The notes under the pieces: generated by a model
What the model was told of the DNA's origin: nothing
What the model saw: the letters and a program-made list of their open reading frames with translations, nothing else
Databases searched by the model: none
Part shown: one piece after another, positions 1 through 33,780 of the stretch
Layout: every line of letters begins with the position of its first letter
Position numbering within the stretch: position 1 is the first letter of the stretch
Made by a program: the position numbers and the translations under genes
Assembly: GCA_017404725.1 (NCBI GenBank)
Contig: JAFRBS010000008.1
Span: 1-33,780, forward strand
Direction: 5' to 3'
Source: Candidatus Saccharimonadota bacterium
GTDB taxonomy: Bacteria; Patescibacteriota; Saccharimonadia; Saccharimonadales; Saccharimonadaceae
Length of the DNA stretch: 33,780 nt

Positions 1-1
1 A

Positions 2-31
2 CCAGTTATTCATTTTAGGAGTTCCATTGAG
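2..31 (+). repeat. Candidate left attachment-site repeat
   Basis: CCAGTTATT (2-10) and TCCATTGAG (23-31) recur in the same order and at nearly the same spacing at 4332-4340 and 4355-4363, just beyond the integrase gene. Two 9-mers at matched spacing are very unlikely by chance. The segments between them look partly inverted relative to each other (CATTTTAGG here, CCAAAATG there). I infer the left end of an integrated element. The true end could lie before the window. Confidence 0.5.
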
Positions 32-42
32 CTTAATTATTA

Positions 43-225
43 GTTAAACTCGACTGGGCGCTCCCCTAAAACTATAGGAACGCCCGATTGTTCTCGAGCG
101 TTCTGGACTCAATTTTGACAGTAAGGCGTTAACCCGACTGGAACGAATCGGACGTTCCATCTAGGGGTTAATCAATTAGCCACAGCGCCTAACTGTAGAC
201 CTTACTATCATTTTGATTCCAGAAC
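43..225. other. Heavily folded region at element left end
   Basis: No gene is seen here. The stretch holds nested inverted repeats: GGGCG/CGCCC (56-60, 81-85) enclosing CCTA/TAGG (65-68, 75-78); GGAACG/CGTTCC (140-145, 153-158) with a 7-nt loop; and a long imperfect pair at 101-126 and 200-224 closing the second fold. GTTAA and CGACTGG recur in direct orientation at 43-57 and 128-141. It could be a replication or transfer origin, a recombination-arm region, or a structured RNA. Sequence alone does not decide. Confidence 0.5.
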
Positions 226-270
226 AATTATTATTTTACCATGAAAACCATCAAAAATCTAGTTTTCCTA

Positions 271-301
271 CCCCAAAAAAACCTCGCCAAAAACAGCGAG
301 G
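271..301 (-). terminator. Rho-independent terminator of the 322-681 gene
   Basis: CCTCGC (282-287) and GCGAGG (296-301) form a stem. On the minus strand it is followed by seven U residues. It lies 21 bases past the stop of the minus-strand gene and supports that gene as transcribed. Confidence 0.75.
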
Positions 302-321
302 CTCGTTCTTTACGCGCGCGT

Positions 322-681
322 TTATTTCCCTAGTAGAAATCTCTTAAACCCCGCCCGATTCTTAGCGTCCGTTTTCCTAACTAAAGCCCGTTTGAGCTCT
401 CGGAATTTATCGCTCGAGATTTCGCCAGTCTTTTTCTGGTGCTTAAGTTTTTTAAGTTCCTGCTTATAATTTTGTATAATTTCACGGTGGTCATCAGAAA
501 ACTCACGATAAGATTTATTAGTGTCTGTGGCGAACTCAAAATCCACCTCAACACCCGTAGGTTTTACCTTAGTTTTGCCGAAAGTATTGTCGGAATCGTC
601 CATCAGAGCAGCCTGTTCATAAGCACCCTTAACCCCCCTACCATCTGATGTTGGAAATAGTGGGTTCGTTCCGCGTTTCAT
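322..681 (-). CDS. Small charged hypothetical protein
   Basis: I do not recognise this 119-residue protein. The C-terminal half (about residues 58-119) is very rich in Lys, Arg and Glu and is probably helical, so a nucleic-acid-binding or coiled-coil role is possible but unproven. The start is supported by a TAAAAT -10 box (plus-strand 688-693) six bases before the ATG, with a TGGACT -35-like box 17 bases further upstream, so the mRNA would be leaderless. An AGGAG sits only one base from the ATG, too close to act as a ribosome binding site. A strong terminator follows. It is the only minus-strand gene in the integrative element. Confidence 0.6.
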   Translation of the reverse strand: MKRGTNPLFPTSDGRGVKGAYEQAALMDDSDNTFGKTKVKPTGVEVDFEFATDTNKSYREFSDDHREIIQNYKQELKKLKHQKKTGEISSDKFRELKRALVRKTDAKNRAGFKRFLLGK

Positions 682-687
682 ACTCCT

Positions 688-716
688 ATTTTACCGCTAC
701 TAGACAATAAAGTCCA
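688..716 (-). promoter_or_regulatory. Promoter of the 322-681 gene
   Basis: Read on the minus strand: TGGACT, 17-bp spacer, TAAAAT, then six bases to the ATG. The geometry matches other leaderless starts in this window. Confidence 0.45.
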
Positions 717-875
717 GTATAAGGCAACCATAACCCGTTAAAACACGCCTTGTAAGGCATTTAGAGCCATTTTGAGGGCGGTTTGGAGCTGAAATAGGCA
801 AAGTATCATCTGGAAACAATAATGCCCTTAGGGAATCACCTAATAACGGGGGCGGAAAATCCAAATCAAATGGTA

Positions 876-884
876 TGTTATAAA
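876..884 (+). promoter_or_regulatory. Extended -10 box (TGTTATAAA)
   Basis: TG-T-TATAAA lies 28 bases before the ATG of the 913-1599 gene, which also has an AAGGAG ribosome binding site. The rest of 682-912 shows no gene. Confidence 0.45.
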
Positions 885-912
885 TTAGCCATAATCACTA
901 AAAAGGAGAGAT

Positions 913-1599
913 ATGCCTCGAGGAAGACTAAAATTTCAACAATACTATGCGCCAAACAATTTTAAGAGAGCGATGGGCTATACGGAGCCAGACTACCTAC
1001 GGGTTGCTGGGTTATATTATTCGACCGAACAAAGTCTAAAATCCAAACCATTTGGTGGCTTCCTTGTAAAAAAGGCAGACTATGTGGCAAAAACCCTTAA
1101 TTGGTCCAAACCAAATGGAGAACCGGACGTAGAGAGAGCGAAAAACGCTATTTATAGAGCCTGCAAAACAAAGGGTGCAAATGGTCTCAACTACTTATAC
1201 AGCGTCTCAAACAAAGATAAGATTTTCTCCGATAAAGGTGGAGCCAGAATTTTCATGTCTGGACCAAAATGGAACGATTCAGAAACCCAACAAAAACTCA
1301 AAGGTCTAGAAACCGGCTCATTTCAGACTATTGTAAGGCTCATTATGAAAACATCAACCAACTGTGGGCTACAAAATGTCACTAAAAATGATTCAACTAA
1401 ACTGGCTCAAAGACTATTGGAGCAGCATTACGAGGACGAAATCCTTAAAGTCTTGGAGTATTTAGCTAGTAGTGAGTATGAAAGAAATCTACGACATGAC
1501 TGGTCCACCCCTCAAATCTGCAAACTCAACCATATTGCGGAAAAGTTTTCAACATTTCAAGAATATGCAAATCGTACTAACTTCACGCTGTGGCAATAA
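913..1599 (+). CDS. Hypothetical protein of the integrative element
   Basis: This 228-residue protein is not recognised. It is basic, soluble (no membrane segment or signal peptide) and ends in an aromatic tail (FTLWQ). The ATG has an AAGGAG ribosome binding site at suitable spacing and an extended -10 box further upstream. The gene is AT-rich compared with the chromosome core downstream, and it sits with integrase and excisionase-like genes, so a role in replication, transfer or regulation of the element is possible, but no motif proves one. The 11-mer ATAATCACTAA occurs just before the ribosome binding site (891-901) and again at the stop codon (1596-1606). Confidence 0.75.
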   Translation: MPRGRLKFQQYYAPNNFKRAMGYTEPDYLRVAGLYYSTEQSLKSKPFGGFLVKKADYVAKTLNWSKPNGEPDVERAKNAIYRACKTKGANGLNYLYSVSNKDKIFSDKGGARIFMSGPKWNDSETQQKLKGLETGSFQTIVRLIMKTSTNCGLQNVTKNDSTKLAQRLLEQHYEDEILKVLEYLASSEYERNLRHDWSTPQICKLNHIAEKFSTFQEYANRTNFTLWQ

Positions 1600-1800
1600 T
1601 CACTAATTTTTAACGCTAAAAAATGGCGAAAAAAGACATGGAAAACCAAGTTTTCTAGCCCAAAACACCAAAAAACGAGACCATTTTTATAAAAATTACC
1701 CCTGTAAAATAGCCCGAAATTACTACCCTATTCCCTATATTATAAATATAGTTAAAATTCCCAAAAAGAGCAGCAAGAAAAAGCAGGACATCTCCCTTAA

Positions 1801-1829
1801 TTGAAAATCCTTAAAAATCAGTTTATAAT
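1801..1829 (+). promoter_or_regulatory. Promoter for leaderless gene at 1837
   Basis: TTGAAA (1801-1806), exactly 17 bp, then TATAAT (1824-1829). The first in-frame ATG (1837) begins eight bases after the -10 box. The TTG at 1801 would extend the frame but is better read as the -35 box. The rest of 1600-1800 is AT-rich with no gene. Confidence 0.75.
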
Positions 1830-1836
1830 TATTTCA

Positions 1837-2589
1837 ATGAATAGGAATAAACAGGAGTTAATAGAGAAATTAAATGCGCAAATTCAACGCGAAATCGCCT
1901 CAGTTAAAGGCGGGATGTCCGAAGATGACAAAATACTCATAAACTCCAAAACTTTTAGAGAGGGTATAGAGTTCGGCAAAAAATATCTAGGAATCGTCAA
2001 AAGATTCAAAGAGGTGGAACCTAAAGACCCCGGCGAAATTGAGCATGCGCTACTAGAAGATTTTAACGACAACGAGAAAGAGTGGCTTAGAGACGTCATT
2101 GGCTACTATGCTAGCGCTACAATTAGGGACGCACGTCTAGATTCCCCAGAAGTTCTGGCAACGCTCATTGCCGACCACATGAATGTAGGTTCAGAATTTC
2201 ACGAGTATATCAAGTGCGCTATTACTGATGAAAAACTGCCGACAAAGATAGGGGATGGACGCATTAGGGTTGTAGATGTGGTTGATGATTCTCAAGTGAT
2301 TTTGAGCATAGATAGAGGTATAAAACCGCCAGTATTTCACGCAGTATGGAATGGACTGAGCAAATATATTGCTCAAGATGTTTTTACTACTAACGAAACG
2401 CTTGGGAGCTCGGTTCATGGCGAAACCGAGAGGCGAATAATTGAGGCTTGGAAAACTGGCTCCACCTATAAGCAAATCTCAGAGGAGTTTTTCCCTAACG
2501 AAGACTATATTGACACCAAAGACCGAATCGCAAAAATAGTCCAACGGTCCGGCACGAAAAGATATAAAGTTTTACGGAATAAAAAATAA
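1837..2589 (+). CDS. Hypothetical protein, possible C-terminal HTH
   Basis: This 250-residue protein is not recognised. It begins with a charged helical stretch (about residues 1-60). The last 60 residues (around SSVHGETERRIIEAWKTG, then KQISEEFF) resemble a helix-turn-helix of the kind that senses cue-dependent stepping (an 'is-it-time' YKQIAEEL-type helix), so DNA binding is plausible but weakly supported. I chose ATG 1837 because a consensus promoter ends eight bases upstream, which implies a leaderless mRNA, and no ribosome binding site is present. A hairpin terminator follows directly. It may be the regulator of the element. Confidence 0.7.
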   Translation: MNRNKQELIEKLNAQIQREIASVKGGMSEDDKILINSKTFREGIEFGKKYLGIVKRFKEVEPKDPGEIEHALLEDFNDNEKEWLRDVIGYYASATIRDARLDSPEVLATLIADHMNVGSEFHEYIKCAITDEKLPTKIGDGRIRVVDVVDDSQVILSIDRGIKPPVFHAVWNGLSKYIAQDVFTTNETLGSSVHGETERRIIEAWKTGSTYKQISEEFFPNEDYIDTKDRIAKIVQRSGTKRYKVLRNKK

Positions 2590-2605
2590 TTCTACCTCAG
2601 TATGG

Positions 2606-2637
2606 TGGACATTCTAATTATAGGAATGTCCATTTTT
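2606..2637 (+). terminator. Terminator after the 1837-2589 gene
   Basis: TGGACATTC (2606-2614) pairs perfectly with GAATGTCCA (2624-2632) and is followed by five T. The T-run overlaps a TTGACC (2636-2641) that may be the -35 box of the next gene. Confidence 0.7.
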
Positions 2638-2666
2638 GACCCCTTAAAAATAGACTAAGATAGAGA

Positions 2667-2680
2667 CATAACCGGTTATG
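2667..2680. promoter_or_regulatory. 14-bp palindrome, candidate operator of xis-int
   Basis: CATAACCGGTTATG is a perfect palindrome 30 bases before the start of the HTH gene, downstream of a weak promoter-like TTGACC. Position and symmetry suit a dimeric repressor or the Xis-like protein itself. Binding is inferred. Confidence 0.45.
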
Positions 2681-2710
2681 ACCAAAATAAATCAGAGAAG
2701 AAAGGAGAAT

Positions 2711-2947
2711 ATGACTAAAGAAAAAACAGAAAAAGGGACGGACAAAACCGACAAATTGCGACACACTATAAATGAGGGGGTATTGAGCGTCAAAGAGGCG
2801 GCGGGAGTATTAGGAATCAGTATCCCTACCATCTACCGATTATTTGACACCCAGTCATTAAAAAATTTTCATATTGGTCGCAGACGTTTAGTAAGTCTGC
2901 CAGCAATTAACGAGTTCATCAATAATAAAGAGAAAGGAGAAATTTAA
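2711..2947 (+). CDS. Excisionase-like HTH protein (AlpA/Xis type)
   Basis: A 78-residue protein with a charged N terminus and a MerR/excisionase-type DNA-binding fold: the segment VKEAAGVLGISIPTIYRLF is the helix-turn-helix, followed by the wing (HIGRRRLVSLPAINEFI) typical of HTH_17 proteins. Such proteins bend attachment-site DNA and steer integrase toward excision, or regulate element genes. ATG 2711 is chosen because AAGGAG (2702-2707) precedes it; an upstream in-frame ATG at 2678 lies in the palindrome and lacks a ribosome binding site. The stop is one base before the integrase ATG, so the two form an xis-int operon. Confidence 0.8.
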   Translation: MTKEKTEKGTDKTDKLRHTINEGVLSVKEAAGVLGISIPTIYRLFDTQSLKNFHIGRRRLVSLPAINEFINNKEKGEI

Positions 2948-2948
2948 G

Positions 2949-4085
2949 ATGAGCAGACGAAGAACTAAAGGAGAGGGGTCAATCACCAAGCGCAAAGATG
3001 GGCGCTGGATGGCACGTTATCGCGCCACAGACGCTAATGGAGACCGTAGAACCTACGCAATCTATGCCAAAGCTAAAGAAGAAGCAGCTAAACTACTCCG
3101 TCAAAGACTCAAAGAGATTGACGATGGCGATTTTACGATTCGAGACGGCAGCACCCTAAATGGGTTTTACTCCTACTGGAAAAACGACCTCGCCCCAAAT
3201 TATCTAAAAGAGACCACCATTTGGGGCTATGACATGATTTTCCAAAAGCATATCTTACCCGTATTGGGGAAAAAGCGACTTACAGACATCAACCCTATTG
3301 ACATCCAAAAACTTATTACCAAAGTCAAAAAAACCACTAATTCCCCAAGACAATGTTATCACTGTCGCGACGCATTGTCATCAGTTTTGAAACGAGCACT
3401 AAAACAACGTAAGATTTACTATAATCCAGCCGCTGGAGTTGAATTGCCGAAATATAAGAAAAAAGAGAAAGTATTATGGGACTTAGATGAGCTCAGTCAA
3501 TTTCTTGAGACAGCTCGAAAACATAGTAGATTCTATGTTTTATACCTACTAATGGCAAACTATGGACTTAGGATGGGAGAATCATTGGGAATCCGGTATA
3601 GTGATATCGATTTTGAAACACGCGTAAAAGATGGCTGCGGTCTGATTCACATTCGTCAACAAGTCGTGATTCTCAATTATTCACCAACGATTTCCACACC
3701 AAAGACCGAAAGCAGTATCCGTGATTTAGTTATTACAAGAGAAATCGCAGACGCGCTAACTCCCCTAATGCTAAAGAGAAACCAAAAATGCGAGTTGCTA
3801 TTCCATACGTCCAACAATACCCCGATTTCTCCGTATAATCTAAGGAGAGATTTTAATCGGATTATTAAACTGGCAGGGGTAAAACACACTACTCCACACG
3901 CCCTAAGGCATTGGGCATGCACCGAAATGAACAGTTTAGGGGCTGACGGAAAAACCATCCAAAGTATTATGGGGCATAGTAGCTATAAGACCACTGCAGA
4001 CATCTATGAACATACGCGTCTCGACGATAAGGCTAAAGCCTCTGCAATTCTAAGTAAACGGATTTTCTCAGCCATGGCGGTATAA
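2949..4085 (+). CDS. int: Tyrosine recombinase / phage-type integrase
   Basis: This 378-residue protein inserts and excises the element by site-specific recombination. The N-terminal arm-binding domain (about 1-60, 'GEGSITKRKDGRW' then an AP2-like fold) is followed by a SAM-like core-binding domain (about 70-165) and the catalytic domain (about 175-370). All catalytic residues are visible: R208 (GLRMGE), K252 (TPKTES), H317 and R320 (HALRHW), H343 (GHSS) and Y353 (IYEH). Length and order match Tn916/ICE-type integrases. AAGGAG lies nine bases before the ATG. It is co-transcribed with the HTH gene, followed by a strong terminator and then tRNA-Arg. The gene looks intact, so the element may still move. 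Confidence 0.93.
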   Translation: MSRRRTKGEGSITKRKDGRWMARYRATDANGDRRTYAIYAKAKEEAAKLLRQRLKEIDDGDFTIRDGSTLNGFYSYWKNDLAPNYLKETTIWGYDMIFQKHILPVLGKKRLTDINPIDIQKLITKVKKTTNSPRQCYHCRDALSSVLKRALKQRKIYYNPAAGVELPKYKKKEKVLWDLDELSQFLETARKHSRFYVLYLLMANYGLRMGESLGIRYSDIDFETRVKDGCGLIHIRQQVVILNYSPTISTPKTESSIRDLVITREIADALTPLMLKRNQKCELLFHTSNNTPISPYNLRRDFNRIIKLAGVKHTTPHALRHWACTEMNSLGADGKTIQSIMGHSSYKTTADIYEHTRLDDKAKASAILSKRIFSAMAV

Positions 4086-4106
4086 AAACTACAATATGCG
4101 CCCCAA

Positions 4107-4130
4107 CCCCCTAGAAAAATAGGGGGTTTT
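4107..4130 (+). terminator. Terminator of xis-int operon
   Basis: CCCCCTA (4107-4113) and TAGGGGG (4120-4126) form a perfect 7-bp stem followed by TTTT. Confidence 0.85.
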
Positions 4131-4131
4131 C

Positions 4132-4140
4132 TGTTATAAT
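4132..4140 (+). promoter_or_regulatory. Extended -10 promoter of tRNA-Arg
   Basis: TG-T-TATAAT ends 43 bases before the tRNA. No convincing -35 box is present, as expected for an extended -10 promoter. Confidence 0.6.
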
Positions 4141-4183
4141 AGATTTACACCTACGATAGGGAAATGGCATTTTAACAGGGCGT

Positions 4184-4258
4184 GTGCCCGTAGCTTAACG
4201 GATAAAGCCCCGGTCTTCGGAACCGGTAATGCGGGTTCGATTCCTGCCGGGCATACCA
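4184..4258 (+). tRNA. tRNA-Arg (anticodon UCG)
   Basis: Acceptor GTGCCCG pairs with CGGGCAT; the anticodon stem CCGGT/ACCGG encloses CTTCGGA, giving anticodon UCG. The T arm has the normal TTCGATT loop and CCA is encoded. It lies just outside the integrase gene but inside the candidate element ends, so it may be cargo carried by the element or a host tRNA linked to the integration site. Confidence 0.93.
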
Positions 4259-4331
4259 CGAAAAATGGGCGATAGTGTGTCAAAATTGTGCGTCAAAGCA
4301 GTTTTATCAACATTTAATCGACCATATTACC

Positions 4332-4363
4332 CCAGTTATTTTAGCCAAAATGAATCCATTGAG
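4332..4363 (+). repeat. Candidate right attachment-site repeat
   Basis: CCAGTTATT (4332-4340) and TCCATTGAG (4355-4363) repeat the left-end sequence at 2-31. The copy runs into the tRNA 3'-half remnant, the usual location of a tyrosine-recombinase target. Confidence 0.5.
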
Positions 4364-4415
4364 ACCGTATCTTCGGAACAAGGGGTCGTGGGTTCGAATC
4401 CCCCCGGCGGTACCA
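4364..4415 (+). pseudogene. Decayed 3' half of a tRNA gene
   Basis: A canonical T loop TTCGAAT (4393-4399) sits between GTGGG and CCCCC, with one U-C mismatch, then CGGCGGT, A and CCA (4413-4415). No matching 5' acceptor GCCGCCG or complete anticodon stem exists upstream. It shares TCTTCGGAAC (4370-4379) and TACCACG with tRNA-Arg at 4184. It is best read as the 3' remnant left at an integration site. Confidence 0.6.
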
Positions 4416-4423
4416 CGGTAGGA

Positions 4424-4458
4424 AGCGAGCAAAAGAAAAAGCTCGCTTTTTCTTTTGC
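4424..4458 (+). terminator. Terminator after tRNA region
   Basis: AGCGAGC (4424-4430) pairs with GCTCGCT (4441-4447), followed by a T-rich tail. The same sequence also forms a 14-bp inverted repeat, 4429-4442 with 4445-4458, so two folds compete. Confidence 0.65.
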
Positions 4459-4470
4459 GAGCTGACGCCC

Positions 4471-4508
4471 CGTGGAAGGAAATTTGCGTAAGCAAATTTC
4501 CTACCACG
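4471..4508. other. Long perfect hairpin before pilB
   Basis: CGTGG (4471-4475) and AGGAAATTTGC (4477-4487) pair with GCAAATTTCCT (4492-4502) and CCACG (4504-4508): 16 base pairs with one A-A mismatch and loop GTAA. It lies directly upstream of the pilB -10 box and has no T-run. It may insulate or regulate pilB transcription. Confidence 0.55.
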
Positions 4509-4516
4509 AGCATTTG

Positions 4517-4525
4517 TGCTATAAT
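4517..4525 (+). promoter_or_regulatory. Extended -10 promoter of pilB
   Basis: TG-C-TATAAT, 64 bases before the pilB ATG. The leader contains a 13-nt tandem repeat, AAAAGGGCATCAA at 4554-4566 and 4568-4580. Confidence 0.65.
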
Positions 4526-4589
4526 AGATATAACCCACCTCACACAAGGGATTAAAAGGGCATCAACAAAAGGGCATCAAATCTAGAAA

Positions 4590-6221
4590 ATGGACGAACA
4601 AGAAATCCAGCAAAAACGACGTGAGAACGAAGAGCAAGCGACGAGAAGTCGCGCTCGGATTTTGGGCTTCCCATATCTTGATACTCGCGGTTTTGAAGAC
4701 ACCATTCCGCTCGTTAACGGCGTTCTCGATAAAGCGGACATGCATAAAAACTTCATCATCCCGATCCAAAAAGGCGAAAACGGTGAGCATTACCAGTTTA
4801 TCATCACTTCCCAGGCCCCGCGCAGCGTGCTCGAAAAAATGCGCAAAGAGTACGAAGATCGCGGCGAGCGCGTCGATTTCTTCCTCGTCAGCAATTCCGC
4901 CTACCAGGTTTTTATGTTGCGCCATGACCCGCCCCAGGAAGTTCATTACGACGACATTAAAATCGCCGACGAAGGCGACTCCGAAACCATCGAATCCGTT
5001 AGTAAGACTCTCGAATCCGTCTCGACCGAAAGGGTTTTCGACTTCCTTCTAGACCAAGCGGATAAGCTCGGCGCTTCCGATATTCATATTGAAAATCTAA
5101 GAAACGAAATCCGCATTCGCATGCGCGTCGATGGCATCCTCCACCCCGTCGCGAACCTAAGTCGCGACCGCTACCGCATCTTAATGGGTGAGCTTTCGAG
5201 TCGCGCTGGCGTTTCGACCGCCGCGAACACGCCGCAATCTGGTCATATGCAAAAAGACATTTTCGTCAATGGCTCGTCGCATCTCTTAAATCTCCGTGTC
5301 GAAACCGTCCCGACTATGTATGGCCAAGACGCCGTGCTCCGTCTTTTTAACTTCGACGAAAGCCTTCTTAACCTCGATCTTCTCGGCCTCGCCGACGAGG
5401 AACGCACCGAAATTAACGAGGTCATTAAGCATCCGCGCGGGCTGGTTCTCATGGTCGGTCCTACTGGTTCTGGTAAATCGACGACGCTTTATTCGATTCT
5501 GAACGCTCTGAACACGACCGATCGCAAAATCATCACGCTTGAGGATCCGGTCGAGTATGGCATCACCGGCATTTCCCAGATTCCGATCGACACGACTGGC
5601 GGCCAAAGTTTCGCCGACGGGTTAAGATCAGTCCTGCGTCTCGACCCAGACGTCGTCATGGTCGGCGAGATTCGCGATGGCGATACCGCGAAGACCGCGA
5701 TCCAGGCCTCGATTACCGGCCACCTCGTCTTAAGTTCTTTCCACGCGAACTCGACTTCCGCCGCCTTCTCGCGTATGATTGATCTTATCGGCACAAACCC
5801 AATTTTCGCGAGCTCGATTCGCTTAGTTATTGCCCAGCGCCTCGTCCGAAAACTTTCCGATACAAAAGAAGCCTACGAGCCAGACGAAGCTACGAAAAAT
5901 TATATTCGCGAAGCCTTCGAAGGCGTCTCTGAGGAATTGCTAAAAAAGCACGATATCGACCTCGATAACCTCACGCTTTATAAGCCAGTTCCAGACGGTG
6001 CAGACGATCCGTTTGGCTATAAAGGCCGCACGGTTATTATGGAACAGCTGCTCGTTTCCGACGAAATTCAGAAGTTTATCAAAGGCGACGTCGCCGACAT
6101 CGATACGAAGACGATCAAAAAAACCGCGAAGGGCCTCGGCATGTTGACCCTAGAACAAAAGGGCATTATCGCCGCTCTCCACGGCGACACCACGCTCGAC
6201 GAAGTTTCCCGTGTAATTTAG
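4590..6221 (+). CDS. pilB: Type IV pilus assembly / type II secretion ATPase PilB (GspE)
   Basis: A 543-residue hexameric ATPase that powers pilus extension at the inner face of the membrane. The first 120 residues are a divergent N-terminal region, then the N2 domain begins around 'LGASDIHIE' (about 160). The ATPase core has Walker A GPTGSGKST (290-298), an Asp box (ITLEDPVEY), Walker B with LDPDVVMVGEIRD (351-363) and the His box TGHLVLSSFHAN. The C-terminal region keeps GYKGR but lacks the usual four-Cys zinc site: the stretch before it (VPDGADDPF) has no cysteine. It stands alone, with no pilC or pilin gene beside it. Its stop codon TAG lies inside the first 41-bp repeat upstream of hrcA. 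Confidence 0.93.
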   Translation: MDEQEIQQKRRENEEQATRSRARILGFPYLDTRGFEDTIPLVNGVLDKADMHKNFIIPIQKGENGEHYQFIITSQAPRSVLEKMRKEYEDRGERVDFFLVSNSAYQVFMLRHDPPQEVHYDDIKIADEGDSETIESVSKTLESVSTERVFDFLLDQADKLGASDIHIENLRNEIRIRMRVDGILHPVANLSRDRYRILMGELSSRAGVSTAANTPQSGHMQKDIFVNGSSHLLNLRVETVPTMYGQDAVLRLFNFDESLLNLDLLGLADEERTEINEVIKHPRGLVLMVGPTGSGKSTTLYSILNALNTTDRKIITLEDPVEYGITGISQIPIDTTGGQSFADGLRSVLRLDPDVVMVGEIRDGDTAKTAIQASITGHLVLSSFHANSTSAAFSRMIDLIGTNPIFASSIRLVIAQRLVRKLSDTKEAYEPDEATKNYIREAFEGVSEELLKKHDIDLDNLTLYKPVPDGADDPFGYKGRTVIMEQLLVSDEIQKFIKGDVADIDTKTIKKTAKGLGMLTLEQKGIIAALHGDTTLDEVSRVI

Positions 6222-6302
6222 CAGTCTTGTTTACCCCTTGGGCCGTTCCAAGACTGCGTTAGCAGTCTTGTTTACCCCTTGGGCCGTTCCAAGACTGCGT
6301 TA
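6221..6302. repeat. Two tandem 41-bp repeats upstream of hrcA
   Basis: Two identical 41-bp units (6221-6261, 6262-6302) plus the first 9 bases of a third. Each unit is itself a hairpin: GCAGTCTTG pairs with CAAGACTGC. With the preceding bases each begins TTAGCAGTC, identical to the left arm of the CIRCE operator that follows. Confidence 0.85.
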
Positions 6303-6326
6303 GCAGTCTTGACGAAAGAGTGCTAA
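6300..6326 (+). promoter_or_regulatory. CIRCE operator (HrcA binding site)
   Basis: TTAGCAGTC, nine bases, GAGTGCTAA. This matches the CIRCE consensus TTAGCACTC-N9-GAGTGCTAA except for one base in the left arm. HrcA represses its own operon from this site; heat relieves it. Confidence 0.9.
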
Positions 6327-6337
6327 AAGCGTATAAT
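6309..6337 (+). promoter_or_regulatory. hrcA promoter inside CIRCE
   Basis: TTGACG (6309-6314), 17 bp, TATAAT (6332-6337). The -35 box lies in the CIRCE spacer, so HrcA binding would block RNA polymerase directly. Confidence 0.85.
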
Positions 6338-6343
6338 AAAACT

Positions 6344-7090
6344 ATGAATATTACGAAGCGTCAGCAGGAAATTCTCTTCGCTATCATTGAAGAATACGCT
6401 GAGATTGCCGCGCCGGTTGGCTCAGTGACTTTGGCGAAACTTTTTGACGTTTCTTCCGCGACGATTCGCACGGAAATGGCGAAACTCGAGGAGGCTGGCC
6501 TAATCGCCCAGCCGCATACTTCCGCTGGCCGCATCCCGACCGACGCCGGCTACCGTTTTTATGTTAACTCCCTGACTGAAAATTCCGCCGACAATTTCGA
6601 AAATGAGCTAGCCCCGACGCATTTGCTCGAGGACAAAACTCTCGGCCGTAACACCCATGCCCTCGAAATTCGCGTTTCTTCTCAGTCGCGCGCCGACCAC
6701 GCAATCAGAAGCGCCGTCGATTCGCTTGTCGACCTGACCGGGAACCTCGGCCTCGCCACGATCGGCGACCAGCTCTATCTTTCCGGTATGTCGCGCCTCT
6801 TTACCCAGCCAGAATTTAGCGACACCGCGCGCGTCCAAAGCGTCGCGAACCTCTTAGATAACCTCGAACCTTGGCTAAAAGAAGCTGCTCCCGGCGAGCC
6901 ACTAAACATTTTCATCGGCCAAGAAAACCCAATCGGCAAATCTTCCGGAGTGTCCTTGATTATCAGCAAATTCCGCTCGCCATATTCAGATAAAAGTTAC
7001 ATCGGCGTTCTCGGCCCGACGCGCCAGAATTACGTTCGCGTGATGTCGCTCGTCCGCCGCGCCGGTAATATGCTCGAGGAGGTCCTATGA
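6344..7090 (+). CDS. hrcA: Heat-inducible transcription repressor HrcA
   Basis: A 248-residue repressor of chaperone genes. The N-terminal winged helix is clear (ITKRQQEILFAIIEEY, then FDVSSATIRTEMAKLEEAGLI and TSAGRIPTDAGYRFYVN). The C-terminal effector domain ends with the family pattern around SYIGVLGPTRQNYVRVMSLV. Most HrcA proteins have about 340 residues, so the middle inserted domain is much reduced. ATG 6344 was chosen because TATAAT ends six bases upstream and the CIRCE operator overlaps the promoter; an in-frame GTG at 6320 lies inside CIRCE. The mRNA is therefore predicted leaderless. The stop overlaps the grpE start (ATGA). dnaK and dnaJ are not in the window. Confidence 0.93.
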   Translation: MNITKRQQEILFAIIEEYAEIAAPVGSVTLAKLFDVSSATIRTEMAKLEEAGLIAQPHTSAGRIPTDAGYRFYVNSLTENSADNFENELAPTHLLEDKTLGRNTHALEIRVSSQSRADHAIRSAVDSLVDLTGNLGLATIGDQLYLSGMSRLFTQPEFSDTARVQSVANLLDNLEPWLKEAAPGEPLNIFIGQENPIGKSSGVSLIISKFRSPYSDKSYIGVLGPTRQNYVRVMSLVRRAGNMLEEVL

Positions 7091-7488
7091 GTAAAATCAC
7101 CGAACTAACAAACGATCTTCAGCGTACTCGCGCCGATTTTGAAAACTACCGCAAACAGATGGACATCCAAAAAGCCCAGACTGCGAATTTCGCAAAGTTG
7201 GAAACCGTAAAGAAATTTCTCCCGCTCCTAGACGACATCTCTCGCGCGATCGCCGCGACGCCTGAATTAAAGCCGCTCGAAAAAACCCTCGAAAAACAGC
7301 TAACCGAATTAAAACTCGAGAAAATCAAAGCCGACCCCGGGACGCCGTTCAACCCGGATCTTCACGACGCTGTCACGATGGAAGAGGGCGAGGGCGACCA
7401 GGAAGTCATAGAAGAAGTCCTCCGCGACGGCTACCTTTACGAGGGCGAAACTCTGCGTCCCGCTATGGTCAAAGTCACGACAAAGTAG
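7087..7488 (+). CDS. grpE: Nucleotide exchange factor GrpE
   Basis: A 133-residue co-chaperone that releases ADP from DnaK. The family core is visible: the helical dimer segment (RTRADFENYRKQMDIQKA), then FLPLLDDISRAI, and the beta domain signature FNPDLHDAVTMEEGEGD with DGYLYEGETLRPAMVKV at the C terminus. GrpE usually has about 190 residues; the acidic N-terminal tail and part of the long coiled coil are missing, as is common in reduced genomes. It overlaps hrcA by four bases (ATGA), so its translation is probably coupled and it shares the CIRCE-controlled promoter. Confidence 0.93.
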   Translation: MSKITELTNDLQRTRADFENYRKQMDIQKAQTANFAKLETVKKFLPLLDDISRAIAATPELKPLEKTLEKQLTELKLEKIKADPGTPFNPDLHDAVTMEEGEGDQEVIEEVLRDGYLYEGETLRPAMVKVTTK

Positions 7489-7494
7489 TATAAT
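7489..7494 (+). promoter_or_regulatory. -10 box for leaderless phosphoketolase gene
   Basis: TATAAT begins one base after the grpE stop codon and ends seven bases before the ATG at 7502. No -35 box is evident. Confidence 0.6.
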
Positions 7495-7501
7495 ATATAC
7501 T

Positions 7502-8428
7502 ATGCACGGGTTGGGCAACATCGACTATGAAAAAATCAATCGCCGCGTGAAAATTTGCGACTATCTTGTTGTCGCGCAGCTTTTTTTGCAAGATAATTTT
7601 TTGCTAGAACGCCCGCTTGAGCCGAAAGATATTAAGCCGCGCCTGCTTGGCCATTGGGGAACTTGCCACGGAATCAACGTCGTTTATGCGAGTTTGAAAG
7701 CCGCGCTCGGCGATGAGGCAGAATTTGTCCTCGGCCCAGGTCACGGTTTTCCAGCGCTCCAGGCTAACTTATTTATCGACGGCGAACTTGAAAAAGTAGA
7801 TAAGCACGCTACGCGCGACGAAAAAGGCTTAGCCTATATTTGTAAAAGTTTTTCTTGGCCAAGCGGCGCTCCATCCCACGCCAGCCCGGCGACTCCTGGC
7901 GTAATTTGTGAGGGCGGCGAACTCGGCTACGCTTTAGCTAGCGGCTACGGCCTCGCGCTCGGTCATCCTGAAAAAACCGTGGCCGTCCTAATCGGTGACG
8001 GCGAACTCGAAACCGCGACTGCGCTAGCTAGCTTAAATCTCGTAAAACTGCTCGGCAGTCATAAAGCTAACGGCCGCGTCATTCCGATTCTACATCTTAA
8101 CGGCTATAAAATTTCCGGTCCGACGATTTCTGCTAGAAAATCCGAGAGGGAACTAGCCCAGCAAATTCGTGGCTTCGGCTACACGCCGATCGAAGCTACG
8201 GAAGAAAATCTCGCCGAAAAGCTTAGGACTGACGTAAAACATCCGTTTATTATTTTCCGCTCCGAAAAAGGCGAGGGCGGGCCGATTCGTTTTAACGGCA
8301 AAAAAATCGCTGACAACTTCCTCTCGCATCAAATCCCGCTAAAGAACGCCAAACTCGACATCAAAGAACTAAAAACTCTAGAAAAATGGCTGAAGTCTTA
8401 CGACTTCAAGTTGGAGGATATAAGATGA
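7502..8428 (+). CDS. xfp: Phosphoketolase, N-terminal half (separate chain)
   Basis: A 308-residue protein matching the N-terminal, thiamine-diphosphate-binding domain of xylulose-5-phosphate/fructose-6-phosphate phosphoketolase. It shows the family hallmarks: GHWGTC (H51), GPGHG (H81), PSHASPATPG (H126), GGELGYAL, the diphosphate motif GDGE (165-168) with N200 in HLNGYKI, and SHQIPL (H276). These histidines match active-site positions in characterised enzymes. The enzyme cleaves xylulose-5-phosphate to acetyl phosphate and glyceraldehyde-3-phosphate. Normal enzymes are one chain of about 800 residues; here the chain ends after the first domain and the rest is encoded by the next gene, overlapping by ATGA. 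Predicted leaderless. Confidence 0.9.
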   Translation: MHGLGNIDYEKINRRVKICDYLVVAQLFLQDNFLLERPLEPKDIKPRLLGHWGTCHGINVVYASLKAALGDEAEFVLGPGHGFPALQANLFIDGELEKVDKHATRDEKGLAYICKSFSWPSGAPSHASPATPGVICEGGELGYALASGYGLALGHPEKTVAVLIGDGELETATALASLNLVKLLGSHKANGRVIPILHLNGYKISGPTISARKSERELAQQIRGFGYTPIEATEENLAEKLRTDVKHPFIIFRSEKGEGGPIRFNGKKIADNFLSHQIPLKNAKLDIKELKTLEKWLKSYDFKLEDIR

Positions 8429-9618
8429 GAAAAATGCCAGAAATAGTTAAGGAGCCAGGGAAGAATAGATTTTCCAGCGCCGAGCGCATCGGCGAACTCC
8501 TAGCCGACAAAATCAAAAAAGACGACCATTTCTATTTCTTCTCCCCAGACGAAACGACCAGCAACAAACTCGACGCCGTTTTCGCCGTAACCGATCGCGC
8601 GTGGGATTTGCCAGAAAAACCATGGGATCTTCCTGAAGACGAGAACGGTCGCATTATCGAGCTGCTTTCCGAGAACATTCTCTTCGCGACCATGTCTGGC
8701 CACGTCCTCGGCAACCGCGAGCCAGCGATGATGGCGAGCTACGAGGCCTTTTATAATGTCATTACATCCCAAATTATTCAGCATCTTAAATTTCTAAAAC
8801 AAGCCGAAAAAGTCGACTGGCAGAAGAAATACCCGGCGATAAACTTACTCTCGACTAGCACTTGCTGGCGCCAAGATCATAACGGCTTTACGCATCAATC
8901 TCCAGCTCTAATCTCGACCTTACTCAGTATTCCGAACGCAAAAGCGAACTGTATTTTTCCAGTCGACGACGTCGCCGCGAGCGCCACTTTCGACTACATG
9001 TTAAAGTCCCAAAATGTTGTAAATCTTACAACATTTAATAAGACGAACGAGCCGCGCTGGATCGACATTCATCACGCTAAGTTCCAGTTTGAAAATGGCG
9101 GCGCTAGTCTCTTCGGCTTTGCCTCCGACGAAAATCCAGATTACGTTTTCACCGCCGCCGGCGACATCCCAACTCGCGAGGCTCTCTACGCGATAAACAT
9201 CCTAAAAGAAGATATTCCAGGAATTAGGCTCCGCTTTGTCGGTATTAACTCCCTAACTTATAACGCGATCGGTACCTGCGACAATAAACTTAGCCAGCAG
9301 AAATTTGATGAACTGTTCGGTCAAGAAAAGCCGATTATCGCGAATTTCCACGGTTATCCAGAAACTCTAAAAATCATTCTAGAAAAATATACCGACCAGT
9401 ACCGCCTAAGGGTTCATGGTTTCATGGAAGAGGGTACGACGACCACGCCGTTTGAGATGCTAAACTTGAACCACGCTTCGCGTTATGACCTCGCGCTCGA
9501 AGTCGCGAAGATGATGAATCGCTACGATTTAATAGAAAAATACCAGAGTATTTTAATCGCAAATTATGCCCATGCGAGCGAATTTGGTGAAGATTTGCCC
9601 GAACTTATGGTAGAATAG
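8425..9618 (+). CDS. xfp: Phosphoketolase, C-terminal half (separate chain)
   Basis: A 397-residue protein holding the middle and C-terminal phosphoketolase domains. It starts with the linker and 'FFSPDETTSNKLD' (family FGPDET-SNR motif, about 38-50), continues with the CWRQDHNGFTHQ motif (about 155) that supplies another active-site histidine, and ends with RVHGFMEEGTTTTPFEM and a helical C terminus. ATG 8425 is chosen because GGAGG (8413-8417) precedes it by seven bases and it overlaps the previous stop as ATGA; an earlier in-frame ATG at 8386 has no ribosome binding site. The two chains total 705 residues, below the usual 790-830. Both halves keep their motifs, so I infer a functional two-subunit enzyme rather than a broken gene. 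Confidence 0.88.
   Translation: MRKMPEIVKEPGKNRFSSAERIGELLADKIKKDDHFYFFSPDETTSNKLDAVFAVTDRAWDLPEKPWDLPEDENGRIIELLSENILFATMSGHVLGNREPAMMASYEAFYNVITSQIIQHLKFLKQAEKVDWQKKYPAINLLSTSTCWRQDHNGFTHQSPALISTLLSIPNAKANCIFPVDDVAASATFDYMLKSQNVVNLTTFNKTNEPRWIDIHHAKFQFENGGASLFGFASDENPDYVFTAAGDIPTREALYAINILKEDIPGIRLRFVGINSLTYNAIGTCDNKLSQQKFDELFGQEKPIIANFHGYPETLKIILEKYTDQYRLRVHGFMEEGTTTTPFEMLNLNHASRYDLALEVAKMMNRYDLIEKYQSILIANYAHASEFGEDLPELMVE
9608..9616 (+). promoter_or_regulatory. Extended -10 box before PIN-TRAM gene
   Basis: TG-G-TAGAAT overlaps the phosphoketolase stop and ends seven bases before the ATG at 9624, which implies a leaderless mRNA. Confidence 0.5.
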
Positions 9619-9623
9619 AAAAT

Positions 9624-10319
9624 ATGGAATTATTTATTTTGATTATCATCCTTCTCATTTTGGCGGAGACGACGACGCTTTTAATAAGAAACTTCCTAAA
9701 AAATCCGATTACGAAAAACGGCAGGCCTCGCCGCAAAGTTTTCGTCGATACTTCCGCCTTAATTGACGGCCGGATTTTAAACGTCGCGAAGACTGGCTTT
9801 ATTGCCGATGATTTCATCATCACGCGCAGCGTGCTCCATGAGCTCCAGCTTCTCGCCGACAGCAAATCTTCCGAAAAACGTACGCGCGCCCGCCTCGGGT
9901 TCGAAACGGCGAAAGAACTCGAACGCGTAGTCTACTTAGACGTCACGATTTACGAAGACGCTCTCGACCATACGCCGGTCGACGACCGCTTGATCGACCT
10001 CGCGAAAGAAAATCCCGGCTCCGCAATCTGTACGACCGATTTTAACCTTGGCAAAGTCGCCGAAGCCGCGCATATCGACGTCTTAAACGTTAATGACCTC
10101 GCGCTGAGTTTTAAAGACGCCTTTAAAAAGGGCCAAAGATTTCCGATCAAAATCGTAGAAAAGGGCAGTAACCGCGGCCAGGGTGTCGGGCACCTCGACG
10201 ACGGCTCTATGGTAGTCGTAGATAAGGCCTCGAATAAAATCGGTCAAGATGTTGAAGTCGAAGTAATTCGTTTCGTCCAGAACTCTGCCGGGCGCATCGT
10301 TTTCACGAAGCTAGTTTAA
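9624..10319 (+). CDS. Membrane-anchored PIN-TRAM domain protein (YacL-like)
   Basis: A 231-residue protein. Residues 2-24 are a hydrophobic N-terminal helix. A PIN-type nuclease domain follows, with acidic residues in KVFVDTSALIDGRI, the helix carrying E (HELQLLAD), and later DDRLIDLA and CTTDFNL, as expected for a metal-dependent RNase site. A TRAM RNA-binding domain closes the protein (GQGVGHLDDGSMVVVDKAS). Bacillus YacL has the same order but four membrane helices, so this version is shorter. Probably an RNA-cleaving or RNA-binding protein at the membrane; the substrate is unknown. The stop overlaps the stop of the convergent PBP gene (shared TTAA). Confidence 0.85.
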   Translation: MELFILIIILLILAETTTLLIRNFLKNPITKNGRPRRKVFVDTSALIDGRILNVAKTGFIADDFIITRSVLHELQLLADSKSSEKRTRARLGFETAKELERVVYLDVTIYEDALDHTPVDDRLIDLAKENPGSAICTTDFNLGKVAEAAHIDVLNVNDLALSFKDAFKKGQRFPIKIVEKGSNRGQGVGHLDDGSMVVVDKASNKIGQDVEVEVIRFVQNSAGRIVFTKLV

Positions 10320-13066
10320 TTCGTTGCCGAAGAAGCAGCGGAAGCAGAGCTATTGTCGTCTACTTGGCTAGCGGTGACCTGTAGCTCGTCGCTCGCTTCG
10401 AAGCCATATCCATCCGTGACTACGACGCGCATCGTGCCCGAAGCCGTCGCCGTGACCGTAAAGTCTTTCCGCGTGACTGCTCCGCTCTCGATCGATTTAT
10501 CGCCGATCGTTACGCTATAGTTCGTCAGGTTAACGCTGCCCGGGGTAATGATAACTCGGTAAGTATCGCCGGTCGTGCCGCTCTTTCTGATCGAAACCGA
10601 AGGCGCCGAGTATGTGCAGTCGTCCTCGACCTCGCGATTATAAGGCTCCGGAACATCCCAGACTTCTTGGTCCGTAATCGGATCGAGCGTCTTCGTCGCC
10701 TCGATCGAAATCTTAAATCGCTCATCAGTACACTCGGTCGCGAGAGTATGGGTATATTTATTAAACATCAGGCTAACTTTCTGGACACCCGAGTTCTTCG
10801 AGTTATACCAGCTTGGCCAAATATCTGTTTGGCCATTAATCGTCAAAGTCTGAATTCCGTTCGGACGAGCAATCGCCTGATTCTTCGTCCAGCGACCTTC
10901 CGGTTCGTAAATTTCCGTATGTACCGGGCCCATGTAATCATGAATCACGCGCCGCACAACGGTCTTATCGGAACTTCTCAGCCCGCTACCATCATGGTTA
11001 CCAGACCAAACTACTGTCGCTACCGACGGGGAATAACTAGCTAGCCAAGAGTCCTTTGCGGTCGAGCTCTTTACGGTTGTCGTCGTACCAGATTTTGTCG
11101 CCGTCCAGACGTTCGGAATTACGAAACCGTAACCGTTCGCCATCGCCGACCCGAAGGTCATCGTACGCGCCGCCGGATCATGGAGAATGTCGGAGACCAT
11201 GTACGCGACCTGGTCGTCGACCACGCGTTCGCCCTCAGAATCTTCCCATTTTTCAATCGTCTCGCCAGACGAATTCTTTAGCTCGAGCACATAGGTCAGA
11301 TCTTTGCGAACGCCGCCGCGCGCGAGCGACGCATACGCGTTCGCGTGTTCGATCGGCTTAACCGCACAACCCGAACCAATCGCCGCCGAAAGCACTGCCG
11401 GGCTGTCTTTACAATAATTCTCGTCACCGAGCTTATGCGCAATCTCGACACTATTTTCGACACCGTTAATATATAACGCTTTAACCGCGCCGATGTTCAG
11501 CGAGTTGCCGAGCGAAGTTCGGATCGTGATATTACCGTAGAATTGGCCAGAAGAGTTTCGAAGCTGACATTTTCCGCTCGTATAGCCTGCGCAATAAATT
11601 CTATCGATATTCTCGTCTTTCAGAATCGACCCCGGCCCATAATTTACGCCTTCGCGCTGCATAAACAGCGGGGTATAATCTAGAATCGGCTTAATCGACG
11701 AGCCTGGCTCAAGCGGCGAAGTCGCGGCGTTGACCTGACCATAAATCTCCTTGTTCCAGTCCGCCGACCCAACCATGGCGATAACCTGCGCCGTTTCGAC
11801 ATCTACCGAAGCTAATGCAATATTATCGGCACCGTTCGTATAGAGATATTTCGTACCATTCGCAACGGCTTGCTCCGCGAGCTGTTGTGCGCGATAATCG
11901 AGCGACGTCTTAATCGTAAAGCCGCCCGCGCGCATCGTCTTCACGCCGTATTTTTCCTCGAGCTGCTTCTTAACTTCTAGGACAAAATGCGGCGCCTTAA
12001 TATTATCATACTGTTGCTGCTCTGGCTGGACCGTACTTAAAATGTCTTCTTTCTTCGCTTCCTCAGCCTGCTCCTGGGAGATATAGCCCATTTCCGCCAT
12101 TACATCGAGAGTCTTCTGCTGACGCGCGACGAGCGCTTTATTCCCAGCGGAATTATATGGGTTAAGAACGGCCGGGTTATTCGGAATCGCCGCGAGGAAG
12201 GCCGACTCCGCGAGGGTCAGGTCTTTCGCGCTTTTCTTAAAGTAAGTCTGTGCCGCACTCTCTACGCCGTTCCTACGCCCGCCGTAAGGCGACTCGTTCA
12301 GATACATGGTAATAATCTGTTCCTTGTCATACATTTTTTCAACTTCAAGCGCAAGAATTGCCTCTTTAATCTTCCGCGGAATACCAGAAAGCCCACGATC
12401 TTTCGCTTCATCCGAGAAGTAAACCTGCTTAATCAGCTGCTGGGTCAGAGTCGAACCACCTTGGACCCCTTGTCCAGACAGCGTCGAAAATCCAGCGCGA
12501 ATTAACGCCCAGAAATCTACCCCAGCGTGGTTATAGAAATTCTTGTCCTCGATCGCGACGGTCGCCTGGCGCATATAAGTCGCAATCTGGTCTCCCTCGA
12601 CGACCAAGCGATAATCGCCGTCGCCCTTATCTTCCCAGAGCACTTCGCCGTTTCGGTCGGTATAAGTATTAACCGTCTCCGAGACCTTTAGCTCGTCGAG
12701 CTTAATCTCGTCTAGGTCCTTCTTATAATACAGGAACAAACCGCCGATCGCGATAATCGTAATCAGAATAATCGCGGCAATCGCCTTCCCTAGAGTCTTC
12801 AAGCCGCGAAGAGAAAACCAGTATTTAAATACCCGCTTCGGATGAAGATGCGCAAAAAACCGCTTCACCGGCTCTTTCGGCAAAGTCGCGAGATCTTCCG
12901 CGCGTTTCCGCGCGCGCTTGTCCCTTCGGACTCGCGATTTATATACCAGGCTCGAATAGGTCTTCATCGAAGATTTGGACCCTCTCGCCCTAGTCGCCAC
13001 ACTCTTTTTTGGCATTTTTCTCGCTTTCATAGATAATTTACGTGTGTTCTTCGCAGTTTTTTCCAT
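10316..13066 (-). CDS. mrcA: Class A penicillin-binding protein (PBP1A-like)
   Basis: A 916-residue enzyme that polymerises and cross-links peptidoglycan. A very basic cytoplasmic tail (about 1-90) precedes one membrane helix (about 94-113). The glycosyltransferase 51 domain has EDKNFYNHAGVD, GGSTLTQQLIKQ and a KEAILALEVEK motif. The transpeptidase domain has SSIK (in EPGSSIKPILDY), NSLN as the SxN motif and KSGT. A Ser/Ala-rich C-terminal extension with a beta domain follows (last about 200 residues). ATG 13066 (fifth codon of the longer frame) is chosen because the upstream ATG at 13078 lies within TGATATAAT, the extended -10 box; the true start then sits ten bases after it. Convergent with the PIN-TRAM gene. 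Confidence 0.93.
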   Translation of the reverse strand: MEKTAKNTRKLSMKARKMPKKSVATRARGSKSSMKTYSSLVYKSRVRRDKRARKRAEDLATLPKEPVKRFFAHLHPKRVFKYWFSLRGLKTLGKAIAAIILITIIAIGGLFLYYKKDLDEIKLDELKVSETVNTYTDRNGEVLWEDKGDGDYRLVVEGDQIATYMRQATVAIEDKNFYNHAGVDFWALIRAGFSTLSGQGVQGGSTLTQQLIKQVYFSDEAKDRGLSGIPRKIKEAILALEVEKMYDKEQIITMYLNESPYGGRRNGVESAAQTYFKKSAKDLTLAESAFLAAIPNNPAVLNPYNSAGNKALVARQQKTLDVMAEMGYISQEQAEEAKKEDILSTVQPEQQQYDNIKAPHFVLEVKKQLEEKYGVKTMRAGGFTIKTSLDYRAQQLAEQAVANGTKYLYTNGADNIALASVDVETAQVIAMVGSADWNKEIYGQVNAATSPLEPGSSIKPILDYTPLFMQREGVNYGPGSILKDENIDRIYCAGYTSGKCQLRNSSGQFYGNITIRTSLGNSLNIGAVKALYINGVENSVEIAHKLGDENYCKDSPAVLSAAIGSGCAVKPIEHANAYASLARGGVRKDLTYVLELKNSSGETIEKWEDSEGERVVDDQVAYMVSDILHDPAARTMTFGSAMANGYGFVIPNVWTATKSGTTTTVKSSTAKDSWLASYSPSVATVVWSGNHDGSGLRSSDKTVVRRVIHDYMGPVHTEIYEPEGRWTKNQAIARPNGIQTLTINGQTDIWPSWYNSKNSGVQKVSLMFNKYTHTLATECTDERFKISIEATKTLDPITDQEVWDVPEPYNREVEDDCTYSAPSVSIRKSGTTGDTYRVIITPGSVNLTNYSVTIGDKSIESGAVTRKDFTVTATASGTMRVVVTDGYGFEASDELQVTASQVDDNSSASAASSATN

Positions 13067-13107
13067 AAACACTTCCATTATATCATATTTCCCGCAAAAT
13101 CGCCATA

Positions 13108-13116
13108 TGTTATAAT
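13108..13116 (+). promoter_or_regulatory. Extended -10 promoter of tyrS
   Basis: TG-T-TATAAT ends seven bases before the tyrS ATG. The divergent PBP1A promoter lies about 35 bases to the left, so this short gap serves both genes. Confidence 0.7.
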
Positions 13117-13123
13117 ATATTAT

Positions 13124-14368
13124 ATGAAGTTATCAGAAGAGCTAATCTGGCGCGGATTTCACGCCGAAACGACTATTAAAGATCCTAAATTTTTAGACGA
13201 AGGTTCGCATAAATTTTATCTTGGCGCCGACCCTTCTGCCGATTCTTTGACTATCGGTAATCTCGCCGCCTTAATGATGTGTGCCTGTTTCGAGCGCCAT
13301 GGCTATAAGCCATACCTTCTCGTCGGAGGCGCGACCGGCCAAATCGGTGATCCGAAAGAAAACGGTGAGCGCGAACTAAAGCCGATCGAGGAAATTGAGC
13401 ATAATAAAAAATGTATCGCCGAGCAGATGCGACGAATCGTTGGCGTTTCCGAGGTGTTTGATAATTACGACTGGTTTAAAGATATCTCCTATCTAGATTT
13501 TCTGCGCACGGTAGGGAAGAGTTTTTCTATGACTCAGCTTCTCGATCGTAAGTTTATCCAGAATCGTATCGGCGAAGGTGGCTCCGGTATCTCTTATGCC
13601 GAGTTTAGCTATACTCTGATCCAGGGCTACGATTTTTGGCATTTATATAAAGAATATGGCATCGATCTACAGATTTGCGGCGCTGATCAGTACGGTAACG
13701 CCTCCTCTGGAATTCATCTGATTCGTCGCTACGAGAACGCCGAGGCGAACGTTTGGTCCACGCCTCTGATTATTGACCCGGTTACCGGCCGAAAGTTTGG
13801 CAAATCCGAGGGGAACGCTGTTTGGCTAGCCGCTGCCGACAATGGTCAAGGTAATTTTACCCCTGTTTTCGATTTCTACCAGTTCTGGCTAAATCAGCCG
13901 GACGAGAGCGTCGAGTATTTGTTAAAGATCTATACGGTCTACGAACGCGAGAAAATTGAGGAAATTCTAAGCGAACATGCCTCTGCCCCTGAAAAACGCT
14001 TCGCCCAGAAGGCCTTAGCGCGCGGCGTAACAGAGGTCGTCCATGGCAAAGCGGCCGCAGAGGCTACCCAGAGCCTCTCTGGTAAGCTTTTCGACAAAAC
14101 CGCCGTCTGGTCCGAAAACGACCTAAAAGCCGCCCAGAGCGTCTTTCCGTGCGTCAGAGAGGGCATAAGCGTCTTGGACGCGCTGGTTGAGGCCGGTTTG
14201 GCCTCCTCGAAGACCGAAGCCAGAAATTTCCTAAAATCCGGCGCAATTTCCGCCCTGACCTCTGGAAACTCCGGCGCCGAATCCATGAAAATCACCGACG
14301 AAAATACGCCCATCTCCGCCCCCGCTCTCCTAAAACGCGGCAAAAACCGCTTCGCCGCTGTGGTATAA
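13124..14368 (+). CDS. tyrS: Tyrosyl-tRNA synthetase
   Basis: A 414-residue class I synthetase that charges tRNA-Tyr. The Rossmann-fold catalytic domain has the HIGH-like PSADSLTIGNL region, the TyrRS signature YTLIQGYDFWHLY and GADQYGN, and the KMSKS loop as GRKFGKSEGN (KFGKS). The alpha-helical anticodon domain follows, and the C-terminal S4 RNA-binding domain is visible as SSKTEARNFLKSGAI. Length is normal for the bacterial TyrS type. The mRNA should be leaderless: TATAAT ends seven bases upstream and no ribosome binding site is present. The last codons contain the TATAAT promoter of the following HAD gene. Confidence 0.96.
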   Translation: MKLSEELIWRGFHAETTIKDPKFLDEGSHKFYLGADPSADSLTIGNLAALMMCACFERHGYKPYLLVGGATGQIGDPKENGERELKPIEEIEHNKKCIAEQMRRIVGVSEVFDNYDWFKDISYLDFLRTVGKSFSMTQLLDRKFIQNRIGEGGSGISYAEFSYTLIQGYDFWHLYKEYGIDLQICGADQYGNASSGIHLIRRYENAEANVWSTPLIIDPVTGRKFGKSEGNAVWLAAADNGQGNFTPVFDFYQFWLNQPDESVEYLLKIYTVYEREKIEEILSEHASAPEKRFAQKALARGVTEVVHGKAAAEATQSLSGKLFDKTAVWSENDLKAAQSVFPCVREGISVLDALVEAGLASSKTEARNFLKSGAISALTSGNSGAESMKITDENTPISAPALLKRGKNRFAAVV

Positions 14369-14369
14369 T
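14361..14369 (+). promoter_or_regulatory. Extended -10 promoter of HAD gene
   Basis: TG-G-TATAAT overlaps the tyrS stop codon. Unlike most neighbours, the next gene also has a GGAGG ribosome binding site (14380-14384). Confidence 0.6.
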
Positions 14370-14391
14370 AAAGAAAACGGAGGAAACCACT

Positions 14392-15159
14392 ATGAAAAAA
14401 GTATTAGCTTTTGACATTGACCAAACCTTAAACATTGCGAAAACCCCGATTCCGGATGAAATCGCCGATGTTCTGATTAAATGCCTGGATCATTTCGCTA
14501 TCTGCCCGATTTCTGGCCAGAAATTCGATCAGTTCCTAATCCAAATTGTCAACCGCCTAAAAGAGCGCGGCGTTACCGACGACCAGCTCAAAAATCTCCA
14601 CCTTTTCGTCGCCCAAGGCACGCAATACTACCGCTACAACGGTAAAGATTGGGAGCAGGTCTACAACTACCCTCTGACCGACGAGCAGGTTGAAAAAATC
14701 GAAAATGCGATCGAAACCGCCGCCAGGGAACTAAACCTCTGGGAAGAGGACAAATTAAAGCCTGGCGATGAGATTATCGAAAACCGTCTCTCCCAGGTTA
14801 CTTTTTCCGCCCTTGGCCAGACCGCTGGGACCGAGGAAAAATACGCTTGGGACCCAGATTGTAAGAAACGCGAAAAAATCGTCAAGCGCGCGAAGGAACT
14901 CGCCCCTGAATTTGAGTACGAAATCGGCGGCACGACCTCTATAAACGCCTTCACCCCCGGCATGAACAAGGAATTCGGCATGACCCACCTCTTAGAGGAA
15001 CTAAACGTCGACAAAAAAGACGTCCTCTACTTCGGCGACATGACCCAGCCTGGCGGCAACGATTACCCAGTCGTCAAGATGGGCATTGACACAATCACCG
15101 TCCGAAGCCACGAAGACACCTGCTATGCCTTACAAGGTATTATAGGCATTGTGGCATAA
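14392..15159 (+). CDS. HAD-superfamily phosphomannomutase-like protein
   Basis: A 255-residue HAD (subfamily IIB) enzyme. Motif I is FDIDQTL with the two catalytic aspartates, and motif IV is the elongated YFGDMTQPGGNDYPV, a pattern typical of the eukaryote-type phosphomannomutase family (FGD-T-PGGND), followed by the conserved EDT (SHEDTCYALQ). The cap domain lies between (about 85-190). It may interconvert mannose-6-phosphate and mannose-1-phosphate for glycan building, or act as a sugar phosphatase; motifs alone cannot separate these. It has its own promoter and ribosome binding site, so is a single-gene unit between tyrS and tpiA. Confidence 0.8.
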   Translation: MKKVLAFDIDQTLNIAKTPIPDEIADVLIKCLDHFAICPISGQKFDQFLIQIVNRLKERGVTDDQLKNLHLFVAQGTQYYRYNGKDWEQVYNYPLTDEQVEKIENAIETAARELNLWEEDKLKPGDEIIENRLSQVTFSALGQTAGTEEKYAWDPDCKKREKIVKRAKELAPEFEYEIGGTTSINAFTPGMNKEFGMTHLLEELNVDKKDVLYFGDMTQPGGNDYPVVKMGIDTITVRSHEDTCYALQGIIGIVA

Positions 15160-15207
15160 ATAAAAATCTACAAGCGCTCAAGTCCGTTCGAGAAACTATT
15201 ATTTTTA

Positions 15208-15216
15208 TGCTATAAT
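15208..15216 (+). promoter_or_regulatory. Extended -10 promoter of tpiA
   Basis: TG-C-TATAAT ends six bases before the tpiA ATG at 15223, so the transcript should start at or next to the start codon. Confidence 0.7.
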
Positions 15217-15222
15217 GGGTAC

Positions 15223-15996
15223 ATGAAGACTTTCATCGTGGGCAACTGGAAGATGAACTTCACCGTTGGTGAGTCATCGATTTATCTACACAAACTCCTA
15301 AAACGCATAAAAACGGCCAGAAACCTCGAGGTCGCCGTAGCGCCGAGCCTGATCGCGCTCCAGCCTCTGTCGCTCCAGCTTGACCGCAAGAAAATCAAAC
15401 TCGCCGCCCAGAACTTCTATTTCCGCGATTTCGGCGCCTTTACCGGGGAAGTTTCCATCGCCCAGCTCAGAGGTCTCGTCGATTATGCCATCGTCGGCCA
15501 CTCTGAAAGAAGATACATTTTCCACGAAACCGACAAAGACATCAGAAGCAAAGTCGCCGCGGCGGTCAGGATGGGCATTACCCCTATTCTTTGCATCGGC
15601 GAAACCGCGAACGAGCGCGACTTCGGCGAAACCGAAGGTGTTTTAAAAGACCAGCTCTTAGGCGGCCTCCAAGATGTCGCGAAGGAAGACCTAGATAAAG
15701 TTATTATCGCCTATGAACCAGTCTGGGCGATCTCATCCGTAAAAGACGCCAAACTCGCGACCCCTGATGACATCGAAAAATCCGTGAAAATTATCCGAAA
15801 AAGCCTCGAGGCGAAATTCGGCAAAGAAACCGCCGATAAAATCCCGGTTCTCTACGGGGGTAGCGTGAATCCGCACAACGCCGAAGCCTACCTCAGTATA
15901 ACAGGGGTGAACGGCTTGCTGATCGGCGGTGCGTCCTTGATTGCTGACCAATTTGATGATATAATAGAAATTGCTAAAAAGGTAATCGTAAAATGA
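15223..15996 (+). CDS. tpiA: Triosephosphate isomerase
   Basis: A 257-residue TIM-barrel enzyme that interconverts dihydroxyacetone phosphate and glyceraldehyde-3-phosphate. Substrate-binding N and K are in GNWKMN (7-12), the catalytic histidine in AIVGHSERR, and the catalytic glutamate in IIAYEPVWAIS. The phosphate-binding loops VLYGGSVNP and GLLIGGASL are present. Full length, predicted leaderless. It links with phosphoketolase upstream: the glyceraldehyde-3-phosphate product of that enzyme enters the same lower glycolytic pool. The stop overlaps the start of the next gene (ATGA), so the two are probably coupled. Confidence 0.96.
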   Translation: MKTFIVGNWKMNFTVGESSIYLHKLLKRIKTARNLEVAVAPSLIALQPLSLQLDRKKIKLAAQNFYFRDFGAFTGEVSIAQLRGLVDYAIVGHSERRYIFHETDKDIRSKVAAAVRMGITPILCIGETANERDFGETEGVLKDQLLGGLQDVAKEDLDKVIIAYEPVWAISSVKDAKLATPDDIEKSVKIIRKSLEAKFGKETADKIPVLYGGSVNPHNAEAYLSITGVNGLLIGGASLIADQFDDIIEIAKKVIVK

Positions 15997-16847
15997 CGAA
16001 GAAACAAGCTCCTGCTCCAGAACCGAAGAGACCGGCGAGAAAATTGCCGTCTAGAGGCATGTACATCGATTTTGTGCCACGAAATGTTCCTGGACGTGTG
16101 TCAAGGCCAGAAAAAGCACAAGCGGCTCAGAGCGCCGCTCAGGCACCAAAAACGCCAAAAGCGGCCAAATCGCCAAAATCGCCGAAATTGTCGAAAGATC
16201 CGCAGATCGTCCGCGTTTCGCGCACCACTGTTATTTCTACAACGAAGAAGAAAGCCCCAGCGCGCAAATACATCCCGCCGAAGAAGGAAGAAGATTTTGA
16301 GGAAGAGGACCTCTTTACCGAGCTTGATTTTGAGGAAAATACCCCTGTTATTCTCGACGAGGAAGATGTTAAAGACGAAGCCGAGGAGACCCCTGAAGAT
16401 TTTATGTCCGAAAAGCCGGTCGAGGAGTATGCCAAGGCTCTGACGGCCCTGAAAGTTACCGCCGCCTCTGAATCGCCGTTTATCGCCTCTGTTTCGGTCG
16501 ACAAGCGCCCGCTCTCTGATGGCCGCCGCCTGACCGAAGATGATTACGCTTTCTCCGAAAACGCCCCGACCTCTATTAAAGAGGAGGAGTTCCATAGCCC
16601 GCTTCGGAATGTTTATACGAGCCGCCGCGAGCCGGTCCCTGAGCGTCGCCGCTTTGACAACCTCGACGACGACGAACCGAAGCTAAAATCCAAAGAACGC
16701 CGCGAAAAAGAAGAAAAAGTCAGCTCCCGCGTCGTCTCCTCCGAGGAAGAACACTCCAGCCTCTTCCCGCTCATCATCGCGATCACCCTCATGGTCATCT
16801 TCGGCGGTGTCATCGGCGCGGTCATCTACCTCGCCTTCTTCCAGTAA
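15993..16847 (+). CDS. Hypothetical C-tail-anchored membrane protein
   Basis: A 284-residue protein of unknown function. The first 90 residues are basic and rich in Ala, Pro and Lys with short repeats (AKSPKSPK), the middle (about 100-150) is strongly acidic, and the end carries a single hydrophobic helix (about residues 258-282). With no signal peptide, the bulk most likely stays in the cytoplasm, held by the tail anchor. Translation is coupled to tpiA through an ATGA overlap, but nothing suggests a metabolic role. The low-complexity charged composition resembles bridging or scaffolding proteins; this is inference only. A strong terminator follows. Confidence 0.8.
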   Translation: MTKKQAPAPEPKRPARKLPSRGMYIDFVPRNVPGRVSRPEKAQAAQSAAQAPKTPKAAKSPKSPKLSKDPQIVRVSRTTVISTTKKKAPARKYIPPKKEEDFEEEDLFTELDFEENTPVILDEEDVKDEAEETPEDFMSEKPVEEYAKALTALKVTAASESPFIASVSVDKRPLSDGRRLTEDDYAFSENAPTSIKEEEFHSPLRNVYTSRREPVPERRRFDNLDDDEPKLKSKERREKEEKVSSRVVSSEEEHSSLFPLIIAITLMVIFGGVIGAVIYLAFFQ

Positions 16848-16864
16848 CCCACGCATAATCAACA

Positions 16865-16890
16865 AAAAACACCCCCGAAGGGGTGTTTTT
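16865..16890. terminator. Bidirectional terminator
   Basis: AAAAACACCCC (16865-16875), loop CGAA, GGGGTGTTTTT (16880-16890): a perfect 11-bp stem with T-runs on both strands. It ends tpiA-downstream transcription on the plus strand and the gene at 16901 on the minus strand. Confidence 0.9.
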
Positions 16891-16900
16891 GAATCTAGGC

Positions 16901-17719
16901 CTAAAGCCCTAGCAGTGGACCAAGATCGTAGAAACTACCATCAGCTTTCGCCGCTAAAGTCGTCCTACCCCCACCGGTGTAACCTGTGTCAGCGAGAGCA
17001 GTGTAAAGCTTGACAACTCCGTTAACACCACTGACTTTACCCTGTGATTCGAACTTGTCGTGTAAAACAAGCTTATTGTCTCGCGGGCCAGAAACTTCTT
17101 TTAATATCGGGTTGTATTCGACCGTCCCGTCTTCCATTAAATAAAAGGCAGGGAACGGCGCCGTGACCGTTTGACCAAACTCTCCGATAATCGCACTTTT
17201 GATTTTCCCAGAGAATCCAGTAACTGGCCAAGTTCCGCCAGGACCAGACCAATCGTCGATGTATAACGCTAGTTTTTTACCGTCGCCAGTCAAAGTTGCA
17301 CCGTTTCCATCGCTGTTGACGGCAACCGTCCATCCACCGTTCCAGTTTGGATCGTTACCCTCGGAGATGTCAGTGTAAGTAACCCCTTGGCGACCATTGA
17401 TCGGTTTCGACGGGTCAATTGGTTTTATCGTAGTTTCGGCAGTCGAAGCAACTTCCTCGGAGCTACCACTCTTAGTCGTAGTCTTTATACCGTCTTTGGT
17501 TGTAGTCTTCGTGCCCTCTTTGGTTTCTTCTGGAGCATCATCCTCAGAGGTCTTATTCGCAACAGTCTCCCCCGACTTGTTAGAGTTCATCAAGACCAGC
17601 GCCGTGCCAATTCCCGCGCCAAAAACCACAATCGCTCCTAAAACGACGAGCAAAATCTTCCCGTTTTTAGTCTTAAAAAAGTTCGGCTTAGCCTCTGGGG
17701 CAGGTCCGCTCGCGATCAC
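16901..17719 (-). CDS. Hypothetical single-pass secreted-domain protein
   Basis: A 272-residue protein, not recognised. A basic stretch (FFKTKNGK) precedes one membrane helix (about 21-44), then a Thr/Lys/Glu-rich linker (about 50-95) with near-repeats (GTKTTTKDGIKTTTKSG), and a C-terminal domain of about 170 residues rich in Gly, Asp and Trp that should lie outside the cell. The start is uncertain. GTG 17719 has GAGG eight bases upstream. However, an ATG at 17785 in the same frame has a better GAGGT ribosome binding site, and the 22 codons between encode a compatible Pro/Ala-rich sequence interrupted only by a TAA at codon 4. Confidence 0.7.
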   Translation of the reverse strand: MIASGPAPEAKPNFFKTKNGKILLVVLGAIVVFGAGIGTALVLMNSNKSGETVANKTSEDDAPEETKEGTKTTTKDGIKTTTKSGSSEEVASTAETTIKPIDPSKPINGRQGVTYTDISEGNDPNWNGGWTVAVNSDGNGATLTGDGKKLALYIDDWSGPGGTWPVTGFSGKIKSAIIGEFGQTVTAPFPAFYLMEDGTVEYNPILKEVSGPRDNKLVLHDKFESQGKVSGVNGVVKLYTALADTGYTGGGRTTLAAKADGSFYDLGPLLGL

Positions 17720-17773
17720 TTGCGGGGCCTCTGGAGCCGAATCTGTAATTTTTCCGTCTTTGATATTTTCAGG

Positions 17774-17785
17774 TTATTCCACCAT
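17774..17785 (-). other. Four-codon ORF upstream and in frame (MVE-stop)
   Basis: ATG GTG GAA TAA, with GAGGT positioned as a ribosome binding site. It is in frame with the gene at 16901-17719. It may be a nonsense mutation in an originally 294-residue gene, or a minimal upstream ORF that controls reinitiation at GTG 17719. Confidence 0.45.
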
Positions 17786-17810
17786 AGATTTTTACCTCAT
17801 TTAGTTTATT

Positions 17811-17885
17811 TGGTGCGGGTAGGCAGAATCGAACTGCCATCTCAAGTTTGGAAAACTTGCATACTAACCGTTGTACTATACCCGC
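17811..17885 (-). tRNA. tRNA-Gly (anticodon UCC)
   Basis: Acceptor GCGGGTA pairs with TACCCGC; the anticodon stem CAAGT/ACTTG encloses TTTCCAA, giving UCC. T loop TTCGATT and encoded CCA are present. It is probably co-transcribed with tRNA-His upstream. The 90 bases between the tRNAs contain short GC-rich inverted repeats but no gene. Confidence 0.93.
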
Positions 17886-17975
17886 AAATGACAGGGCGCG
17901 CAGATTAGTGTTTTCTCCGAGCGAAGCGCGCCTTCTGGCGAGCGAGCGAGGAAAAACGCTGAGATGCGTGTTCTG

Positions 17976-18053
17976 TGGGGCGGGTTACTGGAATCGAACC
18001 AGCGACCTTCTGGACCACAATCAGACGCTCTAACCAACTGAGCTAAACCCGCC
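17976..18053 (-). tRNA. tRNA-His (anticodon GUG)
   Basis: Acceptor GCGGGTT pairs with AACCCGC, with the extra G(-1) opposite C73 that identifies tRNA-His. Loop TTGTGGT gives anticodon GUG. The last anticodon-stem pair is A31-C39, a mismatch. CCA is encoded. Confidence 0.93.
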
Positions 18054-18076
18054 ATAGAACCTTAAGGTCCCCCTAA

Positions 18077-18105
18077 ATTATATCACATCAGTCAGATAAT
18101 GCCAA
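18077..18105 (-). promoter_or_regulatory. Promoter of tRNA-His/tRNA-Gly
   Basis: On the minus strand: TTGGCA, 17 bp, TATAAT, with TG in the extended position. It starts just beyond the stop of the 18107-18490 gene. Confidence 0.7.
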
Positions 18106-18106
18106 A

Positions 18107-18490
18107 TTATCGCATGCGAATCGGCGCAGTCCTCCGAGCAGGCGGTGCCGCCAGATGCGAGGCCGCCCCAGCCAGATGCGAGCTCGCCCCAGTCGCCCCA
18201 GTCGCTCCAGCCGTCCCAGCCGCCGAGGCGCCCGACTGCGCCGCCACCGTCCGCGGAATATACTCGCGCACCCGGTCGAACGCCCGCGCGTCGTTAATCA
18301 CCCGCGCGTTATTATACCCGCGCACAAACTTCCGATTTTCGTCGATTGTCCGCCGCTCAGCAAAGCTCTCCCCGCTCGTCACCCCAAAACTACCCCTGTT
18401 CTGGGACCGCGCGTACCCCGAACTATGAAAAATCTTCGATTTATCGCGCACGCTCATCAGCCGTTCAGTCATCTTTAGTTTACTAACCAT
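18107..18490 (-). CDS. Small basic hypothetical protein, Ala/Gly/Thr tail
   Basis: A 127-residue protein, not recognised. It is basic in the first 85 residues (many Arg and Lys), with no membrane segment. The C-terminal third is a low-complexity stretch of Ala, Gly, Thr and Ser (for example TAGATGATGAS, then two SHLA-containing repeats), ending in basic residues. ATG 18490 is chosen because TG-G-TATAAT (plus-strand 18497-18505) ends six bases upstream, so the mRNA is leaderless; longer in-frame starts lie inside the promoter. It is divergent from the 18641 gene with only about 50 bases between the two promoters, which suggests shared regulation. Confidence 0.65.
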   Translation of the reverse strand: MVSKLKMTERLMSVRDKSKIFHSSGYARSQNRGSFGVTSGESFAERRTIDENRKFVRGYNNARVINDARAFDRVREYIPRTVAAQSGASAAGTAGATGATGASSHLAGAASHLAAPPARRTAPIRMR

Positions 18491-18523
18491 AACCACATTA
18501 TACCACACCATAGACAATATATC

Positions 18524-18535
18524 TAACATATGTTA
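18524..18535. promoter_or_regulatory. Palindrome between divergent promoters
   Basis: TAACATATGTTA, a perfect 12-bp palindrome, lies between the leftward -10 box (18497-18502) and the rightward -35 box (18542-18547). It is well placed for a dimeric regulator acting on both genes. Confidence 0.4.
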
Positions 18536-18541
18536 AAGATA

Positions 18542-18570
18542 TTGACATTTAAGCGTAAGTGTGCTATAAT
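18542..18570 (+). promoter_or_regulatory. Full-consensus promoter
   Basis: TTGACA, 17 bp, TATAAT with TG in the extended position: a perfect vegetative promoter and the strongest in the window. Predicted start near 18577, giving a leader of about 64 bases. Confidence 0.9.
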
Positions 18571-18579
18571 GAAACTATA

Positions 18580-18616
18580 CACTTTTGTGAGGAGGCGATT
18601 TGCATAATTGCCTAGT
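18580..18616 (+). promoter_or_regulatory. Leader motif and hairpin before the 18641 gene
   Basis: CACTTTTGTGAGGAGGCG (18580-18597) is one of three copies of a leader motif. GGCGATT then pairs with AATTGCC (loop TGCAT, one G-U), which partly sequesters the GAGGAGG. It could be a decoy ribosome binding site or a regulator-binding RNA element. Confidence 0.45.
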
Positions 18617-18627
18617 CGTTTAACATT

Positions 18628-18638
18628 AGGAGGTGATC
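18628..18638 (+). promoter_or_regulatory. Perfect extended Shine-Dalgarno sequence
   Basis: AGGAGGTGATC matches the full complement of the 16S rRNA 3' tail. It sits two bases before the ATG at 18641 by its end and eight bases from the GGAGG core, and decides this start over a TTG at 18608. Confidence 0.8.
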
Positions 18639-18640
18639 AT

Positions 18641-19411
18641 ATGGGAGATTTCGGAAGAGTTACAGGTTTTGATAACCTGTATTCGAAGAAAGAGAAAAGC
18701 CGAAAATCCAAGGGCAGGCAGCCCGAGGAGTTTAAGGCAGAGGCGGTAGAAGTACCGCCTGAAGACATCGACACGGATGGCAACGCGGACAGCACGACAG
18801 ACGCCGCAAGCGATACCGCTGGAACAGACGCCGCAGACGACGCCGTGAAGGCCGCGCAGGCCGCCGCCGCTGATTTCCAGCAGGCACAGCAGCCGGCACA
18901 GCCGGCACCGGAGCCAACACCGGCAGTACCGCAACCCGTAAACCCAACGACCGGAGTAGCGAAAGCTACGCCGGAACCTACGAAGGAGGGGACAGTTATG
19001 AAATATGACTTGAGTTTTTTCGAGACCGCCGGCAGCGGGCTCTACGACGCCATAGTTAATAAACTTGGCGTAAGCAGCGAGCTCCGCCAGGCAGTCATCG
19101 ATTTGGTAACGCTTTACCCTGATCTTAGGAAAGACGTGACAGGCCTGGCTGCCGATCTGGACTACCAGCCGCCCGCATGGGGCTGGAAGTACCAGGCCGT
19201 TGGAGTTCTGAAGGGTAAAACCTTCGACTCCAAGAAGGCGGCCGAGGAAGCCGCCGAGGATCTCTTGAAGTTCAAGAAATTCGAAGAGATCTTCGTACCC
19301 GTCCCGTATTACCGGGACAAATCAGGCAAGCTGACCAAGAAGGTGCCGGAAGGCACCCGCGACTATGCTATAATCACAGCTGATTCCACCGGGGCTAACA
19401 CCTCGGGTTAA
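18641..19411 (+). CDS. Unrecognised two-part protein with internal start
   Basis: A 256-residue protein of unknown function. Residues 1-40 are basic, 41-80 are acidic and Ala-rich, and 80-117 form a Pro/Ala/Glu linker. Residues 120-256 form a compact, probably globular domain (from MKYDLSFFETAG to ITADSTGANTSG). There is no signal peptide or membrane segment. A second ribosome binding site, AAGGAGG (18983-18989), lies eight bases before the in-frame ATG at 18998, so the domain may also be made alone (137 residues). The gene is driven by a full-consensus promoter and followed directly by a copy of the 16S rRNA tail and two hairpins. Codon choice differs from the core genes upstream. Confidence 0.75.
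   Translation: MGDFGRVTGFDNLYSKKEKSRKSKGRQPEEFKAEAVEVPPEDIDTDGNADSTTDAASDTAGTDAADDAVKAAQAAAADFQQAQQPAQPAPEPTPAVPQPVNPTTGVAKATPEPTKEGTVMKYDLSFFETAGSGLYDAIVNKLGVSSELRQAVIDLVTLYPDLRKDVTGLAADLDYQPPAWGWKYQAVGVLKGKTFDSKKAAEEAAEDLLKFKKFEEIFVPVPYYRDKSGKLTKKVPEGTRDYAIITADSTGANTSG
18983..19000 (+). promoter_or_regulatory. Internal ribosome binding site and start codon
   Basis: AAGGAGG, eight bases, ATG, in frame inside the 18641 gene and exactly at the boundary between the low-complexity linker and the C-terminal domain. Confidence 0.6.
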
Positions 19412-19414
19412 TGG

Positions 19415-19425
19415 GATCACCTCCT
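19415..19425 (+). other. 16S rRNA 3'-tail (anti-SD) mimic
   Basis: GATCACCTCCT is identical to the 3' end of 16S rRNA and is the exact complement of the SD at 18628-18638. It lies three bases past the stop codon of the same gene. Confidence 0.6.
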
Positions 19426-19431
19426 CGAAGA

Positions 19432-19471
19432 CAGAGGCGCGCCAGAGCCACCAAGAAACCGCGCGCCTCTG
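19432..19471 (+). terminator. GC-rich hairpin after the 18641 gene
   Basis: CAGAGGCGCGC (19432-19442) pairs perfectly with GCGCGCCTCTG (19461-19471). It lacks a clear T-run, so may protect the mRNA 3' end rather than terminate. Confidence 0.6.
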
Positions 19472-19484
19472 TTAAAAAGTGTAG

Positions 19485-19511
19485 CCCCTGGCCGAATGGC
19501 CAGGGGTATTT
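19485..19511 (+). terminator. Terminator
   Basis: CCCCTGGCC (19485-19493), loop GAAT, GGCCAGGGG (19498-19506), then TATTTT. Confidence 0.7.
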
Positions 19512-19540
19512 TACCATAAGCGGAAATTATTATATTGCTA

Positions 19541-19569
19541 TTGACTTTTTTCATAAAGTGTGCTATAAT
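19541..19569 (+). promoter_or_regulatory. Promoter of the membrane/surface operon
   Basis: TTGACT (19541-19546), 17 bp, TATAAT (19564-19569), with TG extension. The 15 bases up to the -10 box closely resemble the 18542 promoter (both end AAGTGTGCTATAATG), which suggests the two are related. Confidence 0.88.
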
Positions 19570-19595
19570 GGAATTAGTCTAGGTGAGGTGGGCGA

Positions 19596-19616
19596 ATGAA
19601 CTGCCATCACTCATAG
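19596..19616 (+). CDS. Possible leader peptide MNCHHS
   Basis: ATG to TAG, six codons (Met-Asn-Cys-His-His-Ser) inside the P1 hairpin, with a GAGGTGGG stretch just upstream. Two adjacent His codons might allow attenuation by ribosome stalling. It may also be chance. Confidence 0.3.
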   Translation: MNCHHS

Positions 19617-19687
19617 ACGACCATTAAAATCAGATCATCTCAGGTACAATTCGTACCTGATTTTAGTGTATTGCGTATCCACTTTTT

Positions 19688-19715
19688 CAGGAGGCGTAGT
19701 GCACCTCCTGTTTTT
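19688..19715 (+). terminator. Attenuator terminator in the leader
   Basis: CAGGAGG / CCTCCTG stem followed by five T, 60 bases before the start codon at 19773. It would stop transcription before the operon unless disrupted. Confidence 0.75.
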
Positions 19716-19772
19716 ATAAAGAAACTTATAGTTTATATATAAAGACACACTTTTACGAGGAGGTGCATTATT

Positions 19773-20396
19773 ATGCTAGACACATTTCAAACTATAGTGC
19801 TGTTAGTATTTACAGCACTGACGGCGTTCGCCGCTGTCATCATCGTCAATGACTTGGCAAAGCAGGTCGATCCGCACGAAAGAGGCTTAAAACCCTTAAG
19901 TGTAGTGTTGACTTTGGCTCTGCCGATCGCTGCGCAGGCGGCCTTGATTACCTGGGCTCCGAACATATACATTTACGCGGTAATTATAGCCGTAGTATGT
20001 GTTTTCGAGATCCTGACAATCAGGGTGCCGAAGCCAGACCTCGAAAGTCCGGCGAAGGTTGAGTCTCCGACGCAGCGCTTCGTAGCTTGGATCTGTTTCG
20101 CGGCCCCATGGGTCGTCGGCATGATCCTCGCCGGAACGATTCTGCCAGAGGAAAACCCGCTGTACTTCGGCGGAAAGGGGATGCTGATTTATCTCATCCC
20201 ACCTCTCTTGGTATTATTGATCGGGTTCTGCAGGGTCCTTTGGTGCAGAGATGCATACAAAGAGGCTTTAAAGGACTACGAGGCAGTAGAGATGGAAATC
20301 GGCGCTTCTAGCGCCGAGGTAACTGAAATCAGTCGCGAAGAAGGGCTCGAAGAGCTCGCCGCGGAAACTGTTGAGGCCGAACCGGCCGCCTCATGA
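19773..20396 (+). CDS. Hypothetical multi-pass membrane protein
   Basis: A 207-residue protein, not recognised. Five hydrophobic helices are visible (about 4-24, 42-60, 64-82, 104-122 and 132-155), followed by a short basic stretch (RDAYKEALKDYE) and an acidic Glu/Ala-rich C-terminal tail of about 45 residues that should be cytoplasmic or exposed depending on topology. GAGGAGGTGCA precedes the ATG and is the target of the SD-masking helix in the leader. The next gene starts 16 bases after the stop, so the two form an operon. Most likely a partner or anchor of the surface protein encoded next. Confidence 0.8.
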   Translation: MLDTFQTIVLLVFTALTAFAAVIIVNDLAKQVDPHERGLKPLSVVLTLALPIAAQAALITWAPNIYIYAVIIAVVCVFEILTIRVPKPDLESPAKVESPTQRFVAWICFAAPWVVGMILAGTILPEENPLYFGGKGMLIYLIPPLLVLLIGFCRVLWCRDAYKEALKDYEAVEMEIGASSAEVTEISREEGLEELAAETVEAEPAAS

Positions 20397-20412
20397 GAAA
20401 GGGGGGATTACC

Positions 20413-21993
20413 ATGAGCAAAAGCAGAATTGCGGCCGTAATAGTTGCTATGCTGGCGGTCGTAGTGATAGCTGGAATAGCTATTGCTTACGTAACCAGCG
20501 ATAATGGCAACGGGGAGGCCGAGGCAAAGGCGGACGTTACGACGGACGCCGCTGTTGAAGGAACTGAAGATGAGGACATCGACACCGTCGATACGACGGA
20601 TGCCGAGAAAATCGCGGAATTCAAGACTCATCATAGCCGCGGCGCTCTCGAGCGCGAGGCTATAATGAGTTGGTTGCGAAAACATAATATCCCCTTCAAG
20701 AAAAACCAGAAGGGTGAAGTTATTGTTGACGCAACACCGACGTTACGGACGTTGTTCCCGAAGTACGACAACGCTCGGACAAATTCGGCAAAGCGTGCCG
20801 GCCTCAGCGAGCATCCGATCTCGGATGCTCCGGAATACGTCTTTGAAAGTCTAACTGAAGCAGACTTTCGGGCGATTCTCGAGGCCGAGAAAAAGGGTAT
20901 CGGCACCAAGGTAGCAGTAGGCAAGAAATCCTTAGTCCAGCAAGATGTCAGGACCATGGTCCGAAATGTCATCGTTGGACTAGCTCATACCGACCAGATC
21001 TCGGGTTTGCATTTCGGAAACTCGGGTACGGTCTACGAGCTGAGTTCGGCCGTCAAGTTTCTTTTAGACGAGACGGACAAGGCCTGGAAGACAGGCAAAG
21101 GCATTGAGCGCTGGCTCGAGAAGGGTAACGACGGTATATGGTACGCCACTGAGGAATTTGTGGCGAATATTATACCGGTCGTTGCTCAGATCGTAGACGG
21201 CTCCGAGACGAGCGTTGAAGTAGTTTACGCTCAGAAAAATTGGGGCCTGGTTCGTAGCGACAAGATTCAACTGCGTCGTTGCGAATTATCGACACAGCCC
21301 GACAATAGGGTGGCTATCGTGTACCGTCATTATTTTAAAGACGGTACACTAATGGAAACTCTGGCAACTAACGTCAGAGATAGAAGGCCGGAGATTCCGA
21401 CTACGCTGAAAGCAACAAAGAAGGACAACAATAATCCGGACCCGGTAGTCAAGACCACGCCGCGACCGATAGGAACACCGAGACCGGTAGGGACGGCGAA
21501 GCCATTGGATGACCCGAATGCCTCCGGGTATTCGGTCGTTCGAGCTACGTCAACCCCGACCACGACGCCGGCACCAACCTTGACCCCGGCACCAACGACG
21601 ACGCCGTACATACCGGCAACAACCTCAACACCGACACCAGCTCCGGCGAAGAACCCTTCGGCCGCACCGACGGCACCACCGAACCAGAATACTGGTCCGG
21701 GACCAGCGGAGGTAACTCCGCCGCCGACACCGCCGACTGAAGATGAGGCAACCTCGCAATATCAGTCGTCGGCGGCACCTCGGACTGGTGGCACTAGCCA
21801 GCCTGAAGGCAGCTTGTCGGGCCAGCAGGGCGCGCAAACGTCCACTGGCGGCCAGACAACCACCGATACAAGGGATCCAGACGGTGGCAGGACCGAGAAT
21901 AATCAGGCGGAAACGTCTGAGATTCCTCAGCGTGGTTCTGACACCGGAGGACGAGAGAGTAATACAGGGGACCCCATTGGGGCCCCAGACTAA
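20413..21993 (+). CDS. Hypothetical surface protein with Pro/Thr-rich stalk
   Basis: A 526-residue protein of unknown function. An N-terminal membrane helix (about 5-28, uncleaved anchor or signal) is followed by an acidic linker (about 32-60), a soluble domain of about 270 residues (about 65-335, containing WLRKHNIPFKKN and IERWLEKGNDGIWYA), and a long low-complexity tail (about 340-526) rich in Pro, Thr, Ser, Gly and Gln. Such tails usually form extended, often glycosylated stalks, so the protein probably projects from the cell. No LPXTG motif is present. ATG 20413 is preferred over the longer frame (20371) because AAGGGGGG lies just upstream. It follows the membrane-protein gene by 16 bases. 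Confidence 0.78.
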   Translation: MSKSRIAAVIVAMLAVVVIAGIAIAYVTSDNGNGEAEAKADVTTDAAVEGTEDEDIDTVDTTDAEKIAEFKTHHSRGALEREAIMSWLRKHNIPFKKNQKGEVIVDATPTLRTLFPKYDNARTNSAKRAGLSEHPISDAPEYVFESLTEADFRAILEAEKKGIGTKVAVGKKSLVQQDVRTMVRNVIVGLAHTDQISGLHFGNSGTVYELSSAVKFLLDETDKAWKTGKGIERWLEKGNDGIWYATEEFVANIIPVVAQIVDGSETSVEVVYAQKNWGLVRSDKIQLRRCELSTQPDNRVAIVYRHYFKDGTLMETLATNVRDRRPEIPTTLKATKKDNNNPDPVVKTTPRPIGTPRPVGTAKPLDDPNASGYSVVRATSTPTTTPAPTLTPAPTTTPYIPATTSTPTPAPAKNPSAAPTAPPNQNTGPGPAEVTPPPTPPTEDEATSQYQSSAAPRTGGTSQPEGSLSGQQGAQTSTGGQTTTDTRDPDGGRTENNQAETSEIPQRGSDTGGRESNTGDPIGAPD

Positions 21994-22010
21994 GCAATAC
22001 ACTAAACACA

Positions 22011-22034
22011 GGGGCGGACCATCAGGTTCGCCCC
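22011..22034 (+). terminator. Hairpin after the 20413 gene
   Basis: GGGGCGGACC (22011-22020), loop ATCA, GGTTCGCCCC (22025-22034): ten pairs with one G-U. There is no T-run, so termination is uncertain and read-through into the LPXTG gene is possible. Confidence 0.5.
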
Positions 22035-22059
22035 AATCCCAAGAAAGGTGAATTGTGGT

Positions 22060-22135
22060 TGAGATGATCTGATTTTCGTGGCCAAGACGAAAATTAAAAA
22101 TTCGGCTAGCAAAATTTATTAATTAATTTTTAATT
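22060..22135 (+). promoter_or_regulatory. Structured 5' region of the LPXTG gene
   Basis: Begins with a 17-nt segment (22060-22076) exactly complementary to 19626-19642 in the upstream operon leader. ATTTTCGT (22072-22079) pairs with ACGAAAAT (22087-22094), and AATTAAAAATT (22092-22102) pairs with AATTTTTAATT (22125-22135); these share two bases and so compete. No convincing promoter was found in 21994-22153. Confidence 0.55.
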
Positions 22136-22153
22136 CTAATAAAGGAGAATATT

Positions 22154-23416
22154 ATGAGTAAAATCAAATTTATCCCGATGGCCGCCGCTGTTGCGACCCT
22201 CGGCACCGCTCTTGCTACGGCGGTTAATGTAGCAGCTTACGGTCCGGTTGACCGTCCGACTTACACTCTAGAGGATATTAACAAGGCCGCTAGTGAAAAT
22301 CCGGATAAAACAACCGCTGCTTATAAAACTTTTATTGAGCAGAAGAAAGTAGTACTTAACTCGATCACTAATGACGGTGTCATCGGCGATGAGCGCAACT
22401 TCGTTGCGGCTTATGAGGAAGGTAAGAATTGGAACTACGACGAAATTACCGTCGAAGAAGGTAAAACTTACAACGTCACTATGTACATCCACAACAACAG
22501 CCCGCTTAAAACCCAGGCTGTCGCGAACGATGTTAACGCTGTAATTAGCATGCCTCTTGATTACGGCAAAGAGCTCAAAGTCTCTGGGTTCATCAATGCT
22601 GCGAATGCTACCCCGTCGCAGTACTGGGATTCGGTTGTCTTCAAGAGCGCCAATGGCCAGAACTTCTACCTCGACTACGTTGAAGGTTCCGCTACTGAAA
22701 CCTACAACAAAGTTGACGCTAATGGCAACATTATTGAAAAGGGTTTGGTCAAATCCATCTCTGACAAGGTTATCACTAAGAGCGGCGTTTCGCTTGGCGA
22801 CATGCCAGGTTGTTTCGAGTACTCGAAGTATGTAACCATCAAAGTTAAGCCGGTTTTCACCGACGCTAACTTTACCGTCGAGAAGGTTGTCCGTAAGAAC
22901 GGCGACAAAAACTGGGTTGAATCTGTAGATGCCAAGGTCGGCGACAAAATCGACTACCGCATCCACTACAAGAATACCACTGAGGGTCACGTCGACAACG
23001 TTATGTTCAAAGACGTTCTTCCTACTAACATGAAGATCGTTTCTGAAGTTAAACTTTACAACACGGCGAACCCGAACGGCCTTGTTGAGCCAGGCGATAT
23101 CGTCAAAGATGGTATCAACATTGGTGGTTATAACGTTAACGGCGACGCGTGGATTTACTTCACCGCCGAAGTTATCGACAATAACCTCATCTGTGGTAGA
23201 AACACCCTTCGCAACTGGGGTCAGATCGGTGTGGGTAAAATCACCCTCCAGGATTCTGCCGACGTTGTGGTCCAGAAGACTTGTACTTCCGAGACTAAAA
23301 CTGCAACCTCTCTTCCAAAGACTGGTCCAGAAGCAATTGCCGCTGGCGTCCTTGGCGTAGGTTCGGTCGTAACCGCTGCCGGTTACTTCATTGCTAGCCG
23401 CAAACAACTTCGCTAA
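22154..23416 (+). CDS. LPXTG-anchored surface protein
   Basis: A 420-residue secreted protein anchored to the cell wall. It has a signal peptide (1-28, probable cleavage after VAA), an exposed region rich in Asn, Asp and Lys, a DUF11/Cna-like beta domain (about 265-330, from VGDKIDYRIHYKN to DVLPTNMKI), and a complete sorting signal: LPKTG (387-391), a hydrophobic helix and a basic tail ending RKQLR. Sortase would cut between T and G and link it to peptidoglycan. No sortase is encoded in the window. AAAGGAG lies six bases before the ATG. The codon use is highly ordered, which suggests strong expression; it may be an adhesin or pilus-like subunit for host attachment. Confidence 0.88.
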   Translation: MSKIKFIPMAAAVATLGTALATAVNVAAYGPVDRPTYTLEDINKAASENPDKTTAAYKTFIEQKKVVLNSITNDGVIGDERNFVAAYEEGKNWNYDEITVEEGKTYNVTMYIHNNSPLKTQAVANDVNAVISMPLDYGKELKVSGFINAANATPSQYWDSVVFKSANGQNFYLDYVEGSATETYNKVDANGNIIEKGLVKSISDKVITKSGVSLGDMPGCFEYSKYVTIKVKPVFTDANFTVEKVVRKNGDKNWVESVDAKVGDKIDYRIHYKNTTEGHVDNVMFKDVLPTNMKIVSEVKLYNTANPNGLVEPGDIVKDGINIGGYNVNGDAWIYFTAEVIDNNLICGRNTLRNWGQIGVGKITLQDSADVVVQKTCTSETKTATSLPKTGPEAIAAGVLGVGSVVTAAGYFIASRKQLR

Positions 23417-23420
23417 TCAG

Positions 23421-23450
23421 ACCGCTCCACGAAGTTAATCTTCGGGCGGT
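23421..23450 (+). other. Hairpin after LPXTG gene
   Basis: ACCGC/GCGGT encloses CGAAG/CTTCG with loop TTAAT, five bases after the stop codon and before the true terminator. It may stabilise the mRNA 3' end. Confidence 0.45.
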
Positions 23451-23464
23451 GGTTAGCCCAAACC

Positions 23465-23501
23465 AAAAAGCCCCCTTGACTCCAAGTTCAGGGGGCTTTT
23501 T
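23465..23501 (+). terminator. Rho-independent terminator
   Basis: AAAAAGCCCCC (23465-23475) pairs with GGGGGCTTTTT (23491-23501). Confidence 0.9.
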
Positions 23502-23514
23502 GATGCCAAATTTC

Positions 23515-23544
23515 TTGATTTTTTCTTCTTGCTTATGCTATAAT
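23515..23544 (+). promoter_or_regulatory. Promoter of the 23554 gene
   Basis: TTGATT, 18 bp, TATAAT with TG extension, nine bases before the ATG at 23554. Confidence 0.75.
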
Positions 23545-23553
23545 AGAACCAGT

Positions 23554-24399
23554 ATGGATCCAAATCAAACTCCGCCTCAGGTGGGCGTGAATTCGGATAA
23601 TGTGGGAGCTTCTGCGACCGGGCAGTCGGTTTTTGCGAACGCCCCGAATCGCTTTAAGGACACGACTCCGAAGGGCGACATCATCATCCCGCCGTCCACG
23701 CCTGAAAAGCCGAAGGGGCCTGTAAACAAAAAGCTGATTATCGGCATCATCGCCGCGATTGTCGTCATTATTGTCGCGATTGTTCTAATTGTTGTTTTCT
23801 CTGGTAACAAATCCAGCTCTAACAGCTCAAAATCCAGCAGCTCGAGCTCTAGTTCCGTCAGCACGACCGAAGACGTCCAGGCCGCCTTTAACAAATACGC
23901 GAATTTCATCATCTCCGGCGAAGCCTCGACCAGCCGCATCCCGAGCGAAGATGAGCTCGACGGATATTTGATTGTTTCGAAAATTATCGACCATGATACC
24001 GAATTTATGGATGAGGCAAAAATACTTTTCGACGAATTCTACACAGTATTTGAAGACACGGATATGGAGGAGAACTATCTACTCGTTGAGCAAATAGATT
24101 ATTATAGGCAGACATTTGATTTTCTTTACGAATATAGTAAATCGGACGCGCAGACAGAAGATTTTGTCGCTATGACGGACAATCCGCTTGCCGTTGCATA
24201 CGCGAATGCCAAGACTGCTTACGACGATGCTATGAAAAATAGTGCGAAAGATAAATACGAGCTTCTAGATAAAGTTAATAGTATCGTAGAGACAGCTGAA
24301 GACGATATAATGTTCGAATGCTATAGCATAGATAACGCTTTGTACGGTGACGCGACCAACGATTTAGCAGGGGAAGGGGGGAGTGATGAAGCGAATTAA
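23554..24399 (+). CDS. Hypothetical single-pass membrane protein with Ser linker
   Basis: A 281-residue protein. A Pro-rich cytoplasmic N terminus (about 1-57) precedes one strong membrane helix (about 60-82), a Ser-rich linker (GNKSSSNSSKSSSSSSSS), and an acidic, helical C-terminal domain (about 100-281) expected outside the cell. I do not recognise it. ATG 23554 follows the promoter closely and has no ribosome binding site; the longer frame from 23449 crosses the terminator and is rejected. Its end overlaps the start of the VirB6-like gene, so the two are translated together and may form one membrane complex. Codon use shifts from host-like to AT-rich at about 23950. Confidence 0.82.
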   Translation: MDPNQTPPQVGVNSDNVGASATGQSVFANAPNRFKDTTPKGDIIIPPSTPEKPKGPVNKKLIIGIIAAIVVIIVAIVLIVVFSGNKSSSNSSKSSSSSSSSVSTTEDVQAAFNKYANFIISGEASTSRIPSEDELDGYLIVSKIIDHDTEFMDEAKILFDEFYTVFEDTDMEENYLLVEQIDYYRQTFDFLYEYSKSDAQTEDFVAMTDNPLAVAYANAKTAYDDAMKNSAKDKYELLDKVNSIVETAEDDIMFECYSIDNALYGDATNDLAGEGGSDEAN

Positions 24400-27300
24400 A
24401 ACTGCCATGTTGGTAGCCATGGTTGCAATGATGTCAGTTTTCGGCGCCCTAATAACCGTAAACAGCGTACACGCTATCACCGTCAATGATTTGAAAGACA
24501 GATTTGTAGCCAGAGGCTTTGAGAAATGCTACAAGGGCCACAACAATGGGCAGTATATCATGACTGGTGATAAACTATTCCCTAATCATGTGTTTGGCTG
24601 GAAGACGTTAATCCCTAATGATGGGGAAATTGTAGGCTTGAGTCCAGAATATGCTAGCAGCGATCAACTCACCTGTGCTGAATTATTTACAGACTATGCC
24701 AAAATTTCGGTAACAGAATATTCAAGCAATGATACTCCAGATGCGACGAAAGTTACACCGGTTCTAAATGCTCTCGGTTTTAAGCCTGCGGAGTCATCAG
24801 ATAAGCGCGAGTGTGAGGATTTTAATTTTAGCACAGAAGATGAAAACACGAAGTCGATTAGCACCGATCAAAGCAAAATTATCAAACTGCAGGTTTGCTC
24901 GGATGTGTCAAAAAATGGCACGATGAATAGTCATATGTATCAATCACCTGCAATAACTAAGTTGAATGATAGCGGAGCAACCCTATCTTTCGAAGTAACT
25001 GACCAAAGCGTAAACGGCAGAGATGCACTAGCCTTAAGATGGTCTAACCAAAATGATCTTTTTAAACTAAGTCCAGAAGTAACATATGTACCTGGTAGCA
25101 CTAAGTGGAGCGATTTTGTTTCTAAGCTCGCATCGGCCCTAAATAATTGGAAAATTGGTAGTTATAGTGACGATAACAGCTGCGCTGGTCTATGCGGTTA
25201 TTATTTCTTGAACCATAATTCGGTTAATTCGAATGAAAGTAGCGCTACAGAATATCAAATTGACCGGGATTACTATAAGACTGCCTACGAACGAACAGGA
25301 AAGAGCTACCCGTCGCCGCTAACATTCACCAAGCAGGAACAGGCGGCACTTTACCAGGATTATCTGGTCTCCTATTATGGAATGGAGACCGCAGAGGGCA
25401 GCTGTTCTTCTAGTGGTAGCCCAATAAATAAAGATGGCGTGTTAGACACTAATACTTGGCAGACGGCTAAAGTTTATGATGCCGATGGAAAGTTAAAACG
25501 CTGCTATGTCCGTTTCACGAACCATACAAGCGATGAAGTATACGGATTAAAAGCGCTCGTTCCAGCAATGGTGGATGATGGCAAGATTGGTCTTTCAGAC
25601 ATTATTAAATGGTTGAATGATAATGGGCCAGACAGCATCCCTAGTGATTTAGCGTCTAGTATCGGCCAGCCAGCCGAAAGCGAAACTGAAAAGACCGAAG
25701 ACGACAACCCCAGCACAACCTGTTTCGACGGTGGCGGCGCGCTCGGCTGGGTACTCTGCCCGCTTCTTGAAGGCGCATCTTGGGCCGTGAACCAAATTTA
25801 CTCCGGATTTATCGAGCCGTCCTTGACCATTAACGCGAATCTGCTCGCCGTCAACGACAACAACGACACTAACGACCAGAGCGCCTACGACGTTTGGCAA
25901 ATTTTCCAGACCTTCGCGAACATCGCCTTCGCGATTATGATCCTTGTCGTGATTATTTCCCAGCTCACCGGCGTCGGCATCGACAACTACGGCATCAAAC
26001 GCATTCTCCCGCGCTTAATTATCTCCGCGCTGCTCATTAACCTCTCGTTTATCATTTGCCAGCTCGCTGTCGATTTGTCCAACATCCTCGGCGTTAGCTT
26101 GAAAAATCTCTTCGACAGCCTCGGCCCATCGGCCGTAATCTCCGGAGGCACAGCCACGGGCAACACCGCCGCTTGGGTCACGATCATCGTCAGCGTTGTC
26201 GCCGTCGGCGGCGCCTTCCTCGCGCTCGGCCTCGGCGTGATTATTCCGATTCTTGTCGCCGCACTCTCCGCCCTGATCGCCGTCTTCTTCCTCTTCCTCG
26301 TCCTCGCCGCCCGTCAAGCCGCGATCGTCATCCTCGTCGTAATTTCGCCGCTCGCTCTTGTTATGTATATGCTCCCGAACACGAAAAAGTACTTCGACAA
26401 ATTCGTGAAAATTTTCGCTACGCTCCTCATCGTCTACCCAATCTGCGGCCTCGTCATGGGCGGCGGCAACTTCGCCTCGCGCGTTCTCCTAGTCGCCGGC
26501 GGTGCCTCCGCGGACAGCTTCAGCGCCGACGGTTCTGGCTTCTTCTACCAAATCTCCGCAGTTTTGGTCAGCATCGTCCCGTTCTTCTTCATCCCGTCGC
26601 TGGTCAAAAACTCCCTCGCCGGCCTCGGCAACATCGGCGCAAAAATCAGCGGCATCGGCTCCAAAGTTTCCGGCCGCGCAACCAAGACTTCGCGTGGCGC
26701 ACTCGAAAAAACCAGGCTGGGCGATCCATCAAGATTCAGCCGCTGGTCCAAGGTTCGCCAAGCTGAACGCGTTGGTGAAAAGGAACGTCGTTCCGCCCTT
26801 CGTCGCGCGCAAGCCCGCGTAAATAAATATAGCAAGAGAGACAGCGAGAGTTTGAGTCCACTCGATCGTCGACGTTTTGCCACGGCTCAAGCTACGGTAG
26901 ACAAATTAGAAGATGAAGAATTTGCCGCAGATACCAGCCTTGCCATGATGCAATACGGTAATTCTTCAGAAAGCGAAATTAAGAACGCCTGGAACAAGGC
27001 CTTTGATACCGGAAATAAGAGTCAGCTCTCCGCGCTTACGAGCGTTATGGAATCGCGTTTCGGTTCAGCTGCTGCGAAAATGATTGGTAGCGAACTATCG
27101 AAGAAGAAGGGGATTGACAGCGATAAAAATTATCAAGATTCCTTGGAAGCCTTGCAGACTTATGCTAATAAGAATGGCAAGTTCGCCGGGGCTCTCAAAG
27201 ATAAGGCGCTGGATGCTCACAGTATGATCACGAGCGGCGGTCGAGACGAAAAAGGAGAATTCCAAGATCTCGAACACTTTACCAAGCAAATCCCAGAGCT

Positions 27301-27808
27301 TGCAACGAAGGCTTCAGACTGGCAGAACTTTAGCGCTGCTACCTTTAAACGCGCTGAAGCAGCCGGAGTATTGGCTACTCCTAAAGGCCAGGCTATGATG
27401 CAACAACTTAGAGATAGCGAAAGCCCGGCTATTAGAGACGGCATTATGTCTGACGCTGAAATTCGTGCAATCGTGATGCGCAATGCTGGCCCAAGTCCAA
27501 GCGCTGGCGGCTCTACGACCCCGCCTCCTACCCCTGGCCCAACTGGCCCAACCGGTCCAGCTCCAACCCCAACTGGCCCAACCCCTACTGGCCGCCCAAA
27601 AAATGGCTCTTCTGGTGGTACGGGTAACAACCCGCTCGGCGGATCTTCCGCCCCTAACCCTAATAGCCTTAACCCCGAAGGGAGCGAGTTCAAGATAGAT
27701 CACAGCAACCAAAACTCCCCAGACCGCAACGGCTCAAATAACTCCGATACTTTTAGTGGCAGCGACGACTACAACGACTACTACAACAACGGCGGAAACC
27801 TCGAATAG
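24386..27808 (+). CDS. VirB6/TrbL-like type IV secretion membrane protein
   Basis: A 1140-residue protein with a signal peptide (about 1-29), a large extracellular N-terminal region (about 30-445), and a TrbL/VirB6-like membrane block (about 500-765) with a GVGIDNYGIKRILPRL segment, several helices rich in Ile, Val, Leu and Ala, and an aqueous-pore-like segment RQAAIVILVVISPLALVMYMLPNTKKYFDKF. A charged helical region (about 770-1030) and a Pro/Thr/Gly-rich tail with GPTGPTGP repeats follow. VirB6-type proteins form the inner-membrane channel of type IV secretion systems; CPR genomes carry large versions. The start is ATG 24386, or GTG 24383 just before it, after GGAAGGGGGGAG. Codon use is foreign-like before about 25690 and after about 26810 but host-like between. 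Confidence 0.82.
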   Translation: MKRIKTAMLVAMVAMMSVFGALITVNSVHAITVNDLKDRFVARGFEKCYKGHNNGQYIMTGDKLFPNHVFGWKTLIPNDGEIVGLSPEYASSDQLTCAELFTDYAKISVTEYSSNDTPDATKVTPVLNALGFKPAESSDKRECEDFNFSTEDENTKSISTDQSKIIKLQVCSDVSKNGTMNSHMYQSPAITKLNDSGATLSFEVTDQSVNGRDALALRWSNQNDLFKLSPEVTYVPGSTKWSDFVSKLASALNNWKIGSYSDDNSCAGLCGYYFLNHNSVNSNESSATEYQIDRDYYKTAYERTGKSYPSPLTFTKQEQAALYQDYLVSYYGMETAEGSCSSSGSPINKDGVLDTNTWQTAKVYDADGKLKRCYVRFTNHTSDEVYGLKALVPAMVDDGKIGLSDIIKWLNDNGPDSIPSDLASSIGQPAESETEKTEDDNPSTTCFDGGGALGWVLCPLLEGASWAVNQIYSGFIEPSLTINANLLAVNDNNDTNDQSAYDVWQIFQTFANIAFAIMILVVIISQLTGVGIDNYGIKRILPRLIISALLINLSFIICQLAVDLSNILGVSLKNLFDSLGPSAVISGGTATGNTAAWVTIIVSVVAVGGAFLALGLGVIIPILVAALSALIAVFFLFLVLAARQAAIVILVVISPLALVMYMLPNTKKYFDKFVKIFATLLIVYPICGLVMGGGNFASRVLLVAGGASADSFSADGSGFFYQISAVLVSIVPFFFIPSLVKNSLAGLGNIGAKISGIGSKVSGRATKTSRGALEKTRLGDPSRFSRWSKVRQAERVGEKERRSALRRAQARVNKYSKRDSESLSPLDRRRFATAQATVDKLEDEEFAADTSLAMMQYGNSSESEIKNAWNKAFDTGNKSQLSALTSVMESRFGSAAAKMIGSELSKKKGIDSDKNYQDSLEALQTYANKNGKFAGALKDKALDAHSMITSGGRDEKGEFQDLEHFTKQIPELATKASDWQNFSAATFKRAEAAGVLATPKGQAMMQQLRDSESPAIRDGIMSDAEIRAIVMRNAGPSPSAGGSTTPPPTPGPTGPTGPAPTPTGPTPTGRPKNGSSGGTGNNPLGGSSAPNPNSLNPEGSEFKIDHSNQNSPDRNGSNNSDTFSGSDDYNDYYNNGGNLE

Positions 27809-27846
27809 TTTACCCCTTCGCCGCGCGAATTACTTTTAAGCGGCCC

Positions 27847-28713
27847 CTAACTTTTCAGAACCTTCTTCCACTTATCCGGAAAACCCATTTTTCGGATGTC
27901 CGCTGCCGGATAGCGTCTAATCAGTTTGTTCAAATCTCTGACGAATTTTCGCCATTCCTTATCATTCTGCAAAATGTTTTTCATGCAATATAGGACTGCG
28001 AAGATACGAAAATTTGGTAAGCCAGCGTCCTTTGGTATTTTCGGAGTTTTATCTAGACGCACGTTATATAACCGCCCGTAATGTGCACAGATGTTCCGAA
28101 CATAGGCGATACTTTCTATCCAGCTTTCCAAATAAAGATATGGGACGTTATACTCATCAGCTATGGCCGATTTATCTGTTCCATGTAAATTCTTAAAAAA
28201 CTTGGATAGAGTGCCAAAGCTTATAATTTCAGCGATGGCGTAAAGTGGCAATTCGCCACCCCTGTAGTTATATAAAAAATTTTTAACGATTGGCGAACGG
28301 CTGTTTCTGACTATCTCCCGATTCACTTCTTCTATAAACAGATCGTGATATTTTTTATTGCGGAAATGTGCACTATTTTTGTATCCCGTAGAGCCGTACT
28401 TTACGGAAAAATAATTTACGATTTTTGTGCGCAGACTGATCTCAATACGCTCAGTTTGGTAGACAATCAGTTCCCGCAACTCAGTATTGAAATTATACAA
28501 CTCAACTATGTCTTCAAATTTGGTTTTACCGTCGTAGCTGCCATTTTTTACCTTGAAGTCCAGACTATAGGCTTTAATTAATCTGTAGTACGATATTTCA
28601 TTAAGTGTCTTTGCGGCTTTCTGTTCGTTCTTAAATTTAAGGTCTAGCTTTTTGAGGTTCTGTATTTGCCCGGGAATGTCAAGGGATTTAGGAGTGGGTT
28701 TTCTGGTGGGCAT
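27847..28713 (-). CDS. Abi_2-family abortive-infection protein (HEPN)
   Basis: A 288-residue protein of the Abi_2 (AbiD/AbiF) family, linked to phage exclusion by cell dormancy or death. Family features: the N-terminal DIPGQIQNLKKLDLKF stretch, SYYRLIKAYSLDF, and the core helix RELIVYQTERIEISLRTKI. The HEPN nuclease motif R-x4-H is visible as RNICAH (R206, H211), followed by YGRLYN. HEPN proteins usually cleave RNA. AAGGAGG lies close before the ATG. It has its own promoter and a hairpin at the RNA 5' end, which fits reports of structured RNAs next to abiF genes. It is the only clear defence gene in the window. AT-rich codon use suggests transfer. Confidence 0.88.
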   Translation of the reverse strand: MPTRKPTPKSLDIPGQIQNLKKLDLKFKNEQKAAKTLNEISYYRLIKAYSLDFKVKNGSYDGKTKFEDIVELYNFNTELRELIVYQTERIEISLRTKIVNYFSVKYGSTGYKNSAHFRNKKYHDLFIEEVNREIVRNSRSPIVKNFLYNYRGGELPLYAIAEIISFGTLSKFFKNLHGTDKSAIADEYNVPYLYLESWIESIAYVRNICAHYGRLYNVRLDKTPKIPKDAGLPNFRIFAVLYCMKNILQNDKEWRKFVRDLNKLIRRYPAADIRKMGFPDKWKKVLKS

Positions 28714-28743
28714 TTACCTCCTTATTAAATGACAAATTAATTG

Positions 28744-28781
28744 GCCCGACGTGGTACGCATAATTTAGAGGCGTGTCGGGC
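28744..28781 (-). ncRNA. 5' structured RNA element of the Abi_2 gene
   Basis: GCCCGAC/GTCGGGC (28744-28750 with 28775-28781) closes a helix that, after a 5-nt one-sided bulge, continues with ACGC/GCGT (28756-28759, 28771-28774) and an 11-nt loop. The predicted transcript begins about six bases upstream, so the RNA starts with this fold. It might be an abiF-type RNA. It has no T-run, so it is not a terminator of folD. Confidence 0.5.
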
Positions 28782-28793
28782 TCTGTTACTTAT

Positions 28794-28822
28794 ATATTAT
28801 CACGAACCATTCCTAAAGTCAA
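28794..28822 (-). promoter_or_regulatory. Promoter of the Abi_2 gene
   Basis: On the minus strand: TTGACT, 17 bp, TAATAT, directly after the folD stop. Confidence 0.6.
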
Positions 28823-28825
28823 GAC

Positions 28826-29650
28826 CTATGAGCGATTTTTCGCCGCGCGAATCACATTGTCGAATAGAACGCTAACCGTCAGCGGCCCGACGCCGCCGAC
28901 ATGAGGCGTAATCGCCCGAAGATCATCGCGCTCGCGTACGGCATCGTCTAAATCGCCGATTAAAACCCCATCTTCACTCGCTGTTCCGGCGTCAACAACC
29001 ACCGCCCCAGGCTTAACCATAGAATCAGAAATCAGGCGCGGCTTGCCTGTCGCTGTAATGATTATATCATACTGGTTAAGTTTTGTCAAGTCAGAATCGT
29101 GTCCGAACACGTCAAAATCGTACGAAGAAGCGGAAAACATCCGGATTAGCGGTCCGCCAACCAACCTTCCGCGCCCTACGAGCGCAATCCGCGCCGGCGG
29201 CTTCAAATCAATATCGTAACCAGTTAAAAGCCAAGTTATTGCTGTCGCAGTCGCCGAGTCAAACTGCGACTTCTCGCCAGTCAGCCCATCCACATCTTTT
29301 GAAGGCGAAATCAGCGAAACTATTCCATCCGTTCGCGAAGTGTCAGAAAGTGGCAACTGGACAATTATTCCCGAAATCGCTGGATCTTCGTTCGCAGAAA
29401 GAATTCGTTCGCGGACTTCGTCTACTGAGTCTGCTAAATAATCTTCAACCGCCACGCCTATATCTTCGCCGTAGCGAATTTTTAACCCCACATATTTTGT
29501 AATTACCGGATTGTCATTGTCACGAATAATCAAAAGTTTCGGCGGCCGCCCCAAATTATCTGCGCCGCCTTGTCCCATTATACTGCGCACTTCTGTTGCT
29601 TGTCGCTCTTTAACAAATCCGGCGAGTTCTCGTCCGTCTAGAATTTTCAC
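28826..29650 (-). CDS. folD: Bifunctional methylene-THF dehydrogenase/cyclohydrolase FolD
   Basis: A 274-residue enzyme that converts 5,10-methylene-tetrahydrofolate to 10-formyl-tetrahydrofolate in two steps, supplying one-carbon units. The catalytic lysine region is visible (ITKYVGLKIRYGEDIG, with Tyr and Lys spaced as in the family), then GIIVQLPL, SPSKDVDGL, the NAD(P)-binding loop ALVGRGRLVGGPL and the C-terminal HVGGVGPLTVSVLFDN. Slightly shorter than the E. coli enzyme (288). It starts with GTG overlapping the murB stop (GTGA), so translation is coupled. The pairing with murB has no obvious metabolic reason and is probably genome compaction. Confidence 0.94.
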   Translation of the reverse strand: MKILDGRELAGFVKERQATEVRSIMGQGGADNLGRPPKLLIIRDNDNPVITKYVGLKIRYGEDIGVAVEDYLADSVDEVRERILSANEDPAISGIIVQLPLSDTSRTDGIVSLISPSKDVDGLTGEKSQFDSATATAITWLLTGYDIDLKPPARIALVGRGRLVGGPLIRMFSASSYDFDVFGHDSDLTKLNQYDIIITATGKPRLISDSMVKPGAVVVDAGTASEDGVLIGDLDDAVRERDDLRAITPHVGGVGPLTVSVLFDNVIRAAKNRS

Positions 29651-30690
29651 GCGCGCCGCTCCTTCGCAACCAGCTCCACAGGTTCTTGCTCGAGCCGAAA
29701 CCCAAATTTATCAAACACTGTCCGTACGATTTCCGCGCGCGCTTTCTCTAAATCTTTATACGATTTCGCCGAATCATTAATCAAAATCAACGCCGCTTTA
29801 TCGGAAATATGAAAACCACCCGGAAGTTCTTTGCCTTTAAGCCCCGCCGCCTCAATCAGCCACCCCGCATTTAAAACGTGCGAACCGTCAGGCTTGTCGT
29901 AAATCTTCAAACCCTCCTCGCGCGCGGTTAAAGCTTCCTCGTCGGACAAATGAATATTTTTAAAGAAGCTCCCGGCGCTTGCTTCTTCAGCTGGGTCCGG
30001 CAACTTCGCCGCCCGGATCGCACTGACCGCTTCACGAAGATTCAGTGGGGAATAATCAGAAATCTGATGCTCATCCAAGTATTTTTGCAAAGAATTATAA
30101 AACGGCGGCTCAAGTTTTTCGTCGTTTTCTAGGCGCAAAGTTACGGCCGTAATGAAATAGCGACCAGCATCCGGCCCATCATTAAAAATCGTCGAACGAT
30201 ACGCCATTTTCATTTCATCCCGCCCGAGAATTACCATCTCGTTTTCACGGGTGTCATACGCCTCAACATTATCAACCGTCTGCGAAATATCTTGGCCATA
30301 CGCCCCAATATTCTGAACCGGCGCCGCCCCAACCGTGCCCGGAATTGCCGAAAGACATTCGACCCCAGAATAGCCACGCTCACAGCAAAACTCCACAAAC
30401 CCGTCCCAGTTCTCGCCGCCCATTGCCCGAACGAGTACATCGTCCGAAGTTTCCTCGACGACTTCCATGCCCTTCATGCGATTCAAAATTATCAGACCAT
30501 CAAATCCTTCATCACGCCCGATCGTATTCGCGCCGTCGCCGAGAATATAAACCGGCATTTTCGCGTCTTTGGCAAACTCGTAGGCCTCTTTCACATCCGC
30601 CAAACTCGAAACTTCCGCCACAAACCGAGCAGAACCGCCGAGCCGCATGGTCGTAAGTTCCGAAATCAAAACGTTTTCTCTCAGTTTCAT
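29647..30690 (-). CDS. murB: UDP-N-acetylenolpyruvoylglucosamine reductase MurB
   Basis: A 347-residue FAD enzyme that reduces UDP-GlcNAc-enolpyruvate to UDP-MurNAc, an early step in peptidoglycan synthesis. It has the FAD-binding region (PVYILGDGANTIGRDEGFDGLII and SAIPGTVGAAPVQNIGAYGQDI), YRSTIFND, and the catalytic serine in ASAGSFFKNI. The presence of the YRSxI-type loop and length near 340 fit type I MurB. ATG 30690 is used because TG-G-TATAAT ends seven bases upstream, so the mRNA is leaderless; the longer frame from 30714 starts upstream of the -10 box. It overlaps folD by four bases. Confidence 0.95.
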   Translation of the reverse strand: MKLRENVLISELTTMRLGGSARFVAEVSSLADVKEAYEFAKDAKMPVYILGDGANTIGRDEGFDGLIILNRMKGMEVVEETSDDVLVRAMGGENWDGFVEFCCERGYSGVECLSAIPGTVGAAPVQNIGAYGQDISQTVDNVEAYDTRENEMVILGRDEMKMAYRSTIFNDGPDAGRYFITAVTLRLENDEKLEPPFYNSLQKYLDEHQISDYSPLNLREAVSAIRAAKLPDPAEEASAGSFFKNIHLSDEEALTAREEGLKIYDKPDGSHVLNAGWLIEAAGLKGKELPGGFHISDKAALILINDSAKSYKDLEKARAEIVRTVFDKFGFRLEQEPVELVAKERRA

Positions 30691-30697
30691 AGTATAT

Positions 30698-30706
30698 ATT
30701 ATACCA
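30698..30706 (-). promoter_or_regulatory. Extended -10 promoter of murB-folD
   Basis: On the minus strand: TG-G-TATAAT, ending seven bases before the murB ATG and lying beside the queH stop. Confidence 0.7.
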
Positions 30707-30716
30707 TGAAGCACCT

Positions 30717-31361
30717 CTATTGAAAATTCTCGAAGCGGAGCTCGCCGCCCGCTTTGTTTTCCTCAATGATTTTGCGCACATTTTGATTCGTCGGCGCGAT
30801 GCCGCGCTTCTTCAACTTGCGCGCGAGTTCTCGCCCAACCATCGATTCTTCTTCCGAAAATACACAGCCGCAGTATTTCTGCATATAAAGCCCCGCCTCG
30901 CGTGCCTCATTTTGTCCTTCTTTCCAGCCTTCGCGAAAATCACGGTAGAGAAATTTAATGCCATATTTTTTCGACAAATCTTCCATCAAATTTTTGATTA
31001 TATCATGCTGCTGGTAGATGCTGTATAAAAGCGTAGTCGAAACGGTATCGTAGCCGTTGTCGCGCGCATATTCAAAAACTTTTTCGAGCCGTTTCGGATA
31101 GCAGTAGTTTGCGCAGCGGTTAATTAAATCGCCGCTAACGTTGCAGACGAAATCGTCTAGCCCGTATGCATCTTCTAAAATCAACTTCACTTTCTGTGCC
31201 TTGGCATATTCTTTCAGGCAATCTCGCCGCGCCTTATATTCTGCGTACGGATGAATATTCGGATTATACCAAAAAAGCGTCGGCTCAATTTTCTCCGCGC
31301 GAAGCGTCTTGATACAATAAACGCTGCACGGCGCGCAACAAGTATGCAGCAACAATTTCAT
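30717..31361 (-). CDS. queH: Epoxyqueuosine reductase QueH
   Basis: A 214-residue enzyme that reduces epoxyqueuosine to queuosine in tRNA wobble positions. QueH signatures are clear: LLLHTCCAPCSVYC near the N terminus, FWYNPNIHPYAEYKARRD, the CANYCYPKRLEKV region and the second cysteine set YCGCVFSEEES, which together bind iron-sulfur and metal. GYDTVSTTLLYSIYQQHD matches the family centre. ATG 31361 is chosen because TG-G-TATAAT ends six bases upstream; the longer frame from 31439 would start upstream of the promoter. The protein is leaderless. It is divergent from the DUF362 gene. No other queuosine genes are in the window, so precursor salvage is likely. Confidence 0.93.
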   Translation of the reverse strand: MKLLLHTCCAPCSVYCIKTLRAEKIEPTLFWYNPNIHPYAEYKARRDCLKEYAKAQKVKLILEDAYGLDDFVCNVSGDLINRCANYCYPKRLEKVFEYARDNGYDTVSTTLLYSIYQQHDIIKNLMEDLSKKYGIKFLYRDFREGWKEGQNEAREAGLYMQKYCGCVFSEEESMVGRELARKLKKRGIAPTNQNVRKIIEENKAGGELRFENFQ

Positions 31362-31367
31362 ATATTT

Positions 31368-31376
31368 ATTATACCA
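31368..31376 (-). promoter_or_regulatory. Extended -10 promoter of queH
   Basis: On the minus strand: TG-G-TATAAT ending six bases before the ATG. Confidence 0.65.
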
Positions 31377-31394
31377 GAAGTTTCCTAGACAATA

Positions 31395-31403
31395 TGTTAC
31401 AAT
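31395..31403 (+). promoter_or_regulatory. Extended -10 promoter of DUF362 gene
   Basis: TG-T-TACAAT, followed by AAGGAG (31410-31415) four bases before the ATG at 31420. The gene thus uses a ribosome binding site, unlike its divergent neighbour queH. Confidence 0.6.
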
Positions 31404-31419
31404 AGGAAAAAGGAGCAGT

Positions 31420-32319
31420 ATGGCCAAAGTATTTTTCACTAAAGAAATTACCCCCGAGAGTTTACGGAAAGTTTACGAAGCCCTCGGCGTAAAATTGCCC
31501 GGCAAAATCGGTGTCAAAGTCTCGACCGGCGAAAAAGGCGCGAAGGGCTACCTTAAAGCTGATTTAATCGGCCCGTTCGTCAAATCGCTAAACGGCACGA
31601 TTGTCGAATGTAACACGGCTTATGCGGGCGCGCGCAATACCGCCGAAGACCATCTGAAAGTTGCAAAAGATCACGGCTTCATGGATTTTGCTGAGGTCGA
31701 CATTATGGACGCTGACGGCGAGAAGAAAATCCCGGTTCCGTCCGGCGCAAAACATCTGAAATACGATTTGATCGGCACACATTTTGATGATTATGATTCG
31801 TTCATTAACCTTGCGCACGCGAAGGGCCATATGATGGGCGGCTTCGGCGCGAATTTAAAAAACCAGTCGATCGGTTTTGCCTCCAGAAACGGCAAGGCTT
31901 ATATCCATTCCGCCGGAAAGACCGAGGACCCAGATGCCGTCTGGGGCGACCTGCCTGAACAGATTGACTTTATCGAAAGTATGGCCGAAGCCGCCACGGC
32001 GGTTGCGGACTACGTCGAGGCGGAAGGGAAGCAAATTGTTTATATCACGGTCATGAACGCGATTTCGACTTCGTGCGACTGTGACGCGAACCAAGACGAC
32101 CCAGTCATGCCAGATCTCGGCATCGTCGCCTCGCTTGACCCGATCGCGAACGACCAAGCGTTCGTCGATTTAGTCTGGAAATTCGCAGACGAAAATCCAG
32201 AGCACGCAGGCGTAAAGGCCCTTAAAGAGCGCATCGACACGCGCCTCGGCCGCGAGATTCTGCCTTACGCCGCCTCGCTCGGCCTCGGCTCCTGCGAATA
32301 CGAATTCATCGAAATCTAG
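31420..32319 (+). CDS. DUF362-family protein
   Basis: A 299-residue protein of the DUF362 family, whose function is unknown but which is often linked to iron-sulfur proteins. Family features include the TGEKGAKGYL region, VECNTAYAGARN, INLAHAKGHMMGGFGANLKNQSIGF, and the Cys-containing segment STSCDCDANQDDPVMPDLGIVAS, where the cysteines could bind a metal cluster. No separate ferredoxin domain is present, so it is the short form. There is no signal peptide. It is a single gene with its own promoter, divergent from queH. Confidence 0.85.
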   Translation: MAKVFFTKEITPESLRKVYEALGVKLPGKIGVKVSTGEKGAKGYLKADLIGPFVKSLNGTIVECNTAYAGARNTAEDHLKVAKDHGFMDFAEVDIMDADGEKKIPVPSGAKHLKYDLIGTHFDDYDSFINLAHAKGHMMGGFGANLKNQSIGFASRNGKAYIHSAGKTEDPDAVWGDLPEQIDFIESMAEAATAVADYVEAEGKQIVYITVMNAISTSCDCDANQDDPVMPDLGIVASLDPIANDQAFVDLVWKFADENPEHAGVKALKERIDTRLGREILPYAASLGLGSCEYEFIEI

Positions 32320-32331
32320 CCTGTGGAAAAC
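32320..32331. repeat. Direct repeat flanking the Bro-N gene, left copy
   Basis: CCTGTGGAAAAC, repeated exactly at 33657-33668 after tRNA-Lys. It contains TGTGGAAAA, the reverse complement of a DnaA-box-like TTTTCCACA. Confidence 0.4.
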
Positions 32332-32361
32332 CCCCACTGCCTAAATTTTAGACATTTTGTC

Positions 32362-32390
32362 TTGACTTTGTACTTTCCGTGTGCTATCAT
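32362..32390 (+). promoter_or_regulatory. Promoter of the Bro-N/HTH gene
   Basis: TTGACT, 17 bp, TATCAT with TG extension; AAAGGAGG follows just before the ATG at 32411. Confidence 0.8.
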
Positions 32391-32410
32391 AGAGAGAACA
32401 AAGGAGGCAA

Positions 32411-33529
32411 ATGGACAAACCCGACCCAAAAAATAACGCAATCAAACTTTTCGAAGACAAAGTCGTCCGCTCTATCTGGGATGACGAAGAGGAGAAGTGG
32501 TGGTTCTCTGTGGTGGATGCGGTCAGCATTTTGACAGAGAGCTCCGACGCAGCGGCCTATTGGCGTAAGTTGAAACAGCGGCTAAAAGAGGAAGGTTTTG
32601 AACCCGTGACAAATTGTCACGCTTTGAAATTCCCTGCTCAAGATGGGAAAATGCGTCTGACAGATGTCGCCGATACCGAGCAGCTTTTCCGCATCATCCA
32701 ATCCATCCCCTCTAAAAAAGCCGAGCCGTTTAAGCGCTGGCTCGCGGAAGTTGGCTCCGAGCGCTTGGACCAGATGTCCGACCCCGAAAAATCCATAAAA
32801 CAAGCTCTAAGGGATTATCGCCGCCTCGGCTACTCTGAAGACTGGATAAACCAGCGCCTAAAGAGCATTGAAATCCGAAAAGACTTAACGGACGCCTGGA
32901 ACGAACACGGCATTTCCGGGACCCAATATGCGACTTTAACAGATATAATCTATAAAACTTGGGCAGGGAAAACCGCGAAGGAGTACAAAGCGCACAAAGG
33001 CCTAACGAAAGAGAATCTTCGCGACAATATGACAAATGAAGAGATAGTCATGAATATGCTCGCCGAGCTCTCTACTACTAGTATTACGAATGCGAAAAAC
33101 CCTGAAACTTTAGAGGAAAACGCTAGGTGTGCTATCGCCGGTGGAGATGTTGCGAGGGTAGCGCGCGAGAAGCTTGAAGCTGAGACTGGGCGAGAAGTCG
33201 TGTCCAGCCTTTCTGCGAAGGAAATCCAAGCCGAGAAAGCCGCCAGGAAACTGCCTGAAGCCGAAGAAGACTCTGAAACAAACGACGAGCTTTTAAAACG
33301 CAGTAACAATATTGCCATCATTCGCCGGATGCGTGGCTTTTCCCAGGCATATATGGCAAAAGAGCTAGGAATCTCTCGCCAATCTTACATCAACATCGAG
33401 AAAGGTCTAAAGGAACTAACCGTTTCCCAGGTTGATACTCTAAAAAGAGTTCTGAACGTCTCCTTCGAGGGCCTGCTCGGCGTAGATACCGGCAACCCGA
33501 CCCTAGATTATCGGAAGTTTCTTAAATAG
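32411..33529 (+). CDS. Bro-N antirepressor-like protein with C-terminal Xre HTH
   Basis: A 372-residue protein joining two DNA-related parts. Residues about 5-110 form a Bro-N domain (KLFEDKVVRSIWDDEEEKWWFSVVDAVSIL, then YWRKLKQRLKEEG and LTDVADTEQLFRIIQSI), found in phage antirepressors and DinD/RhuM-like proteins. A helical middle (about 115-285) resembles DinD-type proteins. The C terminus (about 300-355) is an Xre-type helix-turn-helix (IAIIRRMRGFSQAYMAKELGISRQSYINIEKG). It is probably a regulator from a phage or element. The upstream promoter is strong and AAAGGAGG lies three bases from the ATG. It is flanked by a 12-bp direct repeat together with tRNA-Lys. Confidence 0.85.
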   Translation: MDKPDPKNNAIKLFEDKVVRSIWDDEEEKWWFSVVDAVSILTESSDAAAYWRKLKQRLKEEGFEPVTNCHALKFPAQDGKMRLTDVADTEQLFRIIQSIPSKKAEPFKRWLAEVGSERLDQMSDPEKSIKQALRDYRRLGYSEDWINQRLKSIEIRKDLTDAWNEHGISGTQYATLTDIIYKTWAGKTAKEYKAHKGLTKENLRDNMTNEEIVMNMLAELSTTSITNAKNPETLEENARCAIAGGDVARVAREKLEAETGREVVSSLSAKEIQAEKAARKLPEAEEDSETNDELLKRSNNIAIIRRMRGFSQAYMAKELGISRQSYINIEKGLKELTVSQVDTLKRVLNVSFEGLLGVDTGNPTLDYRKFLK

Positions 33530-33532
33530 ACC

Positions 33533-33561
33533 TTGAAATAAGGGTAGCAACGTGGTATAAT
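33533..33561 (+). promoter_or_regulatory. Promoter of tRNA-Lys
   Basis: TTGAAA, 17 bp, TATAAT with TG extension, nine bases before the tRNA. Confidence 0.8.
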
Positions 33562-33570
33562 AATATGCAC

Positions 33571-33647
33571 GGGTCGGTAGCTCAGCTGGTTAGAGCACCT
33601 GCCTCTTAAGCAGGGTGTCGAGGGTTCGAGCCCCTCCCGACTCACCA
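33571..33647 (+). tRNA. tRNA-Lys (anticodon CUU)
   Basis: Acceptor GGGTCGG pairs with CCGACTC (one G-U); anticodon stem CCTGC/GCAGG encloses CTCTTAA, giving CUU. T loop TTCGAGC and CCA are encoded. Confidence 0.95.
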
Positions 33648-33656
33648 ACAGGGGAA

Positions 33657-33668
33657 CCTGTGGAAAAC
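33657..33668. repeat. Direct repeat flanking the Bro-N gene, right copy
   Basis: CCTGTGGAAAAC, identical to 32320-32331. Confidence 0.4.
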
Positions 33669-33692
33669 TCAGGTTCGAAGATGAAATTAAAT

Positions 33693-33724
33693 GGTGATTT
33701 ATATCTGTAAATCACCCTTTTTTG
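33693..33724 (+). terminator. Terminator of tRNA-Lys
   Basis: GGTGATTT (33693-33700) pairs with AAATCACC (33709-33716), followed by C and six T. Nothing is seen in 33725-33780. Confidence 0.85.
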
Positions 33725-33780
33725 TGCATCAATTTCGAGGTTCGAAACCATATTTCTGACCAAAATGTCCTTTTCGACGA

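Follow-up and report, generated by a model that had tools for sequence, protein, structure and literature searches.

Long-range regulatory pairing within bacterial mRNAs is known from few single examples, and backing by covariation is rare. The toxin mRNA hok adopts a long-range fold between its 5' and 3' regions, is activated by 3' processing and is controlled by the Sok antisense RNA. In antisense-RNA attenuation, as in pT181 and pIP501, an antisense segment removes the antiterminator strand so that the terminator forms. The chbBC intergenic decoy and the SroC sponge target separate trans-acting sRNAs. The closest known system is the icaR mRNA of Staphylococcus aureus, the 3' UTR of which pairs with the 5' UTR, masks the SD and forms a duplex that is cut by RNase III (PMC3868564). 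The complementarity comprises about 40 nt of the 5' UTR, and cis versus trans action was left open by the authors (PMC3868564).

The window analysed here, i.e. the whole stretch of 33,780 nt at positions 1 to 33,780 of contig JAFRBS010000008.1, derives from the genome of a Candidatus Saccharimonadota bacterium (739 kb, 97.9 % complete). It contains an operon whose 5' leader is, as in icaR, predicted to pair with a downstream untranslated stretch of the same mRNA (Table 1). In contrast to icaR, where the 3' UTR of a single gene pairs directly at the SD, the partner here is intergenic, lies within a polycistronic operon at a distance of about 2 kb, has its start at a stop codon, and pairs in two blocks around a four-way junction upstream of the SD (19758-19767 lies outside the duplex), the pairing being conserved with covariation over more than 90 species. 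The control proposed below would share with hok a delayed, structure-timed action via pairing of two mRNA parts; the toxin, 3' processing and Sok antisense parts were, however, not seen here. As in pT181 and pIP501, the antisense segment can take an antiterminator strand, yet it is encoded on the same strand inside the operon and without a promoter, and a terminator is present in a minority of leaders only. Pairing of an intergenic stretch of polycistronic mRNA with a regulatory RNA is shared with chbBC and SroC, whereas the only genomic complement here is the operon's own leader. A literature search, with subscription literature outside its reach, found no description of leader-gap pairing. 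Taken as a whole, the leader probably forms the 5' half of a long-range RNA structure that consists of two parts, acts in cis and would shut off the upstream genes with a delay; the 3' half, composed of I1, a GC hairpin, I4 and I5, resides in the gap starting at the stop codon of gene 2.

Table 1. Features of the leader, the operon genes and the gap between genes 2 and 3 (window positions)
Feature	Position	Strand	Remarks
Sigma-70-type promoter TTGACT-N17-TATAAT	19541-19569	+	-35 at 19541-19546, -10 at 19564-19569, 17-nt spacer
Predicted transcription start (A19576) and P1 hairpin	19576-19618	+	P1 at 19577-19618; closing helix GUCUA...UAGAC
GACGACCAUUAAAA segment	19616-19629	+	Near-invariant, single-stranded, part of leader core
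Leader core strand (including P2 5' arm and loop)	19626-19652	+	Pairs with 22050-22076; unique complement, compensatory changes
P2 hairpin UCAGGUAC-AAUUC-GUACCUGA	19640-19660	+	Opened in predicted long-range duplex
Block B	19662-19674	+	Pairs with 21994-22006; also 5' strand of antiterminator-like helix
Antiterminator-like helix, 15 bp	19666-19704	+	19666-19680 with 19690-19704; competes with terminator-like hairpin
Terminator-like hairpin CAGGAGG/CCUCCUG plus U5	19688-19715	+	Hairpin at 19688-19710; lineage-limited
SD-masking helix, perfect 10 bp	19700-19767	+	19700-19709 with 19758-19767; covers SD of the 207-aa gene
Gene 1, 207-aa membrane protein	19773-20396	+	Sequence not conserved
Gene 2, 526-aa protein	20413-21993	+	N-terminal TM, Pro/Thr-rich C-terminus
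I1, complement of block B	21994-22006	+	Directly after gene 2 stop codon
GC-rich hairpin between I1 and I4	22011-22034	+	Counterpart of P2 in long-range junction
I4, complement of leader core	22050-22076	+	
I5, conserved ...AAGACGAAAATTAAAAATTCGGCTAGCAAAA	22080-22114	+	Hairpin CGAA...UUCG, loop resembling leader core
Gene 3, 420-aa DUF11 surface protein	22154-23416	+	LPKTG-type C-terminal anchor

The near-consensus promoter and the upstream element of P1 and P2, both proposed in a first-pass annotation made from the sequence of the window alone, were borne out. A promoter of the form TTGAC-N17-TAnAAT was present in all 24 loci retrieved by a pattern search for the leader core, each with AGUC at the predicted +1, and was detected at 90 of 93 leaders. 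P1 was folded by every leader inspected, its sequence being variable and its closure GUC/GAC. Promoter, +1 AGUC, P1, core and P2 are kept genus-wide, and conservation of the remainder is uneven. The 200-nt leader has a minimum free energy of -65.1 kcal/mol versus -40.6 (s.d. 4.0) for 200 dinucleotide shuffles, none of which was as low (z = -6.1), and is therefore structured beyond chance. A leader peptide (MNCHHS within P1, or from the AUG at +6), and with it ribosome stalling on such a peptide, was rejected because homologues keep neither start nor frame. Two further loci of the genome (L002, G000:C17 about 10698; L003, G000:C19 about 42376) have only the promoter stretch TTGACTTTTTT...TATAAT in common with the leader.

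BLAST of the leader across the genus retrieved 38 of 174 species with the core GACGACC(A/G)UUAAAA-N-UCAUC(C/U)CAG. The covariance search that had been suggested for the leader, conducted with a model built from the 24 pattern loci, matched 152 of the 174 species of this Saccharibacteria genus and 104 of its 110 good genomes, and a broader model detected the family also, weakly, in the sister genera g47, g48 and g69. Among genome contigs, the core pattern occurred in Saccharibacteria records only, mostly Candidatus Saccharibacteria MAGs from ruminant gut, and no match was obtained in viral contigs, on which grounds a mobile or phage element was rejected. Neither the leader nor the gap element, both searched with relaxed thresholds, matched Rfam 15 at the gathering threshold; the best sub-threshold matches were unrelated eukaryotic microRNA and snoRNA models with E values of 0.4 or worse. 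The leader thus represents a new RNA family. Weak covariance-model matches in other families of the order (e.g. G267, G227, G232) lack the promoter-core-partner arrangement and were dismissed as chance. Six matches to the leader model were observed in one sister-genus genome (G431).

Self-comparison revealed the reverse complement of the leader core, plus a second block, in the gap before gene 3 of nearly every genome. In the window, I4 pairs with the core with one mismatch and a few G-U pairs at a distance of about 2.4 kb, and I1 pairs perfectly with block B; a search of this genome for the core complement with up to 3 mismatches allowed yielded only the gap and the leader itself. This downstream partner was missed by the first-pass annotation because it lies outside the region that the latter considered. 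Across the 96 genomes scanned, all 93 with enough downstream sequence possess one clear partner per leader, 1.2-3.0 kb away. Core and partner score 50.8 on average, versus 25.6 for the next-best site of the same genome and 39.6 for swapped genomes; these means cover the 91 genomes scoring at least 40, and scores of 38 and 39 were obtained at this place for the remaining two. None of 10000 permutations reached the observed mean, although permutation tests are inflated by genome kinship, which the tree and slid controls described below lessen and do not remove. For block B, which is variable in sequence and matches only its own partner, pairing with I1 scored 24.8 versus 17.3 for permuted partners (s.d. 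0.38) and 15.7 for other windows of the same genomes. Cofolding of separate strands yielded a gain of -29.3 kcal/mol for own pairs versus -11.6 for swapped pairs (-32.5 in the window). In every genome, those of the sister genera included, one or two genes lie in cis between the paired strands, and in the sister genera the pairing is kept with different letters, e.g. UCAUUACAG opposite CUAUUGUAAUGA in G431.

Covariation was assessed with concatenated leader and gap strands of 59 distinct pairs. In this alignment, 93.9 % of the cells are paired, 16 of 24 positions changed on both sides and 146 cells are doubly changed, versus 28-50 % paired and 4-33 doubly changed cells in slid controls with the partner shifted by 1-3 bases. 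Columns 3-50 (C-G 31, A-U 28) and 8-45 (G-C 44, A-U 15) show no failures. About 47 independent double compensatory changes, spanning core positions 6 to 29, were reconstructed on a tree of gene 3 proteins, i.e. of a gene of the same operon, and most central core positions were never unpaired in this reconstruction. Swaps confined to single genomes include A-U to U-A (G030), U-A to A-U (G192) and C-G to U-A (G026). At core position 22, the leader G is opposite U in 55 cases and C in 36, never unpaired, with 15 changes inferred on the tree and none to unpaired. Pairing of the core with I4 and of block B with I1 is, on this comparative evidence, almost certainly real and kept by compensatory change, both within the genus and in three genomes of sister genera. 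Core positions 19 and 16 (19639 and 19636) often carry A.C or C.A mismatches (30 and 22 of 91 genomes, respectively), which may serve in recognition or protect the duplex from RNase III.

I1 starts where the gene 2 stop codon ends (median +1 nt), its start falling between -5 and +15 nt in 87 % of cases versus 24 % with shuffled block B. Downstream of I1 come the GC-rich hairpin, then the core complement, and finally AAGACGAAAAUUAAAAAUUCGGCUAGC, a conserved segment that forms a small hairpin and resembles the leader core; I5 may compete with the leader for I4. Within this segment (22080-22114), the conserved AAGACGAAAATTAAAAATTCGGCTAGC before gene 3 includes GACGAnnATTAAnAA, common to the leader core, and may bind the same factor as the core or act as an internal decoy. 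Promoter-like sites were found at the gap in 4 of 93 genomes on the plus and 1 of 93 on the minus strand, versus 90 of 93 at the leaders. With no promoter at the gap and no second site in the genome, the partner is presumably transcribed by read-through as part of the same mRNA. The second half occupies, in G397, the 3' UTR of the gene that is bracketed, immediately ahead of a terminator, and in G043 it is followed by an unrelated gene with its own promoter-like sequence; the pair therefore brackets the first gene or genes independently of gene 3. Control of the gene 3 SD by I1 and I4 was rejected, its predicted accessibility being unaffected by either. Inverted covariance-model matches had suggested a further copy of the leader on the minus strand; this was likewise rejected, as pairing in the plus-strand reading tolerates G-U, a minus-strand promoter is absent and GACGACC is not kept. 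Two variant arrangements were observed among further leaders. In G458 (L204), a very strong leader/partner pair of -33 kcal/mol, with the partner at +567 from the leader, brackets a 131-aa ORF that is unrelated to the genus operon and is followed by a promoter-like TTGACA. In G431 (L203), a core complement about 3.3 kb past the leader is succeeded by another, though imperfect, copy of the leader core in sense orientation.

Genes were called as ORFs with an SD and are not curated. Gene order is kept, comprising a short membrane protein that is optional, a roughly 550-aa protein, the gap and the DUF11 gene 3, beyond which more large membrane or surface genes follow in most genomes. No relative of the 207-aa gene 1 protein was found in 100 genomes, and relatedness among the short first genes behind the leader is confined to 53 of 820 pairs; in 50 of 93 genomes, gene 2 is the first gene behind the leader. 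Gene 3, unlike gene 1 upstream, is well conserved over the genus (91 of 92 related), and no solved relative of its protein was found. A profile match of gene 2 to a G397 protein is driven by low complexity and was not relied on. Seemingly inverted gene 3 ORFs are antisense ORFs over the normal gene, and an invertible segment was therefore rejected. Next in the operon, and present in most genomes read, is a 1141-aa multi-TM protein (24383-27808), VirB6-like by eye and without match in Pfam, NCBIfam or PHROG. Downstream of the operon and before folD, an Abi_2 family (abortive-infection-like) gene is located at 27847-28713, in place of which several relatives possess a minus-strand ORF of roughly 260 aa, probably folD.

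The leader had been regarded in the first-pass annotation as a candidate new riboswitch or attenuator with two-layer control, in which the upstream element could be the sensor and a terminator stem competes with an SD-masking helix. The structured leader, its mutually exclusive helices and its status as a new family stand; the core, however, is not primarily an aptamer or sensor, being mainly one strand of a long-range duplex with its partner in the same operon. A 15-bp antiterminator-like helix competes with the hairpin and co-varies (own pairing 16.2 versus 13.4 permuted, s.d. 0.4, 50 leaders), and in folding of the window RNA up to the U-tract it was preferred over the hairpin. The terminator stem is present in the window with T5, but a T-run after a GC hairpin is present in only 14 of 93 leaders, and in most homologues the stem is lost as a terminator without compensating changes. 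As regards transcription attenuation, a mutually exclusive antiterminator is thus present, and a conserved intrinsic terminator is not. The 10-bp SD-masking helix likewise exists in the window, but pairing of the hairpin 3' arm with its own SD scored 13.7 across homologues, barely above the 13.0 of swapped leaders (s.d. 0.27) and within reach of some permutations, so that its specificity does not clearly exceed what would be expected of any CCUCC arm.

According to the proposed mechanism, the leader would be made first and fold locally into P1, P2 and the antiterminator-like helix, allowing RNA polymerase and ribosomes to enter genes 1 and 2. Once transcribed and free of the ribosome terminating on gene 2, the second half would invade the leader, open P2 and take block B. 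In the window, loss of block B would destroy the antiterminator-like helix and free the CCUCC arm of the hairpin to mask the first SD, and the long duplex may be open to RNase III. The upstream genes would thereby be switched off in a delayed and self-timed manner, with gene 3 onward unaffected. Repression as the direction of the effect is the least certain step and is put forward tentatively, at slightly less than even confidence. Blocking of block B is predicted to raise the opening cost of the SD by 3.1 kcal/mol in the window and by 3.4-4.4 kcal/mol in the two nearest relatives. Across 93 leaders, blocking of core and block B made the gene 1 SD easier to access in 31 and harder in 12, versus 35 and 5 for random blocks; no family-wide sign of an effect on access to this SD was found, and repression is therefore not a prediction for the family as a whole, since the effect has no common direction. 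The latch could conceivably also read translation, the downstream half closing only when no ribosome terminates at the gene 2 stop, which is a possible but rather doubtful extension.

Action in cis rather than in trans is likely, given that the sole partner invariably belongs to the same read-through transcript. Sequence evidence of the same kind would also be expected if two mRNAs, or an mRNA and a processed fragment, interacted in trans. In such a case, the role of a small RNA would fall to the leader terminated at about 140 nt or to a fragment processed from the gap between genes 2 and 3, the gap RNA binding nascent leaders, removing block B from the antiterminator-like helix and causing premature termination in the style of antisense attenuation. 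Block B is indeed the antiterminator strand with I1 as alternative partner, the window leader carries a T5 terminator, and pairing is equally strong in trans when the strands are cofolded separately. The pairing, however, is universal while T-run terminators are confined to 14 of 93 leaders, the gap is devoid of a promoter, and one or two genes are bracketed in cis in every genome down to the sister genera, making a small RNA acting in trans unlikely. Bracketing also bears on a processing or stability element, in which the duplex would recruit RNase III or protect the 5' end and split the gene 1-2 mRNA from that of genes 3-5, with the surface protein of gene 3 being made in larger amounts. A 27-position duplex plus a 13-bp helix would be a good RNase III substrate, the gap sits between the upstream genes and the conserved surface-protein gene, and the icaR duplex is cut by this enzyme (PMC3868564). 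In G397 and G043, on the other hand, the bracketed gene carries the second half at its 3' end and is followed by no gene 3 homologue, and separation of gene 3 is therefore not the ancestral role. A processing function is accordingly considered somewhat improbable as the explanation; it is compatible with the cis-acting shut-off and does not exclude it.

A leader binding a ligand or protein, with GACGACCAUUAAAA and P1/P2 forming the aptamer or protein site and the gap complement being secondary, would account for the near-invariance of GACGACCAUUAAAA outside the duplex, and recurrence of a similar GACGAnnAUUAAnAA motif in I5 might point to a common factor. The strand that co-varies with I4, however, is itself the best-conserved portion of the core, many leaders have no recognisable expression platform, Rfam yielded no match, and a ligand site alone leaves the covariation with a partner 2 kb away unexplained; this reading is very unlikely, although a small-molecule or protein ligand may act on the conserved GACGACCAUUAAAA segment. 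It is scarcely credible that the blocks act at the DNA level as an inverted repeat, i.e. as a recombination site, a two-site operator or gene-converted copies. They are inverted copies, and gene conversion could mimic covariation, but the partner tolerates G-U with other departures being rare, and toggling of core position 22 between G-C and G-U only, without ever being unpaired, points to RNA pairing rather than gene conversion of DNA. Furthermore, genes 1-3 share one orientation without sign of inversion, an operator would keep its sequence instead of co-varying, and the blocks are broken up by unrelated hairpins.

The two-block pairing over about 2 kb, with some 47 inferred compensatory changes in more than 90 species, ranks among the better-attested cases of long-range regulatory pairing. 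An apparent "riboswitch core" proved here to belong to a duplex with a distant partner, and a check of this kind may be worthwhile for further orphan leader motifs. If the proposal is true, a phylogenetically deep, co-varying regulatory structure of more than 2 kb exists in a bacterial mRNA, and it does so in a Patescibacterial lineage with little-studied RNA regulation. For Saccharibacteria, which are reduced epibionts, this would represent a new class of cis-regulation ahead of an envelope and surface operon. A latch that also reads translation would sense the progress of transcription and the flow of ribosomes through genes 1 and 2, and would thereby set the ratio of the upstream envelope proteins to the conserved surface protein.
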